NCBI GenBank assembly: GCA_025041195.1
Contig: JAKCFM010000001.1
Span: 496,001-560,000, forward strand
Length of the DNA stretch: 64,000 nt
Direction of reading: 5' to 3'
DNA from: Halobacteriales archaeon YIM A00013
Lineage (GTDB): Archaea > Halobacteriota > Halobacteria > Halobacteriales > Haloarculaceae
In this document: piece by piece, positions 1-64,000 of the stretch
Layout of the letters: every line of letters begins with the position of its first letter
Numbering within the stretch: the stretch's first letter is position 1
Position numbers and translations under genes: made by a program
The notes under the pieces: generated by a model
What the model was told of the DNA's origin: nothing
Seen by the model: only the letters and a program-made list of their open reading frames with translations
Database searches by the model: none

Positions 1-221
1 GCCCAGGAGTCCTCTGGATCCTCCGTTTGCTCACCATCAACAGCGAGCGTGCAGTGTGTGGTGTCCGTGTGTCGGAAATGGGGGTTGACGGTCGTGTTCA
101 TGCGCTCGTGGCCTTTGATGAGCGTCAGTTCGGTCTGGCAGCTGACGCAGGCTATCTGATCGGCTGCGTCCGCTTCCGTGGCCATGACGAACTCGCCGTC
201 GCGCAGTCCTAGCTGGACCAT
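1..221 (-). CDS. CoiA-like protein, N-terminal part (runs off left edge)
   Basis: Reverse-strand frame open from an ATG at 221 to the window edge (73 codons). The start reads MVQLGLRDGEF, followed by a Cys-x2-Cys pair (ACVSCQTEL) and then a segment ending in NPHFRHTDTTHC. This layout, a short strand, a CxxC ribbon and a 'HF.H....C' segment, resembles the N-terminus of competence CoiA-like proteins, whose nuclease domain would lie beyond the edge. Only the N-terminus is visible, so the family call is an inference. The gene points away from the CRISPR array. Confidence 0.5.
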   Translation of the reverse strand, partial: MVQLGLRDGEFVMATEADAADQIACVSCQTELTLIKGHERMNTTVNPHFRHTDTTHCTLAVDGEQTEDPEDSW

Positions 222-373
222 CGGCTTGTATCTCCAGTGTGTCGCTTGTTCATGTGGTTGTAACTATAATTCGTTGTGCTATAGTATTAAATTTATTCCA
301 ATTGTATTTGGGTATCGTTTTGTGAGACGTCCTACACCGAGGTTGGACGGGTCAGCGTCTCACCGCCGATCGA

Positions 374-917
374 GCATCGATCCTACTAAGGTGGTTCTGT
401 AACCAGAGATTGGGCCTCCCAATTGATTCGATAGAGGCTTCAATCCTACTAGGGTAGTTCTGTAACTCGATTTTCAGTCCTGCCGATCCAGCTGGCCCTG
501 GCTTCAATCCTACTAGGGTAGTTCTGTAACAACAGCCGCTCGACGTCCTCATGGCGACCAAGCATGCTTCAATCCTACTAGGGTAGTTCTGTAACATGGC
601 CATGCTCCACGCCGGTGAGCGTGTTGTTGCTTCAATCCTACTAGGGTAGTTCTGTAACTGGGACACTGATCTTATTCATTTCGTCGAGAGGTGCGGCTTC
701 AATCCTACTAGGGTAGTTCTGTAACCGCACAGCGATAAAGGAGGGCCGGTGGACGCTGCGCTTCAATCCTACTAGGGTAGTTCTGTAACCAAAGATGCTC
801 TCGTGGAAACGTTCGGCGTCATTGCTTCAATCCTACTAGGGTAGTTCTGTAACTTGTGACGAGCATTGCAAAACAAGGGATGGTGAAGCTTCAATCCTAC
901 TAGGGTAGTTCTGTAAC
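374..917 (-). CRISPR. CRISPR array 1, 9 repeats, leader at the right end
   Basis: Nine 30-bp repeats start at 374, 437, 501, 566, 629, 696, 760, 824 and 888, giving eight unique spacers of 33-37 bp. Read on the minus strand, the repeat begins GTTACAGAACTACCC and ends GGATTGAAGC, the ATTGAAGC end being typical of haloarchaeal type I-B repeats. The repeat at 374 carries several substitutions and marks the old, leader-distal end. All intact copies have the T form (AACTACCC). Transcription is inferred to be leftward from the leader at 918-1059. Confidence 0.97.
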
Positions 918-1059
918 GGTTGCCAATTACGGGTATACAGGGACTATACTTAGCACTGACGGGGCAGTGTGACCACAGACCCCTAATAACCCCTGCACCC
1001 CCGGGGGGTCTGTGGTTTGTCGTCTAGAAACCACCTGCTAGCAATGACAATAGACGATT
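918..1059 (-). promoter_or_regulatory. CRISPR leader 1
   Basis: AT-poor leader between cas3 and array 1. On the minus strand roughly the last 100 bases before the first repeat match the leader of array 2 almost base for base, ending ATTGGCAACC in both. It contains an inverted repeat, CCACAGACCCC at 973-983 and GGGGTCTGTGG at 1005-1015, around a C/G-rich core. The arms are conserved in both leaders, so they may be a recognition site for adaptation proteins or a terminator hairpin for the incoming cas operon. Confidence 0.85.
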
Positions 1060-3588
1060 TCACACAATGAAATGGTGCTCTATACCTTCGTCTTGGACGC
1101 CAGTTCCGGCATCCAGATCGTATAACGACTTCCCTGCCTTTGCATCGACAAACAGGGTGTCTTCTCGCTCAGGTACATCGACCATTGGGACATCGTGCAA
1201 CCGTTCGTCGGTCAGCGGGACCGAGACTGTCCGCTGCTGTAGAACGTCCCAAATTAAGGATGCCCGTTCAAATTCATGACGACTGCAAAATTCCCGATAA
1301 CACCGAAAGAGTTCCTTTTCGTTCTGTGTCCGTGCGATCACAATATCCACCGTTGGATAGTCATCTGGAATCATCTGTTCAGTGCCCAGTGCCCCGAATT
1401 CGCCAGCATCAACATGATCAACCAATTCTCGCTTTCCGGGTCGTGTACTGGTGTGAAGCCGGTCGTAAAAGATCTCTGTCCCACGATGTACCATCTGATA
1501 TTCGGGAATATGTTCGTCTAAAACGATCTCTTGGAGGGTCTCTCGCGTGGGCTGGAGCAAATTATACGTGTCGTCGTAGATGAGATCCGATGGAATATGC
1601 ACCCCGGATTCACTTTCCAATCGCCACACTGTGACCATCCGGGGATCACTCTCGAAGGAACGATTACACCGACCTGCTGCCTGCACAATCGATGGTATCG
1701 GTGCGAGATCACGGAACAGAGCATCGAAGCTCAGATCCACACCAGCTTCTACAAGCTGTGTGGAAACCACATACAACGACTCGATAGCATCGTCATCCAA
1801 TAGCGCCCGAATAGTTGCCAGGAGGACCGTCCGATCAATTGGCCGCAGACGAGTCGTCAATGTTGCAACGATTGGTCGATGCTGTCGACGAACCCGCCGG
1901 TGTAGCAATGCGACAATCTTGTGATGGAGTGCTTCAGCTGAAGGCTTCTCGTCATACAGCTCGTTAAGCGTCGCATTGAGGGATATCGACCGATCGATTT
2001 CCTCCTGTAAACACTGACTCAGCGATGCTGTATTATTGATTGTATTACAGATAGCAAGCGTGCTTGTTGCTTCTTCGTCCGCTACGATTGCGGCAGCATC
2101 CTGAACTGGAAGTCCATCGCTAGTCCTCGGATCCTCCAGATACCGTTGTACTGATGCATGGAGTGAATAATGGACTCGCGGATTTTCCTGTAAAAATTGA
2201 TAATACGTATTACTATCGTCCAATAGATCAAACGGCGTCGTTGCATACGGAAGCTGTTCGAGAATCCGTGGCTGAGTGGCAGTCATCCAAATGATCTCAG
2301 CATTGAACTCTTCGTTGAGAACCGTCGAAATCCGAGCTATTAGATGCCACCAATCGTATGGAATGGCTTGTGGCTCATCCAGAAGAATCACCGCATCCTG
2401 TAACGCCGGGAGTTTGATCGACTGGCGATTCGTCGGTCCAGCGAGTGACTCAAACACCTGTACAAACGTTGTAAGTGTGATGTTTGAGCGCCACATCTCC
2501 GCCAACAAATACTGCAGATCGAGTTCGTCTGCGTCTTCAGTGAGCGACCGGGTGTCTGACTGATAATGGTGGATTGTATACTCAGGATCCGTCGGACAGT
2601 ATCCGAATATGGATCTAATAATAGAATCTGTTTGGTCGATAATAGACGTAAAGGGTAGTCCGTAGATGACCCGGCTCTCTTTTTGGGAGGCTCGCTTCAA
2701 TGCGGCCTGCAGTCCAGTGAGTGTCTTTCCAAATCCAGTTGGAAGTGTTAGAGTGGCAAAATTCGAATTTGCGTCTTTCCACAGATCAACCCTCTCAAGC
2801 GCTGTTTTCCGGGCCGCCTCCCTTTTGACGTTCAATTCATTTTGTATCGATGTTTTGGCGGGGTCCAATGAAGAGATATGATCACTGATAGCATCCGGAG
2901 AGAGGGATTCCAATTGTGGGGCTGGATCCGACAAGTCGGCTGAATCGAGTTTGTCAGCATATGTGAGGAGACTCCAGATGTGAAGCAATCGCTGGTATGT
3001 ATCCGACCTAACTTGATATGAATCTATGGCTTCTAAGGGTCGTCTTTTATTAATATAACGGACAAAATCGGCGAACCCACCGTGATTGTCGAGTACTTCA
3101 TCAAACAGTTCAGTGGCTGGCACGTTCGCTGTTTGGATGATATTCAACGTTTGATCCGTAATACGCCCATACTTAGGATTCGATTTCTCTCGATCGACTA
3201 CTCCATAATATCCCAGCATGGCATCAACATCTTTGAGTCGTCCGTGATGCTTTGCGACTGCCAAAAATGCTGGAATGGACCATTCCTCGCTGAAGCCTCG
3301 TTTTTCGAGGACGTATAGTGTAGCAAATGCACCGAGCAACGAATGGCGTTTTCGTCGATTCTCCTGGGCAGTCATCGCCGCTCGTTCATCCGCACGCATC
3401 CGAACGTACTCCTGGAACCATTCGGTGAATTTTCCGAAATCATGAAACCGTCCAGCTGCGATCGCGGGCTCCCGAACCTCTGCGTGGTCCGCAGTGGATG
3501 CAATGATCTCAGCAACGTTTTCGAGATGCGTCTGTAATTCCGGATCCGCAGCTTCGTCCCAGGGTCGAGCGAGATACGTATCGTACAT
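1060..3588 (-). CDS. cas3: CRISPR-associated helicase/nuclease Cas3 (type I-B)
   Basis: 842-residue HD-nuclease plus superfamily 2 helicase that degrades DNA marked by Cascade. The N-terminal HD domain shows H21, H49-D50, HH at 114-115 and ADKLD near 211-215. The helicase part has Walker A TLPTGFGKT at about 281-289, motif II DEPQ at 404-407 (in place of the common DEVH/DEAH), STQLVEAGVDLSFD at about 609-622 and the arginine-finger motif QAAGRCNRS at 636-644. Its ATG overlaps the cas5 stop (ATGA), so it is the last gene of the cas6-8b-7-5-3 operon. Length and domain order are those of a complete Cas3. Confidence 0.96.
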   Translation of the reverse strand: MYDTYLARPWDEAADPELQTHLENVAEIIASTADHAEVREPAIAAGRFHDFGKFTEWFQEYVRMRADERAAMTAQENRRKRHSLLGAFATLYVLEKRGFSEEWSIPAFLAVAKHHGRLKDVDAMLGYYGVVDREKSNPKYGRITDQTLNIIQTANVPATELFDEVLDNHGGFADFVRYINKRRPLEAIDSYQVRSDTYQRLLHIWSLLTYADKLDSADLSDPAPQLESLSPDAISDHISSLDPAKTSIQNELNVKREAARKTALERVDLWKDANSNFATLTLPTGFGKTLTGLQAALKRASQKESRVIYGLPFTSIIDQTDSIIRSIFGYCPTDPEYTIHHYQSDTRSLTEDADELDLQYLLAEMWRSNITLTTFVQVFESLAGPTNRQSIKLPALQDAVILLDEPQAIPYDWWHLIARISTVLNEEFNAEIIWMTATQPRILEQLPYATTPFDLLDDSNTYYQFLQENPRVHYSLHASVQRYLEDPRTSDGLPVQDAAAIVADEEATSTLAICNTINNTASLSQCLQEEIDRSISLNATLNELYDEKPSAEALHHKIVALLHRRVRRQHRPIVATLTTRLRPIDRTVLLATIRALLDDDAIESLYVVSTQLVEAGVDLSFDALFRDLAPIPSIVQAAGRCNRSFESDPRMVTVWRLESESGVHIPSDLIYDDTYNLLQPTRETLQEIVLDEHIPEYQMVHRGTEIFYDRLHTSTRPGKRELVDHVDAGEFGALGTEQMIPDDYPTVDIVIARTQNEKELFRCYREFCSRHEFERASLIWDVLQQRTVSVPLTDERLHDVPMVDVPEREDTLFVDAKAGKSLYDLDAGTGVQDEGIEHHFIV

Positions 3589-4361
3589 CAGAGAAATACC
3601 ATCGGACGACCGTCGACGAAATACCCCGACGCGTCCTCAGTGAGCGTGATCGGCGTGTTATCGTCCCGGTAAATACAGGAACAATACGCAGTCGGCTTTC
3701 GTCCATATTGAGTTGCCTCAAATTGGTACGGCACTCGTTCGATATCGAACTGCGAAGTTGGAGCGGCGATAGTATCCGGAACGACAGACTCTGCCGTCTC
3801 GATTGCTCCCTTCTCGACAGCTACCTCTCCCCTGAAATCGATGGCTACAAGACATTCTGATGTACCAAGGGCAGGCGTGTAAACGGATGTTCCTTCGGAG
3901 AGGTGTGTTCGAAGCAATTCATACGTTTCGTGATCTGCGAGGCTAACTGCTACCGTGTAGGACGGAGAAACGAGATATTCCCGCAAGCGCCGTTGCCGAC
4001 TACCGATACTTTCTTCGGGTCTGATAAGCGTATTATCAGCGTTGCTCTCAAAGCTATTGTCTGCCTCTGTATCCACCTCAAGCACAGGAACCGTCCGTGT
4101 CCGGAGTGATCCGTTGACACCGATAGCGATAGCAGACTGACCCGGGGCAAACAGTTCATAGTAGGAATCTCGTTCAAGACCGAGAATCGCTGCGAGCATT
4201 CCGGAAATTGTTGTCCGGGGTGGGATTCGATACGTCTGCTTTGTGGTGGTAGTATCAATCCGACGAAAGTGTGCGTACTGTCCGCTAACTGTGAACAGCA
4301 GTGTTGATTGATCGGTAGTCTCGAAAACGGATTCTTGTGGCTTAGTCATTGAAGCAGTCAC
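3588..4361 (-). CDS. cas5: Cascade subunit Cas5 (type I-B)
   Basis: 257-residue RAMP-fold protein expected to cap the 5' handle of the crRNA in the type I-B effector complex. The N-terminal strand (STLLFTVSGQYAHFRRI) and the segment RIPPRTTISGMLAAILGLERD match the conserved Cas5 start, where the complex-forming helix follows a 'PRTTI.G' turn. The annotated start is a GTG whose G overlaps the cas7 stop (TAGTG); an in-frame ATG lies four codons downstream. Position between cas7 and cas3 is canonical for haloarchaeal I-B operons. Confidence 0.92.
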   Translation of the reverse strand: MTASMTKPQESVFETTDQSTLLFTVSGQYAHFRRIDTTTTKQTYRIPPRTTISGMLAAILGLERDSYYELFAPGQSAIAIGVNGSLRTRTVPVLEVDTEADNSFESNADNTLIRPEESIGSRQRRLREYLVSPSYTVAVSLADHETYELLRTHLSEGTSVYTPALGTSECLVAIDFRGEVAVEKGAIETAESVVPDTIAAPTSQFDIERVPYQFEATQYGRKPTAYCSCIYRDDNTPITLTEDASGYFVDGRPMVFL

Positions 4362-5398
4362 TAGTAAATATCTATAACATTCGTATCGGCGATCTCCTGG
4401 AGCCCCTCGTAGAAATCCTCTCGTGTGGTCGGTCCAGCTCCGAGATTGAAGGTAGTGTACTGATCGGCGTGAACGTTGATCATGATAATACGATCCGAGA
4501 TTTCGGAGAGCCGATCGAGTAGGTGTGTGACATTCAGCACCACATCAGAGATATTCCGCATCTCTTCGTCCGCTTTCGAGTTCTCACGGTCAATCTCGAT
4601 GAGTGCATCCAAATCCCCTTCGTGATAATCAGCTTCGAACTCAACGCGGAGATAGCATCGAGGACTGTGTCCCATCTTTGAATTCGTGAGTGTTTGATTC
4701 CGGAGTGCCCGCCAACACAACGTATCGAGCCGTTCGACATCTTCACGGCGAAGCTGTGTGTTGTCGGCTGCATTTTCGTTTATCACCCCATGGAATCGAA
4801 TCAGTGCATATCGAAGGCGGTTATCCTCAGCGAATGTTCCCTGGGCAGGACTATCATCACCACTCTCATCGTCACCGCTCGTTACAGTAACCGATAATTT
4901 TCTGGATGCATTGTTATGAACGACAGCGTTGAGCGAGCGACCGTGTGCAAACTGAACAGGCCCGGTAAATGTTGGTCGGTTTTCATCGAGTGAATCTTTC
5001 ACAGCATCAGCAAACGACAATGGCGCGCCAAAATACCGAACGTCAGCAGCGCTATTGAGGAACGTATCGTACAGTTCCAGCGTGTCGAGGTCACCAACCT
5101 CATCAGCATCCATATTCAGCAATCGTAGGAATAGTTCATCGCGACTCGATGGATCAATTCCTGCCTTGTTCGGAGAAACGAGATACACGCCCTCATCGTC
5201 GTCGTACAACTGATCTCGGAGATACCGCTTTAGCCGATACACAGTCACCTCTGCCTGGCCTGTATCCTCGTCAACGCGAGGCATATTGTTTGCTGACAGG
5301 GGATTGCCGTTCGGATTTGTGTCTTCTCCATCGTAGAGAAAGACTATTTCTGAGCGGGTCGTAACATCGGATTCAAATTGTGCAGTTGGATTTGTCAT
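4361..5398 (-). CDS. cas7: Cascade backbone subunit Cas7 (type I-B, Csh2-like)
   Basis: 345-residue crRNA-binding backbone protein, expected in several copies along the spacer part of the crRNA. The start carries the DevR/Cas7 signature: EIVFLYDGEDTNPNGNPL followed by PRVDEDTGQAEVT and an RLKRYLRDQL helix. It also has PVQFAHGRSLNAVVHNNASR, near the middle, and an acidic C-terminus. It lies 36 bases after the cas8b stop and overlaps cas5 by one base. Length agrees with haloarchaeal Cas7. Confidence 0.95.
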   Translation of the reverse strand: MTNPTAQFESDVTTRSEIVFLYDGEDTNPNGNPLSANNMPRVDEDTGQAEVTVYRLKRYLRDQLYDDDEGVYLVSPNKAGIDPSSRDELFLRLLNMDADEVGDLDTLELYDTFLNSAADVRYFGAPLSFADAVKDSLDENRPTFTGPVQFAHGRSLNAVVHNNASRKLSVTVTSGDDESGDDSPAQGTFAEDNRLRYALIRFHGVINENAADNTQLRREDVERLDTLCWRALRNQTLTNSKMGHSPRCYLRVEFEADYHEGDLDALIEIDRENSKADEEMRNISDVVLNVTHLLDRLSEISDRIIMINVHADQYTTFNLGAGPTTREDFYEGLQEIADTNVIDIY

Positions 5399-5434
5399 GG
5401 GTTCTGAGTAGTACGTTTGCGTGTATTCGTTGGG

Positions 5435-7651
5435 TTATTCGTCTCCATCCGTAGCCACTTCGTCTCCTGATTCAGTATCGAGCGAGCCGTCCTGTTTTCC
5501 GTAGGCAATTCCGAGCGAATAGAGCCATTTTACCTCTGTTTCAGTCAAGTCCCACCCTTTGGGATCAGACTGTAACATTACACCTGGGAGACGATCCGTA
5601 TAGCGCCGGTTCAACTGGCCTCTGGAGTCCATCTGTTCATAGGTAGTATTTTTCTCAATCGCTTGATGAGCGGTCCGTTGGAGGGACCGTTTGGTTACTG
5701 ATGAGACAGGATGTTGCTCGACCAGTTTCGTTGAGATCCCTTTCTGATACTGGCTTGCAGTGATTCTTGCAACTAGCCCGCCAGCCAGAAACACTGCCTG
5801 TGATTCTGGACGCCTGAGAACGCCGTGGGAATCCAGGAAATCCTGTAACCGTTCGTCTCGGCTATCATATGTTTTATCCAAATTCATCGTTTTTTGGTTT
5901 GTAAATCCGTTTGGTAACGCATTGTCTGATTGTAATAGAGCTGCATTCTCTAGTCCGAGAAGCTGTATGTACTGCTCAATGACGAGCCATGTTGGGAAGA
6001 TATGCTTGTTTCCATCTTCTATATTTTTCCGATACGATTTGATTATTTTTCGGACATAATCCTCCAGTAGTTTGTGAGCTGCTATTGGCTTCCCGCGGAG
6101 GAGTTTCGCATCCTGGGAAAGCAACACGTCGTCAGCAGTTGTGGAGAACGAATCTTGTCGATCTTCGTCTTCATCCGGTGATTTTGCCGTCGTGTAATCG
6201 AAAAAGCGCCCCTGTAAGACCTTGTGGACGGTGCGTCCACTGCTCAAATGGTCCATCTGCCCAACAAGTGTACCGAATAACGATGTCCCACCAAGCAACC
6301 TTTCAGCTCGCTCGATCTCATCGTTCAACTCGGAAAGCGCTCGCAATGAGATGGACGGCTCGTCTACGTAGGTTCGTTTCGGCGTAGTGCTTGCGACATG
6401 GTAGAGTCCATAGATCTGCAACCATGCACTCGTTCCCTCGAAAACCTCATACGTTGATTGCGTCTGACCGATATCCTCTAGATCAGCTAATGCTGCTTCG
6501 AGGGCACTGGCTTGTTCATCTGCAGAGTCCTGCTCTGAATCACGAACTCCCGTTAGAACACGTTCAAGGGCTGCGATGGAGTCAGATGCTGAGTGGAGTG
6601 GATTGTACACTTCATTATAAAATCGTTTGAATAGATCCAGTGTCATCCGCTCACGTGGATACGGTAGATAATACATCCGACCGCTGTTAATTGGATGATA
6701 GAACTGATCAATAACGCTTCCAAAATTCGAGATTGCGATCGCTTTAGATTCACTGAGTGGCCGTGCTTTCCAGCACTGGGTTACATCGAGATCAGGAAAT
6801 GGGCCGACTCGTTTTTTGGAATACTGGTTGAGAATTCCAGTAGATCCTCCGAGGACCGTTCCAGATTCTCCAGATACGTATCCGACACCCTCTCCTGATG
6901 CACCGGAGACAGAGAGCCCATCACGCAGGTGGTCGTATCGATTTTCCAGTGCCACTGCATTCAACGCCGGAACTTCACCAGGATACCGATACCGTTCGCC
7001 TTCATTGAACCGAATTTTGACACCAACCATTGCTTCGGTGCTTTCGAACGTGGCTTTCTCAAGGAGCCGTTCCTCTAGCTGCTCCATCGCATCGGTATCA
7101 TTACCCAGTGTCCGAAGCGATTGGATGACCCCATTTTTATCTCGGTTGTCGCTGATTACCTGGTCTGCAGCCTCCGAGAACGGCCACTGCTCTAACCGTC
7201 CTCGAAGAAATCGGTGTTTTACCTTTGAATATTGGCCATAATCATTATCATACGCAATCTCCTCGATTGGCTTTCCATTTGCGTGGTTTACTATCGAATA
7301 GTCAGTACTCGGCCCAGATTTTCCGTCTCTATTCATATAACCAACACGATATTTATCTTCTCTCGTATAGTTCTCAATAGCGACGGGATCATCACCGAGC
7401 ACAGGCTCGTCACCGGAAAGATCAACGCGCGCAGCGATGAACGAGTTGTCGTGTTTTTCTTTCAGAAGATCCTTTTTTTCCAGTGGCGTCATCGACTGGA
7501 GGGCTTCGACAGACAGGTCCCAGTCGACGAACTCTGAGGTGAGTTTCTCATAGAGGTCGCATGCTGCATACAGCACGCCAACATCGTACAACGAGGAGAT
7601 ACGTCTTTCAGGAACGAGTTCGAACGCTTTCACAAAGGGATCTGTCGACAT
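5435..7651 (-). CDS. cas8b: Cascade large subunit Cas8b
   Basis: 738-residue large subunit, expected to recognise the PAM and recruit Cas3. Assignment rests on position (between cas6 and cas7), size and overall resemblance to Csh1/Cas8b of haloarchaea: an N-terminal YDVGVLYAACDLYEKL helix, a central segment with ITSGR-like GGSTGILNQYSKK, and a C-terminal NRRYTDRLPGVMLQSDPKGWDL region. Cas8b is the most variable Cascade protein, so single motifs are weak. The ATG shares one base with the cas6 stop (TAATG), indicating translational coupling. Confidence 0.9.
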   Translation of the reverse strand: MSTDPFVKAFELVPERRISSLYDVGVLYAACDLYEKLTSEFVDWDLSVEALQSMTPLEKKDLLKEKHDNSFIAARVDLSGDEPVLGDDPVAIENYTREDKYRVGYMNRDGKSGPSTDYSIVNHANGKPIEEIAYDNDYGQYSKVKHRFLRGRLEQWPFSEAADQVISDNRDKNGVIQSLRTLGNDTDAMEQLEERLLEKATFESTEAMVGVKIRFNEGERYRYPGEVPALNAVALENRYDHLRDGLSVSGASGEGVGYVSGESGTVLGGSTGILNQYSKKRVGPFPDLDVTQCWKARPLSESKAIAISNFGSVIDQFYHPINSGRMYYLPYPRERMTLDLFKRFYNEVYNPLHSASDSIAALERVLTGVRDSEQDSADEQASALEAALADLEDIGQTQSTYEVFEGTSAWLQIYGLYHVASTTPKRTYVDEPSISLRALSELNDEIERAERLLGGTSLFGTLVGQMDHLSSGRTVHKVLQGRFFDYTTAKSPDEDEDRQDSFSTTADDVLLSQDAKLLRGKPIAAHKLLEDYVRKIIKSYRKNIEDGNKHIFPTWLVIEQYIQLLGLENAALLQSDNALPNGFTNQKTMNLDKTYDSRDERLQDFLDSHGVLRRPESQAVFLAGGLVARITASQYQKGISTKLVEQHPVSSVTKRSLQRTAHQAIEKNTTYEQMDSRGQLNRRYTDRLPGVMLQSDPKGWDLTETEVKWLYSLGIAYGKQDGSLDTESGDEVATDGDE

Positions 7652-8424
7652 TACGGTTCCACCTTATTCACGAATCCGAACCCGAGACTGTTTCGCCATC
7701 CCAACCCCGACATATGGAGGAGATTTAACCAACGGCGATGGTCTTCATTTCGCACCTGATACTCAAGTCGCCATTTTGAAACGAGATGCATGTATTCATA
7801 TCCGGCACCGGACGAGACAGGAACTGTTACAGGGTACGTTTTTAACCGTTCTATTCCACTGAACAGTTCAGTCTCGGGGGTAACGTTCTGTAGATACGCA
7901 TCGAAGCACTGGTCATGCTTCCATTCTAAGTTTTCACGAATGCGTTCGAGGAACAAACTGATCGAATGATCTGGCTCCCACGCAATCTGTTCTGCGTTGT
8001 AATCCGGATCAATCCCGTATTTATCCCAGCGCTCTTGTGGGAGCCGAACATAGACGCCTGTGTCTGTCCGAAGCGTTCCTTTTTCACCAGGCTCTCCAAC
8101 GTCTACAGTCAATATCGAACAGTCTACCACTGAGAATGCCATCTCCCCGATATTGAACTCATCACCTGGATCGAGTTGCTTCGCGATCGTTTCAACTAAC
8201 CCGGTATGGGGTGATGCTAGCAGCACACGTCGATTGTCCCCCTTTGTGATTGGTCCAACCGGAAACGGATTTGAAAAGGTGAACGTTACTGCAGTGGAGT
8301 CGCCATGCATCGATCCGTACGGTGTGTTCTGGAGCAGGGACCAGAAGACGCCACGAAGCTTGTGATGGTATGTCGAGTTATAAGTAGCATCGGCTTCAGC
8401 TCTAAGCCGGATCAATATCCGCAT
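7651..8424 (-). CDS. cas6: CRISPR repeat endoribonuclease Cas6
   Basis: 257-residue endonuclease that cuts pre-crRNA within each repeat to leave an 8-nt 5' handle. RAMP-type N-terminus (MRILIRLRAEADATYNSTYHH) and the glycine-rich loop near the C-terminus (LGWRNSLGFGFV) are visible. H40 lies where the catalytic histidine of haloarchaeal Cas6 is expected. The reading frame extends one codon upstream to a TTG, but the ATG at 8424 gives the standard N-terminus. First gene of the effector operon, divergent from cas4. Confidence 0.94.
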   Translation of the reverse strand: MRILIRLRAEADATYNSTYHHKLRGVFWSLLQNTPYGSMHGDSTAVTFTFSNPFPVGPITKGDNRRVLLASPHTGLVETIAKQLDPGDEFNIGEMAFSVVDCSILTVDVGEPGEKGTLRTDTGVYVRLPQERWDKYGIDPDYNAEQIAWEPDHSISLFLERIRENLEWKHDQCFDAYLQNVTPETELFSGIERLKTYPVTVPVSSGAGYEYMHLVSKWRLEYQVRNEDHRRWLNLLHMSGLGWRNSLGFGFVNKVEP

Positions 8425-8594
8425 CAAGTAACTTGAATATACAATCCATAATAAAATCCTTGGTTACAAAATAATAAGTCAACTCTTTCTTGGGGGACAG
8501 ATGTTAGATGGGTGATGGCAATTGCCTATGATAACGTGTTAGAAATTCTCCATTAGTAAGAACATATTTGTACTTTGTTATTTAGTATAGAATA
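8425..8594. promoter_or_regulatory. Divergent promoter region between cas6 and cas4
   Basis: 170-bp AT-rich region that must hold promoters for both cas operons. TATA-like stretches lie close to each start (around 8440-8460 for cas6, 8560-8585 for cas4). Near the middle is a perfect 10-bp palindrome, GGCAATTGCC, at 8517-8526, a candidate operator able to act on both operons. Confidence 0.55.
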
Positions 8595-9158
8595 ATGGGT
8601 ACTGATAGAACAGATCCAGTACAACTGTTGTTAGAGTCAGTAAAAAGCGGTACTCCGGAGGATTTCGTGGTGACAGGCATTATGATGCGGTATTTTCATA
8701 CGTGTCATCGCGAGCTCTGGTTCGATTCGGCTGGTGTAGAGCTTGACCGATCGAACACTGCAATCCAATGGGGTACATATATTGATGAGACGAGCTACGC
8801 AGACAGCACCCAGGCTGTTCACTATGGGCCGATCGCTCCGGACATCATGGAAGACGGTCGTGTGATGGAGGTAAAGCCTGCCTCCTCGATGGAGGAGGCC
8901 TCGAAAATGCAACTGGCGTACTACCTCTGGTATCTCAAGCATGTGTGTGGTGATGAACGAGAGGGGGTGCTAGCATATCCGACCGAGCGCACGCGTGACA
9001 GCGTGATCCTCACGGATGCGTTAGAAGAGAAGGTTGAGACAGCAATCCGGGGCATTTACGAGGTCATCAATCGAGACTCGCCGCCCGAACTCATCGAGAA
9101 GCCGTACTGCGATTCGTGTGCGTATCAAGAGTTCTGCTGGAGTGGTTATAATGGATGA
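8595..9158 (+). CDS. cas4: CRISPR-associated exonuclease Cas4
   Basis: 187-residue RecB-family iron-sulfur nuclease that trims prespacers and helps choose PAM and orientation. One cluster cysteine is at C37 (YFHTCHRELWF) and three near the C-terminus at C172, C175 and C181 (CDSCAYQEFC). Nuclease residues are in APDIMEDG (D83) and MEVKPA (E92, K94), followed by the helical QLAYYLWYL motif. First gene of the right-facing adaptation operon; its stop overlaps the cas1 start by 8 bases. Confidence 0.96.
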   Translation: MGTDRTDPVQLLLESVKSGTPEDFVVTGIMMRYFHTCHRELWFDSAGVELDRSNTAIQWGTYIDETSYADSTQAVHYGPIAPDIMEDGRVMEVKPASSMEEASKMQLAYYLWYLKHVCGDEREGVLAYPTERTRDSVILTDALEEKVETAIRGIYEVINRDSPPELIEKPYCDSCAYQEFCWSGYNG

Positions 9159-10143
9159 GAACCGCCATATTTTCCGGAATGGGGAACTGACGCGTGAGGA
9201 TAGCAATCTTCGATTTGACTGGGAAGACGATTTCCGATTTATCGAAGTTGAGGCCGTCGAAGCAATTTATGCGCACGGTCAGCTGACGTTTAATACTCGA
9301 TTGCTATCGTTTCTTGATGAAAAGCAGATCGAGCTTCACGTGTTCAGCTGGAATGGATCGTACGCTGGATCATATCTCCCAACTCGGGGCCAGACATCTG
9401 GAAAAGCGATCGTAGACCAGGTCGAGGCATATCAGTCGATGGAGCATCGGCTTCGTCTCGCCAAAGAATTTGTTCGAGCGAGCATACACAATATGAAGAA
9501 TATAGTGACCTATCGTCGGCGAGAGAGCGATAGTCCGTTGGAAGCAGTTGTGACTGCTATCAATGATGCAGCATCGGCTGTCGAGGAGTGTGAAACGATA
9601 GATGAACTTCTCGGCATTGAGGCAACCGCGAGACGGGCCTACTACGATCTCTATCGATTCGAGTCGCCGTCGGTGTTCGACTTTACAACTCGGGAGTATT
9701 ATCCGCCACCGGATCCGGTCAATGCGCTCATTTCGTACGCGAATTCAGTTTTGTACACCCAGTGTTGTTCTGCAATCCGCACGACAACGTTGGATCCCGC
9801 TATTAGCTATCTTCACGAGCCAGGTGAGCGTCGAAATTCGTTGGCGCTTGATATCGCTGATATATTCAAACCGGTGCTTGTGGATCGGCTGTTACTCAGA
9901 TTACTCAATCGATCACAGATCGGGCCCGGAGATTTCACCCAACAGGGCCCAGCGAGTAGTATTGATGAAGACGCTCGATTGACGCTACTGAAGGAAATGG
10001 AGGAGCTGCTAGCAGAGACTGTCGAGCATCCCGATCTGAATCGCCATGTGAGCTATCAGCATCTGATGCGACTGGAGGTGTACAAACTCAAGCGACACCT
10101 TCTCACGGGAGAATCGTATGTAGCGTTTCGGAAGTGGTGGTAG
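9151..10143 (+). CDS. cas1: CRISPR integrase Cas1
   Basis: 330-residue integrase that inserts new spacers with Cas2. Metal-binding residues are visible: E157 in GIEATARRAYYDLY, H222 in ISYLHEPGERRNSLALDIAD, and D237 in the downstream IADIFKP motif. The frame is open further upstream, but the ATG at 9151 overlaps the cas4 end and gives the usual N-terminus (MDENRHIFRNGEL). It is followed one base later by cas2. Confidence 0.97.
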   Translation: MDENRHIFRNGELTREDSNLRFDWEDDFRFIEVEAVEAIYAHGQLTFNTRLLSFLDEKQIELHVFSWNGSYAGSYLPTRGQTSGKAIVDQVEAYQSMEHRLRLAKEFVRASIHNMKNIVTYRRRESDSPLEAVVTAINDAASAVEECETIDELLGIEATARRAYYDLYRFESPSVFDFTTREYYPPPDPVNALISYANSVLYTQCCSAIRTTTLDPAISYLHEPGERRNSLALDIADIFKPVLVDRLLLRLLNRSQIGPGDFTQQGPASSIDEDARLTLLKEMEELLAETVEHPDLNRHVSYQHLMRLEVYKLKRHLLTGESYVAFRKWW

Positions 10144-10144
10144 C

Positions 10145-10405
10145 ATGTATGCGATAATCGTCTACGATGTCCGTGCTGATCGGACGCATAAGCCACGGAA
10201 ACTACTCCGACGATATCTCACGCACGCACAAAATTCGGTGTTTGAGGGAGAAATTTCAGCAGGAGATCTGAAGACCCTCCGAGCCAAGCTTCAATCGATG
10301 CTACATGCTGATGAGTCCGCAATCGTCTATGCAGCGGACGCTGAGCAGTATCTCGATCGGTCTGTGGTCGGTGATGATCCACGCGAAGATCATAAATTCA
10401 TCTAG
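10145..10405 (+). CDS. cas2: CRISPR-associated protein Cas2
   Basis: 86-residue ferredoxin-fold protein, the dimeric scaffold of the Cas1-Cas2 integrase. It begins MYAIIVYDVRADR, with the conserved Asp (D8) at the end of strand 1, then the FEGEIS strand typical of Cas2. Length is normal. The stop is 10 bases before the inverted repeat that opens leader 2, so the adaptation operon abuts the array it extends. Confidence 0.97.
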   Translation: MYAIIVYDVRADRTHKPRKLLRRYLTHAQNSVFEGEISAGDLKTLRAKLQSMLHADESAIVYAADAEQYLDRSVVGDDPREDHKFI

Positions 10406-10513
10406 CAATCATTTACCACAGACCCCCCGGGGGTGCAGGGGGTATTGGAGGTCTGTGGTCACACTGCCTCGTCAGTACTAAGTACAGTGGCTGTATACCG
10501 CTGATTGGCAACC
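10406..10513 (+). promoter_or_regulatory. CRISPR leader 2
   Basis: 108-bp leader between cas2 and array 2, closely matching leader 1 in inverted orientation (shared CACACTGCC, GTCAGT, CTAAGTA and ATTGGCAACC). It keeps the inverted repeat CCACAGACC at 10416-10424 and GGTCTGTGG at 10450-10458. A TATA-like CTGTATACC lies about 20 bases before the first repeat. Confidence 0.87.
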
Positions 10514-11788
10514 GTTACAGAACCACCCTAGTAGGATTGAAGCCCGATGACGCTCCGGATGGCGGATTTCTCAACAACTCGTTACAGAACCACCCTAGTA
10601 GGATTGAAGCTCATCGATGCAGACGGTGGGGCAGCACTGGCGCTGTGTTACAGAACCACCCTAGTAGGATTGAAGCGACTGACGGTCTGTCCGCGATCGC
10701 GTTGCCGGTGTTACAGAACCACCCTAGTAGGATTGAAGCAGTGCCAACAGCCAGCTATTCTACCATGCTACCGCCGTTACAGAACCACCCTAGTAGGATT
10801 GAAGCCATATGCAAAGTACTCACTGAAGCCATTTAGAGGTGTTACAGAACCACCCTAGTAGGATTGAAGCACTTGCATGGGTCAGCCAGAGGAATCCACC
10901 ATCACGGTTACAGAACCACCCTAGTAGGATTGAAGCCTTTTCGCGAAGCTCACCCAATGCTCTCGAGACGTGGTTACAGAACCACCCTAGTAGGATTGAA
11001 GCCTTTTCGCGAAGCTCACCCAATGCTCTCGAGACGTGGTTACAGAACCACCCTAGTAGGATTGAAGCACAGAACGACAACGCCACAGGATGATGGGGAC
11101 GAGTTACAGAACCACCCTAGTAGGATTGAAGCACAGAACGACAACGCCACAGGATGATGGGGACGAGTTACAGAACCACCCTAGTAGGATTGAAGCCTCA
11201 GCCAACTCCTCCGGCGTGTCGCGGTAGCGAGTTACAGAACCACCCTAGTAGGATTGAAGCTATCACTATGCCAAGCAAGGAGGATGGGATGCCCCGTTAC
11301 AGAACCACCCTAGTAGGATTGAAGCACGTCGTTCGAAAGGACGGACGAATGTATCACCCCAGTGTTACAGAACTACCCTAGTAGGATTGAAGCCGTCTTA
11401 CGTTCCACTACAACATCTTCTAGATCCCTTGTTACAGAACTACCCTAGTAGGCTTGAAGCACATGTCGGCTTTCGCGTCTTCTGCTTCAGCTCTGGTTAC
11501 AGAACTACCCTAGTAGGATTGAAGCCGTCTTACGTTCCACTACAACATCTTCTAGATCCCTTGTTACAGAACTACCCTAGTAGGCTTGAAGCACATGTCG
11601 GCTTTCGCGTCTTCTGCTTCAGCTCTGGTTACAGAACTACCCTAGTAGGATTGAAGCCGTCTTACGTTCCACTACAACATCTTCTAGATCCCTTGTTACA
11701 GAACTACCCTAGTAGGCTTGAAGCACATGTCGGCTTTCGCGTCTTCTGCTTCAGCTCTGGTTACAGAACTACCCTAGTAGATTAAGGC
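10514..11788 (+). CRISPR. CRISPR array 2, 20 repeats, leader at the left end
   Basis: Twenty 30-bp repeats start at 10514, 10581, 10647, 10710, 10776, 10841, 10907, 10973, 11039, 11103, 11167, 11231, 11296, 11364, 11431, 11496, 11563, 11628, 11695 and 11760. The last is degenerate. Spacers are 33-38 bp. The first 13 repeats carry AACCACCC and repeats 14-20 carry AACTACCC, the form of array 1. Spacers 7 and 8 are identical, as are 9 and 10. Spacers 14 and 15 recur as a pair three times, with the repeat after spacer 14 always reading GGCTTGAAGC. Reading frames across the array are repeat artefacts. Confidence 0.98.
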
Positions 11789-11906
11789 GACAGCCAGAAT
11801 GCAGATGTTCTCTCCGGCTGATTTAAGCTTATTCCATGAACCACTCGCTCCGCTCGTGGTGGGGGATCCCGGACATATACAGTTTCAAAAAATTCCTCTG
11901 TAGAGG

Positions 11907-11993
11907 TTAGTCGCAGTGCGCTGGAGAGACAAGCAACTGCAGAAGCGCAGGCAACTCCTCGGTCGAGCGCGCCTCACAGAACGGAACCACTGC
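11907..11993 (-). pseudogene. Duplicated 3' tail of the SWIM-like zinc protein gene (copy 1)
   Basis: Read leftward this encodes AVVPFCEARSTEELPALL and continues to LVSPAHCD and a stop, the last 28 or so codons of the gene at 12205-12729 with few changes and no start of its own. It lies beyond two 46-nt hairpins, as in the other copies, and ends about 120 bases from CRISPR array 2. Confidence 0.75.
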
Positions 11994-11997
11994 CCAA

Positions 11998-12043
11998 CCT
12001 TTTTTCGACTCGGGTACACTCCGTGCACCACTCGTCCAAAAAA
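11998..12043 (-). repeat. 46-nt hairpin element (copy 1, distal)
   Basis: Minus-strand order: six T, GGAC, GAGT, arm GGTGCAC, loop GGA, arm GTGTACC, CGA, GTC, run of A, GG. It has the same length and layout as four other elements in the window, but different stem bases that still pair. May be an RNA hairpin or a terminator-like structure. Confidence 0.7.
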
Positions 12044-12076
12044 CGTTGATGAAAAAAGGCCGCTCGCTACACTCCA

Positions 12077-12122
12077 CCTTTTTTGATTTCGGGTGCACTC
12101 CGTGCACCACTCAATCAAAAAA
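12077..12122 (-). repeat. 46-nt hairpin element (copy 1, proximal)
   Basis: Minus-strand order: six T, GATT, GAGT, arm GGTGCAC, loop GGA, arm GTGCACC, CGA, AATC, six A, GG. The outer arms T6-GAT and ATC-A6 and the inner 7-bp stem are both complementary. Lies just downstream of the zinc-protein gene of copy 1. Confidence 0.72.
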
Positions 12123-12204
12123 TCTGGACCAAAAAATGCCGCTCGCTCCGCTCGCGGTAGGTGATTATAGCCACACGTCGTTTCGAAAAATTCCTCCGAG
12201 GAGG

Positions 12205-12729
12205 TTAATCGCAGTTCGCTGGAGAGACCAACAGTTGGAGGATCACGGGGAGTTCCTCAGTTGACCGCGCCTCACAGAACGGAACAACAGCTTCGAGCAA
12301 ACAACTTGCAGCCGAGACAGCCTCGTCTTGCGTCTGCGCACGAGCAGGATCTTCCGGACGATCTGGAGAAAACGCCAACAGCGTTACGTCGCCGCTCCGC
12401 TGTTCATGCGCACGCAACCGAGCATCATTGTCAAACCAGGCGGTGTAGATCGTCTCGCCCTGCGAGCGAAATCGAGTAATCCGATCAAGCGACGGAAGCG
12501 CATCAGGACCCCCGCCCGAGCGCTCGCTCAGATCAGCAATCGCGAGCACCTCCTCCACCTGACGACTGTGCCGGCACTCGGTTGACTGACAGGGCCGACA
12601 CCAGCAGTTTTCCGCGATATCCACGACGTGATGCAACTCAGCAGAGGAAAGCTCTTCGCGATCCTCGATCCCTTCCAGCGTACTGACCTGCCCATCTATC
12701 GTTCGAAAGCTGAACTGTGGAAGACTCAC
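12205..12729 (-). CDS. SWIM-like zinc-binding protein, module copy 1 (ORF B)
   Basis: 174-residue acidic protein of unknown function. Residues 42-54 read CWCRPCQSTECRH, matching the SWIM zinc pattern C-x-C-x7-C-x-H. A further conserved block is RFRSQGETIYTAWF, and the C-terminus reads LLVSPANCD. The start is taken as the GTG at 12729 because in all three copies that GTG overlaps the upstream microprotein stop as GTGA and gives exactly 174 codons plus stop; the frame is open further upstream, but that stretch duplicates the microprotein in another frame. Translation is probably coupled to ORF A. SWIM domains bind DNA or protein; no enzyme motif is seen. Confidence 0.75.
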   Translation of the reverse strand: MSLPQFSFRTIDGQVSTLEGIEDREELSSAELHHVVDIAENCWCRPCQSTECRHSRQVEEVLAIADLSERSGGGPDALPSLDRITRFRSQGETIYTAWFDNDARLRAHEQRSGDVTLLAFSPDRPEDPARAQTQDEAVSAASCLLEAVVPFCEARSTEELPVILQLLVSPANCD

Positions 12730-12818
12730 GAGCCAACCCTCCACGACGGACAGCCCGTAGCATGCGCCCGTGGACGAGCCACTGGCTGGCCACAGCGAGT
12801 ACAGCTTGTGCTAGTCAT
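12726..12818 (-). CDS. 30-residue Cys/His microprotein, module copy 1 (ORF A)
   Basis: ATG at 12818 to TGA at 12726. It encodes MTSTSCTRCGQPVARPR followed by AHATGCPSW, with C6-x2-C9, H19 and C23 as a possible zinc knuckle. The same 30 codons are conserved in copies 2 and 3 with mostly silent or conservative changes, and the stop always overlaps the GTG of the zinc-protein gene. The 28 bases before the ATG are nearly invariant across copies. Confidence 0.65.
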   Translation of the reverse strand: MTSTSCTRCGQPVARPRAHATGCPSWRVGS

Positions 12819-12878
12819 TGACGATACGACAGGATTACAGTACCGCAGCGTTATTCCCTTCATGGGTTAACCTTTCCA

Positions 12879-12953
12879 GGGAATCCCAGCGTCGGGTGCT
12901 GCAACACCCGGCGCGCTTTGGTAAACGCGTTCATGCCTCGGGCTGGTATTCCC
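12879..12953 (-). ncRNA. 75-nt structured 5' leader RNA, module copy 1
   Basis: Predicted three-way junction read leftward from 12953. The closing stem GGGAAT-a-CCAGC pairs with GCTGG-g-ATTCCC. Hairpin 1 is CGCGTTT with AAA-g-CGCG. Hairpin 2 is GGGTG with CACCC. Copies 2 and 3 have GGGAAC paired with GTTCCC, a compensatory change. It starts exactly 24 bases after the TATA box, so the transcript is expected to begin on its first G. It ends 60 bases before the ORF A ATG. Confidence 0.65.
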
Positions 12954-12977
12954 AATTGGTTGTGCCAACCCACTAGG

Positions 12978-13000
12978 TTATAAACTTTCGTATGTGTTGG
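12978..13000 (-). promoter_or_regulatory. Promoter of the RNA/ORF A/ORF B unit, copy 1
   Basis: On the minus strand CCAACACATACGAAAG is followed by TTTATAA (12984-12978). The same block precedes the RNA element in all three copies, always with 24 bases between TTTATAA and the first G of the RNA. Confidence 0.7.
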
Positions 13001-13308
13001 ATTTCTACGGCGATATGTGACTTCCCTTGATCGTCTTTCTCAGCGTGTACTCGTACTCTCTTGAACCTCTTGGTCCAGACAAACAATAATCCATTATAAT
13101 TTACAAACTCGACAGATTCGCTCACACTCGTTGTGAGTGGGTGCTCGGCCAACCGTGACGAACGCGCTTCGCGCACTCAAATTTCACAAAATTAACCTTG
13201 AAACGATAGGGGCTCTCCTCACACCCGCTGCTACACCACCACCAACCTTCATTCGTGTTGTCGTCTGTGTCCTGGATAGATCCCTATCGGGGAGCGTCTG
13301 CTCACACG
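13001..13308. other. Conserved spacer between coiled-coil gene and RNA unit, copy 1
   Basis: No gene seen. The half nearest the coiled-coil gene (about 13105-13308) is nearly identical to the equivalent spacer of copy 2. It includes CGCGAAGCGCG-type and CTCAC/GTGAG inverted repeats and a CCCTATCG block. The part nearest the RNA promoter differs between copies. Confidence 0.6.
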
Positions 13309-14157
13309 CTAGCCGGCTGTTCTGGTCGTGACACTCACAACGTTCGTGAGCACGCCATCCACCGCCTCCGATGTGAACTGTTCGGCCCTCTTGAGCCGGT
13401 TCGCTAGCCAGTCATCGAAGATCACCGCCTTTCCTTTGCCCGTGTGGACCACCTCCGTTCGATCACCACCGAGCCGATCAAGGAACGCCATCACCCGAGC
13501 AACCGTCTGATCGTGCGCCGATCCATACTCACGCTTGAGCTGATCTTTGATCGTGGTCGAATCCAGCCGCTTTCCTTTCGGCACTGTCGTTGCCAGTCCG
13601 CCGAGCTCCATCGCGATCATCCGTGCTCGTCGCTGGTTCGCGGTAAGCTTCGCACGGTGGAGAATCTCCTCGGGTAACCGAACGACCTGCTCCAACGGCG
13701 TCCGCTTTTCGCGTCCCTCACTGTTCTCGACCTTTCTCGCAACGGCGTCTGTGTGCGCCTCGTTCTGTTCCGTCGTCCGCTTGTTCTCGGTCACGTCCTG
13801 TCTGATCTCGGCTTTATCGCGCTCATTTGCCTCGCGGTAGTCCGTCTGCTCCCGTTCGAGCGCTTCAACTGTGGCTTCCAGTTCCGCAATTCTCGTTTTG
13901 TTCTGGTGCAACGCCGTTGTTTGGCTGTCGATCGTCGCTTGCTGGGTTTCAATTTCTGCCTGTTGAGCGTCGACCTTCGATTCCAGAGCGTTGATCTGTG
14001 CGCTCTGGCGCTCGATCTGCGCTGTCTTTTGGGCAATGGTCTCCTCTATTTCGGCTTTCCACGATCGAAACGCCTCGGGGAGAAAGCCGTCAACATCGCT
14101 GCCATCAGTAGAACTATCTGTGCTCCGTCCGTCGCTATCGTTGGGTTTGATAGTCAT
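13309..14157 (-). CDS. Coiled-coil protein with winged-helix-like C-terminus, module copy 1
   Basis: 282 residues from the ATG at 14157 (MTIKPNDSDG); an open frame extends upstream across the promoter palindromes and is not used. Residues about 35-150 form a long heptad-rich coiled coil (IEETIAQKTAQIERQ, LEATVEALEREQTDYR). The C-terminal 150 residues, including LTANQRRARMIAMELGG, TTIKDQLKREYG and RVMAFLDRLGGDR, look like a helix-turn-helix fold and are almost identical to the paralogue at 48134-48925, while the N-terminal halves differ. Probably a DNA-binding, oligomeric protein that could act on the palindromes before its own gene. Function unknown. Confidence 0.75.
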   Translation of the reverse strand: MTIKPNDSDGRSTDSSTDGSDVDGFLPEAFRSWKAEIEETIAQKTAQIERQSAQINALESKVDAQQAEIETQQATIDSQTTALHQNKTRIAELEATVEALEREQTDYREANERDKAEIRQDVTENKRTTEQNEAHTDAVARKVENSEGREKRTPLEQVVRLPEEILHRAKLTANQRRARMIAMELGGLATTVPKGKRLDSTTIKDQLKREYGSAHDQTVARVMAFLDRLGGDRTEVVHTGKGKAVIFDDWLANRLKRAEQFTSEAVDGVLTNVVSVTTRTAG

Positions 14158-14178
14158 TTTCGATCCAACCCATCCTCG

Positions 14179-14268
14179 GACGTGTTCATGCACGTCTGGG
14201 GAAACCGGGCAACCGGTTCTGTCCAGTCGAATGAGTATACATACCACATCAAAGTACCACTATTAATA
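14179..14268 (-). promoter_or_regulatory. Promoter and two palindromes before coiled-coil gene, copy 1
   Basis: On the minus strand TATTAATAGT (14268-14259) is the likely TATA region. Downstream lie the palindromes AACCGG-N4-CCGGTT (14203-14218) and GACGTG-N6-CACGTC (14179-14196). Both are kept in copy 2 with different loop bases in the second. They could be operators or 5'-UTR hairpins. Confidence 0.6.
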
Positions 14269-14419
14269 CCTAACGGTGTTTAGATACTTTGAAGGAACTG
14301 AAAGACCTTTTTCCAAACAAACTACCAGAGGACGTATAGAGACGCTTTGGTGGATATCCATACTGTCCATACTGAGATCTCAGCCCTAGATTAATTTCTT
14401 GGCTGTCAGATGAGATGGC

Positions 14420-15004
14420 TCATTCGAACTCCTCAGCATCAACCACATCCGCAACCGATGCACCCCAGTCCTCAATTGGCACAAATTCATGCGCAACGGG
14501 CCGCAATGCTTGTAGAATGGCTTCCGCCTCTGGTGGTGAGAGATCTAGATCCGATGCTATGAGACGGTGTGTGGTTTCCCCTCGATCACGCGAAATCGTG
14601 TATGTTAGCGCAACCGCCAGACCATGGATCCCTCGCCGGTCAATGTAGCTATCGATCGTCTCATCTGTCGTTCGACGAGCCACTGCAGCAATGAGTGCTG
14701 GCGAGATCGTGTATGTGCGATCATCCGCACCAGACACAGTCAACTGGATATCAACAGCACGGTACTGTTTTGGTGGACTGTCAGAGGTCACCGTCAGCAC
14801 CCCTGCCTCAGTGAGTCGATTTACATAACTGTAAGCTGTCCCCTGCGCAAGATCCAGAGTGTCCATCAGTTCAGCCACAGTGCCATCGCCCTCAAGATAG
14901 AGATACGTGTAAATACGCGCCAGCGATGGCTGTTCGAGTAAATCCGCTACTGAAAGAAAATCGCGGATGATCATGCCGTTCGACTGGGCTGCTGATTGGG
15001 CCAT
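14420..15004 (-). CDS. Winged helix-turn-helix transcription regulator
   Basis: 194 residues. The N-terminal part (LEQPSLARIYTYLYLEGDGTVAELMDTL, then AQGTAYSYVNRLTEAGVL) is a clear TrmB/ArsR-type winged helix with a recognition helix and wing ending in RAVDIQLTV. The C-terminal 100 residues are a separate domain with ALIAAVARRTTDE and VALTYTISRDRGETTHRL, perhaps for ligand sensing or dimerisation. A 14-bp palindrome sits just before the start, suggesting autoregulation. Targets are not evident. Confidence 0.8.
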   Translation of the reverse strand: MAQSAAQSNGMIIRDFLSVADLLEQPSLARIYTYLYLEGDGTVAELMDTLDLAQGTAYSYVNRLTEAGVLTVTSDSPPKQYRAVDIQLTVSGADDRTYTISPALIAAVARRTTDETIDSYIDRRGIHGLAVALTYTISRDRGETTHRLIASDLDLSPPEAEAILQALRPVAHEFVPIEDWGASVADVVDAEEFE

Positions 15005-15018
15005 CTGTATCGTTTACA

Positions 15019-15032
15019 GATTATCGATAATC
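15019..15032. promoter_or_regulatory. Palindromic operator upstream of the wHTH regulator
   Basis: Perfect 14-bp palindrome GATTATCGATAATC, 15-28 bases upstream of the regulator's ATG, where the TATA box of a leaderless promoter would lie. Binding here should block initiation, consistent with autorepression. Confidence 0.55.
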
Positions 15033-15200
15033 CGTAATAAGGGTGTCGGAGTTTTGAGGAATGACTTGCTCATTGATTGTGGAAGGATGTGAATTCAAGC
15101 GGTTGTTGCGAGCTACTCATGGTAGTCATTACTCCATTCTGTAGCATTCATCCCTCTCTAAATCTCTTCTACAAATTATCACAAAAACTCAGACAATTAA

Positions 15201-15491
15201 TCAATATCCGTAGCGCTTGTGCGCCTCATCGATCGAGACAATTTCGAGCACACCCACCTCGCCAGCGTTATCATAGATTTCGTAGAAGGCAGTCCACGTG
15301 CGACTAATATGCATCCGGTACCGTAGTTCACCGTCAACCGGGAGCTGTTCTTTATTTCCACGACCACTACCAGGATACGGATCTGCTGCTAAATAGCCGA
15401 GATGGTCCCGAACGATTCGTTCGGTTTTCCCATCTGCTGCATCTAGGAACGCAACGACTTCTGGTGAGAGCAAAACCTCATACTCAGACAT
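15201..15491 (-). CDS. RelE/ParE-type toxin
   Basis: 96 residues with the RelE fold pattern: MSEYEVLLSPEVVAFLDAAD (strand plus helix), a LGYLAADPYPGSGRGNKEQL loop, then GELRYRMHISRTWTAFYEI and a C-terminal strand VGVLEIVSIDEAHKRYGY. Such proteins cleave mRNA on ribosomes or poison gyrase. Its start overlaps the antitoxin stop by 8 bases on the minus strand, the usual toxin-antitoxin order with the antitoxin first. Confidence 0.82.
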   Translation of the reverse strand: MSEYEVLLSPEVVAFLDAADGKTERIVRDHLGYLAADPYPGSGRGNKEQLPVDGELRYRMHISRTWTAFYEIYDNAGEVGVLEIVSIDEAHKRYGY

Positions 15492-15675
15492 CGTCTAGGG
15501 GTACAAACTTCTCACGGCTCTCATCCATCTCCTCGAATCGAGCAGCCAACTCCTGGCGGCGGCGCAACTGGGCGAGTTCCGTCAACAGATCGTCGTAGGT
15601 TTGTCCCGGTTCCTTCAGGTCATGGAGTGTCTTGTGTGTCTCTTCGGTCACGGGAATGCGTTTATCCGCTGACAT
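15484..15675 (-). CDS. Antitoxin partner of the RelE-type toxin
   Basis: 63 residues from the ATG at 15675: an N-terminal strand (MSADKRIPVTEETHKTLHDL) resembling a ribbon-helix-helix or RelB-type DNA-binding part, then a charged helix with RRRQELAARFEEMDE that likely wraps the toxin. The frame is open upstream to about 15729, but MSADKRIPV matches haloarchaeal antitoxins better. Likely autoregulatory with the toxin. Confidence 0.75.
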   Translation of the reverse strand: MSADKRIPVTEETHKTLHDLKEPGQTYDDLLTELAQLRRRQELAARFEEMDESREKFVPLDDV

Positions 15676-15824
15676 CGCTGTAAGGATGTACAGGACTGTC
15701 AGCCTTAACAGTTTCCACGAATATCTCAAATATATTGAACGAGGAGTAAACTTCTCGCATGTCAGAAAGATAAAACCACGATACGGCGAGCTAGAACCAC
15801 ACCGCCCGCTTTCCCAGAAATCTT

Positions 15825-15926
15825 CTATATCATATATTTGTTAAACGTTTCATCACAGTCGGTGCACGTGTAGAGAGCATGGGACCACGGAACGCTATAC
15901 ACTGGAGATGCTCCACACTGGGACAC
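15825..15926 (-). CDS. Possible small zinc-finger protein or remnant
   Basis: 33 codons from a GTG at 15926 encode MSQCGASPVYSVPWSHAL followed by YTCTDCDETF, resembling half of a small zinc ribbon (C4, C21, C24), but the first CxxC lacks one cysteine and no ATG or clear promoter is visible. It may be a truncated gene. The rest of 15730-16166 shows nothing else. Confidence 0.3.
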   Translation of the reverse strand: MSQCGASPVYSVPWSHALYTCTDCDETFNKYMI

Positions 15927-16166
15927 GATGATCGACGGGTGGGAAACAACGCTTTGATCATGTTGCAGCCTATAGTCTAATAAATAATATTATTTTCTGG
16001 GTGACTGATTACTGTTTACCGTTCGTGTACCGGTGTTCTGATCGACTGTTAACTGGAATTGCAGCTGTAAGCCCACTGGTGATGAGCTCATCCACATTGT
16101 GATCGTACCTCCACGAGTAACGATCATTGGACAAACTATTGTCTCACTGAAGAATACAACTGGCAG

Positions 16167-16763
16167 TCATTCGCCAGAAACGTACTCGTCGAGGATGTGA
16201 AACACGTTTTCCGGGAGTTCGTCGAACCACCCTATCGCAACCACTTCGTCGTCGCTGGAAGCCAGGGTACCGGATTCGGTGCGCCCCTCGAACCAGACGG
16301 TTAGCATGGGCATTGTCTGCTCCGGATCCGTTTCGTGTCTGATTGTTTTGATCCGAACTGCGATTACACCAGTCAACGAACAGGAGTGGCCGGTTTCTTC
16401 TTCGCACTCGCGCCGAGCTGTCTCTGCCATCGTCTCCTCGGATTCGTGGCCGCCGCCGGGAACGCCCCACACTCCTTTGCTGTTTTCGTGCTGAATGAGA
16501 AGATAGCGTCCGTCTTCATCCCGTGGAAGGACACCCGCGTCACCGCGCCACCCGCTGCGAGCCATTTGGCGTCCCTGTTCGAATCGTTTGGGGGGATCTT
16601 CCGATTCGGCTCGAATCACCGGAAATTCTCCGAACTTGTTTTGCAGATTTTCGAGCTCCGCGTCGATAAAATCATACATTTCATCGCAGATTTGCATACT
16701 CCGCAACAAATCTTCCCAACAGACATACGTTTCGATGAGCATTATGTATTTTCTCTGTCGCAT
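16167..16763 (-). CDS. Nudix hydrolase
   Basis: 198 residues. The Nudix box is complete at about 104-126 (G-x5-E-x7-REC-E-EE-T-G), preceded by the strand VWGVPGGG. These enzymes hydrolyse nucleoside diphosphates linked to another moiety; the substrate is not evident. The N-terminal 60 residues form helices (DEMYDFIDAELENLQNKFG) and the loop MARSGWRGDAGVLPRDEDGRYLLIQ starts the fold. An alternative ATG lies 7 codons downstream (MLIETYV). Stands alone. Confidence 0.88.
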   Translation of the reverse strand: MRQRKYIMLIETYVCWEDLLRSMQICDEMYDFIDAELENLQNKFGEFPVIRAESEDPPKRFEQGRQMARSGWRGDAGVLPRDEDGRYLLIQHENSKGVWGVPGGGHESEETMAETARRECEEETGHSCSLTGVIAVRIKTIRHETDPEQTMPMLTVWFEGRTESGTLASSDDEVVAIGWFDELPENVFHILDEYVSGE

Positions 16764-17112
16764 TGTTGTAGTCGGCCATTCGCCGCTATCGTGTGGTTCT
16801 CACGGAACTGCGGTCTTGCGCGAACGGTGTCCAGGAAGTGAGATCGATGAGTAACGAGAGTGAGGATGGATAGTGATTCACTGAAGCTCACAAATGAGGT
16901 CCTATCGACACCTTGGCTTCTCCGTAAGAAACCCCCACTGAAACGGTAGCCACGCGCCGGGTCGTGGTGTCCGTTTCGTCGTACGGATATTGTGTGTCCG
17001 CTAAGAGACGACGTTTGAACGGTAGAACGCGGTGAGAGTGTCGTCTCGCCATACCCAAAACTGATGTTGAAATATAACAAAATACTCATTCACAGAGAAT
17101 AACAACTATCCC

Positions 17113-17517
17113 ATGGTCCCGCCGCTCACAGCTGCTTCCACCTGGTTTCCTGACCGCGAGCCCTCACGAACCGACAAGTTCCTCTGGATCCCCATCGGTT
17201 TCATGTTCGTAATTCAACTCATCGAACCCAGCAGTGGCTGGCTGCTCCCGTGGATGGCGGTGGGAGCTGTCCTGTCAGCGCTCGCCACCGGTCCCATCGC
17301 AAAAACACCGTTCGGACAGCGGATCAGCAGCTGGGCCGAAGGAATCGGTGCTGAGGGTCGCCTCATACTGATTATCACGGTTGTGATTGGGATCGTCGTC
17401 GCGTTCATAACAACCCCATCGCTTGTCTATCCCGGGCAAAGCATTGGCACTGGCATGCTCCTCTGGCATCTCGTATTGGTTCCGGTCTGGATCGTCCATT
17501 CGAATCGAACTGAATAG
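17113..17517 (+). CDS. Small integral membrane protein
   Basis: 134 residues with about four hydrophobic segments (FLWIPIGFMFVIQLI, WLLPWMAVGAVLSALAT, LILIITVVIGIVVAFIT, MLLWHLVLVPVWIV). A TATA-like AAATATAACA lies about 40 bases upstream. No recognised family. The next small membrane protein follows in the same direction. Confidence 0.7.
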   Translation: MVPPLTAASTWFPDREPSRTDKFLWIPIGFMFVIQLIEPSSGWLLPWMAVGAVLSALATGPIAKTPFGQRISSWAEGIGAEGRLILIITVVIGIVVAFITTPSLVYPGQSIGTGMLLWHLVLVPVWIVHSNRTE

Positions 17518-17610
17518 CAGTGACGAAAACGGGGTTTCACTGCGTAACTCGAAACCACCAATGACGCCGCAGTCCAAAACCGTTTCAATCCGCTCGCACG
17601 TACGAGAGCC

Positions 17611-17826
17611 ATGAATCAGCAGACCTACGCCAAACTCTCGATCCTGGCGTTCGGATTGATCCTGGTGAGCTTCGTTATCGTGGGCTTTTCACGAATCGTC
17701 CTGCGCTATGAAACGGCCCGACTGCTCGGCGGCCCGACGCTGCTCGCGGGATTCGGACTGGTCTGTTTTCTGTTCGTCCGTGGACTGTTCGCGTACACGA
17801 ACATCCTCCCGCTTGAGAGTCGCTAA
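17611..17826 (+). CDS. Small two-helix membrane protein
   Basis: 71 residues with two transmembrane helices (LSILAFGLILVSFVIVGF and GPTLLAGFGLVCFLFVRGLF). Begins MNQQTYAKL. Of a type common in haloarchaea; function unknown. Between here and the RNase J gene (17827-18075) is only a GGTCGCCC/GGGCGACC inverted repeat. Confidence 0.72.
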   Translation: MNQQTYAKLSILAFGLILVSFVIVGFSRIVLRYETARLLGGPTLLAGFGLVCFLFVRGLFAYTNILPLESR

Positions 17827-18075
17827 CGTCCGAATTCGGCCCAGAGACGGCCAAAACTACTAACGGTTTCGGTCGCGACGAAGCCACGCACTTTTTAACA
17901 CCGCAGGCAGTACACTGGGATAACCGAGAGAACGGTCGCCCCGGACTGCGAGCGGGCGACCGGCGAGCAACACACGCGACACCTGTCTGTTCTCGCCGGT
18001 AGGCTGCGCCGTCACCCGCATTCGCGTTTGGTGGGTGAGGATCGCAACCGGGGACGACGGACTCGGCGTACGACT

Positions 18076-19431
18076 ATGGAAATCGAAATTGCAACGATAG
18101 GCGGATACGAAGCGGTTGGTCGCCAGATGACGGCCGTGCGGACTGGTAGCGACGTAGTCATCTTCGATATGGGGCTCAACCTTTCACAAGTACTGATTCA
18201 CGACAACGTTGAAACGGAGCGGATGCACAGCCTGGATCTGATCGACATGGGCGCGATCCCGGACGATCGCGTCATGTCCGATCTCGAAGGCGACGTGCAA
18301 GCGATCGTGCCGACGCACGGTCACCTCGATCACATCGGGGCGATCTCGAAGCTCGCACACCGCTACGACGCCCCGATCGTCGCCTCGCCGTTCACGATCG
18401 AGCTGGTCAAACAGCAGATCAAATCCGAGGAAAAGTTCGGCGTCAAAAACGACCTGATAAAAATGAGCGCGGGCGAAACGCGCCAGATCGGCGACAGCGG
18501 CAACGTCGAAATGGAGTTCGTCAACGTCACGCACTCGATCATCGACGCGATCAATCCAGTGATCCACACGCCCGAAGGCGCAATCGTCTACGGGCTCGAC
18601 AAACGGATGGACCACACGCCAGTGATCGGCGATCCGATCGACATGGACCGCTTCCGTGAGATCGGGCGCGAGGGCGCTGGCGTCCTGGCCTACATCGAGG
18701 ACTGTACGAACGCCGGCCGGAAAGGCCGAACGCCGAGCGAATCCGTCGCTCGTCGCCATCTGAAGGACGTCCTCTATAGCATGGAAGACTACGACGGCGG
18801 AATCGTGGCTACGACGTTCTCAAGCCACATCGCGCGTGTGCGGAGTCTGGTTGAGTTTGCAGAAGAGATCGGCCGACAGCCGGTGTTGCTCGGGCGCTCG
18901 ATGGAGAAATACTCCGGCACCGCAGAACGACTCGACTTCGTGGATTTCCCCGACGAACTCGGCATGTACGGCCATCGGAAATCCGTTGATCGAACGTTCA
19001 AGCGGATCATGAACGAGGGCAAAGAGAACTTCCTGCCGATTGTTACTGGCCATCAGGGCGAACCCCGCGCGATGTTGACCCGGATGGGTCGTGGCGAGAC
19101 GCCATACGAGATCGAGGACGGCGACAAGGTAGTGTTCTCCGCACGAATCATCCCCGAGCCGACCAACGAAGGCCAGCGCTATCAGTCCGAGCGCTTGCTG
19201 AAAATGCAGGGTGCACGCATCTACGACGACATCCACGTCTCTGGCCACCTGAATGAGGAGGGCCACTACGAGATGCTCGATGCGCTCCAGCCACAACACG
19301 TCATTCCGGCCCACCAGAGCATGGAAGGGTTCGCACCGTACGTGGATCTCTGCCAGTCAATGGGCTACAAAATAGGCCAAGATCTGCACGTGACGTACAA
19401 CGGAAATATGATCCAGCTCGTGGACGAGTAA
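18076..19431 (+). CDS. rnj: Ribonuclease J (archaeal)
   Basis: 451-residue metallo-beta-lactamase/beta-CASP ribonuclease, likely a 5'-3' exonuclease. The start at [10 protein letters not shown] was chosen over an upstream in-frame start because archaeal RNase J begins here. Metal ligands are in THGHLDHIG (H81, H83, D85, H86) with a further histidine in [10 protein letters not shown]. The beta-CASP motif region includes [13 protein letters not shown] and [14 protein letters not shown], and PAHQSMEGF near the C-terminus supplies the last histidine. Ten bases before idsA, the usual haloarchaeal pairing. Confidence 0.93.
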
Positions 19432-19440
19432 CCACCAACC

Positions 19441-20475
19441 ATGAGTGCACCAGCCACTGACAACGTAACCGCAGCGATAGCCGAGCGACGAGAGCTCGTC
19501 GACGACGCACTGCTCGAAACGCTTCCCATCGAAGAGCCCGAACGCCTCTATAACGCCTCACGCCATCTGCTCGATGCGGGTGGCAAGCGCCTTCGTCCGA
19601 GCGTGCTGTTGTTAACGGCTGAGGCACTCACGGAGACGCCACCGCTGAGCCAGTCGTATCATGCGTTCGGCCCGGATGAGATGGACATCATGGCGGCTGC
19701 CGTCAGCGTTGAGGTCATTCAGTCGTTCACGCTCATTCACGACGACATCATGGACGACGACGATCTACGTCGTGGCGTGCCGGCAGTCCACCGCGAGTTT
19801 GATCTTGACACCGCGATTCTCGCCGGTGATACGCTCTATTCCAAGGCGTTCGAATGCATGCTCCAGACTGGTGCTCCGGCAGCAAACAGCGTCCGCGCGC
19901 TCGAAGAGCTCGCAACAACCTGCACGGAGATCTGTGAGGGCCAGACGATGGACGTAGCGTTCGAATCGCAGGACACCGTTAGCACAGAAGAGTATCTGGA
20001 GATGGTGAAGCTGAAGACGGCCGTCCTCTACGCTGCGTCGGCCGCGATCCCAGGGATTTTGCTGGGAGCTGACGACGATACTGTCGATTCGTTGCACCAG
20101 TACGGCATTGACGTTGGAATGGCCTTTCAGATTCAGGACGATCTCCTCGATCTGACGATGTCGAGCGAACAGCTTGGCAAACAGCGCGGTAGCGATCTTG
20201 TTGAGAACAAACAGACGCTGATCACGCTGCACGCACGCCAACAAGGGGTTGCTGTCGATGAGCTGGTTGACACCGACAGCGTTGCGGCAGTCACCGAGGC
20301 AGAAATCGACGCGGCCGTGGCCGAACTCGAACGCGTTGGCTCGATCGAGTATGCCCGCAACACGGCGCGGGATCTCATCGCCAACGGCAAGGACAATCTT
20401 ACCGTCCTTGAGCCGTCACCGGCTCGTGACGTGCTCTCTGGAATTGCGGACTATCTGATCGAGCGCAACTACTGA
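19441..20475 (+). CDS. idsA: Geranylgeranyl/farnesyl diphosphate synthase
   Basis: 344-residue trans-isoprenyl diphosphate synthase providing C20 chains for archaeal lipids. First Asp-rich motif DDIMDDDDLRRG at 101-112, second FQIQDDLLDL in the C-terminal half, and GGKRLRP near 47-53 for IPP binding. Cotranscribed with rnj. Its last bases overlap the convergent ParB-like gene by 7. Confidence 0.95.
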   Translation: MSAPATDNVTAAIAERRELVDDALLETLPIEEPERLYNASRHLLDAGGKRLRPSVLLLTAEALTETPPLSQSYHAFGPDEMDIMAAAVSVEVIQSFTLIHDDIMDDDDLRRGVPAVHREFDLDTAILAGDTLYSKAFECMLQTGAPAANSVRALEELATTCTEICEGQTMDVAFESQDTVSTEEYLEMVKLKTAVLYAASAAIPGILLGADDDTVDSLHQYGIDVGMAFQIQDDLLDLTMSSEQLGKQRGSDLVENKQTLITLHARQQGVAVDELVDTDSVAAVTEAEIDAAVAELERVGSIEYARNTARDLIANGKDNLTVLEPSPARDVLSGIADYLIERNY

Positions 20476-20861
20476 GTCTCCTCGGTAGTGACCGCCTGAC
20501 ACCGTTCGATCCACTCGCGTTCGTACGTTTGGTGATCAACGAGGCGACCACTGAGATCATCGATCGTTTTGATTCCGGCCTCCTGACACCACGCAATACA
20601 CTGCCGGTACACCGGAAACGCCGGATTGTCGTATATCGACTCGTCGTGGATTACCCGAAGGGTTTGTTCACCCGCAAGGACCGCGACGAAAGCCCGAGTG
20701 TGGCCGTCGATGAGATACCACCGCTCCTCGATTTTGATCACGGTGAGCGGATCGTACGCCGGCTCCTCAACGTTGAACCATTCGAGCACGCCGGCTAGCT
20801 TCTGTCGTGAGAGATACAACTGGGTTGGCCGAACCGCAGAGAGCGCCAGTTGAAACGACAT
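20469..20861 (-). CDS. ParB-like nuclease/sulfiredoxin-fold domain protein
   Basis: 130 residues. The block IEERWYLIDGHTRAFVAVLAG near residue 45-65 is the GHTR motif of ParB/Srx folds. It is preceded by RPTQLYLSRQKLAGVLEWFN and followed by ILDD-like segments and an all-helical tail (YRQCIAWCQEAGIKTIDDL). There is no DNA-binding HTH as in true ParB, so it is not a partition protein; substrate or role unknown. Tail-to-tail with idsA and divergent from gltX. Confidence 0.72.
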   Translation of the reverse strand: MSFQLALSAVRPTQLYLSRQKLAGVLEWFNVEEPAYDPLTVIKIEERWYLIDGHTRAFVAVLAGEQTLRVIHDESIYDNPAFPVYRQCIAWCQEAGIKTIDDLSGRLVDHQTYEREWIERCQAVTTEETQ

Positions 20862-20963
20862 GTACTACCGATACTGTTTGATCACTACGAACCCTCCGGT
20901 ATGCCTGATGGATCGACACCGCAATCCACGGCGGTTTTGATCCCCCACCGTTTTCCTCACTGT

Positions 20964-22676
20964 ATGGACGACGCTCAACAGGCGGCGATCGAACGCGCCG
21001 CAGAGGTCAACGCGCTGTTTAACGCGCTCAAACACGACAGTGACGCCCAAGTTGGAGCGATCATGGGCCCGCTGATGGGAGCAAACCCCGAGTTTCGTGA
21101 GTTTGGTGACGAGATCCCGGGACTGATCGCGCCCGTGGTCGAGCGGGTCAACGACCTCGACACGCCAGAGCGACGCGATCGACTCGAAGCACTCGCTCCA
21201 GAACGGCTTGCGGAACTGGATACCGAGGACGATACTGACGACGATCCGCTCGGCACGCTCCCCAACGTCGACGAGTACGACCAGATTCGAATGCGACTCG
21301 CGCCAAACCCCAACGGCCCCTGGCATCTGGGGAACGCTCGCATGCCGGCCGTGATCGGCACGTACAAAGAGCGCTACGACGGCTGGATGCTCTGTCGGTT
21401 CGACGACACCGATCCAGAGACCAAGCGCCCGGAGCTTGCGGCCTACGACTCGATTCTCGACTCGATCGCGTATCTTGGCTTCGAGCCCGACGAGGTCATT
21501 CGTGCGTCTGACCGGCTCGAAACGTACTACGAGCACGCACGCGAGCTGATCGATCGAGGCGGTGCCTACACCTGCTCCTGTTCGGCCGAAGCGTTCTCTG
21601 ATCTGAAAAATAACGGCGAGCCCTGCCCCCACCGCGATAAAGACGCGGCTCTCGTCGCGGATGAGTTCGAAGCGATGGTGAACGGCGAGTTCAGTGCCGG
21701 AGAGATGGTGCTGCGCGCTCGGACCGATATCACCCACAAAAACCCCGCACTGCGTGACTGGGTCGCGTTCCGGATGATCGACCGTCCACATCCTCGCGAA
21801 GCGGCGGCCGAATTCCGATGCTGGCCAATGCTTGATTTCCAGAGCGGCGTCGACGACCATCTCACGGGGATTACACACATCATTCGCGGCATCGATCTCC
21901 AGGATTCGGCAAAGCGCCAGCAGTTCCTGTATGATTACTTCGACTGGGAGTATCCCGAGGTGCTCCACTGGGGCCACGTCCAGATCGATGATTACGACGT
22001 CTCGATGTCCACCTCCACGATCAAGGCGCTCATCGACGACGGCGAGCTCGAAGGCTGGGACGATCCGCGTGCACCGACGATCGAGAGCTGCAAAAAGCGC
22101 GGCATTCTGGGTGAAGCGATCGTCAACGCACTCGTCGAACTCGGGACGTCCACCAGCGATGTCGATCTCGCGATGTCATCGGTGTATGCCCAAAATCGTG
22201 AACTGATCGACGACGAAACCGACCGAGCCTTTTTCGTGCGTGATGGCGTCGAGCGCCAGATAGTTGGGGGACCGGACGCCGGCAATCCGCCCGTCCACCC
22301 CGACCACGAGGAGCGCGGAACCCGCACCATCCCCGTCGAGGGAGGCGTCCTTCTCGAATCCGAAGATCTCCCTGCCAACGGCGATCGCGTCTGGCTCAAG
22401 GGCTATGGCTGTGTTCGACACACTCGCGACGCGCTTGAGTTCACCGGCGATTCGATCGATGTCGTCAGAAACGAGGGCGTTCCGGTCGTCCACTGGGTGC
22501 CCGCCAGAGACAACGTCTCACTCGAACTCAAAACGATGGACGGCACCGTCACCGGCCACGCAGAACCCGGCGTGCAATCGTACGACCCTGGCGCTGAACT
22601 GCAGTTCGAGCGCGTTGGCTTCATCAGAATTGATGCGAGCAGCACACCGATGGTGGCGTATTTCAGCCATCCATGA
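20964..22676 (+). CDS. gltX: Glutamyl-tRNA synthetase (archaeal type)
   Basis: 570 residues from the ATG at 20964 (MDDAQQAAIERAAEV); the longer open frame upstream has no similarity to the family and runs into the divergent neighbour's promoter. Class I motifs are PNPNGPWHLGN (HxGH) at about 114-123 and SMSTSTIK (KMSKS equivalent) at about 347-354. The C-terminal half is the beta-barrel anticodon domain of the archaeal/GlnRS-like type. Without an archaeal GlnRS it would charge both tRNA(Glu) and tRNA(Gln). Confidence 0.94.
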   Translation: MDDAQQAAIERAAEVNALFNALKHDSDAQVGAIMGPLMGANPEFREFGDEIPGLIAPVVERVNDLDTPERRDRLEALAPERLAELDTEDDTDDDPLGTLPNVDEYDQIRMRLAPNPNGPWHLGNARMPAVIGTYKERYDGWMLCRFDDTDPETKRPELAAYDSILDSIAYLGFEPDEVIRASDRLETYYEHARELIDRGGAYTCSCSAEAFSDLKNNGEPCPHRDKDAALVADEFEAMVNGEFSAGEMVLRARTDITHKNPALRDWVAFRMIDRPHPREAAAEFRCWPMLDFQSGVDDHLTGITHIIRGIDLQDSAKRQQFLYDYFDWEYPEVLHWGHVQIDDYDVSMSTSTIKALIDDGELEGWDDPRAPTIESCKKRGILGEAIVNALVELGTSTSDVDLAMSSVYAQNRELIDDETDRAFFVRDGVERQIVGGPDAGNPPVHPDHEERGTRTIPVEGGVLLESEDLPANGDRVWLKGYGCVRHTRDALEFTGDSIDVVRNEGVPVVHWVPARDNVSLELKTMDGTVTGHAEPGVQSYDPGAELQFERVGFIRIDASSTPMVAYFSHP

Positions 22677-22721
22677 ATCACAGGCGCTAACGGGGTAGAA
22701 CCGGTTATTTCGAGGAGGAGT

Positions 22722-22733
22722 ACACTTAAGTGT
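22722..22733 (+). promoter_or_regulatory. Palindrome in the ferredoxin promoter
   Basis: Perfect palindrome ACACTTAAGTGT, centred about 31 bases upstream of the ferredoxin ATG, so it overlaps the place of the TATA box of a leaderless promoter. Possible operator. Confidence 0.5.
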
Positions 22734-22752
22734 CTCCCTGGTAGTTTCCTAG

Positions 22753-23088
<336 letters not shown>

Positions 23089-23218
23089 CACGGTCGCTCA
23101 CCACCAGCCAACCTTCTCGTAGCACCTGGCAATCAGCATATACTAAATATATAAAATTTGATTACATAGTAAAAAGCTATTAACCTCCCGTGGTAGTCAT
23201 AGCCAGACAGGGTAACTG

Positions 23219-24076
23219 ATGTCAATGCACTCGATCGTTCTGACGAAAGGGGTACCGGATTTTCGCGAAGGACAGGTATCGTTCGACGAAGATGGTCACT
23301 TAGAGCGTGGGAAAACGCCGACCGTGATGAATCCGAACGACGAGCACGCGTTGCAGGCGGCGCTACAAACGAAGGTTCGACACGGTGGGCGGGTGAGCGT
23401 GATGAGCATGGGACCGCCGGGATACGGAGATGTCCTCCAGGAGGCGATGGAGTCGGTGTACGCCGACGATCTCTATCTCCTCTCCGACCGGGAGCTGGCG
23501 GCAGCCGACACGTGGGCGACAGCAATCGCGCTCTCGACCGGTATCGAGAAGCTCGGCCTCCCGGATCTGGTGTTTGCCGGATTCAAAACTGCAGATGGTG
23601 AGACCGGACACACGGGTCCACAAACCTGCTGGGCGCTGGATATTCCGATGATTACGCACGTGACGGAGCTTTCAGTCGACTCCGATGAGCGTCGGGTTCG
23701 GGCCAGGCGGCTGGTCGAGGGCGATGTCGCCGAGGTAGAAACCGTTGAAGCGCCACTCCCTGCGTGTATCGTGGTCGATCCGGAGTTCGAGAGCGACTAC
23801 CGAACCGCTGGTGAGCAGCTTGCGCTGAAAGATTTGCGCGAGACGACCGCGGAACGGGCTGTGGAGTACGACCAGCATCTCACAACCTGGGACCACTCCG
23901 ATCTCAATCTCGATCCGGACTACATCGGCCTGGATGGCTCGCCGACAATCGTCTCCTCTGTGGATCCAATTCCAAAGCCGCCCGCCGAACGCGAGGCTAC
24001 CATGGTTGATCCGGGCGATGAGGAGGCGATGGGCGAACTGTTCGACGAAATGGCTGCGTTCTCCGGGGGTGCATAG
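23219..24076 (+). CDS. etfB: Electron transfer flavoprotein, beta subunit
   Basis: 285-residue EtfB/FixA. It starts MSMHSIVLTKGVPD and shows NPNDEHALQAAL and the SMGPPGYGDVLQEAMESVYADDLYLLSDR block typical of the family, then the conserved AGFKTADGETGHTGPQ signature, where the nucleotide pocket and interaction loop lie. Forms a heterodimer with EtfA encoded 3 bases downstream. With FixCX this suggests FixABCX-type electron transfer or bifurcation, or ETF:quinone transfer. Confidence 0.93.
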   Translation: MSMHSIVLTKGVPDFREGQVSFDEDGHLERGKTPTVMNPNDEHALQAALQTKVRHGGRVSVMSMGPPGYGDVLQEAMESVYADDLYLLSDRELAAADTWATAIALSTGIEKLGLPDLVFAGFKTADGETGHTGPQTCWALDIPMITHVTELSVDSDERRVRARRLVEGDVAEVETVEAPLPACIVVDPEFESDYRTAGEQLALKDLRETTAERAVEYDQHLTTWDHSDLNLDPDYIGLDGSPTIVSSVDPIPKPPAEREATMVDPGDEEAMGELFDEMAAFSGGA

Positions 24077-24079
24077 ATC

Positions 24080-25723
24080 ATGGCACCACTCGATCCGTCC
24101 GACCACACGATTGCCGAACTCGGGCCGGCGCTGAAAGATATCGAGGACGTCACCGCGCTCGAAGCAATACTGAACGCAGAACAGGACGGCGAAAACCGCA
24201 AGGGTGCGGTGACGCTGATCGAAAGCCGCATCGAGAAGTTTTCGGCGGACGAATCGGACGAAACCGGCCCGATCGATCCAGGCGACTGCTCAGTTGCCGA
24301 ACTCGGGAATGCACTCCAGGATCTCGACACGGAGAGCGAACTCAACGCCGTTCTCGACGCCGAACGGGCGGGAGAAGAGCGTGACAGTGCAATCAGGCTG
24401 ATCGAAAATCGAATCGACTCCGTGGCTGGGAGCGATGCAGACGAACACGAGACGACAACCGAACAATCGCCGGCGGAAAAACACCCAGAGCTCGACCATC
24501 CGACGGCAGACAAACGCCACGTGCGCGCGCTTGACGATGGGACCTATCGCGACATGTGGGTCTACTGTGAAACCCAGGCTGGCCAGCTCATCGACGTTTC
24601 CAAAGAGATGCTGGGCAAGGCCCGCGAGCTGATGGATGCCTACAACGACGAGCACAACGCCGATGAGCAGGTGGTCGCCGTCGTGATCGGCGATTCGGTC
24701 GCAGATCTCGCGGAGGCGACGATTGGCTACGGCGCAGACGTTGCGCTCTACTACGAGGACGACCGACTTGAGCGCTTTCGACACAAGCCATACACTGAGC
24801 TGTTCGCGGAGATGGCCCGAACCGACGCGGCATTTCGCGCGTACGATGAGCCACGCTACACGCTCTTTCCCGCGACCAACAACGGCCGAGATCTCTCCGC
24901 GCAGGTGCAGGCAGAGCTCGACAGCGGGCTCGCAAGCGACTGTTCTGGGCTGTATATCGAGGAGACAATCATCTCGAACCCGGTGAAAACCGGCCAGCCC
25001 GGTGAGAACAAAACGTTCAAGCGGGTGTTGCACATGAAGCGCCCGGACTTTTCGGGATTCGAGTACTCGACGATTCTCTGTCTCGACAACCCAGCGCGAG
25101 CGTTCCATCCACAGGGGGCGTCCGTGATCCCTGGGAGCTTCGAAGCGCCCGCGCTCGACACCGAGCGCACGGGAACCGTGATCGAACACGAGACGGAGCT
25201 AGATGAAGACTGGCTCCGTGTGGACGTGATCGAGCACGAGCGTCTCGATTCGGGCGTCGATCTGACGAGCAACGAGGTCGTCGTCGCGCTTGGCCGTGGT
25301 ATCGGTGACAATCCAACGCGGGGGATGGAACTCGGCATCGAACTCGCCGATGCGTTTGCAGACGCTGACGTGGGCGTCTCCCGGGGGATTGTGACGGGCT
25401 CATACGATTTCGAAGGCCACGTCGAGGAGTACACCCAGGAAGAGCGACAGATCGGTGAAACGGGCCAGGTCGTTGCTCCGGAGCTCTACATCGCTGCGGG
25501 CATCAGCGGTGCCATTCAGCACAAGGTCGGCATGGACGAATCCGAGACGATCGTTGCAATCAACACGGATCCAGACGCACGGATTCGCGACTTCAGCGAT
25601 TACTTCATCGAGGGAGATCTCTTCGAGGTGCTCCCACAGCTGATTAGCGCACTCAACGCCGGTGAACTGGATCTGAAAGCGCGTGCGGACGGTGGCGACA
25701 CGGACGGTGATTCCAATGAGTGA
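24080..25723 (+). CDS. etfA: Electron transfer flavoprotein, alpha subunit with repeated N-terminal extension
   Basis: 547 residues, about 200 longer than a plain EtfA. Residues about 4-52 and 63-111 are two copies of a helical unit (AELGPALKDIEDVTALEAIL and AELGNALQDLDTESELNAVL), followed by a charged linker and then EtfA proper (MWVYCETQAGQLIDVSKEML onward). The FAD site is seen near the C-terminus (LGRGIGDNP, SRGIVTGSYDFEGHVEEYTQ, GISGAIQHKVGMDESETIVAINTDPDA). Translationally coupled to fixCX (8-base overlap). The extension may mediate protein contacts. Confidence 0.93.
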   Translation: MAPLDPSDHTIAELGPALKDIEDVTALEAILNAEQDGENRKGAVTLIESRIEKFSADESDETGPIDPGDCSVAELGNALQDLDTESELNAVLDAERAGEERDSAIRLIENRIDSVAGSDADEHETTTEQSPAEKHPELDHPTADKRHVRALDDGTYRDMWVYCETQAGQLIDVSKEMLGKARELMDAYNDEHNADEQVVAVVIGDSVADLAEATIGYGADVALYYEDDRLERFRHKPYTELFAEMARTDAAFRAYDEPRYTLFPATNNGRDLSAQVQAELDSGLASDCSGLYIEETIISNPVKTGQPGENKTFKRVLHMKRPDFSGFEYSTILCLDNPARAFHPQGASVIPGSFEAPALDTERTGTVIEHETELDEDWLRVDVIEHERLDSGVDLTSNEVVVALGRGIGDNPTRGMELGIELADAFADADVGVSRGIVTGSYDFEGHVEEYTQEERQIGETGQVVAPELYIAAGISGAIQHKVGMDESETIVAINTDPDARIRDFSDYFIEGDLFEVLPQLISALNAGELDLKARADGGDTDGDSNE

Positions 25724-27383
25724 TCAATACGAACAGTACGAAGCCGTCGTCGTGGGTGCAGGCCCCGGCGGCGCGGCCGCAGCGGCAAAGCTTGCAGACG
25801 AAGGAATTGAGACGCTCGTACTCGAACGCGGCGTCAAAGCCGGAGCAAAAAACGTCTCCGGTGGGCTGTTGTACGCCGAGGATTCTGCCCCATACGCGAT
25901 CGACAATCTTTATCCCCAGATTCGAACCGAAGCGACCGAACGGCCAATCACGGAGTACACCATCCAGAACGTCGCCGGCAGTACCGTCAAGGAGTACGAT
26001 CTGACGCGGCTGCACGAACACGACACGCGATGGTCTGATGCGGTGTTGCGCCGGAAAATGGACTCCTGGCTGGCCGAGCGCGTTCACGAACGAACCAGAG
26101 AAACCGGTGGTGGTCTCCTGAATGGAATCAAGGTGAACGGACTGCTCCGTGAAGACGGCGAGATCGTGGGCGTCACCTGCGATGAGATCGATCCAATCCG
26201 GGCGGAGTTCATTGTTGCCGCCGACGGCGTCAACAGCGAGCTTGCTCGCGATGCCGGACTGATGAACTGGGACGAACCCGAACAGTGGTTCCAGGGCGTC
26301 AAAGCAACCGTTGAGGCTCCAAACGTTAACGATCGATTCGATATCGGCCCACAAGAGGGCGTTGCCCACCTATTCAGTGGTGATCTGTTCGATGGCGTTC
26401 GCGGCGGTGGATTCTGTTACACCAACGTAGACACGCTCTCGATCGGTGCGGTGTTTCATCTGGACAGTCTGGTCGAGTCAGCCGCCGAGCCACACGAGCT
26501 GTTGAACGCCCTCCTCGAACATCCGGTCTGTAGTCAGTGGATCGACGATCCGTACCGAGAGGTCGAATACGCGGCAAAGCTCGTCCCGGACTCGAAGAAG
26601 GTCGCTCACCCCGATCCACAGTCCGACCGGCTAGTCCTCGTCGGCGATGCCGCCGGGCAGATGCAGGCGCAGGGGCCAATCATCAAGGGGATGAACCACG
26701 CCGTAACGGCCGGTGCGCTTGCCGGCGAGGCGTTTGCGGCCGCCAAACGACGCGGTGAGCCATCCTCGGCCGGCGAACGCTACGTCGAACGGCTGTACGA
26801 ATCGGGGACGATGGCAAAGCTCCGACCAAAACGCTACGAGCGGCTGCGACCAATCGCCGAACGCGAACGGACGACTGAGGTAGTCGATCGACTGTTGGAA
26901 TCGCCGATCGGCCGATTTGGCGTGCGTGCGCTCGATGCAACCGGGCTGCTAGAGCGACTGTATAGTTCTCCGTTCATGTCGATGTCCATTCCGGACACGC
27001 AGACGCCGTACGTCACCCTCCCGACCGTGATCGCAGAAACGCTGGGCGAAACTGTCAGCGACGATACGGTCGTCGATCCGCCGTCGCTCGAACAACGGAT
27101 CGGCGAACTGACCTACGACACGGATATCGGCAATCCACACATCGAACTGCTTGACAACTCCGTCGAAGCGAGCGGAGCGGCTGTCACGGCCTGTCCTGTG
27201 AGCGCAAGCGAGTTTGGTGGTGGCTGCTATCGCGAGGAGACGATCGCGTCGAACGGCACGACGAAAAATGTCGTGAGTCTCGACACCCAGCCGTGTATTG
27301 AGTGTGGCACGTGTGCGGTCGTTGCCGACACTGCGTGGGAACACCCCAGTGGTGGCCGGGGGATTGAATTCAGACAGGGGTGA
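25716..27383 (+). CDS. fixC: FixC-FixX fusion: ETF dehydrogenase flavoprotein with ferredoxin-like tail
   Basis: 555 residues from the ATG at 25716, overlapping the etfA stop. Dinucleotide fold VVVGAGPGGAAAAAKLADEG starts at about 11. The quinone-oxidoreductase-type middle includes VLVGDAAGQMQAQGPIIKGM. The last 90 residues form a FixX-like ferredoxin module with CPVSASEFGGGCYREE and QPCIECGTCAVV. FixC and FixX are separate genes in many bacteria. Accepts electrons from EtfAB and passes them to quinone or ferredoxin in the membrane context. Confidence 0.9.
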   Translation: MSDQYEQYEAVVVGAGPGGAAAAAKLADEGIETLVLERGVKAGAKNVSGGLLYAEDSAPYAIDNLYPQIRTEATERPITEYTIQNVAGSTVKEYDLTRLHEHDTRWSDAVLRRKMDSWLAERVHERTRETGGGLLNGIKVNGLLREDGEIVGVTCDEIDPIRAEFIVAADGVNSELARDAGLMNWDEPEQWFQGVKATVEAPNVNDRFDIGPQEGVAHLFSGDLFDGVRGGGFCYTNVDTLSIGAVFHLDSLVESAAEPHELLNALLEHPVCSQWIDDPYREVEYAAKLVPDSKKVAHPDPQSDRLVLVGDAAGQMQAQGPIIKGMNHAVTAGALAGEAFAAAKRRGEPSSAGERYVERLYESGTMAKLRPKRYERLRPIAERERTTEVVDRLLESPIGRFGVRALDATGLLERLYSSPFMSMSIPDTQTPYVTLPTVIAETLGETVSDDTVVDPPSLEQRIGELTYDTDIGNPHIELLDNSVEASGAAVTACPVSASEFGGGCYREETIASNGTTKNVVSLDTQPCIECGTCAVVADTAWEHPSGGRGIEFRQG

Positions 27384-27392
27384 GACTCGCCG

Positions 27393-27785
27393 ATGGACGA
27401 TGATCGCCACGAACGGCTGCAAACACTCGCGAGACGCGCACGTAATGAGCGAGACGCGTTTGACCCACCGGTGCGTCCACCGGATGAGCACCGCGCTCAG
27501 TCATATCTCACGGAGGGGTTCGGCCCTGCGCTTGCGATCTACATCGAGAGCCGGACTGCCAAAACGCAGCCACCACTGTCACCAGACGAACATTCCACGC
27601 TCGAAACGGCAATCAACGACTGGCTGTGGCTCTACGCCCGATGTTATGAAACTCGCATAGAGAGCGTAATACCGGCGCGTACCGCCGCAACAGCCCTGAT
27701 AGAAACCGGGTCGCTACTCGATACCGCCCAGCTGTTGACACACGTTCCTCAGCGGACAGATGGTCGTGGCAGTACAAATGGTTAA
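27393..27785 (+). CDS. Conserved-type hypothetical protein after fixCX
   Basis: 130-residue helical, charged protein starting 9 bases after fixCX, so probably in the same operon. It has an N-terminal helix MDDDRHERLQTLARRARNE, a GFGPALAIYIESRT segment and a helical WLWLYARCYETRIESVIPARTAA. No motif recognised. Its location suggests a role linked to the ETF complex. Confidence 0.65.
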   Translation: MDDDRHERLQTLARRARNERDAFDPPVRPPDEHRAQSYLTEGFGPALAIYIESRTAKTQPPLSPDEHSTLETAINDWLWLYARCYETRIESVIPARTAATALIETGSLLDTAQLLTHVPQRTDGRGSTNG

Positions 27786-27810
27786 GTAATGAGGTGTGTT
27801 AAAATTACGC

Positions 27811-28542
27811 ATGCAGTTCTCCGATGAACTCGAGTTTGCCCACCGCGGCCGCAAAGACGTGTACGAACACGTCGAGCGGTACGGAACGGTCAACTATGAG
27901 ACCGCGCGGCGCGCGCTCAATATGGAACCGACCGCGTTTGGCCATCACGTGGCGATCCTAAAGCGGGATGGCGTGATCGAACAGGACGACGAGACGCTTT
28001 CGGTGGCGTTTGAATCCGAATCCGAGGAGCGCTATGCGGACAACGACGTGGAGGTGACGATCAGACAGGCACACAACAGCGATCTGTCCGGGCTCGTGGG
28101 CGCGATCCGGAGCGCCATTGAGGATAAGACGTATATTGTGGCCGAATCGATCGCCGATATTGTCGATCACGAGAACGTACTGCTCAGACATAACGATCTC
28201 GAGTCGCGCATGTTCTTCGTGGCGACAGTCAACGGCGACGTGGTCGGTTGGGTCCACCTCCACGCTCCCGAGGTCGAAAAGCTCAGTCACACCGCAGAGC
28301 TGACCGTTGGCGTGCTCGATGAGTATCGCGATCACGGAATCGGAAGTCGGCTGTTAGAGCGCGGCCTTGAGTGGGCGCGCGAACACGACTACGAGAAGGT
28401 GTACAACAGCGTTCCCTCGACGAACGAGGCTGCAATCGAGTTTCTCGAAACCCAGGGCTGGGAAACCGAAGCCGTCCGTAAGAACCACTACCGGATCGAG
28501 GGCGAGTATATCGATGAAGTGATGATGGCTGTCGAGCTTTAG
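27811..28542 (+). CDS. HTH domain plus GNAT N-acetyltransferase
   Basis: 243 residues from the ATG at 27811 (MQFSDELEFAHRGRKDVYEHVERYG). The first 60 residues form a winged helix (YETARRALNMEPTAFGHHVAILKRDGVI); residues about 80-243 are a GNAT domain with the acetyl-CoA loop VLDEYRDHGIGSRLLERGLEWA and NEAAIEFLETQGW. Acetylates an unknown substrate; the HTH may confer regulation. The gene is monocistronic and its end overlaps the convergent gene. Confidence 0.85.
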   Translation: MQFSDELEFAHRGRKDVYEHVERYGTVNYETARRALNMEPTAFGHHVAILKRDGVIEQDDETLSVAFESESEERYADNDVEVTIRQAHNSDLSGLVGAIRSAIEDKTYIVAESIADIVDHENVLLRHNDLESRMFFVATVNGDVVGWVHLHAPEVEKLSHTAELTVGVLDEYRDHGIGSRLLERGLEWAREHDYEKVYNSVPSTNEAAIEFLETQGWETEAVRKNHYRIEGEYIDEVMMAVEL

Positions 28543-28826
28543 GGCCACGACACTTCGTCAGTATCGAGCACTTCGGCAACGACGCCGTCGCGTTGGGCGA
28601 TGACACGACCGTGGGCGGGACAGACGAGTCTGGGCTGGTTTCCCGGAATGAAGAGGCGAACTGCAGCCGAATTCTCACAGCTAGTCTCCGAACAGTTCAT
28701 ATGTGATCTCCGTCTTGCGTCCTCACAGTCGTTTCGCTGGCACTCGGTGGTCGCTTCCTCGGTCTCGATCCCGGTGACTGGACTGCTCACACTCTCCAGT
28801 CGGGGGCTAGCAAACAGAGACCTCAC
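28539..28826 (-). CDS. Small cysteine-rich protein
   Basis: 95 residues, convergent with the acetyltransferase and overlapping it by 4 bases. Cysteines come in spaced groups (TTECQRNDCED, MNCSETSCENSA and RLVCPAHGR), suggesting zinc binding. An internal ATG at 28700 begins MNCSETSCENSAAVRLF and may be the real start, giving 53 residues. The C-terminus reads VIAQRDGVVAEVLDTDEV. No family recognised. Confidence 0.55.
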   Translation of the reverse strand: MRSLFASPRLESVSSPVTGIETEEATTECQRNDCEDARRRSHMNCSETSCENSAAVRLFIPGNQPRLVCPAHGRVIAQRDGVVAEVLDTDEVSWP

Positions 28827-28859
28827 TACGGTTGCCTCAGTATAGATCTGATAATTACT

Positions 28860-29160
28860 AAGGAAAAATAGGAACTATCTTTGCGAGTGGCACCACATAA
28901 TCGGCCAGTTTCCAGTCATTGAACAATCACAATCCTATGATAGTATCTGGCAGTTTTGTTTATCATTTTGAAGTTTTCGATATTATATTATCAAACTAAT
29001 CTATAGGTAAACTTGTGGTATGAAATAGCCTCCAACGAAACGCCTGCGGAACCGGCCGCCCTGAACCTCCTCCCGCTCGTCACAAAGTGAAGCGCTACTC
29101 CAGGAGTACCGCCGCACGTCTCTGGATGAGTGGTGAACCAGCAGCCAGTAACTTCACCAA
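28860..29160. other. AT-rich intergenic region
   Basis: About 300 bases with no supported gene. It holds TATA-rich stretches (near 28930-29000) that probably serve the Tat-exported protein gene starting at 29161. Nothing else noted. Confidence 0.6.
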
Positions 29161-29619
29161 ATGGACCCCAATCAGGACCAATCGAACGACACGAACGAAT
29201 CGAACCCAACTATCAAACATTCCCGACGCGACATGTTGCAGGCCGCGTGTTCGGTCGGCCTCGGAATGGTCACCATCGCCGGGACGGCAACCGCAACCAG
29301 TGACACATCTCCAGACGAAAGCGCGCCCCAATCTGCGTCCACATTCCCTTCGAACAATTACGGGTCGGACGACGTGGAAACGCTCGCCGTCTATCCCTCT
29401 TGCATCTGGAAAAGTGGCAGTCCAGGCGCAACGATCAGAGGAGGGTGGTGTGCCAGACACGCGTACAGCAACTCTTGGGACTACGCTGGCTACATTCTCG
29501 ACACGTATCCCGGGTTGGATGACTGTCGGTGGCAAATTAGCGTCGCTGGCGAAATCGAAGCCCACGCAGTCGCCGAACCAGGAGAGTCAATAACGATTGG
29601 CTGCGATACCTGGGACTGA
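29161..29619 (+). CDS. Tat-exported small protein with cysteines
   Basis: 152 residues. A twin-arginine signal (SRRDMLQAACSVGLGMVTIAG) at 21-41 with a cleavage region at TATATS suggests export folded. The mature part (about 100 residues) has an acidic linker and then VYPSCIWKSG, RGGWCARHAYSNSW, GLDDCRWQIS and IGCDTWD, with four cysteines that could form two disulfides. The ATG is chosen because the Tat motif follows it. Possibly a secreted peptide or inhibitor; unknown. The metallothionein-like ORF is 255 bases downstream. Confidence 0.7.
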   Translation: MDPNQDQSNDTNESNPTIKHSRRDMLQAACSVGLGMVTIAGTATATSDTSPDESAPQSASTFPSNNYGSDDVETLAVYPSCIWKSGSPGATIRGGWCARHAYSNSWDYAGYILDTYPGLDDCRWQISVAGEIEAHAVAEPGESITIGCDTWD

Positions 29620-29874
29620 TTCCGTTTGGGCGGATTCTTTCACGTCCAATCGAGGACTCGTCGGCTCTCTCGTCGCTTTGCGACGAACGAGCGCTTCATT
29701 ACACAACGATCGAATCGCCCAAAAACCACACTTTTCCATTTTAACTCAATAAATTTATTATAACTAAAATCCGAAAGATTCTTTGTTCCATATTCTATTC
29801 ATTAGAATGTTGTTGGTCCCCATGACAGTCAAATCGTGTATCGGGCCAACAGCGATAGAAACGTCAGGTAACAT

Positions 29875-30033
29875 ATGACGACGTCTGGTCTACAACAATC
29901 GACACGACGCATCGACTATCGACTCCCGTTCACGAACGTATCGAACAGGGTAACGCAATTCATGGCCGGCCCGTGTACATGTAGCGACGACTGTTCGTGT
30001 GGTGGTAACTGCGACGGCGACTGTAACTGTTGA
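29875..30033 (+). CDS. Metallothionein-like cysteine-rich microprotein
   Basis: 52 codons in frame from the ATG at 29875, ending at TGA 30031-30033. The last 20 or so residues read CTCSDDCSCGGNCDGDCNC: seven cysteines with CxC-x3-CxC-x3-C-x3-CxC spacing and no other aromatic or bulky residues, the layout of metallothioneins that bind zinc or copper. An internal ATG at 29962 would give a 23-residue protein made almost entirely of this motif. The N-terminal 29 residues are basic and helical. Short genes of this size are usually missed by gene finders. Function inferred from composition only. Confidence 0.62.
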   Translation: MTTSGLQQSTRRIDYRLPFTNVSNRVTQFMAGPCTCSDDCSCGGNCDGDCNC

Positions 30034-30092
30034 GTCGTCGCGTCGTCACACGAACTATTTTTTGAACGCTGAAACGACAACAGCTGTGGATG

Positions 30093-30992
30093 TCAACGAT
30101 TCGTTCTGAATACGCCGTATAGAACGCCTCCCACCGAGCTGAGCGCCAGAATAGCACTGAAACCGATCGTTGCCGAGAATCCACCATCAGCAAACCAGCC
30201 GTATTCTACCAGTTGCCATCCCGTTACAGGGACGGTGAGTCCTATCCCGGCAGCATCGGTCATCTGGAACAGCAAGGGCACGACCACACCCAGGAGCGTC
30301 CATAAAACGATCGCACACAGCACAGACCCAAGCAGGAAATATCGGACGAAAGTGAAAAATGATCTCCGTGGGACTGGATGGGCGTCGGAGCCGTAGATTC
30401 GAATGCCACTCTCTCGATCCTCGATACGCACGTCATCACGGTGGCGACCCACCACGACCGCCAGCCACAGATCACCAACTGACCCTCCGGCGTTGAAGGC
30501 GAGCGGGATGACGAGCCAAAACCAGTCGAGTCCAACCATAACCACCGTTCCAACTACCGAGATGAGAACCAACGGAGCCATCACAACTGCAATGAACTGA
30601 TTCCGGGTCAAACGGGCGTTCCCGGCCACTACGTACGCGTACGGAAAAAAGCCGTAGGCGAGCCCCGCTCCAAAATCCGGATGAGCACCAGAGAACCAGA
30701 TTACGGCGCCATGAATGAGCTCGTGAAACAGCACAACGACGAGCGTGAGTATCACAACGACCAACAACGGAACGATACCCTGGAGAAACGAACCATCAGT
30801 AAGCTGTACGGATACTTCCGGCGAGAAACCAGTCAGAGATGTATATACTGCGCTGAAGACGATCGCACCGATGATGCATCCCCCGGTACTGAGAGCTGTC
30901 AACTCTAGCGCCAAAGCACGGGTCAGTTCGAATTCCTCGATCAGTGTCGCAGCGTCATCCGATGGTGGAGGGTCCATTTTGTGTTCGTACAC
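30093..30992 (-). CDS. Putative membrane metalloprotease (DUF3267-like)
   Basis: 299 residues with about six transmembrane segments. The zinc motif HELIHG (H90, E91, H94) lies in a hydrophobic segment after IVPLLVVVILTLVVVLF, resembling intramembrane zincins. Also GFFPYAYVVAGNARLTRNQF and RHRDDVRIED. The reading frame starts with a GTG immediately after the stop of the upstream gene; an in-frame ATG lies five codons on. Last gene of the tmcA operon. Confidence 0.8.
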   Translation of the reverse strand: MYEHKMDPPPSDDAATLIEEFELTRALALELTALSTGGCIIGAIVFSAVYTSLTGFSPEVSVQLTDGSFLQGIVPLLVVVILTLVVVLFHELIHGAVIWFSGAHPDFGAGLAYGFFPYAYVVAGNARLTRNQFIAVVMAPLVLISVVGTVVMVGLDWFWLVIPLAFNAGGSVGDLWLAVVVGRHRDDVRIEDRESGIRIYGSDAHPVPRRSFFTFVRYFLLGSVLCAIVLWTLLGVVVPLLFQMTDAAGIGLTVPVTGWQLVEYGWFADGGFSATIGFSAILALSSVGGVLYGVFRTNR

Positions 30993-31472
30993 TCATAGCA
31001 CGGACACCAGAAATATCACCACCATACTGAGCGTGAGCACGAACTGCATGGCGGCTGAACCTATGACGCCAATCGTCGCGACGAGCGCTGTCCGTGCGCC
31101 AGCGCGTGCGTCACGATGGCGGTAGACCTCCGCGCCGAAAACGGTGATCGCAATTCCCAGCAGCATGCCGAGTGGTCCAGTGACGAACAGCAGTGCGAAC
31201 CCAACGAGACCGGCAAGCGTGGTCGTCACCCAGGACGCACCGCCGAATTTGGCCGCGATTGCGCCAGCAAACGTATCGGTGACAACGGCCGTGAGGCCGA
31301 TCACTGCGATGACGACAATCGAAAGGAGCCCCGGTTCGGAAAAGCCACTCGACCACCAGTAGAGTCCGATCCCCAGCAGCGAAAGCGGGGCTCCCGGTAG
31401 CAGTGGAACGACGCTGCCAACCACGCCGGCAACCCCCAGCACGACCGCGAGCAAGAATATGAGCTCACTCAT
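30993..31472 (-). CDS. DUF456-family membrane protein
   Basis: 159 residues, all membrane-spanning: MSELIFLLAVVLGVAGVVGS with VVPLLPGAPLSLLG, then SIVVIAVIGLTAVVTDTFAG, TLAGLVGFALLFVTGPLGML and ATIGVIGSAAMQFVLTLSMV. The GxPGAPLSL pattern is typical of DUF456. The start is the ATG at 31472, overlapping the tmcA stop by 8 bases; the longer open frame upstream lies over tmcA. Role unknown. Confidence 0.85.
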   Translation of the reverse strand: MSELIFLLAVVLGVAGVVGSVVPLLPGAPLSLLGIGLYWWSSGFSEPGLLSIVVIAVIGLTAVVTDTFAGAIAAKFGGASWVTTTLAGLVGFALLFVTGPLGMLLGIAITVFGAEVYRHRDARAGARTALVATIGVIGSAAMQFVLTLSMVVIFLVSVL

Positions 31473-33678
31473 CGTACCACCGCCGTTCCGTTGCTGCTGC
31501 CTCAGTTCCGTACTGATCGACAAGTACCTGAAGCGCCCGACCAAGCGCGCGTCGACAGCCACTCGCCGAGTGATATCCTTCTCTGGTGGCAACCACGTCC
31601 CAGGGGGTTGCTTGGAGAACGCGCGAAACGAGCAGTCGCTCCTGGTCCGACGTGAGACTCGTACACGCCGGATCGCTGAGTGCTCGTTCGACCAGCCGTC
31701 TGAACGGGCGTGGGTGCATATCGAACTGTCCGGGGCCGTACGCACAGCTGGTGATCAGCTGCCACTCTCGATCGGTGAGCGGTTGCTCGATCGGATTGGC
31801 AACGGCGGCGTAGACCCCACGAATGAGATCGGGCGAGACTGCCGAGAGCGTATCACAGCACATTCCGCCAATCCGTTCTTCAAACCACCGGGTGTGCTTC
31901 TCGAAGAGGGCGGACGCACCCGGACGGAGCATGACGGCGCTGTGTTCGCCGCTGGTATCGTTCCGGGTCGTTGAAAGATGGACCATCCTGTAGCCATTTG
32001 CCGTCCAGAACCGTAGCAGTTCGGGTGTTGCCCCAAAGGAGACGCCGAACCAGCCTGCTTCGTCGAACTCGGTGTGGAGTTTGGAGAGCAGTTTTGAGCC
32101 GATTCCTCGCGATTGGATCGCGAGATGTGTGGCGATGCGCATCACCCGGTAGCCAACCGGCGTTGCAGCCTCTGGATCGCGAAGCTGGCTGGTGAGCAGA
32201 TCGGGAATCATGTTGCCACGGAGCCGCTCACCGCGGTAGGTTGCCCGGCGTCGCTGTTCTCCAATGGCTCCTTCGCGTGCGAGCAGCGCGACCGCGACCA
32301 CATGGCCATCGGCAGTCAGCAGCCGCACGTCGAGATTCGGTGCGTCGAGCAGGCGTGCGAGATCGTCGGGTTCGGTTCGGTAGTGGGCGAGCACCAACAA
32401 TCCGAACAGCGAGCGAAGCCGATGGTCGTCATCGATCAGTGCCGCCGTTGACGGCCGTTCGTACACACATTCATCTGGTGTCACGTCTTCGATGAGCGGT
32501 TCAACGGGCGGGGTGGCGTCCAACAACAGCGCGTGGAAGGCAAACTGCTCGATCGGATCGTCGTCTGCGTACCGGATCGGCGTTTGCATCGTCCGGTGCG
32601 TCACGTCCAGGGAGCTCTCGGTCAATCGGTCCTGAAACCGAACCGCAAATCCACGACCAGTTCCCTCATAGCCGTGGACCGTGGTGGCGAAGGCAACTGG
32701 CGTTTCGGTACAGAACTGCTCAAGCGTGTCAACCGGCAGCGCTGCTGCTTCATCCACGATACAGGCATCGGCTTCCTTGAGCTGCTCAATGGCGTCCATT
32801 GGAGAGACGTATGTCACGGTTCCTCCCGTGGTCGTTTCGATAGACGCTGCCGTGGCGGTCCGGCGAACACCACAGTCTGCAGCGAGCCCGCTTGCCCGCT
32901 CGAACAGCGCCTTGACGTTGGTTTTGGACGGTGCCGTGACGAGCACCGTTGCGCCCGCAACGGCAAGTGATCCGGCTGCGAGCCCAGCAACACTGGATTT
33001 TCCCCGTCCACGATCGCTTTCGACGACCGTCGCCGTTCTCGGCGTCTGCAGTCGTTCGAGAGCAGCGAGCGTTCGTGCCTGGTCTCTCGTGAGACACGCT
33101 TCGTATGCCGCCGCCGGAAAATCGTGCGAGCGCGGTGGCTGTGGCTGCGGTCGTGTTGTGGACGGCGGCGGATCAGTCAGCCCATCGCGAATCACCGTCT
33201 CCGTCGATGCGTCAAGAATCGCGATGCCGTCGTGGAGGTCGAGCAGTGAGCTGAGCCGCGTCCGAAACGCACCTGTCACGTCGTCAACTGATGCTGGAGG
33301 AACGGCAAGTGTCGCATCGAAGCCATCACGGCGGTCTGGCCACCGAGTCATTGTCGGCGTCAGCCAGACCACCAGCCCGCCGCCATCAACCGCGCCGATC
33401 GTCGCTCCGAGCGTGTTCGGCCGACACGACTCGTGACAATCGACTAACAGACAGTCCTGTGTGGTGCCGAGCAGGGAGTCGGTGTTGCTGTGGGGGACGG
33501 ATCGAACACCAGGCAGATCGATGGATCCAACCGTCACGACCGTCTCCGGTTCGATGACAGAGCAGATCGTTTCGGCAACCGTGAGTCCACGAGCGCGAGG
33601 GCCGGCAACGACGAGCAACCGACGCTCGTTGGCCCGGCATGCCTCCTCGTGTATGGCCCGGATAGCCCCTTCGAACAT
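31465..33678 (-). CDS. tmcA: tRNA(Met) cytidine acetyltransferase TmcA
   Basis: 737 residues. Acetylates cytidine 34 of the elongator tRNA(Met) anticodon and, in archaea, further RNA sites. The ATPase domain has Walker A ESDRGRGKS at about 220-228 and the DEAA motif in ACIVDEAAALPVDTLEQF. A GNAT acetyltransferase part (RGIGSKLLSKLHTEFD) and a C-terminal tail (CTSLTSDQERLLVSRVLQ) follow. The start is the ATG at 33678 (MFEGAIRAIHEEACRANERR); open sequence upstream to 33852 lacks family similarity. Confidence 0.93.
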   Translation of the reverse strand: MFEGAIRAIHEEACRANERRLLVVAGPRARGLTVAETICSVIEPETVVTVGSIDLPGVRSVPHSNTDSLLGTTQDCLLVDCHESCRPNTLGATIGAVDGGGLVVWLTPTMTRWPDRRDGFDATLAVPPASVDDVTGAFRTRLSSLLDLHDGIAILDASTETVIRDGLTDPPPSTTRPQPQPPRSHDFPAAAYEACLTRDQARTLAALERLQTPRTATVVESDRGRGKSSVAGLAAGSLAVAGATVLVTAPSKTNVKALFERASGLAADCGVRRTATAASIETTTGGTVTYVSPMDAIEQLKEADACIVDEAAALPVDTLEQFCTETPVAFATTVHGYEGTGRGFAVRFQDRLTESSLDVTHRTMQTPIRYADDDPIEQFAFHALLLDATPPVEPLIEDVTPDECVYERPSTAALIDDDHRLRSLFGLLVLAHYRTEPDDLARLLDAPNLDVRLLTADGHVVAVALLAREGAIGEQRRRATYRGERLRGNMIPDLLTSQLRDPEAATPVGYRVMRIATHLAIQSRGIGSKLLSKLHTEFDEAGWFGVSFGATPELLRFWTANGYRMVHLSTTRNDTSGEHSAVMLRPGASALFEKHTRWFEERIGGMCCDTLSAVSPDLIRGVYAAVANPIEQPLTDREWQLITSCAYGPGQFDMHPRPFRRLVERALSDPACTSLTSDQERLLVSRVLQATPWDVVATREGYHSASGCRRALGRALQVLVDQYGTEAAATERRWYDE

Positions 33679-33961
33679 ACTGGTGCATACACCCCAGCGC
33701 CATTGGACCTGGCGGTCCACACGGTTGGCGTGTGGTGAACACGCATGGTCGCTCGTGTTCGGAAGCCCTTTTATGGACGGCTGCAGTAAATCGGTGTACA
33801 ACCCGTGTGGGGTTGATGATACTCCCAGCCAGGGACAACTCGCCGAGAGCACTCGGCAAGTGGGTCCCGTGAGCTACTCTCCAGAGTGAATGAATCAGAG
33901 GGTCCTTGCGGGATCCACGAGGCGGGGGAGTGCGAGCCAACGCACGGGGTAGATCAGAACA

Positions 33962-34324
33962 ATGTCAGTATACGTAGACTTCGACGTTCCGGCAGACCTC
34001 GCTGAAGACGCCCTTGAGGCCCTGCAGGTCGCCCGGGACACAGGCACGGTCAAGAAAGGCACCAACGAAACAACAAAATCCATTGAGCGAACCAGTGCGG
34101 AGCTCGTGTACGTCGCCGAAGACGTCCAGCCCGAGGAAGTCGTCATGCACATTCCGGAGCTGTGTGACGAAAAGGAGATTCCGTACGTGTTCGTCGAGAC
34201 ACAGGACGATATCGGACACGCAGCCGGGCTTGAAGTCGGGAGTGCGGCCGCAGCGCTGGTCGATGCTGGCGATGCTGAAGGCAGCGTCGACGATATCGCG
34301 AGCAAACTCGGAGACCTCAGGTAA
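33962..34324 (+). CDS. rpl7ae: Ribosomal protein L7Ae
   Basis: 120 residues. Kink-turn binding protein of the 50S subunit, of archaeal box C/D and H/ACA RNPs and of RNase P. Conserved [39 protein letters not shown] and the VGSAAAAL block are present. First of a cluster with rps28e, rpl24e and ndk in adjacent frames, the usual archaeal order. Confidence 0.97.
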
Positions 34325-34546
34325 ATGAGCGCGGAAGAACAGGAGGGAGCGACGGCTGCAGAAATCGTCGAAATCGTCGGTAAAACGGGGATGCACGGCG
34401 AGGCCATGCAGGTCAAATGTCGCATCCGCTCTGGTAGCAATCAAGGGCGTATCATCACGCGAAACGTTCTCGGGCCAGTCCGCGTCGGTGACGTGCTTCA
34501 GCTTCGCGAGACTGCCCGTGAAGCCGATGCAATCGGGGGACAGTAA
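34325..34546 (+). CDS. rps28e: Ribosomal protein S28e
   Basis: 73 residues immediately after L7Ae with no gap. Small-subunit protein with the [23 protein letters not shown] and [21 protein letters not shown] blocks typical of the family. Short N-terminal acidic extension. Confidence 0.96.
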
Positions 34547-34548
34547 CG

Positions 34549-34740
34549 ATGCCAACGACACGAATCTGCGATTTCAGCGGTGAGGAGATCGAGCCCGGGA
34601 CGGGCATCATGTACGTCCAGACCGACGGTAACGTGTTGCATTTCAAGGATTCGAAATGCGAGAAGAACTACTTCCTCGGCCGTGAGTCCCGGTCGACCGA
34701 GTGGACGCGCTCGGACGAAATCGACGCAGAGGAGGCCTGA
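34549..34740 (+). CDS. rpl24e: Ribosomal protein L24e
   Basis: 63 residues. Begins [20 protein letters not shown] with a zinc-type C7, F-S-G motif, then [15 protein letters not shown]. Two bases separate it from rps28e and two from ndk. Confidence 0.96.
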
Positions 34741-34742
34741 CA

Positions 34743-35204
34743 ATGGCTCGCGAACGCACGTTCGTTATGGTCAAGCCAGACGGCGTCCAGCGCGGGTTGA
34801 TCGGTGAGATCGTCAGTCGGCTTGAGGACCGTGGCTTCACCATGGTTGCTGGCAAGTTCATGCAGATTGACGATGAGCTCGCCCGTGAGCATTACGCCGA
34901 GCACGTTGACAAGCCGTTTTTTGACGATCTGACCTCCTTCATTTCCGCCGGTCCGGTGTTCGCCATGGTCTGGGAGGGTGACGACGTTACCCGACAGGTT
35001 CGACAGATGATGGGCGCAACCGATCCGGCTGAGGCTGCGCCGGGGACGATCCGCGGTGATTTCGCCGTTGATCTCGGTCGCAACGTCATCCACGGCTCGG
35101 ATAATGAGGATCCGGGCGCAAACGAGCGCGAAATCGAGCTGTTTTTCGATCCTTCGGAGCTCATCGAGTACGAGCGCATCGACGACAGCTGGCTGTACGA
35201 GTAA
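34743..35204 (+). CDS. ndk: Nucleoside diphosphate kinase
   Basis: 154 residues from the ATG at 34743 ([21 protein letters not shown]). The active-site phospho-histidine is H117 in NVIHGSDN, with the [13 protein letters not shown] and GTIRGDF blocks. Balances NTP pools. The start is set directly after the rpl24e stop; the longer frame upstream overlaps rpl24e. Confidence 0.97.
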
Positions 35205-35224
35205 CTCGAAACGCTGCGTGTCTC

Positions 35225-35851
35225 TCACGCACTCTCGTTGAATCGTCTGTTCGTAGAGAGCGGTGCGTCTCCCGGTTCGCCACGGATGAAGTGGCCGGCC
35301 GGATTGACGTTGCCGTCGCGTTCCATGCTCAACAGCTCGATGAACCAGGCCTCGTGTTCGATCTCTTCCTGGAGAATTCGCTGGGCCATGTCGTACGTTC
35401 GCCGGTCGATTCCTTCGGTCATATCACAGACCTCTGACCACGTTCGGATCGCACACCGTTCTGCTTCGAGCAGTTCGGTCAGCACGTTCTCAGGGGCGGG
35501 GTCCTCTGGAAGCGCAGCGTCGGGACACGACGCACGATCTGCGAACTCGCGGATGTCGTTCGGGAGCTGTCCGCCGAGTTCATAGACGCGTGGGACGACG
35601 AGCTCGAAGTGAGCGCGGTCCTCAAGGCGGGCGTCCTCGGTGATCTCTTTGTAGTCTTCGTTGCCAGCCAGATGCATGCGGAGATTCGTGTAGTAATAGT
35701 ACGTGGTGAATTCCGCGCCAATGGCGTCGATCAGCTTCTCCCGCAGCTCGATCGGATCGATTCCTCGTTCTCGTAACGTCTCCATTCCGACGCGTTTAGA
35801 CGTATCACCCGACGCAACTGTTCCCGTCGCGTGTGGCTTCTCGTTGCTCAT
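35225..35851 (-). CDS. Ferritin-like/DPS-like diiron protein
   Basis: 208 residues from the ATG at 35851 ([15 protein letters not shown]). A four-helix bundle with helix motifs [54 protein letters not shown] and the [13 protein letters not shown] signature typical of the archaeal ferritin-like family; E and H residues there form the diiron site. Proposed to store iron or protect DNA from peroxide. The reading frame starts further upstream (35932), but MSNEK is the better start. Confidence 0.85.
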
Positions 35852-36001
35852 GGTTTGGCCACCTGCCTCCACAGTCGGTGGCCAGCCCCTTGTGATTAAT
35901 CGACTACTGGATGTAATTAATTCGGACGGCACAAGTCCACAGGACTGTCTCGGTTGCGACGGCAGTTCTCAGGTGGTTGCAAGGGCACCAGGATGTGTGA
36001 C

Positions 36002-37273
36002 CTACCGCTCGATTCGACCCGTCACCTGGTGGATGATCTCCGGCCGTGCGCTGAACTCGATACTCACCTGTTCGTCGTAGGATACGGAGTGGACGTTCGC
36101 GTGATCGTACAGCCATGAGACGAGGCTCATCGCCTCGTCATCGTTCGGTATCGTCACTGTGGTCTGCGCAAGCGCTGGAAGCAACTCGTCTACGCGTTCG
36201 ATGACAGCCTTGAGTCCCGCACCGTTCTGAGCCGAGATGCCGGCCGGTGTCGTTCCCGTCACTGCTGTCACGACCTCTCGTTTTGCATCGAGATCGTCGG
36301 CGACGTCGATTTTGTTCAATAGGGGGAGTATCGGGCCATCACGGTGTGTTTCCAACACGTCGATGCTGGCTGCCGTCTTTTCACGGACTAGCTCCACTGG
36401 ATCACTTGCGTCCACGACCAGCAGCGCCATGTCAGCATTGTAGGTCTCCTGCAGCGTGGCTTCGAACGACTCGACGAGCCAGTGTGGGAGTTCGCGGACG
36501 AACCCAACGGTGTCGGTCAGGAGAATGCGCCGACCACCAAGCGTCGCACGGCGTGTCGTTGTGTTCAGGGTCTCGAAGAGGCGATCGCGGACTGTCGCCG
36601 ACTCGGAGAGGTCCTGGTGGGTGTCAGATTCAACGTCCATCTCGTCTGCGAGCTGGCGGAGCAGCGTTGATTTTCCGGCGTTGGTGTAGCCCGCCAGCGC
36701 AACCGTGTCGTAGCCACTGTCGTGTCGCCGCTCGCGTTGGCGGTCGTCCGCTTTCGCGAGACTCGAAAGCTCGTCTTTCACCTCCGTTAGCTCCTGTTTG
36801 TAGGCTGCCTTCAGCTGCTCGCCAGGCGCTTCCCCGGAGCTCTTGAACCCCTGTCGCCCCCGGCTCTCACCACGCTTTGCCCTGGCCACTGCCCGAGGGA
36901 GTTCGTATTCCAGTTCCGCCCGTCTGATTTCCAGCCGGGCTCGTCGTGTTTCCGCCCGGTCTGCGAAAATATCCAGAACCAATCGCTTCCGGTCTTTCAC
37001 CTCGACGCCGATCGCTGCCGTCAGCTCGAACGCCTGTTCTGGGCCAAGATCACCGTCGTAAATCACCACCGCTGCATCCATCGTTGCGACGCGTGTCGCG
37101 AGCGTCTGCACTTTTCCCGCACCCAGATCGTACGTGGGATCCGGCGCTCGTGTCTGTACCAGTTCATCAACGATTGTATAGCCCGCTGCGGTCCCGAGCT
37201 GTCGAATTTCTGTGGTTGAAACTGGTTTCTCGTCTGTTCGCTTTGCGACGATCGCTAACTGATTTCCTGACAT
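36002..37273 (-). CDS. hflX: GTPase HflX
   Basis: 423-residue ribosome-associated GTPase. G1 at about 195-203 is GYTNAGKST, followed by the G3 LLTDTVGFVRELPHWLVESF block and NKID for G4 (LLNKIDVADDLDA). The N-terminal domain (DELVQTRAPDPTYDLGAGKV) and a coiled middle are typical. Splits stalled ribosomes in known relatives. Monocistronic. Confidence 0.95.
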   Translation of the reverse strand: MSGNQLAIVAKRTDEKPVSTTEIRQLGTAAGYTIVDELVQTRAPDPTYDLGAGKVQTLATRVATMDAAVVIYDGDLGPEQAFELTAAIGVEVKDRKRLVLDIFADRAETRRARLEIRRAELEYELPRAVARAKRGESRGRQGFKSSGEAPGEQLKAAYKQELTEVKDELSSLAKADDRQRERRHDSGYDTVALAGYTNAGKSTLLRQLADEMDVESDTHQDLSESATVRDRLFETLNTTTRRATLGGRRILLTDTVGFVRELPHWLVESFEATLQETYNADMALLVVDASDPVELVREKTAASIDVLETHRDGPILPLLNKIDVADDLDAKREVVTAVTGTTPAGISAQNGAGLKAVIERVDELLPALAQTTVTIPNDDEAMSLVSWLYDHANVHSVSYDEQVSIEFSARPEIIHQVTGRIER

Positions 37274-37688
37274 GTGTGTTGTGACTGGCGTTCACTCCTC
37301 GATGCGTGAACGTCGGCACCGCCCTGGAGGCGGCCGTTGGCGGGCCACAGTCTGCAGCCCAGTCAGAAAAAGTGGGTCTCCATACGACAGTCAACTCCCT
37401 GAATGCAGATAGCCGTTGTGCTAGTTTGGTACTTTCTCACGTGCGTTCGGATGATCACATCCGGATTCCAACGGAGACGATACTGAGAGTACTTTGCCGG
37501 CAACTTCGTCCACAACACCGTCTACAGGCAGGATCACGAGATTCTTTGACGCGACCTACCGAATGGTCTTCATCTATGGTGACGGCGTGGATCTCAGCAC
37601 TGAATAGCAAATTTTCGACCGCTGCCGGAACAACCATTCTGCTGTCAACGACGTCCGATTGGGGCCAGCCACACGGTAGTCAGATCAA
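37274..37688. other. Intergenic region with possible gene remnant
   Basis: No convincing gene. On the minus strand about 37420-37640 shows coding-like stretches split over two frames (VENLLFSAEIHAVTIDEDHS and then VDGVVDEVAGKVLSVSSPLE), suggesting a frameshifted remnant. It may also contain hflX upstream signals. Confidence 0.35.
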
Positions 37689-38060
37689 TTATCTTGAATT
37701 GTAATGAACACTCCATCGACAAAGATACTCAAACACCGGCGTGAGATCGGCGGTTTTCTGGGTTGGAGTGTATTCCACGCGAGGTGGAATCTCGTCGTAC
37801 GAGGTTCGCTCAATGAACCCATCGTTGGTCAACGTCTGAAGGCGGTCGGTCAGTGTCGTTGCTGGGATGTCCAGTTGCTCTTGAAGCTCAGAAAATCGCC
37901 TTGGGCGTGTATCGCTCGCGAACGAGTGGAGTATCGGAACCATGTGTGCCGAACCCAGCAGTTCGAACAGTTGAGCCTTCATTTCGACATCAACGTCGGG
38001 TGGTGGACTAGCGAATGAAACGTCTAGCAACGAGACAGTGTCTTGATCGCCGGAAGTCAT
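37689..38060 (-). CDS. HxlR-family transcription regulator
   Basis: 123 residues. The winged-helix pattern ELLGSAHMVPILHSFASD, RRFSELQEQLDIPATTLTDRLQTLTNDGFIERTSYDEIPPRVEYTPT and a C-terminal helix FEYLCRWSVHY follows HxlR proteins. Divergent from the aldo/keto reductase at 38188 with a 127-base shared promoter region, so the reductase is a likely target. Confidence 0.88.
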   Translation of the reverse strand: MTSGDQDTVSLLDVSFASPPPDVDVEMKAQLFELLGSAHMVPILHSFASDTRPRRFSELQEQLDIPATTLTDRLQTLTNDGFIERTSYDEIPPRVEYTPTQKTADLTPVFEYLCRWSVHYNSR

Positions 38061-38187
38061 GTGAGCTCATCGTATTCGGACCACTTACTCGTACAGGTTC
38101 GAAAATTGTAGTAACACCATCTCCTCGGCACAGCTTTCATTATTTGTTGTTGATAATTTATTACACTCACACTCGTACACTGGTGTG

Positions 38188-39165
38188 ATGGAGTACACAC
38201 AACTCGGTTCGACAGGGCTGGAAGTGTCACAATTATGTCTTGGGTGTATGAACTTTGGCACCGGTGAGGAGTGGATGCTTGGCGATCGAGATACTGGTAT
38301 TGATATCATCCAGCAGGCCCTCGATATGGGAATTAACACTCTGGATACGGCCAACGTGTATTCACGTGGTGAGAGCGAATCGATCGTTGGCGAGGCGATT
38401 GAGGGCTACGACCGAGAGGTGCTCGTACTCGCTACGAAAGTGTTCGGTCCGATGGGTGATGGACCTAACAAGCAGGGGCTCTCTCGCAAACACATCATTG
38501 CGCAGGCGGAGGCGAGTCTCGACCGACTCGGAACCGACTATATCGATCTGTACCAGATCCACCGTTGGGATGAGCACACCCCGATCGAAGAGACACTTTC
38601 TGCACTTGACTCGCTCGTGACTGCTGGAAAAGTTCGCTACATTGGAGCGAGTACGATGACGGGCTGGCAGTTTTCGAAAGCCCTGCACACAGCAACGGTC
38701 GAAGGCTATGAGCGATTTGTCAGTATGCAACCCGAATACAGCCTCATTGCCCGACACGAAGAAGAAAATCTGTTGCCAATCTGTGCCGATACTGGAATTG
38801 GCGTCCTTCCGTGGTCACCGCTCGCTGATGGCGTACTCACCGGAAAATACGACCGGAATGGATCGATGCCGGCAGACACACGTGGTGAGACCTTCGAAAG
38901 AGTACGCGAGCGGCTCACCGAAAATGCGTGGCAAGTTCTCGACGTCGTGAATGACATCGCAAGAGAACATGACGCCACCCCAGCACAGATCAGCCTTGCG
39001 TGGTTGTTGCACAAACCGGTTGTTGATGCCCCGATTATGGGCCCGCGAACGATGGCTCATCTCGAAGCTAATATTGGGGCATTGGAACTGGAGCTGGCCG
39101 ACGAGGAAATTGAACGGCTTGAAGCCCCGCTCACCCCTCGATGGCGGGCCGAGGATTCACAGTAA
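38188..39165 (+). CDS. Aldo/keto reductase
   Basis: 325 residues, (alpha/beta)8 NADP oxidoreductase of the YajO/perakine type. The start is the ATG at 38188 (MEYTQLGSTGLEVSQLCLGCMNFG), with a GTG one codon before. Tetrad candidates D48-type in TLDTANVYSRGESE (Y near 53), K in VLATKVFG and H in YQIHRWD. The phosphate loop is in GSTMTGWQFSKA. Ends directly against the convergent spoVR stop without a gap. Confidence 0.93.
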   Translation: MEYTQLGSTGLEVSQLCLGCMNFGTGEEWMLGDRDTGIDIIQQALDMGINTLDTANVYSRGESESIVGEAIEGYDREVLVLATKVFGPMGDGPNKQGLSRKHIIAQAEASLDRLGTDYIDLYQIHRWDEHTPIEETLSALDSLVTAGKVRYIGASTMTGWQFSKALHTATVEGYERFVSMQPEYSLIARHEEENLLPICADTGIGVLPWSPLADGVLTGKYDRNGSMPADTRGETFERVRERLTENAWQVLDVVNDIAREHDATPAQISLAWLLHKPVVDAPIMGPRTMAHLEANIGALELELADEEIERLEAPLTPRWRAEDSQ

Positions 39166-41163
39166 TCAAGCCAGCCACTCCTCGGGTTTCGTATCGTAAT
39201 CGATGTCCGTGGCCGCAAGATGGGAGACGTCCTCCCAGGGGAGTTCGGTCTCTGAGAGCTCCTCGCCGTCATAGCGCAGCAGTTTTCCAACCTCTTCGGG
39301 GGTTGGCTCGCTGTCGCGCCGTCGTGCGACCTCGATGTCGTTTTCTGAGAGCTCTTTCGTGATCGTCTTGAGATTCACCGGATGGCCCCACAGCTCGAAG
39401 ACACGTTCGAGCACCTGCGTTGCCTGCTGAACGTCGAGCATGACGCCGTTGTACTGATGGGCCAACAGCAGCTCGTTGCGGTTGTTGTAGTTACCGTCTT
39501 CGACGACGATCGTTGGCTTGCCGAAGTTCGAAAACCGCAGCATGAGCTTCTTTTTCACGTCCTCGACATCGGTGCTGGTGACGCGATAATCCTCGGTCGT
39601 CTCCATATACTCGTAGGTGAAATAGCTGTGCTCCTCGACGAACTCCTGGGTGAGAAACTCATCGAGGAACGTGACATCGTTGTGACTCGCACGGATCTCG
39701 TACATGCGATCCCAGCCGGCCGTGTGATTGACGGCCTCGATCGCTTCATCAACGGAGCCATACCGGCTGTCGTCGAACAGATAGCGCGCAATCCGCTCGA
39801 CCGTCCCCTGGCTGATTCGCTTGAGAAATCCACGATGCTGGGGTTTGATCAGCGAGTAATGGCGCTCTGCCATCCCCTCGTACGTTAGCAGCTTCCACGG
39901 GAATCGATCCACATCAATCTCACCGTCACGAGCCCGCTCAAGCGCGTCGCCATCGATTCGCGGGTCGTCGCCATCGAGGCTATCGAGGCGGTCGCTTCGG
40001 ATGCGATCAACCATGGCTGCGGGCGCAAGCGCCTCGTGCACCCGATCGAGATCGATCCGGTCGTGGAAATTCCGCCACGTGACGCCCTCCACTCGGAGCA
40101 ACGCCTCGACGACCGCCCGCCGATTGGTGACGTTCTCGACGTACTCCCAGAGCTCTTTGCCCAGCTTGTACGGGTTGAATCCCGGCGAGCCGAGCACCTT
40201 TGCCTGATGGTCGGCATAATGGATGAACTCGTTTTCCTCGGCGAATCCCTCCTCACCCATCATGATCGACTCCCAGTAGGCCGCCCACCCCTCGTTGAGG
40301 ACCTTCGTCATCTTCTGGGGGGCGAAATAGTACGCTTCCCGGCGCAAGAGCTCGATAATCTCGCGCTGCCAGTCCTCGAATTCGACTGCCTTCTCGGTTG
40401 CGTCGTCGTACTGGCGGCCGTGTGTTCGCAAAAACGAGATGAGATCGCGCTCTGGCTCCGTCGGGAACGTCACCGCGCCGTCTTCGTCGCGCTGGGACTC
40501 AAGCCAGTCCTCATTGAACACCTGTCCGAGCACTTCATCGCTCAGATCGAGCTCTTCGAGCTTTTCCTCAATATCCGAGGCCATCGATGGCTCCTCAAGC
40601 CAGTCTTCGACGGTCGAAAACGGCCGGTGCTGGTCGATGCAGTCCTCTAAACAGAGGACGTTATCAATCCATTTTTCGACCGCTTCGCGATCGATCGATG
40701 GATCTTCCATGTACGATTCGATCCGGTTGGCGTGACTTGCCAGCATCCGTGCGGCATTGGGATCGTCGGCAAACAGTCCGTACCACTGGTTGTTGGCGAA
40801 AAAGTCCGCGTGGGCCTCGACGTGCGTGATGACGGCCTTTTGATCTGCCAGATCGTTCGACTCCTGGAGAAACGCGTGCGCAGGATCGTCGTTGTTCACC
40901 AGCTCGTAGGCCTTGCCGCCGAGGAACTGGCGTTGCTTTTGCTGCTGATCGTAGGTCATTCCCCACCGCCAGTGTGGATAGCGGCGCTGAAAGCCGTTAT
41001 ACGCAACGAGTGCGTTCATCTCGTCGTAGTCGACGATCCAGTAGTTCACTGGATACGGATCTAGCCCGAGCGTTGTTGCCAGCTCGTGGGCCTCCGTGAC
41101 GATCGGTTCGAGCGACTCGGCAATCCGCTGCTTGTCGGCTCTATCTGTCGTTGGCTTACTCAT
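39166..41163 (-). CDS. SpoVR family protein
   Basis: 665 residues from the ATG at 41163 ([15 protein letters not shown]), overlapping the yeaH-like stop by 8 bases; an in-frame start 12 codons upstream is less likely. Conserved [32 protein letters not shown] start, [35 protein letters not shown] and the C-terminal [20 protein letters not shown] match the SpoVR/YcgB family. Last gene of the prkA-prkA-yeaH-spoVR operon, paired elsewhere with PrkA kinase in stress and stationary-phase responses. Confidence 0.93.
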
Positions 41164-42466
41164 TGTCTTCGGTGCTGAGGATGGTGTAAATCGCGTCAAC
41201 GATGTCGCCAGGCCCGGTCACGTACGCGACGGCGGTGGATCCGTGCTCACCGAAATGGCGCTCAACCTCTTCTGCGTGCGTGGCGTTGATTGCGTTCCCG
41301 CTCGGCTGCGTCTCAACGTAGGCGTGAAGATTCGCATCGATTTCCTCCATCATCGGAATCACGCGCTCTGAGGTGTCGTTTGAGGAGTTTTCCGAATCAC
41401 CCGCCGCGAAGACGTAGCGATTCCAGTCGCTCCAGGGATACTCCTCTAAGAGCTCGGCTGCCAGCTGGTAGGCGCTCGATATCCGTGTCCCACCGCCCGA
41501 GCGAATGCCGAAGAACTCATCGCGTGAGACCTGCCAGGCATCCGCGTCGTGAGCGATGTAGATGAACTCGGCGTTGTCGTACTTGCCGGTCAGATACCAA
41601 TCCAGCGGCGTGAACGTCCGTTCGACCAGCTCGCGCTTTTTCTCACGCATCGACCCCGACACGTCGCGGATGTTCACCACGACAACGTTGCGCTCTTTTT
41701 CTTCGATCGTTTCGGGATAGCGATAGCGTTCATCCTCGCGGCGGAAGGGAATGTCTTTGATCCCTTCCTCGCGGATCCGAGCGGCTGTCGGCGTCCGATC
41801 CACGTCTGCCTCCATCTCTGCTATCGTCTGGTAGGTCGTTCGCTCCTCGGCTGTCAGATGCTCGTACGCGTCTTCGATCCAGGAACGACTCACGGGAATG
41901 TTTTCAGAGCGCGCCCACTCGAAGACCGACTGGGGCCCCATCCCATCGACTTTCAGCGCGGCTTCGACGTACTCCTCGTCAAACTCCATGGCGAGCTTGC
42001 GCTTGAGCCCGGCCTTGAACAGCCGATCGAAATCGAGCGTGCTTGCCGGACCAGTTCGGGTGATGTCGGTGTAATCGCCCTCTTTTTGCTCGATGACGCG
42101 TTTTCCTTTCGGCTCAAGCTCAAGGCCAAGCTCATCGTCGAGCTCCTGGGCGAACTCCTCGGGGTCCATCTCGTAATACTCGTGTTCACCCCCTTCTTCG
42201 CCCGGCTCGCCCGGTTCGTCGCCGTCACCTGGCTGGGGCTGGCCAACCGGATCGCCAACGTCCGGCGCGCCATCACCGCCCTGTCCGACGCCGCCCTGAT
42301 CGCGCTGATCATACTCGAACGTCGGGAGATCGACGATTTTGATCGGAATGCGAATCTCGTGTGGCAGACTCTGGCCGAGATCACCGTACTGGATGAACTC
42401 GGAGAGATCCTGCCGGCGTTGTTCGCCAACCTCTCGGAATCGCTCAAGATCGTCTCTCAGTCCCAT
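41156..42466 (-). CDS. YeaH/UPF0229 von Willebrand-type protein
   Basis: 436 residues. A MIDAS-like motif ([26 protein letters not shown]) near residue 270, then [21 protein letters not shown] and ending with [19 protein letters not shown]. An acidic Pro/Gly/Glu-rich N-terminal segment, [20 protein letters not shown], is repetitive. In bacteria YeaH is coexpressed with the YeaG (PrkA) kinase and is its proposed partner. Start and end overlap both neighbours. Confidence 0.92.
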
Positions 42467-44733
42467 TTGTAGCTCACCTGCCCCATGACGTGCCGAGAGG
42501 TCAGCTCGGCCGATGCCGCCGTGTAATCGAACATCTCGATCATGTTCTGAATCGTCTCGTCTTTGACGGCGGCCGTTTCGGTGCCGATCGGGGGATCATC
42601 CCACTGTCGTGGGTCGAAATCCTCGAACGTCCGTCGCACCTCATCCCAGTCGTGACTCCCAAGGACGGTACGGATCACGGGAATCTCCTTTGGATTGACG
42701 GCAGTCGCCTGGAACTCAGCGTCGCGGTTTGCCCAGGCGTGTCTGTTCAGCGCAGTAATAATCTTCTCCGTTCGGAACGACCGAACCGCTTCTGATGGGT
42801 CTGACCCGGAGTAGTGCTTCTCGTCGAACCGACCCAGGTGCTCGATCTCGAAGATCTTCATTTTCAACGGATCTGGCTCCTCGTTTTCGCCCCGCTCGTT
42901 GACGATCGGCTCGTCTTCTGCCCACGCGTAGACGTGCTCGACGTACTCCTCGACTGTGGCCACGTCGACGCGTTTATCGCGCATGATTGCGGCGAGCACG
43001 TCGTCTTCCTGTGCGCTGAAGATCCGATTTTTCACCTGCACAACCCGGTTTTCGAACTCAGTGCGCTCGCTTTCGGAAAACAACGGCGCATCCGAGAGTC
43101 CATCGGCCAACGCGTTCAACACGTCACGCGGCATGATCACGTTCTCAACGGCCAGCTCGGGGTGATGGCGATCCTGGGATTCGTAGAGGAGATCGGCGAT
43201 CTCGTCTCGGGTGTAGGTCACCGGAATGCCGTGTTCGCCGTCGCTGGCCTGTTCGCTGAACTCGAACTCGTCTTTCGACATTCGGTCGTCGCCGTCGTGG
43301 ATGTATCCCGCATCGAACAGTTGGGCTTTATCCCCAAGATCCAGCCCCGGGGGAAGATCGTCGGTGTCGAGCCGTGTGACGACGGCGTACAGCGCAGCAG
43401 CCTCGATCGCGTGGGGGGCGAGCTCCCTGTCGATCACCTGGTGGCTGCTGTTTCGCACTGTCATCGTCAGGGGTTCACGGATCTTTTCTTCGAGTTCTTC
43501 GTAGGCGTCTGCCACCCACACTGACGTCTCGTTGGTCAACTCCCGTCTGAGCAACTCGGCTTCGAGCGAGAGATTCGTCAGATAGCGGAATTCGTGTTTA
43601 TCGAGCCGCCGTTTGAGTGCCTTCAGGGGATCCTGGCCCTGTCGGTCGGCGTGCTGATTCAGCTGTGCCTGCAGGTCGGGATTCGAGATGATGATTAGCT
43701 GCGTGTCGATGTCCATCCCGATCCCCTTATCGAGTTTCACGTGGCGCTCGTCCGGAACGTTCAGCAACTTTTGCAACAGATCGGCGTGCTGGGCGGCGTC
43801 TTCGACGAGCGTCAACAGCCCGTTACCCTGGGAGAGGACGCCGTCGTAGCTGAACGCCTGTGGATTTTTCCGGCCACGTGAGTCGAGTTTCTGGATCATC
43901 CCGCGCATCCAGGAGCCAACCAGCCGTTCTTTGGGCGTTCCCTCGTCTTCGGAGTGCAACACCCCAATTCCATCGCCAACGTCGACGACAATATTTTTCA
44001 CGCGGCAGTGCTCTTCGCTCGTCACTGCAGAGAACAGGTTCTCATGGCCGTCGCGTCGATACTGTTCTTCGAGGTAATCATACGCCTCTCGACAGAACGG
44101 ATCGAGACGGCTATCGACCTGGACCGGAATGTGATCGTCGAGCTGCTCGTTGACGGCATCCAAAATATCCGACCGAACGGTCTGGGGAAACACCGACAGT
44201 GGATGGGCTTGCACGGGGCTTGCGTACCACTCCGAATCGTCGCTGACTTCGCGGTCGCCGTAGGTCAGTCCGCCGCCATCGCTGACACCGGAGACGTTCC
44301 ATTCGATCGTGTATCGTCTGCCGGCCTCGGTTTTGGAGTATTCCCGAAGCCCGTTGATCAGACAGCGCTTGAGCTCGGATTTTCCGGTTGCGGTCGGTCC
44401 TTCGAGCCAGACGATCTTCTCTTCTTTTCCCCGTTTAGCAGCAATCGATCGGAGATCGTCCACGAACTCGTTGAGCACTTCCGTGTTGCCAAGGATCGCG
44501 TGCTCGCCGTCGTTGTGGGGATCATCGAAAAAGCTGTAGCGCTCTTTTTCTTCGCCCTCTTCGACGACCGTCCGTGTGCCTGTCGCTTCGATTGCCTCAA
44601 GGAGATACTTGCTGGCGTGGGCAGCGAGCTGGGGCTGCGCTACAATCCGGTCGACGTACTCTTCTAGCGACATCGGCGCTTCGTACGTCTCGGTCAGCTC
44701 TCTGTCCGCCTGGGTGATGAAATCCCGCGTCAT
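42457..44733 (-). CDS. PrkA-type serine protein kinase, second copy
   Basis: 758 residues. AAA-type P-loop GPTATGKS at 112-119 and the kinase-associated C-terminal half (NKVQ-like, [24 protein letters not shown]). It shares the general plan of the upstream PrkA but is longer and divergent, with blocks [22 protein letters not shown] and [20 protein letters not shown]. In archaea two such kinases sit in tandem. Overlaps its neighbours by ATGA-type and 10-base overlaps. Confidence 0.9.
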
Positions 44734-46802
44734 TCTTCAAGCTCGGTTTTGGCCACCTCCGCGCCGGCGAACTCAAGGACTTCCTTGGCACCCTCTTTCG
44801 AGTAGCCCTGTTCGACCAGCGCGTCGATCCAGGCGTTTCGTTCGTCGTCTTCGGTCTCACCGCTTGAGACCAGCGCCGAGAAGTTGATGTTGTGCTTTTT
44901 ATCCTCCCAGAGTTTTCGCTCCAAGGCTCGGCGCAGTCGGTCGTTGTCCTGTGGATTGAAAGACGTTCCCTCGCGGGCGCGTCGCGAGACCCAGTTCGAG
45001 ACCTCCTGGCGGAAGTCGTCTTTGCGATCCTCCGGGATGTTCAACTTCTCCTCAACCGACCGGAGGAACGTCTCGTCGGGTTCTGATTCGCGGCCAGTGA
45101 TCTCGTCTTCGATCGTGTCGTCGTCGATGTACGCCATCACGTGGTCCATATACTTTTCGCCCTGTCTGCGGATCTCGTCCACGTCGTAGGCCAACGCGTG
45201 GCGAACGTCCTCGATTGCGCGCTCTTTGTACTCCTCACGGACCAGTTCGAGATAGCGATAATACTGCTCGAAATGTTCTTCGGGGATCGAGCCGTGGTTT
45301 TCGAGATTAGCCTCCAGGTGATTGAACGTCGTCAGCGGCGAGAGGAACTCACGACCCCGGTGCATGCTGTCCATGATCGCCTCTGCGATCTCGTCGCTCA
45401 CAAACCGGGGTGAGACACCCTCCATCCCTTCGCCAACCTCGGCGGTTTCCTGGGCCTCCTCGCGGAGCTTTTTCAGATCGATGTCGTCAACGTCGTCGCT
45501 TTCTCCGTTGTAGGCCTTTGCCTTCTGAACGACGCCGATCTGGCCGCCATCGGGGTCAACGACGCGCGTCAGGACGCCGAACAGCCCGGCCATCTCCAGC
45601 GTGTGTGGCTCAACGTGGATGTCGGGCAGGTCGGCGTTGTTGAGCATCTTCTGGTAGACCTTCGATTCTTCTTCGTACTGGAGAACGTACGGGAAATCAA
45701 TCCGCTTGGTCCGGTCGTTGAACGCCTCCATCTTCTCGTCGCCCTTTTTCTCCTTGTATTCGGGCATGTTGGTGCGGCCAACGATCACCTGATCAATATC
45801 GATGCGCGGGTTGTTTTTCGGTTTGATCGTCTGCTCCTGACTCGCGTGCAAGAAGTCGTATAAGAACTCGCGCTGGAGCTTTAGCAGCTCTTCACCGCTG
45901 AAGATGCCACGATTTGCGTTACAGAACGCGCCGGAGTAATCGAACGCGCGCGGGTCCGATTCGCCGTAGACGGCGATTTTCGAGTAGTTCACGTCGCCGG
46001 TGAGCTCGGTTTCGTCCTGGTTTTTCTTATCCTTGGGTTCGAACGTCTCGATCGACCGGCGTTTGTTCTCATCGGCGACCAGCCGGACGATCTCCACGTG
46101 GTTTTCGAGCACCTGCTTGAGATTGTCGTCGTACTCCTCGAGCAGCTTGTCCATGTAGAACTCGCTCGCCGGATCGAGCGACTGCTCGTTGCGAATGGTG
46201 TACGGTGCTGTCAGTCGTTCGTTCAGCGTTTCGATGATTCGATCGCGCTGGGCCTGGGGCAACAGGACGAGTGGGTCCTGGTTCATCGGCGAGCGGACCA
46301 CGTCGTCGCTCGGGTCCTGATCGTGGATCACATCACAGAGGTTGATCCAACGGAAGGTGTACATCCGTCCGTCGTCCCGGAGCGTGTAATCTTCGAAATA
46401 CCGACGGACCTGCCGGTCGAAATCGGATTTCCCCGAGCCGACCGGTCCGAGCAGCAGCTTGATCCGTTTTTCTGGTCCGAGTCCACGAGCGCCGGATTTC
46501 ACTTTGTTGACGAACTCGTGGATCGCTTCGTGGATGCTGCGTCCATAGAAGGTGTTCTCCCCGTCGAACAACGGGTCCTTGCTGGCGAGTCGGTACTCGA
46601 CGACACCGGCGTCTTCGTCGTACTCGGTGCCGTAGTAGTCGAACATGTCCGCGACGCGCTGGTGGGCGCTGCGGGCGATTTTGGGCTCCTCGTGGACAGC
46701 CTCCAAGTACCACTCGAACGAGCGAGTGTGACGCAGGTCAGCGGGAATCGAATCCTGGTACGCCTGGCTGAGGTCTTCGAGGGTTGCCATGTTACCTGTC
46801 AT
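44730..46802 (-). CDS. prkA: PrkA-type serine protein kinase
   Basis: 690 residues. AAA P-loop LLLGPVGSGKS at 116-126; family blocks RSFEWYLEAVHEEPKIARSAHQRVADMF, AFCNANRGIFSGEELLKLQREFLYDFLHASQEQTIKP and IDIDQVIVGRTNMPEY. Phosphorylates proteins in stress/starvation in bacterial relatives. The start is the ATG at 46802 (MTGNMATLEDLSQAY); an internal ATG is four codons on. First gene of the operon; its promoter is likely in 46803-47060 where a TATA-like ATAAATA occurs. Confidence 0.94.
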   Translation of the reverse strand: MTGNMATLEDLSQAYQDSIPADLRHTRSFEWYLEAVHEEPKIARSAHQRVADMFDYYGTEYDEDAGVVEYRLASKDPLFDGENTFYGRSIHEAIHEFVNKVKSGARGLGPEKRIKLLLGPVGSGKSDFDRQVRRYFEDYTLRDDGRMYTFRWINLCDVIHDQDPSDDVVRSPMNQDPLVLLPQAQRDRIIETLNERLTAPYTIRNEQSLDPASEFYMDKLLEEYDDNLKQVLENHVEIVRLVADENKRRSIETFEPKDKKNQDETELTGDVNYSKIAVYGESDPRAFDYSGAFCNANRGIFSGEELLKLQREFLYDFLHASQEQTIKPKNNPRIDIDQVIVGRTNMPEYKEKKGDEKMEAFNDRTKRIDFPYVLQYEEESKVYQKMLNNADLPDIHVEPHTLEMAGLFGVLTRVVDPDGGQIGVVQKAKAYNGESDDVDDIDLKKLREEAQETAEVGEGMEGVSPRFVSDEIAEAIMDSMHRGREFLSPLTTFNHLEANLENHGSIPEEHFEQYYRYLELVREEYKERAIEDVRHALAYDVDEIRRQGEKYMDHVMAYIDDDTIEDEITGRESEPDETFLRSVEEKLNIPEDRKDDFRQEVSNWVSRRAREGTSFNPQDNDRLRRALERKLWEDKKHNINFSALVSSGETEDDERNAWIDALVEQGYSKEGAKEVLEFAGAEVAKTELEE

Positions 46803-47150
46803 GGTATCACGGAGTCGGTCTGGTGTGTCCGACCGCGTAGGGTGTCGGAGCCTCCCGTGGACAGCACCCCATGCTGTGAAGATTCGTGGTGATCAATGGC
46901 CGGCCGTGCGTGCCGTCAAATCACCCGTTGGGGGCTGCAACGTCGATCAACACAGCAGGGGGCCGCCGGACGAGAGCAATCCCCGATACTATTTATCACG
47001 TTAGTCCTTAACATACATAAGTCTTCCCACCATCCCACGATCAAACGTGTGTAACTGTCGATAAAACCGGCCGCCATCGTCGTGCACCGATTTGTTACAC
47101 TGTGCTTCCGATTGGATGCTTTATATGGGGGATGCTGATCTGGTGATCGG
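46803..47150. promoter_or_regulatory. Intergenic region with promoters of prkA and the DUF5820 gene
   Basis: About 350 bases without a gene. On the minus strand GATAAATAGT near 46995 is a TATA candidate for the prkA operon. On the plus strand TTTATATGG near 47120 is 30 bases before the GTG at 47151, consistent with a leaderless transcript. Confidence 0.5.
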
Positions 47151-47570
47151 GTGGCTGAAGGTGAGGCCACTCCAAGCGGTGGTATGGATGGAGATTTTCC
47201 CAGCGGGTGGGAGCGCTGGGACGAGGGTCCAGATCGCTTGATACTGGCGTATCGCCCGGACGTGTTCGATGGGAGCGAGATTCCGTCGGCGTGCATGCCG
47301 ACGCTCTATGTGACACAGGGAAAGCGCACTCGCCGGCCGGGACGGAATCGGCGTGAGACCGATTCGTGGTTCGTGACGTTCTATCTGGAGCCCGAAGTGA
47401 CGGTCACGGAACAGCGGTTCGACGATCGGGACGCGGCAATCGAGGGGGCCAGGGAGTTTGCCACGACGTTTGTTGCTGGGGAGATCGATTATCGTGATGC
47501 GTATCAGGTGGCTCGGCCCGAGTATTTCACGGCGCTCGATTCGCTCGTTGGTGAGGGTGCTGCGGAGTGA
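47151..47570 (+). CDS. DUF5820 family protein
   Basis: 139 residues. Begins with GTG at 47151; PSGWERWDEGPDRLILAYRPDVF and RETDSWFVTFYLEPEVTVTEQRF are typical of this haloarchaeal family, ending DSLVGEGAAE. Helix-strand mixture, acidic. The start is chosen for its 30-base distance from the TATA box. Confidence 0.8.
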   Translation: MAEGEATPSGGMDGDFPSGWERWDEGPDRLILAYRPDVFDGSEIPSACMPTLYVTQGKRTRRPGRNRRETDSWFVTFYLEPEVTVTEQRFDDRDAAIEGAREFATTFVAGEIDYRDAYQVARPEYFTALDSLVGEGAAE

Positions 47571-47645
47571 AAAATCCTGGTGCTAGAGCTGTCATCGTTC
47601 ATCAGCGGCTATAAATAACCTACATTCGTTGATGTGAGCCCATAG

Positions 47646-47807
47646 ATGGATGCTGAAATAGTGGCGAGCACGACCGATGAGGCCCTCCGAGTAAAACGAG
47701 ATATCTACATGGCTGTCGCATTTTTTGCCACAATCTCGGTGATAGGTCTCCCTATCGGCGTATTTTTTGGCTATAGAGCATGGCAATATCATACGGAACT
47801 GCGGTGA
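47646..47807 (+). CDS. Small single-helix membrane protein
   Basis: 53 residues: MDAEIVASTTDEALRVKRDI followed by one hydrophobic span YMAVAFFATISVIGLPIGVF and FGYRAWQYHTELR. The regular codon use and clear topology support it. Function unknown; too short for most gene finders. Confidence 0.6.
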   Translation: MDAEIVASTTDEALRVKRDIYMAVAFFATISVIGLPIGVFFGYRAWQYHTELR

Positions 47808-48020
47808 ACAGTTTCTATCGAAGGAGTCTCCGATCCCCAGCGCACCGCAGGTATTGATTGTACCAAACCCTCTGCGGTATACAAAATGAGTTTGGGCCAG
47901 TACTACACGTAGTGTTCAATTACGAGCGAGGACCGTTTATTTGAGGAGATGAATTTCTGGAGATGTGTAGCTGTATCAGATTTTGTGATCCATCGATATT
48001 TCTATCGAAAATCCGTCACA

Positions 48021-48110
48021 TATTAATAGTGCCATTTTGATGTGGTACGTATACTCACCCGACTGGAGCAAACCGGTTGCCCGGTTTCCCCAGACGTGTC
48101 ACAACACGTC
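48021..48110 (+). promoter_or_regulatory. Promoter and two palindromes before coiled-coil gene, copy 2
   Basis: TATTAATAGT at 48021-48030, then AACCGG-TTGC-CCGGTT (48071-48086) and GACGTGT-CACA-ACACGTC (48093-48110). Same order and spacing as copy 1. The 213 bases before it (47808-48020) hold nothing recognisable. Confidence 0.62.
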
Positions 48111-48133
48111 CGAGGGTGAGGGGTTGAATACGT

Positions 48134-48925
48134 ATGAATCAACAACCCAACACGAACGACGACAGCAGCATAGTTAATGATACTGGAACCAGCGAAGTTC
48201 TCAGCAATCTCCTAGAGGACGGGATCGAGAAAGATGATCCCGACCAGTTGGTTGGCGTGATCAAGACGTTGGTTGGTGAACTCCAGGTTCAGTACGAAGC
48301 AAATGACGACCTGAGAACCGCCATCGAACGGCGTGATGAACGGCTTATACATCTGGAAACGACGGTTGAGCGGCTCGAACGCGAGCAAAAAGAGTACCGC
48401 GAGATGAATGAGCGCGATAAGGCCGAGATCAGACAGGACGTGACGGAAAACAAGCGGGCGACTGAACAAAACGAGGCGCACACAGACGCTGTTGCAAGAA
48501 AGGTTGCAAATTGTGACGGACGTGAGGAACGGACGCCGTTAGAACAGATCGTCCAATTACCCGATGAGATTCTCCACAAGGCGAAACTGACGGCCAATCA
48601 ACGACGAGCGCGGACGATTGCGATGGAGCTCGGCGGACTGGCGACGACAGTGCCGAAAGGAAAGCGGCTGGATTCGACCACGATCAAAGATCAGCTCAAA
48701 CGTGAGTATGGATCGGCACACGACCAGACCGTTGCCCGAGTGATGGCGTTCCTTGATCGGCTGGGTGGTGATCGAACGGAGGTGGTCCACACGGGCAAGG
48801 GCAAAGCAGTGATCTTCGATGACTGGCTAGCGAACCGGCTCAAGAGGGCCGAACAGTTCACATCGGAGGCGGTGGATGGCGTGCTCACGAACGTTGTGAG
48901 TGTCACCACCAGAACGGCCGGCTAG
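48134..48925 (+). CDS. Coiled-coil protein with winged-helix-like C-terminus, module copy 2
   Basis: 263 residues starting MNQQPNTNDDSSIVND. Coiled coil about 50-145 (LRTAIERRDERLIHLETTV, ERLEREQKEYREMNERDKAE). From TPLEQIVQLPDEILHKAKL to the end it is nearly identical to copy 1, including SVTTRTAG at the C-terminus; the N-terminal 100 residues differ. A near-identical nucleotide stretch downstream implies recent gene conversion. Function unknown; likely DNA-binding. Confidence 0.75.
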   Translation: MNQQPNTNDDSSIVNDTGTSEVLSNLLEDGIEKDDPDQLVGVIKTLVGELQVQYEANDDLRTAIERRDERLIHLETTVERLEREQKEYREMNERDKAEIRQDVTENKRATEQNEAHTDAVARKVANCDGREERTPLEQIVQLPDEILHKAKLTANQRRARTIAMELGGLATTVPKGKRLDSTTIKDQLKREYGSAHDQTVARVMAFLDRLGGDRTEVVHTGKGKAVIFDDWLANRLKRAEQFTSEAVDGVLTNVVSVTTRTAG

Positions 48926-49240
48926 CGTGTAAGCACGGGCTCCCCGATAGGGATCTATCCAGGACACAGACGACAACACGATTGAGGGTTGGTGGTGGTG
49001 TAGCAGCAGGTGTGAGGAGATTCCCTATCGTTTCAAGTTTAGTTTTGTGAAATTTGGGTGCGCGAAGCGCGTTCGTCACGGTTGGCCGAGCACCCACTCA
49101 CGACGAGTGTGAGCGAATCTGTCGAGTTTGTTAATTAGAATGAATTACTGTCTAGTAACACTAGTTGCGCCTTCTTTGTTCTAGTGCAGGTTTAGCAGGA
49201 CGGTCCGGACGCATCACATAATAAGGAAGAATTCCAACAC
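48926..49240. other. Conserved spacer between coiled-coil gene and RNA unit, copy 2
   Basis: No gene. About 200 bases from the coiled-coil stop onward match copy 1 (CCCCGATAGGGATCTATCC, GCGAAGCGCG inverted repeat, CACTCACGACGAGTGTGAG). After about 49135 the sequences differ until the promoter at 49234. Confidence 0.6.
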
Positions 49241-49280
49241 ATACGAAAGTTTATAACCTAGTGGGTTGGCACAACCAACT
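49234..49280 (+). promoter_or_regulatory. Promoter of the RNA/ORF A/ORF B unit, copy 2
   Basis: CCAACACATACGAAAG followed by TTTATAA (49250-49256); the first base of the RNA element is 49281, exactly 24 bases after the TATA box. Confidence 0.7.
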
Positions 49281-49355
49281 GGGAACGCCAGCCGGAATGA
49301 TTTGCGCGTGTACTGAAACGCGCCGGGTGTTGGAGCACCCGACGCTGGGGTTCCC
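49281..49355 (+). ncRNA. 75-nt structured 5' leader RNA, module copy 2
   Basis: Closing stem GGGAAC-g-CCAGC (49281-49292) with GCTGG-g-GTTCCC (49344-49355). Hairpin 1 is GCGCGT with ACGCGC. Hairpin 2 is GGGTG with CACCC. The pairing pattern and the 75-nt length are shared with copies 1 and 3. ORF A begins 63 bases after it. Confidence 0.65.
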
Positions 49356-49418
49356 TAACCGAGAGGTGAACCCAATATGGGAATAACGCCGCGGTACTGT
49401 AATCCTGTCGTATCGTCA

Positions 49419-49511
49419 ATGACTACCACGCGGTGTGCACGCTGTGGTCAACCGGTTGCTCGGCCACGCGCACATGCAACGGGCTGTCCGTCGTGGAGGA
49501 TTGGCTCGTGA
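49419..49511 (+). CDS. 30-residue Cys/His microprotein, module copy 2 (ORF A)
   Basis: MTTTRCARCGQPVARPR then AHATGCPSWRIGS. C6, C9, H19 and C23 align with copies 1 and 3. Its TGA overlaps the next GTG by four bases (GTGA). Confidence 0.65.
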   Translation: MTTTRCARCGQPVARPRAHATGCPSWRIGS

Positions 49512-50032
49512 GTCTTCCCCAGTTCAGCTTCCGAACGATGGATGGACAGATCAGCACCCTTGCGGGAATCGAGGATCGCGAGGAACTCTCCTCTGCTGAG
49601 TTACACCACGTCGTGGATATCGCCGAGAACTGTTGGTGTCGTCCCTGTCAATCAACGGAATGTCGGCACAGTCGGCAAGTGGAGGAGGTGCTCGCGATTG
49701 CTGATCTGAGCGAGCGCTCGGGCGGGGGTCCTGATACGCTTCCGTCGCTTGATCGGATTACTCGGTTTCGCTCGCAGGGCGAGACCATCTACACCGCCTG
49801 GTTCGAAAACGATGCTCGGCTTCGTGCACATGAGCAACGGAGTGGTGACGTTACTTTGTTGGCGTTTTCTCCCGATCGTCCGGAGGATCCAGCGCGTGCA
49901 CAGACGCAAGACGAGGCTGTGTCTGCCGCGAGTTGTTTACTCGATGGAGTCGTGAAGTTCTGCGACGCACGATCAACCAAGGAACTCCCTGCGCTGCTTA
50001 AGCTGTTGGTCTCTCCAGCACACGACGACTAA
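49508..50032 (+). CDS. SWIM-like zinc-binding protein, module copy 2 (ORF B)
   Basis: 174 residues, GTG start at 49508 as in the other copies. CWCRPCQSTECRH at 42-54 matches C-x-C-x7-C-x-H. The C-terminus reads VVKFCDARSTKELPALLKLL then VSPAHDD, closer to its own downstream tail duplicate than to copies 1 or 3, which points to local gene conversion or an independent duplication. Confidence 0.75.
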   Translation: MSLPQFSFRTMDGQISTLAGIEDREELSSAELHHVVDIAENCWCRPCQSTECRHSRQVEEVLAIADLSERSGGGPDTLPSLDRITRFRSQGETIYTAWFENDARLRAHEQRSGDVTLLAFSPDRPEDPARAQTQDEAVSAASCLLDGVVKFCDARSTKELPALLKLLVSPAHDD

Positions 50033-50116
50033 CCCCAACTACGGAATTTTTCGAAACCACATGTGTGGCTAGGATTCCCCACCGCGAGCGCAGCGAGCGG
50101 CCTTTTTTGGTCCAGA

Positions 50117-50162
50117 TTTTTTGATTGAGTGGTTGCCGAAGGCAACCCGAGATCAAAAAAGG
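50117..50162 (+). repeat. 46-nt hairpin element (copy 2, proximal)
   Basis: Run of T, GATTGAGT, arm GGTTGCC, GAA loop, arm GGCAACC, CGAG, ATC, run of A, GG. Both stems pair fully. Confidence 0.72.
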
Positions 50163-50190
50163 TGGGTGACGCGGCCTTTTTTCATCAACG

Positions 50191-50236
50191 TTTTTTGCGG
50201 GAGTGGTTGCCGGAGGCAACCCGACCGGAAAAAAGG
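50191..50236 (+). repeat. 46-nt hairpin element (copy 2, distal)
   Basis: Run of T, GCGG, GAGT, arm GGTTGCC, GGA loop, arm GGCAACC, CGA, CCGG, run of A, GG. The GCGG/CCGG side stem differs from the GAT/ATC of its neighbour but is still complementary. Confidence 0.72.
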
Positions 50237-50239
50237 TTG

Positions 50240-50359
50240 GAGGCTGACTCTGCTGCGAGCTGTTTGCTCAATGGGGTCGTCAAGTTCTGTGACGCACGAT
50301 CAACCGAGGAGCTCCCTGCACTTCTCCAACTGTTGGTCTCTCCAGCACACGACGAGTAA
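50240..50359 (+). pseudogene. Duplicated 3' tail of zinc-protein gene (copy 2)
   Basis: Encodes ADSAASCLLNGVVKFCDA then RSTEELPALLQLLVSPAHDE and a stop, about 39 codons matching the end of ORF B of the same copy. No start codon. Confidence 0.75.
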
Positions 50360-50389
50360 CCAATTTACTCCTCTTCGCAGCTTTTGCAA

Positions 50390-50490
50390 ACCGCTCTCGG
50401 CCAGTTTGTTCACCGCAAACCAGCGACGTGCACGAGATGATTGCGAATGGACTCGGCGGATTGGTACACGTACGTGCAATCAGGCAGCTA
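50390..50490 (+). pseudogene. Remnant of the coiled-coil gene (after copy 2)
   Basis: About 100 bases translate in broken frames to LSASLFTANQRRAR followed after a shift by an IANGLGGLV-like stretch, matching the LTANQRRARMIAMELGGLA block of the coiled-coil protein. The rest of 50360-50565 holds nothing else recognised. Confidence 0.55.
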
Positions 50491-50565
50491 TCGAGGTGAC
50501 CGCTCCCTCTCCGACGGAGTGTGCGAAGACGCTCCAGCCGATCAAGAGAGGGTTGGGGCGCTGAT

Positions 50566-51192
50566 CTAGAGTTGAAGACGAAAGTCCTGAACTTCGAACC
50601 GTCGATCGCCATCAAAGAAATCCACCAACGCAAATGGCTCGGCGACGGTTGATGTGACACGGACTCGAAATATGACTCCGACGTGATACTTGACCCCTTT
50701 TCGAAGCGTGATCCTTCCGGACTGTGTGACAGTGCCAGAGACATCCGTCTGGATGGTTTCGAGGGGTGCCCCTGATGATTCGCCGTCGACTTCTCGTGCG
50801 AATACAGACACAGCCGCCTCCCCAGAGCCGGCCGCATTATTCACTACTCCCTCTCTAACATACTGGCAGTGGCCGGAATACTCGGCCGTCGCAGGTGGTG
50901 TAAACGTCCCAAATAATGCTCCGTCTGCTCTCGCAGCGGTGCCAACGACGCTTCCCACTGCCTTGATGTTCACCGCATCGGTATCGGTCTGTATATCAAC
51001 GACTGTATTGGTCCCAAACGGTTCTGTCTCCGCTTGCTCACTGGTATCCAATTGGATTTCGTACTCGGATGGGACGCTTGCTGCTGTACCGACAGCCCCG
51101 AAACAGAGAGTACTCACTCCTCCAACTGTGCCGACAGCTCGCTGTAAGAACCCCCGTCGGGTGGATCGCATCGTGGATAGTATGTCATCCAT
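50566..51192 (-). CDS. Tat-exported protein of unknown function
   Basis: 208 residues. Twin-arginine signal at about 10-40 (STRRGFLQRAVGTVGGVSTL, then CFGAVGTAASV). The mature part is beta-rich (VVDIQTDTDAVNIKAVGSVVGTAARADGALFGTF, RITLRKGVKYHVGVIFRVRV), suggesting a secreted Ig- or cupin-like sheet. The annotated start is five codons before the STRRG motif. Confidence 0.7.
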   Translation of the reverse strand: MDDILSTMRSTRRGFLQRAVGTVGGVSTLCFGAVGTAASVPSEYEIQLDTSEQAETEPFGTNTVVDIQTDTDAVNIKAVGSVVGTAARADGALFGTFTPPATAEYSGHCQYVREGVVNNAAGSGEAAVSVFAREVDGESSGAPLETIQTDVSGTVTQSGRITLRKGVKYHVGVIFRVRVTSTVAEPFALVDFFDGDRRFEVQDFRLQL

Positions 51193-51751
51193 ATTTTGGC
51201 GATAACCGATATTATTTTAGCCCTTTCGATATACTACTATTCTTTTTGTAGAAATATCTGATACAGATGGAATTTAATCGCCGAGTGAATTTCGATACTT
51301 CATGCATGAGATGTTCCCTTACTTCTGTTCCTGAGTAAGCCCCATTCAACTGGAAGAATGTCGAATACCGTCTTCGATGGCCTCAAACACGTGGTACCGA
51401 AAGCACGGTAGTTGCTCACGCAAGAGGAATACGAACAGGAGGTCGACGTGTTCAAGCCTGCCATTACGACGGTCCTGAAGGAGGCGCTCACCCTTATTTC
51501 AGGAGAAAGACGATTACGATTACAAAGCTCGTCAGGATCAATCCGAATGCCAAGATCCAGAGATTGGATATCCCCGCTCGGAGACGATCAGTTTTGCTCT
51601 CTTATTCACTTCCGTCGTCGATATGGTCGTCGGCTGTCTTGCGTACAGCCTCTCTTTTAGTGTCAGTCAATTTTTATCATATTTGTTAATAATGTGAGGA
51701 CAGTTTGACTGCCAGAAGAAATTTATCTCTTACTGCATTAATTAATATTGA
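51193..51751. other. Region with two broken coding fragments
   Basis: No intact gene. On the plus strand from 51358 the frame MSNTVFDGLKHVVPKAR is cut by a TAG and continues LLTQEEYEQEVDVFKPAITT. On the minus strand about 51498-51665 two short frames separated by a stop encode REAVRKTADDHIDDGSE and a membrane-like ISNLWILAFGLILTSFVIVI segment. Both look like decayed genes. Confidence 0.4.
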
Positions 51752-52960
51752 ATGAGAGATAAGAATTCATTGGTAACACGCCGACGATTTCTTGGTAGCG
51801 CGCTCGGTGGAAGTATCGGTGGGTATTTGCTCAGCACGCACTCAGATACGTCTTCTGTAGCACAAGCCACACCCTCTTCTCCGAGGGCTGATTGGCCACA
51901 GTACCAATTCAACGGTGGCAACTCTGGATACAATCCGCAGGGAACTGCACCGGTCCGGTGGTTCACACGTGGCTGGCACAAGAACGTTGATGGACTCAGT
52001 GGAGCGCCTGCTGTCTCCGACCAAACTGTGTATGCCCCCGTCAGACTAGCCACTCCTGGGGATGAAATTCCAGCGCGCCATGTCCTCCTCACACTCGATG
52101 CTGCGGACGGCTCCGTCCTGTGGCGGGCCGAAATGGAGGGTGAGAGCTCCGTTGGGGTCGTTGATGGAACGGTGTACCTGGCTGATGGACGTACTCGGGC
52201 GCTCGATAGCGTTGATGGGGAAGAACAGTGGTCGGTTCAACGTGGCTCGTATCATCCCGTGGTAACCGACCGTTTCGTCTACGTTACCGAAGGCGTTGAG
52301 GAATGCCTTGCCATCAACCGGCAGGACGGATCGGTTCAATGGAGCGCAGCCTTTCGAGCAACACAGATTCCCGCTGTCGATGGGGAGACCGTTTATGCTG
52401 GTGCCGAAGACGGGACCGTCCACGCACTGACTGCTACGGCTGGCGAACGTCGCTGGACCAACTCGCTCGACGATAGCAATCCAGATATGGCAGCTGCTGA
52501 CGGTATGGCGTACGCAGCGGCTGTCGAGGGCTTCTACGCACTCGATGGTACATCCGGTGCTATCCAGTGGACAATTCCAAGCCAGCGCACGCCAGATTCG
52601 AGCTATCGCTATAATGTCTCGTTGCCCGTACTCGCCGATGGAACCGTGTACGTCGTCGTTGACGGTGTCCTGCGGGCTGTCACTGCCGATACCGGGACTG
52701 AACAGTGGAGATATGATTCACCACACGAGGTACCGTCTATGCCACCAGTACGGGTCGGGAATGCCATCTATTTCGTTGCTGCACCAAATCGGGTGGTAGC
52801 ACTGCATGCCGTGACTGGGAACCGTCTCGGTGTGTACACCGCCCCAGTTGACCGGCTTGAGAGAGCTGTCGTCCCAGCTACTGGAGATCTCTACCTTGGT
52901 GGTGTCGCCGAACAGAGCCAACAGAGTGGACTATTCAAGATCTGTGGACAACCACTCTGA
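51752..52960 (+). CDS. Tat-exported PQQ-type beta-propeller protein
   Basis: 402 residues. Tat signal RRRFLGSALGGSIGGYLLS at about 10-28. The repeats are PQQ-like blades such as DQTVYAPVRLATPG, DGTVYLADGRTRALDSVDGEEQWS, DGETVYAGAEDGTVHALTATAGERRWT and DGTVYVVVDGVLRAVTADTGTEQWR, each with a GxxxW-type strand end, forming a propeller. Likely a surface protein, perhaps with an outer-layer or scaffold role; no catalytic motif. Located near other accessory genes. Confidence 0.8.
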   Translation: MRDKNSLVTRRRFLGSALGGSIGGYLLSTHSDTSSVAQATPSSPRADWPQYQFNGGNSGYNPQGTAPVRWFTRGWHKNVDGLSGAPAVSDQTVYAPVRLATPGDEIPARHVLLTLDAADGSVLWRAEMEGESSVGVVDGTVYLADGRTRALDSVDGEEQWSVQRGSYHPVVTDRFVYVTEGVEECLAINRQDGSVQWSAAFRATQIPAVDGETVYAGAEDGTVHALTATAGERRWTNSLDDSNPDMAAADGMAYAAAVEGFYALDGTSGAIQWTIPSQRTPDSSYRYNVSLPVLADGTVYVVVDGVLRAVTADTGTEQWRYDSPHEVPSMPPVRVGNAIYFVAAPNRVVALHAVTGNRLGVYTAPVDRLERAVVPATGDLYLGGVAEQSQQSGLFKICGQPL

Positions 52961-53107
52961 TCGATACTGACGTGCTCGTTTTCGGTGAGAAGCGTGAGAA
53001 CTGCTGTGTAATTAGGATCGAGAGCTGCTCTATGGAGATTTTGGATGCACTCACTGTACTGCCCACCCTGGATACCGCCGATACACTGACTGTTACGTCT
53101 CGTATAG

Positions 53108-53314
53108 TCACTCACTACCGTTCTTGCTGTAATGGGTCCCAAATTCCTGCCGGAGTACGGTTGCAAGGTACGAGTTGTCCGTGTCTTCAGCAGCCTCAAT
53201 CGCTTCTGCTAAGGCGTCTTCGAGTCGCTCGTCAGCGTGTTGTTCGTAGTGACGCGTTGGTGGAAGCTCGACGATCGAATGGCTTCGTGAAATGATCTTG
53301 TTGTGTGCTGGCAT
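53108..53314 (-). CDS. Small acidic protein in a CTATAG-controlled unit
   Basis: 68 residues: MPAHNKIISRSHSIVELPPT, an EQHADERLEDALAEAIEAAE helix and YLATVLRQEFG. No family recognised. It is supported by good codon flow and by the CTATAG triplet that lies 70 bases upstream, as in the two adjacent toxin-antitoxin units. It could be an orphan antitoxin. Confidence 0.5.
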   Translation of the reverse strand: MPAHNKIISRSHSIVELPPTRHYEQHADERLEDALAEAIEAAEDTDNSYLATVLRQEFGTHYSKNGSE

Positions 53315-53384
53315 GGAGTACGATAGGCACTGTGGGCACCTAGTTGTTGCGCCAGCTGAGGTGATTTTGAGCTGCTCTCCGTCG

Positions 53385-53415
53385 GCTATTGGACTTACTA
53401 TAGGAAATGCTATAA
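53385..53415 (-). repeat. CTATAG-type triplet, unit 1
   Basis: Three 7-mers (GCTATTG, ACTATAG, GCTATAA) starting 12 bp apart, embedded in about 50 bp that match unit 3 (GCTCTCC and GGAAATGCTATA). 70 bases upstream of the start at 53314. Confidence 0.6.
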
Positions 53416-53446
53416 CCTCATATCGGTTTTAGGAGGAGTTCTTGAA

Positions 53447-53734
53447 TCAGTCGTCAGCGGTATACGCTCCGCTTCGGTGTTTGATTCTGGCGATAACCAT
53501 CTCGTTGTCGGTGCGATCGAACGTAACCGAGAGTCGAAACTGGCCAATACGGACCTTCTTGTAGGGGCTGTTTTGGAGCGGTTCCCCGTAGTCGGGCGGA
53601 TCCCGCCAGGGAGACTCGACGATGTTGGTGAGTTTGTTCTGGAGTTGGTCTTGGTCGTCGGCATCGAGCGCTATGAAATCTGTTTTGCCAGTGTCTGTGA
53701 AGCGAATTGACCACTCATCACCGTCCGCTGTCAT
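53447..53734 (-). CDS. RelE-type toxin
   Basis: 95 residues. RelE/ParE pattern: DEWSIRFTDTGKTDFIALDADDQDQLQNKL, then YGEPLQNSPYKKVRIGQFRLSVTFDRT and a C-terminal strand MVIARIKHRSG. Follows the ribbon-helix-helix gene with an ATGA overlap; together a toxin-antitoxin module. The mRNA interferase activity is inferred. Confidence 0.82.
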   Translation of the reverse strand: MTADGDEWSIRFTDTGKTDFIALDADDQDQLQNKLTNIVESPWRDPPDYGEPLQNSPYKKVRIGQFRLSVTFDRTDNEMVIARIKHRSGAYTADD

Positions 53735-54018
53735 TCGTCTGCATCGCGCTCCGACTGTTCGAGCACGTCCTCAAATGAATGGGTCGTTCCCTCCCGCAGT
53801 TGTCGTTCTGCCTGTGCGAGTGCAAGCAGCTCGTCCCGATCAAACGTCTGGTGGTCAGCCGCATCATGGAGTACGTATCGGATGTATTCCGATCGGGAAT
53901 TGAAGCCTCTCCCCTGCCAGATCTCGTCGATACGGTCGAGGAACCGCTGGGTCACGCGGACATTCAGCTGGACACGAGTGTCGCTGGGATCTCCCCCGGG
54001 TGATGATGCGTCTGACAT
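53731..54018 (-). CDS. Ribbon-helix-helix antitoxin
   Basis: 95 residues from the ATG at 54018 (MSDASSPGG); the upstream in-frame start is unlikely. The N-terminal RVQLNVRVTQRFLDRIDEIWQGRGFNSRSEYIRYVLHDAA is a clear ribbon-helix-helix fold. An imperfect GACATA-CA-TATGTC palindrome spans the start. The C-terminal acidic stretch likely binds the toxin. Confidence 0.82.
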   Translation of the reverse strand: MSDASSPGGDPSDTRVQLNVRVTQRFLDRIDEIWQGRGFNSRSEYIRYVLHDAADHQTFDRDELLALAQAERQLREGTTHSFEDVLEQSERDADE

Positions 54019-54096
54019 ACATATGTCGTACACGCGCTGTACGTATAGTGGTGTCGTCCAGTTGTTGTTTCTCTCGGCCTACTGTGTTCTCGTCTG

Positions 54097-54127
54097 GCTA
54101 TAGGATTCACTATAGGGAAGGCTATAG
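54097..54127 (-). repeat. CTATAG triplet, unit 2
   Basis: GCTATAG, ACTATAG and GCTATAG starting at 54097, 54109 and 54121, exactly 12 bp apart. 78 bases upstream of the RHH antitoxin start. Confidence 0.65.
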
Positions 54128-54138
54128 TCAGTGCCAGT

Positions 54139-54636
54139 CTACGTCTCCTCTTCTGACGAGTCAATCGCTTCGTGGATGTGCTCGATAGGTGAATGGTAGT
54201 GGTACTCAGTGATCCAGTGCTGCAGGATCGCGTCGGCATCCGCAACGGTGAGTTCGTTTTGTTCAACGAGTCGGAGGAGGATGCCGACCGAGCCGGTCAA
54301 TGGGACACTTCGGTCATTGGCGTGGGTTCGAGCCTGTCGATCGTCAGTGGCGAGTGTCCCATCCTGATCGATAGCAGCCTGGAGGGCGTGGGCTTCGCCC
54401 CGATCGAGTACCGAGCGAATGGCGTTGGTAGGCTCGTGATCGGTGAGTACTTCGATTGCGTCAACCGCTCGCTCGAGTTCGGGATAGGCACTGATTCCGG
54501 CGCGAAGTTCCTCGTTGACCGCCTCAACAGTAACGCAAGAGGCAGGAAGAGTATCAAGAAGGTTCAGATCGTCAGTGAAAGCGAAATTCGATAGAACGGT
54601 CGCATCACAGACAATGGGTGATTCGAACATCCTCAT
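54139..54636 (-). CDS. PIN-like domain ribonuclease toxin
   Basis: 165 residues. MRMFESPIVCDATVLSNFAF shows the first Asp (D12) of a PIN-like fold; middle GEAHALQAAIDQDGTLATDDRQARTHA includes E and DD positions expected in the active site. Coupled to the antitoxin by ATGA overlap (54633-54636). Toxin role is inferred from family and pairing. Confidence 0.78.
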   Translation of the reverse strand: MRMFESPIVCDATVLSNFAFTDDLNLLDTLPASCVTVEAVNEELRAGISAYPELERAVDAIEVLTDHEPTNAIRSVLDRGEAHALQAAIDQDGTLATDDRQARTHANDRSVPLTGSVGILLRLVEQNELTVADADAILQHWITEYHYHSPIEHIHEAIDSSEEET

Positions 54637-54851
54637 TCGTTGTCGGCGTCCGTGAGTCCGGCATCGCGACGGACGCCCTCAACGGATTGGGGACCGTGTC
54701 GCAGTTCGATCCCAACATTGGTGAGTACTTCGCGCATGTCCCACCGAGAGACGCCAGCGATCTCGGCAGCCTTCCCCTCGCTGATCTCTCCGAGGGCATA
54801 CAACCCGATAGCGTAGGCCATATCGTCATCGGTGTTGGCAGTACGTGCCAT
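54633..54851 (-). CDS. UPF0175-type antitoxin
   Basis: 72 residues from the ATG at 54851 (MARTANTDDDMAYAIGLYALG). ISEGKAAEIAGVSRWDMREVL is the UPF0175 helix-turn-helix-like signature. The longer frame upstream was discarded because it crosses the CTATAG triplet. Confidence 0.78.
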   Translation of the reverse strand: MARTANTDDDMAYAIGLYALGEISEGKAAEIAGVSRWDMREVLTNVGIELRHGPQSVEGVRRDAGLTDADNE

Positions 54852-54949
54852 AGCTTGGCTTTTTCTAGTGGATCGAGAGGGTAAGTGTTTGCTGCCAGAG
54901 ATCCAGCCGATACCAGAGAGCGGATTGCATTCTGAGTCGCTCTCCATTG

Positions 54950-54980
54950 GCTATAGGGTTCGCTATAGGAAATGCTATAG
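54950..54980 (-). repeat. CTATAG triplet, unit 3
   Basis: GCTATAG, GCTATAG and GCTATAG starting at 54950, 54962 and 54974, 12 bp apart; 98 bases upstream of the antitoxin start. Flanking bases match unit 1. Confidence 0.65.
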
Positions 54981-54989
54981 GCTCAAGCC

Positions 54990-55728
54990 GTTCGATCGAC
55001 CCACTTGCAAAACTCGTGGAAGTCTTCGCCGCCAGCCAGAATCCTTATTTGTCCTTTTTCTCCTTCAGAATAAAGTCTTTATAAGGGCTTTATTCTCCTT
55101 TATTCGCCAAGCACCGATCCCCACCTTGGGGTGTTCCGACTGTCACACCCAGCCTAAGATATGGACTTCAGCAGTGGGGAAGCACTCGACTATTCCTGAC
55201 TAACTCGACTACGACGTAGTTAACTAAAGTCGCTTTTTTCTAACTATGAGCTCACCACCGAGCACCATTCGGGAAATTCTCGATGAATTCCCGAAGCTCA
55301 GATAATGCAGCTCTCCCGGCCGCATGGCCGCAGTCGTATCTAGGTGGTCCGTTTCGACGACTGGCACAACCCGGTACGTCGTACACCTGGGATGCAGTTA
55401 GCGAGTGAGCTCTCCCGTCCTCTCAGTCGCCGAGAGCTGTCCCCGACGGGGATGCATCGTCGTGTACCATCCAGGCATATGCTTTCACCAGCTGTTTGGT
55501 GGGGGGTTGTGTGCTCGGTGGTGAGATTCGTACACTTTCGTGATGGATGCGAACATCTGCTTTCTGAGAGCTTGTTTCTGGCCCTGTATCGTTGGAAAGT
55601 GGGGGTCTCATCAGATCCCTTTGAGAAGTTCGTATTTGGCTCTCATGCCTCTCTACTTCTCTGTGATGAATGGGTCCGAGGTTGAGATGAAATGGATTCT
55701 ATGAGGTGGGTTTCGGTGTGATAGTCGG
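54990..55728. other. Intergenic region, no supported gene
   Basis: About 740 bases. AT-rich part with TTTATTCTCC repeats near 55070-55100, an inverted repeat ACTACG-a-CGTAGT near 55207-55219 and a 19-codon frame MSSPPSTIREILDEFPKLR at about 55245-55304 that could be a truncated gene. Longer frames at 55344-55685 have no coding character. Confidence 0.45.
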
Positions 55729-56043
55729 TCAATGGATGAAGAGATAGTCGATGATGCGACAATCTGGGCAGGTGATCTCGTAGCCATCGCCTTTTGCGTT
55801 CTTGATCGTCACTTCGTCCAGCTGCCAGCCGCCGGTATCGCATTGATCGCAGGTGTACCCACCCATGGAGTGATTGTCCACAGCCCCTGCCAAGATCTTT
55901 GCGCTGATCGGATGGAAGCACTGGAACCGGTGGTGAGCAGAAGAAGTGCCGGTGGTATTCCACGCTTGCACGCACACGCGCGTGGGCTCGGAAAAAGTGG
56001 TGTGGATGTCGTAGAAGACCGGAATCTCCGACACTCTGTTCAC
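55729..56043 (-). CDS. Hypothetical zinc-ribbon protein near the integrase
   Basis: 104 residues. C-terminal half has two CxxC pairs: GGYTCDQCDTGGWQ and EITCPDCRIIDY, an intact zinc ribbon. N-terminal half: MNRVSEIPVFYDIHTTFSEP. Starts with an ATGA overlap to the upstream gene. Part of the integrase-linked element. Confidence 0.68.
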   Translation of the reverse strand: MNRVSEIPVFYDIHTTFSEPTRVCVQAWNTTGTSSAHHRFQCFHPISAKILAGAVDNHSMGGYTCDQCDTGGWQLDEVTIKNAKGDGYEITCPDCRIIDYLFIH

Positions 56044-56732
56044 GTGCCATTGAGTACGTTATAGCAAGATTCGCAAAGATAACCCTCCCCATCAGGTCCA
56101 CCGCATCCTTTGACATCATTTTGGCATGATTCTCCGCTGAGCAAACCGGACAAGGATGGTTCCATGGGACGGAAATGTTTGGTGTGGGTGAAAAATTGCA
56201 CGCCAGAGCCTTGATTCCAATGGATGACACCCACCCATGGCTCCGTTTTTGTATAGGTATGAACAGATAGGTTGTAATCCTCACCTTCTTCGACGGCGTT
56301 TGAGATTTTCTCTTGTACTACTTTATTGACAGGAAATCCGGGTTCACAAATGAATTCCTGATAAGCTATTCCATGCTTAGCTCCATCCGCATTAATATAT
56401 ACAGTATTATCAACTGGATTTTCTGCATCAAATTCGGGAGAGACTAACCAACCAACTTCCTTTGGAAGGGACTTAACTGAAGCAGTGCAAAATCCTTTAA
56501 AATCATTGAGAGGAGGGCCGTAATATCGAGGGACTTCATTTGCATTCTCGGTGTTTGGAAACTCTTTCACATGCATATAACCATTTTTATGATAAGTATC
56601 GTGTCGTGTATCATTCCCTTCGCTACTAACTTGAGTTGCCACATAATGACCACCGCAATTAATGACTCCTACATTTATTGAATTACTCCCGTCAGAAACG
56701 GCGATCCGAATCCCATTTGCCATTGCATCCAT
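56040..56732 (-). CDS. Hypothetical protein near the integrase
   Basis: 230 residues starting MDAMANGIRIAVSDGSNSIN. C-terminal cysteines (SCQNDVKGCGG and YLCESCYNVLN) suggest a metal-binding tail. Contains TKTEPWVGVIHWNQGSGVQF. No family recognised. AT-richer than the core genes, hinting at transfer. Co-directional with the integrase. Confidence 0.62.
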   Translation of the reverse strand: MDAMANGIRIAVSDGSNSINVGVINCGGHYVATQVSSEGNDTRHDTYHKNGYMHVKEFPNTENANEVPRYYGPPLNDFKGFCTASVKSLPKEVGWLVSPEFDAENPVDNTVYINADGAKHGIAYQEFICEPGFPVNKVVQEKISNAVEEGEDYNLSVHTYTKTEPWVGVIHWNQGSGVQFFTHTKHFRPMEPSLSGLLSGESCQNDVKGCGGPDGEGYLCESCYNVLNGT

Positions 56733-56788
56733 TTCATATACACTGTAAGTTCATATCCATTTTCACTGGCCATCCCTCGCCTCTGTAG

Positions 56789-57394
56789 TCACAACGTAGC
56801 AGTGCTCATCGATTGGATAATGTTCTCCTCAGTCGGTGCTGCGAGGTACGGCTCGATCGCGTCGTAGCTAGACCACCCACCAAGCGCCATCACGATCCGT
56901 GGGGAAACCCCTTCCTCGACGAGCAGATGGTTGGCCCAGCAGCGCCGGAGATCGTGCGTCGACACACGGAGGTAATCATCGTCGCCAATATCTTTGGCGG
57001 CCTGTTCAGCCGCCTGCTCGACCCAGTACTGGAGCGTGCGCTTCGACCGATCAATGATTGGTTCGTCCCGGTCGACGTCCTCGTGCTGCACGTACCGGTT
57101 GATGGTGCGCTCCAGTTCGACGGGGAGCCACGTCTCACGATGTTTACCGTCGCCGTACTCACCGGAGGTATCCTTGCCGGCGACGACCTCCAGTGAGTGA
57201 TGCGTACCGTCGCTCATGCGTGAAACGTGGCGGGGCTCGACGTCGAGGACCTCCGCCACCCGCAGTCCACAGTCGCCCATCAGTCTGATCGCGATCTCTC
57301 GATCCCACGAGCTGGCAGCCCGTGGTAGGTGCTGGTACTCCTCTCGTGACATCCAGACGTTGAACGAGCCGTCTTTGTTCCGTTCGGTTCTCAT
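56789..57394 (-). CDS. Tyrosine recombinase (integrase), compact
   Basis: 201 residues with only the catalytic domain. R45 in DCGLRVAEVLD, K74 in VVAGKDTSG, H147 and R150 in STHDLRR, W174 in LGGWSSY, and Y183 in AIEPYL fit the R-K-H-R-W-Y set. No N-terminal DNA-binding SAM-like domain, as in compact integrases of some haloarchaeal viruses and plasmids. The two preceding minus-strand genes may be its cargo. att sites were not found. Confidence 0.85.
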   Translation of the reverse strand: MRTERNKDGSFNVWMSREEYQHLPRAASSWDREIAIRLMGDCGLRVAEVLDVEPRHVSRMSDGTHHSLEVVAGKDTSGEYGDGKHRETWLPVELERTINRYVQHEDVDRDEPIIDRSKRTLQYWVEQAAEQAAKDIGDDDYLRVSTHDLRRCWANHLLVEEGVSPRIVMALGGWSSYDAIEPYLAAPTEENIIQSMSTATL

Positions 57395-57656
57395 TGTTGC
57401 ACGTTTCTATTATGGATTTCGTGCAACTTAGTTACTCCGCACACGCCACCCGTTTCACTGAAAGTGCCGAATTCGACGCTTTGAGGGGATCGGTAGTGTT
57501 GTGGTTGCACGTTATTATACTACCACGCAATCATCCACACGCACTGAACGAAATCCTTATATTGACTCTCCGGAACATTTTGACATCTTCTCTCGGCCGT
57601 AGCCGTAGCACCGTCCTACGGGCGGCCGATCGCCATCCGATACGTGGCAATAGCAA

Positions 57657-58574
57657 ATGAAACACACAGTCCACGAGACGCTTGCAACAGCGTTTGAAAG
57701 CTACAGCATCGTGCGCCAACTGCGTGCTGTTCCACCACACGAAGTGTATGAAGTCACCGTCAATGGGCACCACGCCGTGTACAAGGGCAATATTGGCCCG
57801 ACGGGGAAAGCGGCAATTGAGGGACGCGTGACTGCATTCCTTGGTGAACAGACATCCGTGCCAGTACCACGGATACTCCGCGTGGGAGACGATCACTTCG
57901 TCGCCGAGTGGCATCCGGATGCCCCACTATCCGACGCAAGAAGAGACATTGACGAGACGTGGGCATTCGTCGCAGGACGAGGTCTCGCAACCTTACATGC
58001 CGAAACAAATCGATTTATCGACACGTACGGCCAGTTCCAGCCACAAAACGGCGAACTCACGAATACCGGGGCGAGCGACTGGCAGACCGCTGCAATCGCG
58101 TATGTCCGTCGTCACCGATCGATCCCTGATCAACGGGGCCACGCTGACAGTGTCGATACCGTCATCGATGTCCTCACTGATCGCTCGGAGCTCTTTGAAG
58201 ACGCTGACAGTCCCGTCTGCTGCCACGGCTGGGCAACCCCTGAGCACATCTCTGTGAGTGATGATCAGGTGAACTGCATGGTCGACTTCGAACACACACT
58301 GGCAGCACCGGGCGAGTTCGATTACTGGCGAACTGTCTTCCCGACGTTCAATCACGACACCGCCGCCCTGGAGCAAACGTTCCGGGATGGGTACGAATCC
58401 ATTCGATCATTCCCTGCAGGATTCGAGCGCAGAAAACCACTCTACCTGCTCATGAATCTCGTCTACTATTTCAAATCTCTGTATGTCCAGAACCAGCATG
58501 GACCGGAAGAGACAGCAAAACGAGCAAAGCGGTTTCGAAAGGATATCAGTGAGACGGTAAAACGACTCTCGTAG
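57657..58574 (+). CDS. APH/choline kinase-like protein with altered catalytic loop
   Basis: 305 residues of the aminoglycoside phosphotransferase fold: HAVYKGNIGPTGKAAIEGRVTAFLG with lysine 43, the LHAE helix, and the C-terminal part of the fold. The catalytic HGDxxxxN motif is replaced by HGWATPEH (H190, W192, H197), while DFE at 210-212 is kept. The missing Asp suggests altered chemistry or a pseudokinase. Possibly a small-molecule kinase; substrate unknown. Confidence 0.8.
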   Translation: MKHTVHETLATAFESYSIVRQLRAVPPHEVYEVTVNGHHAVYKGNIGPTGKAAIEGRVTAFLGEQTSVPVPRILRVGDDHFVAEWHPDAPLSDARRDIDETWAFVAGRGLATLHAETNRFIDTYGQFQPQNGELTNTGASDWQTAAIAYVRRHRSIPDQRGHADSVDTVIDVLTDRSELFEDADSPVCCHGWATPEHISVSDDQVNCMVDFEHTLAAPGEFDYWRTVFPTFNHDTAALEQTFRDGYESIRSFPAGFERRKPLYLLMNLVYYFKSLYVQNQHGPEETAKRAKRFRKDISETVKRLS

Positions 58575-58820
58575 CGAGTCACTGAAACACATACGAACGC
58601 GACGCTCTCAATCTCACACTACCGGTTGGGGTGAAAGAGTCCTGCTATCTGGCACCCTCCACGGAGTGAAATGCAACACCTATCAGGGGTCACTCCTCTG
58701 AAGGAGCACGGAAGGCGTGAGGGTTTCCACGTATTATCCTAGCACACAACTAGGGGTGTGGTGTTCTTGTCAGTTCGTACCGAGGGGAGTGCTTTGGCGT
58801 GATTGGCGCAAGAAATGAGC

Positions 58821-59264
58821 TTATGATGAAACCTCTGTAGATAGCGTTCTCCGCCTCTCGATAAACTGCGTCAGGAAAAACAACGCTCCACCAGCAACGG
58901 ATAGTGCCATCCCGAAACCTACGACGAGATGTGACAGTGTTGTTGGGTCATAGGTCACTTCGAACGTGTATACATCCCCCTGATATTGAACAGCGTAGTT
59001 GGCAAAGGTAGTCAGAGTAGTTCCTTCAACAGGTGCTGCTTGGCCTGTCATCAGTCGATCAAACACGGATTTCTCTTCCGACGTAAGATCAGAATACGCA
59101 ATTGGTGAGGCACTTGTGGATGCGTCTCCTTGGTCAACCTGAATCAAGTAAGGGGTTGCGTCTGTCTCGCTGTATGCAGCAGAACCAGTAATAGCGAGTC
59201 CAAGCACAAATAATCCAATAGCACTCACGTACACCGCAGGTCGTAACCACGAGCGGGGATTCAT
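58821..59264 (-). CDS. Two-helix membrane protein
   Basis: 147 residues. Helix near 10-30 (VYVSAIGLFVLGLAITGSAA) and one near the C-terminus (LVVGFGMALSVAGGALFFL); between them an extracytoplasmic 80-residue domain (DLTSEEKSVFDRLMTG). Haloarchaeal type, function unknown. The 58575-58820 gap contains no gene. Confidence 0.7.
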   Translation of the reverse strand: MNPRSWLRPAVYVSAIGLFVLGLAITGSAAYSETDATPYLIQVDQGDASTSASPIAYSDLTSEEKSVFDRLMTGQAAPVEGTTLTTFANYAVQYQGDVYTFEVTYDPTTLSHLVVGFGMALSVAGGALFFLTQFIERRRTLSTEVSS

Positions 59265-59394
59265 ACTACATTAATTGTTTGAACCTATCATAAATTTCCC
59301 CCTGCTGCCAAGGGCATTCTGTATTAAATGATACAGGGATACTGACAGTCTGTCAGCAGTCATCTCCTTCTGTACCGCTATTGACAGTGGTGTC

Positions 59395-59668
59395 CGACTT
59401 GATCAGCACCGAGAGATGGTTGAAATGGCCGTATGTTTTCTTGTTGCGACGGCATATCTCCCTCCTATGCCCCGGAACTGAATCCTGTCGAGTAGATCTG
59501 GCACCCAAAATGTAGCGACTTAATAAACTACGTCCCAGAATATATTGACGCCGTCGAAGCCCCATCGACCAGTCCATTGCGGCCAAGAACGACCAGCCCG
59601 AACTCCTGCGAGGATTCCTCAAAGGTACTGAGCTCGACTTTGAAATACAGTGTGGCGTTTTAGAATGA
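59395..59668 (+). pseudogene. Remnant of a DDE transposase (IS630-like)
   Basis: Plus-strand codons give APELNPVE followed by an in-frame TAG and IWHPKCSDLINYVPEYIDAVE, then after a shift IDQSIAAKNDQPELLRGFLK and GTELDFEIQCGVLE. The APELNPVE...W pattern is that of DDE-superfamily transposase ends. Frameshifts and a stop show decay. No terminal inverted repeats were identified. Confidence 0.55.
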
Positions 59669-59669
59669 A

Positions 59670-59915
59670 TCAGTCGATAATCGCGAGAAATATTGACCCT
59701 ATAAATACCGTTGCCCCCGTTGATAACCCTACTATAACAGCACTGAATGGGTTGTATGGATCGAATATATAATACGATACAGCAATGTAGATCCCTAAAA
59801 TTGCGCCAAAACCCCCTAATAATCCACTAGATATAACATAACGCAGTTTGTGATTCCATACTTTTATGCTAGGCGTTAAGAACCGTGTTTTAATTTTCTG
59901 TGATAAATCTGGCAT
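59670..59915 (-). CDS. Small membrane protein
   Basis: 81 residues: MPDLSQKIKTRFLTPSIKVW then two hydrophobic spans (YVISSGLLGGFGAILGIYIA and AVIVGLSTGATVFIGSIFLA). No family recognised. AT-rich codons differ from neighbours. Confidence 0.6.
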   Translation of the reverse strand: MPDLSQKIKTRFLTPSIKVWNHKLRYVISSGLLGGFGAILGIYIAVSYYIFDPYNPFSAVIVGLSTGATVFIGSIFLAIID

Positions 59916-59986
59916 ACTCTTGGTATCGTTCCTCTTCCTTAATAATTACGTGAACGGGGGTATCGCTTCATGTCCTGGACGCTCCC

Positions 59987-60568
59987 TCAAACCCACTGAT
60001 ACCGTGAGGAGTCCACAGGGGACACAGTTGATATTGATCCGTTGGTACTTGCTTCAGGTGATTGGTCATCGTATTTCGAAAGCCGAACACAGCCAACCTT
60101 CGGATCAGAAGTACTCTCACTGCATGCAATCAGCTGGCCATCGAGATACACTCCAACCCGCGTACCAGTCGTCCCATCTGGGGCGACAGCGACGAGACGA
60201 TACGCGATTTCCCCACTGCAGGACTGAGATGCGTTCGTAGCGGGAGTGGTTTGAAGGTCAATCCGGTAGGTAATCACGTCTGCATTTTCGGGTGAGGTGC
60301 GGACAGCTTTCGCTGTGAGTGCTGCCGCTGGTGTCGTTGTGTTAGTAACGCCCTCGAACACGTGTCTTCCATCTGATCCACCACTTGAGCGAGCAAAATC
60401 AGAAATTCCACCGCGGCAATCACGGTCAGTGATCGAAAGCGACTGTATCTCTGGAGCTGGTTCCGGTGGATTGGATTCAAAGGGACCTATCTGTGCAGCG
60501 AATGTACCACCCGTGAATATGAGTGCTGTAATGAGTGCCGTAGTAAGAGCGACGTAACGAGATTGCAT
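59987..60568 (-). CDS. Secreted protein
   Basis: 193 residues with an N-terminal Sec-type signal (MQSRYVALTTALITALIFTG). Body has ITDRDCRGGISDFARSSGG, SQSCSGEIAYRLVAVAPDGT and IACSESTSDPKVGCVRLSKY; five cysteines suggest disulfides. No family recognised. Confidence 0.68.
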   Translation of the reverse strand: MQSRYVALTTALITALIFTGGTFAAQIGPFESNPPEPAPEIQSLSITDRDCRGGISDFARSSGGSDGRHVFEGVTNTTTPAAALTAKAVRTSPENADVITYRIDLQTTPATNASQSCSGEIAYRLVAVAPDGTTGTRVGVYLDGQLIACSESTSDPKVGCVRLSKYDDQSPEASTNGSISTVSPVDSSRYQWV

Positions 60569-60648
60569 TATCCAGTTCTGAATTATGTTGACTTGTTCTT
60601 ATTTTCTTTCCACAATATCATCTTTTCAGTAGGCGAACCATTGGTGCG

Positions 60649-60969
60649 GTGGCGTATTCCAGGCTCAATTACGCTGTGACAGCAGTGGCCAGGGAACCGA
60701 CATTGGCAATTTCCAGTGCGGACGGTGTCGAACAACCGAATCCAATCGTCGAACAGAATTGGGACGAGGTGAAGAAACAGTTCCTCACGCAGTACAACTT
60801 CAGGAAACTACCAGCCGACAGTCGCACGCCCGCAATGCTGGTAGTACCATCCCATGGGGGCCGTCTGGACCTGGTCAGGCACGCTTTCGATGCTGTCTGT
60901 GACACGATGAGCATCGGTATCGCTCCCCTCGAAACCGACGGCACATACATCAATAAATTGTCTAAATAG
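60649..60969 (+). CDS. Hypothetical protein, low support
   Basis: 106 residues: WDEVKKQFLTQYNFRKLPAD and AMLVVPSHGGRLDLVRHAFDAV. The start (GTG) and the flanks are unclear; it may be a fragment of a longer gene. Confidence 0.4.
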   Translation: MAYSRLNYAVTAVAREPTLAISSADGVEQPNPIVEQNWDEVKKQFLTQYNFRKLPADSRTPAMLVVPSHGGRLDLVRHAFDAVCDTMSIGIAPLETDGTYINKLSK

Positions 60970-61109
60970 CGCTGCTAATCCATTCGTTGGCCCTTAAACG
61001 CCAAAAAACAGCCTTTTCAGGCAATTGATTAGGTGTGAGTTTTTCCAACGGTCGTGGTACCGCGACCCTCGGAAGTGTTATCCGCAAGCCGGGTCTTTGA
61101 TTATTTGCA

Positions 61110-61316
61110 ATGGCAAACGGTAAGGTTGATTTCTTCAACGACACTGGCGGCTACGGTTTCATTTCGACTGACGACGACGCAGTTGATGATGACGAAGATG
61201 TATTTTTCCACATGGAGGACATTGGCGGCCCGGATCTCGAAGAAGGGCAGGAAGTCGAGTTCGACATTGAATCATCCCCGAAGGGACCACGCGCGACGAA
61301 CCTCGTCCGCAACTAA
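61110..61316 (+). CDS. Cold-shock domain protein
   Basis: 68 residues, RNA/ssDNA-binding OB fold. RNP1 region NDTGGYGFIST, RNP2 EDVFFHMEDI and the acidic insert DDAVDDDEDV typical of halophiles. Complete as a single-domain CspA-type protein. A TATA-like stretch lies upstream. Confidence 0.93.
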   Translation: MANGKVDFFNDTGGYGFISTDDDAVDDDEDVFFHMEDIGGPDLEEGQEVEFDIESSPKGPRATNLVRN

Positions 61317-61409
61317 CAACTCTACGTCTGCCCGTCGTTGATAGCGATGGACGGATTGATTTTCTTTCAGACTGCTACACCACCACGAGCACTGGCTGTG
61401 TCAGTCGGG

Positions 61410-61850
61410 CTACTCCTCGACAAGAAGAATCACATACACGACTGAATCGTTGTGGCGAATGTAATATCCTTTGTCCGGATGTGAACCGTTGTATCTCGGT
61501 AATTTCCGTAGCGCACCGGCGGTATTTGTAAATTGCTCACCCGAAAGTCGTAACCCTACTTTGTGACGAGTTGCATCCGTCTCTACAGCTTGTCGAACAC
61601 CCTGCTGAATCGCATCCACAGCCTCAATTCGTACATCTTTTGCAGGGACAATTGTGGCATCTGAAGGAGGGGACGCTACTACTCTCAACTGGATCGCTCC
61701 ACTATTGTTCGACGTGAAATTGGTCGCGGTGGATTTCTGTGTACTCGGTGTTTCAGTAGCTTCATCGCCGGAGGTGCTGGCGAAGCAACCAGCAGTGGCG
61801 AGTGATAGAATCACCAATAATACGACGGTTGCTTGTTTGGAGTTGCCCAT
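61410..61850 (-). CDS. Lipoprotein
   Basis: 146 residues with a lipobox LATAGC after MGNSKQATVVLLVILS, cysteine 22 being lipidated. Mature part acidic: QLRVVASPPSDATIVPAKDV and GYYIRHNDSVVYVILLVEE. No family recognised. Confidence 0.72.
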   Translation of the reverse strand: MGNSKQATVVLLVILSLATAGCFASTSGDEATETPSTQKSTATNFTSNNSGAIQLRVVASPPSDATIVPAKDVRIEAVDAIQQGVRQAVETDATRHKVGLRLSGEQFTNTAGALRKLPRYNGSHPDKGYYIRHNDSVVYVILLVEE

Positions 61851-62091
61851 TTTCGGTCACTCTATCTGTACAGACCTATACATACACACAAAAAACTGGT
61901 CCCCCGTGGTGTGCCAACGGTTGCAACGGAGCGCATCTGCATGATCCCATCAACTGAACAGTGACCCCACCGGCCATACATCTATGTCAATACCATTAAC
62001 TTTCTACTATCGAAACAGAATTCGAAACCAATACAGGAGATTATTCTGCCCAGTACGACGGTTCTGGTTGATCACATAATCTTATGGAACT

Positions 62092-62138
62092 CCAACACAT
62101 ACGAAAGTTTATAACGAAAGCGAAATGCACAGAGAGTA
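62092..62138 (+). promoter_or_regulatory. Promoter of the RNA/ORF A/ORF B unit, copy 3
   Basis: CCAACACATACGAAAG and TTTATAA (62108-62114), 24 bases before the RNA element. The region before it no longer matches copies 1 and 2, so copy 3 lacks a coiled-coil gene upstream. Confidence 0.7.
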
Positions 62139-62213
62139 GGGAACGCCAGTCCGCGCGATTGTGCGTGGCGGAAATCGCGCCAGGTGTTGAAGCCACCTGA
62201 CGCTGGGGTTCCC
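62139..62213 (+). ncRNA. 75-nt structured 5' leader RNA, module copy 3
   Basis: Stem GGGAAC-g-CCAGT with GCTGG-g-GTTCCC (a G·U wobble at one end). Hairpin 1 is GCGCGATT with AATCGCGC, the longest of the three. Hairpin 2 is CAGGTG with CACCTG, in which one G-C pair of copies 1 and 2 is A-T here. Confidence 0.65.
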
Positions 62214-62273
62214 ATGGGTAGGTTACCCATGAAAAGCAACGCACTGCGGTACTGTAATCCTGTCGTATCGTCA

Positions 62274-62366
62274 ATGACTACCACGCGGTGTGCCCGCTGT
62301 GGACAGCCGGTAGCTCGTCCGCGCGCACACGCAACTGGCTGTCCGTCGTGGAGGGTCGGCTCGTGA
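62274..62366 (+). CDS. 30-residue Cys/His microprotein, module copy 3 (ORF A)
   Basis: MTTTRCARCGQPVARPR then AHATGCPSWRVGS. Same C6, C9, H19 and C23. The TGA overlaps the next GTG (GTGA). Confidence 0.65.
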   Translation: MTTTRCARCGQPVARPRAHATGCPSWRVGS

Positions 62367-62887
62367 GTCTCCCACAGTTCAGCTTCCGAACGGTAGACGG
62401 CCAGGTCAGCACACTTGATGGAATCGAGGATCGCGAGGAACTCTCTTCAGCTGAACTCCACCACGTGGTGGACATCGCCGAGAACTGTTGGTGTCGGCCC
62501 TGTCAATCAACGGAGTGTAGACACAGCCGCCAGGTTGAGGAGGTGCTGGCTATTGCTGATCTGAGCGAGCGTTCGGGCGGTGGGGTTGATGAACTTCCGT
62601 CGCTCGATCGGATTACTCGGTTTCGCTCGCAGGGCGAGACGATCTACACCGCCTGGTTCGAAAACGATGCCCGGCTTCGGGCGCATGAGCAACGGAGCGG
62701 GGATGTTACGCTGTTGGCGTTCTCACCTGATCGTCCGGAGGATCCTGCACGGGCGCAGACGCAGGACGAGGCAGTGTCTGCCGCGAGCTGTTTGCTAGAG
62801 GCTGTGGTTCCGTTCTGTGAGGCCCGATCGACCGATGAATTGCCTGTGATTCTCCAGTTGTTGGTCTCTCCAGCGCACTGCGAGTAA
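62363..62887 (+). CDS. SWIM-like zinc-binding protein, module copy 3 (ORF B)
   Basis: 174 residues from the GTG at 62363. CWCRPCQSTECRH at 42-54; QVEEVLAIADLSERSGGGVD, then RSQGETIYTAWFENDARL; ends VILQLLVSPAHCE. Complete and equal in length to the other copies, but without an adjacent full coiled-coil gene. Confidence 0.75.
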   Translation: MSLPQFSFRTVDGQVSTLDGIEDREELSSAELHHVVDIAENCWCRPCQSTECRHSRQVEEVLAIADLSERSGGGVDELPSLDRITRFRSQGETIYTAWFENDARLRAHEQRSGDVTLLAFSPDRPEDPARAQTQDEAVSAASCLLEAVVPFCEARSTDELPVILQLLVSPAHCE

Positions 62888-62969
62888 CCCCCTCGGAGGA
62901 ATCTTTTGAAACTGTATCTGTCCAGGATTACCCACCGCGAGCGAAGCTCGCGGCCTTTTTTCATCAACG

Positions 62970-63015
62970 TTTTTTCGACGAGTGGTTGCCGAAGGCAACC
63001 CGAGTCTAAAAAAGG
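62970..63015 (+). repeat. 46-nt hairpin element (copy 3)
   Basis: Run of T, CGAC, GAGT, arm GGTTGCC, GAA loop, arm GGCAACC, CGA, GTC, run of A, GG. Single hairpin in this copy. Confidence 0.7.
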
Positions 63016-63105
63016 TTGGGCAGTGGTTCCGTTCTGTGAAGCACGATCAATCGAGGAGTTGCCGTGATTCTCCAGTTGTTGGTCTCTCCAGCGCACTGCG
63101 AGTAA
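63016..63105 (+). pseudogene. Duplicated 3' tail of zinc-protein gene (copy 3)
   Basis: AVVPFCEARSIEELP, then one base is lost relative to ORF B so the frame shifts to a stop; the sequence still ends in the ORF B-like GCGCACTGCGAGTAA. Confidence 0.7.
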
Positions 63106-63263
63106 CCCCCTCGGAGGAATTTTTCGAAAACACATGGGGCTAGAATCACCCACTGCGAGCGGGTTACGAAATAGACTCGCACCGGGTGGTTGGAATCTCT
63201 ACGTTCCGTCCATGGCGATAGCATCGGTGTACATCCGCTTCACCCCTCCAGGATGGTCCTGGG

Positions 63264-63707
63264 TTACTGTGGCTGTTCACATTTTTCTGGGGCAATCCAA
63301 TCAACAGTAAGCCGGAGTACGATACCAAGAAGAAACAGGATCGTCCCAACGATAACTGCATATCCTCCTCCAACAAGCACCGCTGCAGTCACGAGCTCTC
63401 TCCATGTGGGTTCGTTAAATAAGGCATACCCGAATTTATTTGAAATCATTGAAAATATGGGTGCAAAAACGAGAAGTATGCAGATAGCCAGTCCCTGATT
63501 TCGATATGCGTGATATAGTGATAGCCCGGAGAAAACCATGATAAGTGTCATAAATACCACTCCCGAATTCTTTGGTAGCGATATCAATATTTGCGAAAAA
63601 ATCGATAGGAAGAAGCCAAAAATCACGAGACTTCCCGCTATTAACGTGAATTTTCGAGTCACTGATAGATTTTCTCCGATTATTGCTTTCGTTATCGTCG
63701 ATTTCAT
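63264..63707 (-). CDS. Four-helix membrane protein
   Basis: 147 residues, transmembrane segments FTLIAGSLVIFGFFLSIFSQ, VVFMTLIMVFSGLSLY, AICILLVFAPIFSMIS and AVIVGTILFLLGIVLRLTV. Starts MKSTITKAIIGENLSVTRK. AT-rich, no family recognised. Confidence 0.65.
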   Translation of the reverse strand: MKSTITKAIIGENLSVTRKFTLIAGSLVIFGFFLSIFSQILISLPKNSGVVFMTLIMVFSGLSLYHAYRNQGLAICILLVFAPIFSMISNKFGYALFNEPTWRELVTAAVLVGGGYAVIVGTILFLLGIVLRLTVDWIAPEKCEQPQ

Positions 63708-63894
63708 AGAGATTGCGTAAGTGGTACCAGAATACGGACTTCCATAGGTATTAAAACACCTCTATTTATATTATTCTTATTTAATTTAATTGATTACTTG
63801 TCTAGCGCCTAACTCAAGCTACGACCGTGATCCTGATAGCTCCCGAATTGGTTGAGCCCCGTTTGTCGCGTGGCTATCCGAGTCGGCCCGGTGG

Positions 63895-63996
63895 GATCGC
63901 CTCGGAGGTGATCGAACAGAGGTCGTCCACACCGACCAAGGAAAAGCGGTGATTTTCGACGACTGGCTTGCTGGTTTCATTCGGGCACTCCACTAG
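63895..63996 (+). pseudogene. C-terminal remnant of the coiled-coil gene (after copy 3)
   Basis: 34 codons encode DRLGGDRTEVVHTDQGKAVI then FDDWLAGFIRALH and a stop, matching the C-terminal DNA-binding part of the coiled-coil protein. The sequence before 63895 no longer matches, so the 5' part is lost. Confidence 0.75.
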
Positions 63997-64000
63997 CCTC

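Follow-up and report, generated by a model that had tools for sequence, protein, structure and literature searches.

A promoter-anchored leader RNA family ahead of small zinc-finger genes in Halobacteriales, and its candidate role as a translational switch

Many haloarchaeal genes for small zinc-finger proteins are preceded by a structured leader RNA with its first base at the predicted transcription start, covariation throughout its closing stem and a stem strand complementary to the bases just ahead of the start codon. From these sequence patterns, we consider the leader to be probably a cis-acting translational switch for the genes that follow it. We describe the RNA from three copies in a window of 64,000 nt, the whole stretch of DNA that was analysed, and follow it through the source genome (from a Halocatena that is sister to strain YIM 93972) and across the haloarchaea.

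A promoter-anchored RNA family

The three window copies are each 75 nt long and start 24 bases past the sequence TTTATAA, as the original prediction had proposed. The copy at 49281..49355 on the plus strand (copy 2, a covariance model match of 77 bits) follows its TATA box at 49250..49256 and precedes an open reading frame (ORF) for a 44-aa zinc-finger micro-protein (CARCG...HATGC; 49377..49511), whose stop overlaps the start of ORF B (49508..50032) within GTGA. On the minus strand, copy 1 has its TATA box at 12978..12984, its RNA at 12879..12953, a 45-aa zinc-finger ORF at 12726..12863 and ORF B at 12205..12729. On the plus strand, copy 3 has the same order, with its TATA box at 62108..62114, its RNA at 62139..62213, a 45-aa zinc-finger ORF at 62229..62366 (a further in-frame ATG lies at 62214) and ORF B at 62363..62887. 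The zinc-finger ORF of copy 2 starts 3 nt later than the others; at 49374-49379, AAT replaces their ATG and an in-frame ATG follows three bases on. In copies 2 and 3, the 3′ end of ORF B recurs behind the gene as a degenerate direct repeat (50240-50359 and 63019-63105), with T/A-rich hairpin sequence in between (ggccttttttgg...gtggttgccgaaggcaacccga...aaaaaagg).

The genome-wide covariance model search that had been suggested found 23 copies in the source genome, far above the three in the window, and a DNA search found 19. Eleven of these 19 copies, including the three in the window, belong to subtype A (closing stem GGGAAC/GTTCCC) and eight to subtype B (GAGGAC/GTCCTC or GAGAGC/GCTCTC); both subtypes begin 24 bases past a TATA box. 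The exact length of 75 nt holds for the window copies and not for the family, whose members measure 75–84 nt in this genome and mostly 63–88 nt overall (one has 57 nt).

Model R1, built from the 19 copies, had matches in all genomes searched within the genus (23, 20, 2, 15, 13, 35 and 2 copies), and most of its weak matches outside the genus proved on inspection to be real, with the TATA spacing, the same fold and a zinc-finger gene downstream. YIM 93972 bears the name 'Actinarchaeum halophilum', which taxonomy resolves to Halocatena. Members of its genus make hyphae and spores (PMC10067837), and the leader is present beyond that genus, Haladaptatus being among the groups that carry it. At E ≤ 0.01, model R2 (55 sequences) matched 138 of 392 Halobacteriales genomes and gave no match in 85 genomes from the phylum's other classes. 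Model R3 (100 sequences), with matches limited to 12 per genome, matched 173 of the 392 at E ≤ 0.001, corresponding to 57 of 95 genera; E-values are rough owing to short calibration, and a few weak genome matches may be chance. Copy number reaches 35 per genome, with 28 in one genome outside the genus, and the most copy-rich group is probably the Natrialbaceae, judging by weak protein matches to Natrinema plasmids. All counts were taken over related sequences; they include two doubtful loci with no TATA box (L106 and L117), and two covariance model matches (L048 and L115) were dropped as GC-rich sequence lacking the TATA and leader context. In one draft genome (G004), many contigs, among them C2, C8, C9, C25, C49, C56, C59 and C60, break off at most a few hundred bases from the element, a pattern to be expected where a dispersed repeat disrupts the assembly. 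No relatives were found in viral contigs or phages, and a viral origin was rejected on that ground.

In 169 of 199 loci, a TATA-like hexamer starts between −34 and −27, compared to at most six in any other 8-base bin. The RNA is thus predicted to begin at the expected archaeal +1, which lends strong support to the proposed anchoring at a transcription start. The 3′ end of the RNA mostly lies 12–28 nt ahead of the ATG and the median leader length is 96 nt, with start codons picked by rule. The RNA therefore holds the fixed, same-strand place between promoter and gene that is expected of a leader. A Shine-Dalgarno-like 4-mer is present in only 44 of 193 leaders, in agreement with work on Haloferax volcanii, which does not use the Shine-Dalgarno mechanism (PMC3986360).

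Structure and covariation of the RNA

In copy 2, the closing stem pairs 49281-49286 with 49350-49355 and 49288-49292 with 49344-49348, and two hairpins are formed by 49304-49309/49318-49323 and 49324-49330/49335-49341. The differences among copies that had suggested selection on RNA structure are all present in the sequence: copy 1 changes the closing stem from GGGAAC/GTTCCC to GGGAAT/ATTCCC, copy 3 turns an inner closing-stem C-G pair into a U·G wobble and the hairpin CGGGTG/CACCCG into CAGGTG/CACCTG, and the first hairpin differs in sequence among the three copies while pairing with itself in each. Their folding energies lie far under those of dinucleotide shuffles (z-scores of −5.4, −3.8 and −3.5).

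The proposed covariation test was carried out on larger alignments, where double-sided changes far exceeded both shuffled and slid controls. In alignment A5, double-sided changes occur at 20 of 27 pairs (149 cells, compared to 43.8±7.9 when shuffled). In alignment A6, which holds 100 loci mostly held out from model training, there are 512 double-sided changes compared to 190.9±13.2 when shuffled, and at most 90 when the partner is slid by 1–3 columns. A further 100-sequence test yielded 473 compared to 157±11; over all tests, the slid controls reach at most 101, and covariation extends to each of the 11 closing-stem pairs. Because the alignments were fitted to the model, they are biased towards structure; the slid and shuffled controls together with the number of different pair types make this bias an insufficient explanation. 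Chance is excluded by the controlled 100-sequence tests and by the RNA's absence outside Halobacteria. The data strongly supports selection on RNA structure, and the conserved structure with compensatory changes is that of a leader RNA.

Across the family, the hairpin CGGGUG/CACCCG is nearly invariant, while the other hairpin has a loop with a conserved GAA(A) on its 3′ side. In the wider alignments, just 55–59% of cells are paired in the first hairpin, which is thus an optional arm. Consequently, the three-way junction described at first stands as the core of the structure, and many members add the optional hairpin to form a four-way junction.

There are 126 G·U pairs and only 49 A·C mismatches, an excess that fits an RNA read from the same strand. 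This excess and the compensatory pairs speak against a DNA element, such as an operator, a cruciform or the end of a mobile element, as does the strand-specific position after the TATA box and before the ORF. The many dispersed copies would suit such an element, and so would the perfect dyads that a few loci have between TATA box and RNA start (L065, L093, L094 and L056; 7–12 bp, with a different sequence in each), which are possibly diverged operators. Across loci, a dyad at this place was rejected as a general operator: stems average 3.71 compared to 3.37 when shuffled, and an upstream control region is likewise raised (3.53 compared to 3.26), so the signal is not specific. We regard a DNA element as barely credible.

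Genes behind the leader

The ORF that follows the leader has a zinc-binding Cys/His pattern in 162 of 199 loci, compared to 6 of 199 in the antisense control. Among ten downstream products tested, five match the Pfam SWIM family (PF04434), two of them above the cut-off, and SWIM fingers are annotated as such in Haladaptatus. CPxCG-type micro-proteins also occur, and in Halocatena the product is a 45-aa finger with a clear coding signal (third-position share of 0.59) that translationally overlaps ORF B. In many loci, the leader thus precedes members of the SWIM family or haloarchaeal zinc-finger micro-proteins. Several loci outside the 162 encode decayed or shortened zinc-finger relatives. Two leaders (L110 and L207) precede a 109-aa protein that has no zinc-binding pattern, so not every target is a zinc finger.

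The two other proteins encoded near window copies had been put forward as possible binders of the RNA. ORF A, a coiled-coil protein whose C-terminal part is conserved (48134-48925, plus strand; 13309-14247, minus strand), lies upstream of some subtype A copies and downstream of others. Because it adjoins only some copies of that subtype, binding by ORF A is not supported as a general mechanism. Binding by ORF B fares no better, as its relatives are confined to its own genus in one genome scan while the RNA is order-wide. ORF B carries an invariant WCRxC-x4-CxH pattern, has no Pfam match and no PDB match below E 0.01, and its structure model (pLDDT 79) gave no informative match in a fold search; a SWIM assignment was rejected as it lacks a PF04434 match and its pattern is not CxC-xn-CxH. 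In some of the YIM 93972 copies at L035-L038, ORF B seems shortened or broken behind intact leader RNAs. A defence-system search returned weak matches only, and that reading was rejected.

The loci with a GGCTTCC-type stem (L046, L064, L069-L091 and L119-L178) carry an extra hairpin right after the first ATG, either CGAGAC-AUAAAC-GUCUCG or CGGGA-UAUAAACG-UCCCG, where the ORF reads MxxxILPRHKRLAR. This basic sequence was rejected as a leader peptide: differences are flat over the codon positions (0.32/0.33/0.35) and the DNA forms a hairpin instead. With no coding signal in the first ORF, the start codon assigned at these loci is doubtful.

Ribosomal-protein leaders are bound by the product of their own operon, which represses translation, and each zinc-finger product could act on its own leader in the same way. 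Most loci do place the RNA beside a small, Cys-rich and possibly nucleic-acid-binding protein, and the invariant hairpin resembles a recognition site. Yet the products vary widely (SWIM, CPxCG, the Halocatena finger and a protein with no such pattern) while the RNA core stays constant, and up to 35 copies in a genome would all cross-react. The leader's genes are also not ribosomal, its copy number differs from that of ribosomal-protein leaders, and a comparison with the genome's 23S rRNA locus gave no significant resemblance (best E-value of 0.23). Autogenous control is unlikely. The same core ahead of different genes argues instead for a common signal.

Two competing pairings and their likely use

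In loci from several genera, the bases directly ahead of the AUG complement the closing stem's 3′ strand, and the sequences involved differ from locus to locus. Examples of 3′ strand and pre-AUG segment include GGTTGTC/GACAACC, GGTCTTC/GAAGACC, GGTCTGT/ACAGACC, GGCTGT/ACAGCC, GCTGTTTC/GAAACAGC, GGGTTTC/GAAACCC and GGCTTTC/GAAAGCC. In copy 2, the segment GAACCC (49368..49373) complements GGGTTC of the 3′ strand (49348-49353) to give an alternative hairpin. We took one locus for each of 44 distinct 3′ strands, determined the longest Watson-Crick run and re-dealt the pre-AUG segments among loci. The mean run is 5.27 bp, compared to 3.70±0.15 when re-dealt (0 of 2000 permutations), and two control stretches, the ten bases that follow the AUG and bases further upstream, average 3.3. 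Without the GGCTTCC-type loci, the mean is 5.50 compared to 3.79±0.18; without these and Halocatena (30 stems), it is 5.86 compared to 3.96±0.20 (0 of 4000). The pairing is weak (3–4 bp) in Halocatena subtype B, in window copies 1 and 3 and in many GGCTTCC-type loci.

The 3′ strand thus has two mutually exclusive partners, as in the expression platform of a translational riboswitch; both predicted pairings leave covariation, and they cannot coexist. In most full leaders, the predicted fold contains the closing stem, which is the first to form and usually the more stable of the two states. When the outer 5′ strand is trimmed in folding, the 3′ strand shifts onto the pre-AUG bases. Forcing the alternative fold costs a median of 4.4 kcal/mol above the minimum (range 0–16; 149 loci with a run of at least 4; standard conditions rather than molar KCl), and 11–13 kcal/mol in window copies 2 and 3, where switching would therefore need an active trigger.

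A constitutive role would account for part of this: a stem at +1 could protect the 5′ end of the mRNA, or expose the start region, without any regulation. In its favour, the first base of the stem coincides with the predicted +1, and the fold with the stem is in most cases the most stable one. Such a stabilizer would leave unexplained both the invariant inner hairpin and the covarying complement ahead of the AUG, and we consider it improbable.

The original prediction had left the choice between a regulatory leader and a small RNA. The leader role is now strongly supported, and a small RNA of about 75 nt that is set free from the leader and acts in trans is very improbable, even with a compact, autonomous fold and a 3′ strand that reads as antisense to the segments ahead of the AUG. 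In all 193 loci, the first 30 nt behind the RNA lack a T-run terminator, the distance to the ORF is short and nearly constant, and the permutations show that the complementarity covaries with the bases ahead of the gene in cis and not with the genes of other loci.

For a translational switch, we propose the following mechanism. Transcription would begin at the first base of the closing stem, as predicted from the TATA spacing, and the RNA would fold into its three-way or sometimes four-way junction with a long closing stem, the GAA(A)-loop hairpin and the near-invariant CGGGUG/CACCCG hairpin. While the closing stem is formed, the pre-AUG bases would be mostly free and the zinc-finger gene translated. 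Opening or displacement of the stem, or loss of its 5′ strand, could free the 3′ strand to pair instead with the bases just ahead of the AUG, occluding the initiation region and lowering translation. The balance between the pre-AUG hairpin and the closing stem would be shifted by a trans-acting factor or ligand. A common one is probable, since different genes and genera have the same core, and it could act through this invariant core to set the choice for all copies in a cell. More tentatively, and as a reading that we hold to be less likely than not, a single signal might control as many as 35 zinc-finger genes per cell at the level of translation. The common RNA domain would sense this signal, either as a riboswitch of haloarchaea or as the binding site of one master protein, and would act by strand exchange next to the AUG, in organisms that largely do without Shine-Dalgarno pairing.

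The leader resembles translational riboswitches in its multibranch domain, in the second partner of its closing-stem 3′ strand beside the start codon and in its location in cis within the 5′ UTR. It differs in an unusually long closing stem and in having no clear masking of a ribosome binding site, given the few Shine-Dalgarno-like 4-mers, and its genes do not single out any one metabolite. According to PMC8241225, the fluoride riboswitch of Thermococcus kodakarensis is the one natural riboswitch of archaea to have been established by experiment. A synthetic theophylline riboswitch that masks the AUG works in Haloferax volcanii, and better at higher salt (PMC8241225); it likewise masks the start region in a haloarchaeon, and is engineered whereas the leader is natural. 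The S15-Halobacteria RNA (RF03143) is also a structured haloarchaeal 5′ leader ahead of a gene for a small protein, but it is a different RNA, matched in one locus elsewhere and not on the leader.

Rfam 15 has no match in the window at gathering score and none on the RNA in 19 loci at E-values up to 1. The Haladaptatus record NZ_CP111042.1, as a table of protein genes only, holds no annotation of the leader. PMC2864571 does not mention haloarchaea. We found no description in the open-access literature, a comparison that did not extend to a 2017 survey of 224 candidate RNAs and leaves a report in closed literature possible. The family, its copy number, its gene association and the AUG-adjacent strand exchange appear to be new, while the kind of element, a cis-regulatory leader, is familiar.

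To our knowledge, natural regulatory RNAs are almost unknown in haloarchaea. Here is a family that is common among the genera sampled, uncatalogued and tied to small zinc-finger proteins. It makes control of translation by RNA structure testable where Shine-Dalgarno pairing is not used, and the leader itself gives a handle on which genes belong to the regulon.

Follow-up and report, generated by a model that had tools for sequence, protein, structure and literature searches.

The stretch of DNA analysed, here called the window, is 64,000 nt long and corresponds to C1:496001-560000 of a Halobacteriales genome (G000; 3.73 Mb in 3 contigs). It contains copies of an open reading frame, ORF B, that are followed by hairpin elements. 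The copy at 49508..50032 on the + strand has no Pfam or NCBIfam family, and the first T tract of element 1 is 74 nt behind the match. Another, at 12211..12726 on the − strand, is upstream of elements 4 and 5, and one at 62366..62878 on the + strand is upstream of element 3. There are 23 near-full-length copies of ORF B in this one genome, 11 at 78–100% and 12 at 42–44% identity. A small ORF, possibly encoding a zinc finger (49377-49511), is ahead of ORF B, and downstream of a TTTATAA box the close and distant subfamilies have in common a leader of some 110 nt (49250-49380). The conserved sequence of the leader, GGGAACGCCAG...GCGCG...CGCGCCGGGTG...CACCCGACGCTGGGGTTCCC, looks like that of a structured multi-stem RNA; it has no Rfam match at gathering score. 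A second, C-terminal ORF B fragment is often found behind the hairpins (e.g. 50213-50356). Behind some ORF B copies a conserved stretch takes the place of the hairpin element and ends in an inverted CRISPR-like repeat, e.g. GCTTCAATCCTACCAGGATGGTTCTATAAC (window 63148-63260; G000:C1:1309080-1309250 and 1502976-1503100); it may resemble CreA-type crRNA-like antitoxin genes. The window also has two CRISPR arrays in opposite orientation (374-928 and 10511-11805; repeat GTTACAGAAC(C/T)ACCCTAGTAGGATTGAAGC), the second with duplicated spacer-repeat blocks including three identical 132-nt units from 11364. Two inverted 799-nt copies, 13083-13881 and 48353-49151, are 90% identical and involve a coiled-coil ORF (48134-48925) of which further copies occur elsewhere in the genome; ORF B cassettes are duplicated together with it.

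A preliminary description reported five 46-nt hairpins with shared inner stems, GNA loops and flanking N pieces that pair with each other. All five are present. They fit the pattern T6-N4-GAGT-17 nt-CGA-N4-A6 and are located at 50117, 50191 and 62970 on the + strand and at 12122 and 12043 on the − strand; their inner stems are GGTTGCC/GGCAACC or GGTGCAC/GTGCACC, with a single variant arm, GTGTACC. The 46-nt unit is real, but comparison of the copies in the genome reveals it as the second half of an element of about 87 nt. The order is a GC hairpin (hairpin 1), CC, T5/6, an 8-nt linker, T5/6, hairpin 2, A5/6 and a tail of GGTGG or GGTTG. Hairpin 1 reads CCGCGAGC-GNA-GCTCGCGG; its stem also occurs with tandem G.A. 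In the 5′ half of hairpin 2, T6 is followed by N4, G.A and A.G pairs, a G-C pair and a bulged T or C; its tip is a 7-bp stem with a C(GNA)G loop, and then come the mirror half, A6 and the tail. What lies between stem and N piece is no plain loop but tandem G.A mismatches, accompanied by a G-C pair and a single bulged base. The N pieces do pair, though several copies have a mismatch beside the T tract and a stem of just 3 bp there. The linker in this genome is CATCAACG or GGTCCAGA and is matched to its tail (CAAC with GTTG, CCA with TGG), with which it closes an additional outer stem.

Element 1 (50079..50165, + strand; linker GGTCCAGA, tail GGTGG) is matched by covariance model R1 at G000:C1:546079-546165 with an E value of 6.9e-17. 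Its hairpin 1, with tandem G.A and a C(GCA)G loop, is at 50082..50100 according to alignment A2 and the RNA fold; T tract 1 (sequence and alignment A2) is at 50103..50108. The linker at 50109..50116 pairs its CCA with the TGG 3′ of the A tract. Hairpin 2 at 50117..50165 comprises T tract 2, the N4 stem, tandem G.A, a bulged T, the 7-bp stem, a GAA loop, the A tract and GGTGG. Element 2 (50167..50239, + strand; CATCAACG and GGTTG) is in tandem with element 1 and has a shortened hairpin 1 (R1, E 2.8e-12); the range 50117-50236 highlighted before covers the T6 to A6GG parts of this pair. Element 3 (62932..63018, + strand; CATCAACG and GGTTG) scores E 5.2e-19, element 4 (12074..12160, − strand; GGTCCAGA and GGTGG) E 1.2e-16, and element 5, in tandem with element 4 (11995..12070, − strand; CATCAACG and GGTTG), E 4.3e-12. 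The second half can stand alone: L239 and L243 of genome G034 have hairpin 2 with its T and A tracts and lack hairpin 1 and T tract 1.

The pattern is not due to chance, since a loose version of it gave 13 matches in the genome and none with a reversed control. Trained on 18 copies, a covariance model recovers 21 in the same genome. Within the family, model R1 detected the element in 136 of 146 genomes and in 22 of 22 genera; in a sample of the phylum it gave matches in 58 of 392, all 58 in the same order (at least 20 of the non-matching genomes also belong to this order; the kinship of the 314 others is not given). A search of haloarchaeal genomes had been proposed at the outset, and a second model, built from diverse hits, detected the element across the order, in 258 of 293 genomes and 71 of 78 genera. 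A pattern scan of named genomes gave at least 110 stretches; the 80 loci among the matches listed are from Halobacteria-type genomes, e.g. Natrinema, Halorientalis, Halosimplex, Halococcus, Halorhabdus and Actinarchaeum. Five genomes of the same genus have from 17 to at least 30 copies. Two have none even at E 0.1, and the element is therefore dispensable. Rfam 15 gave no match at gathering score anywhere in the window, and hairpins 1 and 2 remained without a hit even at E 5. No description of the element was found in the part of the literature searched.

ORF B is a local companion of the element. Within this genome 8 of 11 close copies are followed by an element 72–78 nt behind, as are none of the 12 distant copies, and the remaining elements are behind other sequences, one of them tRNA-Pro. 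The tie to ORF B suggested by the preliminary description holds locally; across the order the element is behind unrelated genes, a distribution that refutes an ORF B-specific RNA. Scattering without ORF B, one half of what had been named as telling against the original proposal, is thus found, but the other half, loss of stem conservation, is not: the stems are conserved.

The evidence for a structure maintained by compensatory change, as first proposed, is strong. In the 18 copies of alignment A2 (one outlier of 19 was removed), 8 pairs of hairpin 2 are changed on both arms, and changes on both sides occupy 55 cells compared with 21.9±3.4 with shuffled partners and at most 11 with slid arms. 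Among relatives the outer stem takes the forms CGCCCACG/GGTGG, CATCAACG/GGTTG, GGTCGAGA/GGTCG and GGTGGAGA/GGTCC, and also AGCGTAGA/GGTAC and CACCCATG/GATGG. Structural parsing succeeded for 149 of 155 elements, with 6 left out. The linker is 8 nt in 145 of the 149 (and in 55 of 58 in a set found by model rather than by pattern), and T2 plus N stem is 9 or 10 nt in 144. The fold of hairpin 2 belongs to the + strand. Counted without a model, its mismatches are G.A 79 times and T.C 6 times, and G-T occurs 25 times and A-C 5 times; the + strand RNA folds better than the other strand in 138 of 140 distinct hairpins, and with DNA parameters the figure is also 138 of 140 (copies being related, these strand counts are not independent).

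The tracts behave differently from the stems. Alignment A4 comprises 62 model hits, and its five main T/A columns show T-A in 59, 59, 62, 62 and 61 of them and A-T in none, though the model was trained on T6 copies and has some built-in bias toward T there; the stem columns flanking the tracts show 2–4 pair types. As T and A never swap while neighbouring pairs do, and a stem alone needs no such constancy, selection probably acts on the sequence of the T tracts in both strands. The minus-strand T tract is followed by C in 111 of the 149. The length of T2 correlates with that of the A tract (0.87); for T1 the correlation is weaker (0.56) and could reflect lineage. T1 is shorter than the A tract in 11 of the 149 only.

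Copies exchange their interiors. For the sister genomes G026 and G034, 7 of 14 G026 matches have an orthologous match in G034. At these seven sites the part from hairpin 1 to T2 is 81–100% identical and the A tract plus tail 100%. However, the interior has been replaced at 3 of the 7 while the frame was kept, identity there being 62–63%, and one replaced G026 interior is 98% identical to that of another G026 site with unrelated flanks. The N4 and inner stems also differ between G000 and G039 at the tRNA-Pro site. Part of the compensatory signal is therefore whole-cassette replacement rather than stepwise change, with the cassettes keeping the structure; we infer gene conversion across the conserved frame. 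A site for site-specific recombination, as the preliminary description put forward, would also have inner cassettes moving among copies within a frame that stays. This is very improbable: gene conversion explains the exchange, no recombinase linked to the element was found, the tracts and linker are unlike the half sites of a core site, and the element is mainly at gene ends.

The element sits mainly directly behind genes. Neighbours, called with a custom script, were compiled for 59 elements among the matches listed (flanks of at least 700 nt, duplicates removed, called neighbours required), and their orientations are ++ 24, +− 23, −− 9 and −+ 3. The figures are 84, 59, 71 and 74 for the 288 gaps between genes at the same loci that reach 90 nt. 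Divergent placement is depleted (3/59 versus 74/288, p=2e-4) and convergent placement enriched (23/59 versus 59/288, p=0.004). For 41 of these 59 a facing stop codon is within 60 nt, where random placement in the same gaps gives 26.2±2.9 with a maximum of 36 in 2000; in 7 of the 9 −− cases the stop of the minus-strand gene is 0–7 nt behind the element. One locus was taken from each of 55 genomes as a second set, which has +E− 28, −E− 12, +E+ 11 and −E+ 3, with one left unassigned. Pfam named 10 of the 47 abutting genes listed, several with housekeeping functions: thermosome, RadA (twice), ribosomal L15e, Pta, gyrA and aconitase, and also a UbiE-like methyltransferase, a KaiC-type ATPase and a GTPase. 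Five matches on plasmids are loosely placed, one being divergent and at most one near a stop, though annotation is incomplete there. In two genomes the minus-strand T6 begins 13–15 nt behind tRNA-Pro. A terminator specific for tRNA genes was considered and rejected, as a tRNA is present at only 1 of 55 further loci.

From this gene context, the T tracts kept on both strands and the housekeeping neighbours, the hairpins are probably the core of a conserved, bidirectional 3′-end (terminator) module of Halobacteria. Its frame is fixed, running from hairpin 1 through two T tracts separated by 8 nt to the core hairpin, then to the A tract and GGTGG; on the opposite strand the A tract reads as a T tract. 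A two-sided terminator would fit this arrangement, in which a pair of U tracts with fixed spacing stands behind the + gene and a single one immediately behind its opposite neighbour. The + strand transcript would end at the two spaced U tracts, its 3′ end being made when RNA polymerase is released, when aCPSF1/FttA (a termination nuclease that binds U tracts) cleaves the RNA, or in both ways. For transcription from the other side, the end would come immediately after the stop codon, at the T tract that the opposite strand has in place of the A tract. The core hairpin between opposing T tracts could act as a pause, a barrier or a protection of RNA ends, and its inner part would be exchanged among the copies of a genome, most simply by gene conversion. 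According to PMC7237163, Haloferax terminates at T stretches, with a T5C site 95% effective in vivo, and hairpins are upstream of 503 of its termination sites. PMC8716108 has aCPSF1 binding the U tracts of terminators through its KH domains, with its nuclease activity being needed, and also reports its dimerization.

Several observations go against a terminator. Among the 59 elements from the matches listed, 18 are more than 60 nt from a facing stop and 3 are divergent, while the elements in the genome analysed are 72–78 nt behind ORF B rather than abutting its stop. A scan for terminator-like features did not flag the element. The loosely placed plasmid matches and the two genomes of the genus that lack the element also count against this reading. 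Furthermore, an efficient terminator would leave the core, which is beyond the T tracts, untranscribed: hairpin 2 is mostly outside an RNA ending there, yet its + strand fold is conserved, which the model leaves unexplained. RNA polymerase may frequently run beyond the tracts ahead of cleavage, the core may exert its effect on DNA or as a barrier, or else transcripts do not end at the U tracts. On the last of these, transcripts would run through T tracts that are not termination sites, and their 3′ ends would include hairpin 2 in its folded form, as an RNA-level 3′ UTR domain for stability, processing or protein binding. The selection of the + strand fold, with its preference for G-U over A-C and G.A over T.C and its advantage in nearly all hairpins, is as expected for such a domain, as are the constant linker, the paired arm lengths and the favouring of + orientation in co-directional gaps (24 versus 9 among the matches listed). 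It is nevertheless rather unlikely, given that T stretches terminate strongly in Haloferax (PMC7237163), that −− placements make the selected strand antisense to the gene, and that wholesale replacement of the interior argues against specific contact of a ligand or protein with the inner stem.

ENE elements of eukaryotic and viral RNAs contain a U.A-U triple helix. By analogy, the two U tracts and single A tract could form one, stacked on a core with a freely exchanged inner hairpin, and the element would then be a new archaeal 3′-end RNA. This is an improbable proposal that would fit the 8-nt linker, the arm length of 9–10, the rarity of a T1 below A length and a conserved G.G mismatch beside the tract. 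Two other structures were discarded. Kink-turns have a 3-nt bulge adjoining tandem G.A, while here the bulge is of 1 nt and in the wrong place, on the far side of the G-C pair, so that a kink-turn or box C/D RNA does not apply. A switch in which CC-T1 pairs with A-GG in place of T2 is not supported, as T1 has CC ahead of it in no more than 60 of 149 elements and GG is not invariable. The terminator reading also revises the initial verdict of "not a simple terminator": T2 and A do form a stem with a conserved core, but the context suggests a role at gene ends.

The high copy number raises the question of mobility. A dispersed hairpin element that was, or still is, mobile could spread as single-stranded DNA and be tolerated at gene ends where it serves as terminator too. 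It would account for the spread from zero to at least 30 copies within the genus, for tandem copies and for interiors copied between sites. The better folding of the + strand with DNA parameters also counts for it, since GNA triloops and G.A pairs form notably stable structures when DNA is single-stranded. In PMC3119063, PATEs are likewise palindromic, with near-terminal palindromes, and lack a transposase. Mobility is unlikely all the same, with sites being kept between species (the seven shared by G026 and G034), T/A tracts constrained in sequence and a strong orientation relative to genes. No clean empty site was found; at the tRNA-Pro site two of the 7 genomes in the genus have the element and the other 5 lack it, with flanks too diverged for comparison. 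Y1 transposase is missing in element-rich G039 (17 elements), G061 (22) and G141 (28), and also in G003, G114 and G144, and a REP driven by IS200 was dropped on this ground. Membership of the IS200, REP or PATE groups fails on the transposase tested, but the element may once have spread likewise. A virus- or plasmid-borne element was rejected, with no match in the viral contigs searched or in 50,697 phage records and matches in 5 of 72,556 plasmid records.

A structured module absent from Rfam is positioned behind gyrA, radA, thermosome and L15e genes, and its hundreds of natural variants would allow testing of how U-tract spacing, hairpins and aCPSF1 form 3′ ends. Swapping of an inner hairpin within an inherited frame is unusual evolution for a regulatory element, and affects how compensatory changes in multi-copy elements are to be read.

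The combination has partial counterparts elsewhere. REP/BIME repeats with their RAYT transposases are multi-copy hairpins at gene ends with tandem arrays and a bulged base, all features shared by the haloarchaeal element; in contrast to them it needs no Y1 transposase and has T/A tracts, two hairpins and an order-wide frame. PATEs and the IS605-type ends of Haloquadratum are, like it, transposase-free, palindromic and multi-copy in haloarchaea. However, the PATE is described (PMC3119063) with two near-terminal palindromes, whereas here a second end was not found and sites are common to species. The repetitive and double hairpin elements of mitochondria (Allomyces, sponges) also have two adjacent hairpins, intergenic and in many copies, as does this element. 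In PMC2800124, sponge mitochondrial elements have conserved stems and changing loops; that pattern is not found here, since the stems are free to covary and there is little change in loops and tracts. Descriptions of archaeal termination usually give U tracts as its driver and RNA structure a minor role. The element shares with archaeal U-tract terminators, such as the Haloferax T5C sites and the aCPSF1-dependent terminators, a T tract of at least 5 behind genes and, among the matches listed, the depletion between divergent genes (3/59 versus 74/288). Like the Haloferax T5C site (PMC7237163), its minus-strand T tract is mostly followed by C. Known terminators of this type are described as T stretches with upstream hairpins in a subset, while the present module is a fixed arrangement with T tracts on both strands, two of them spaced by 8 nt, and with a core hairpin that covaries and is enclosed by the opposing tracts. 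It is this structured, cassette-swapping core that is new relative to the archaeal U-tract terminators.
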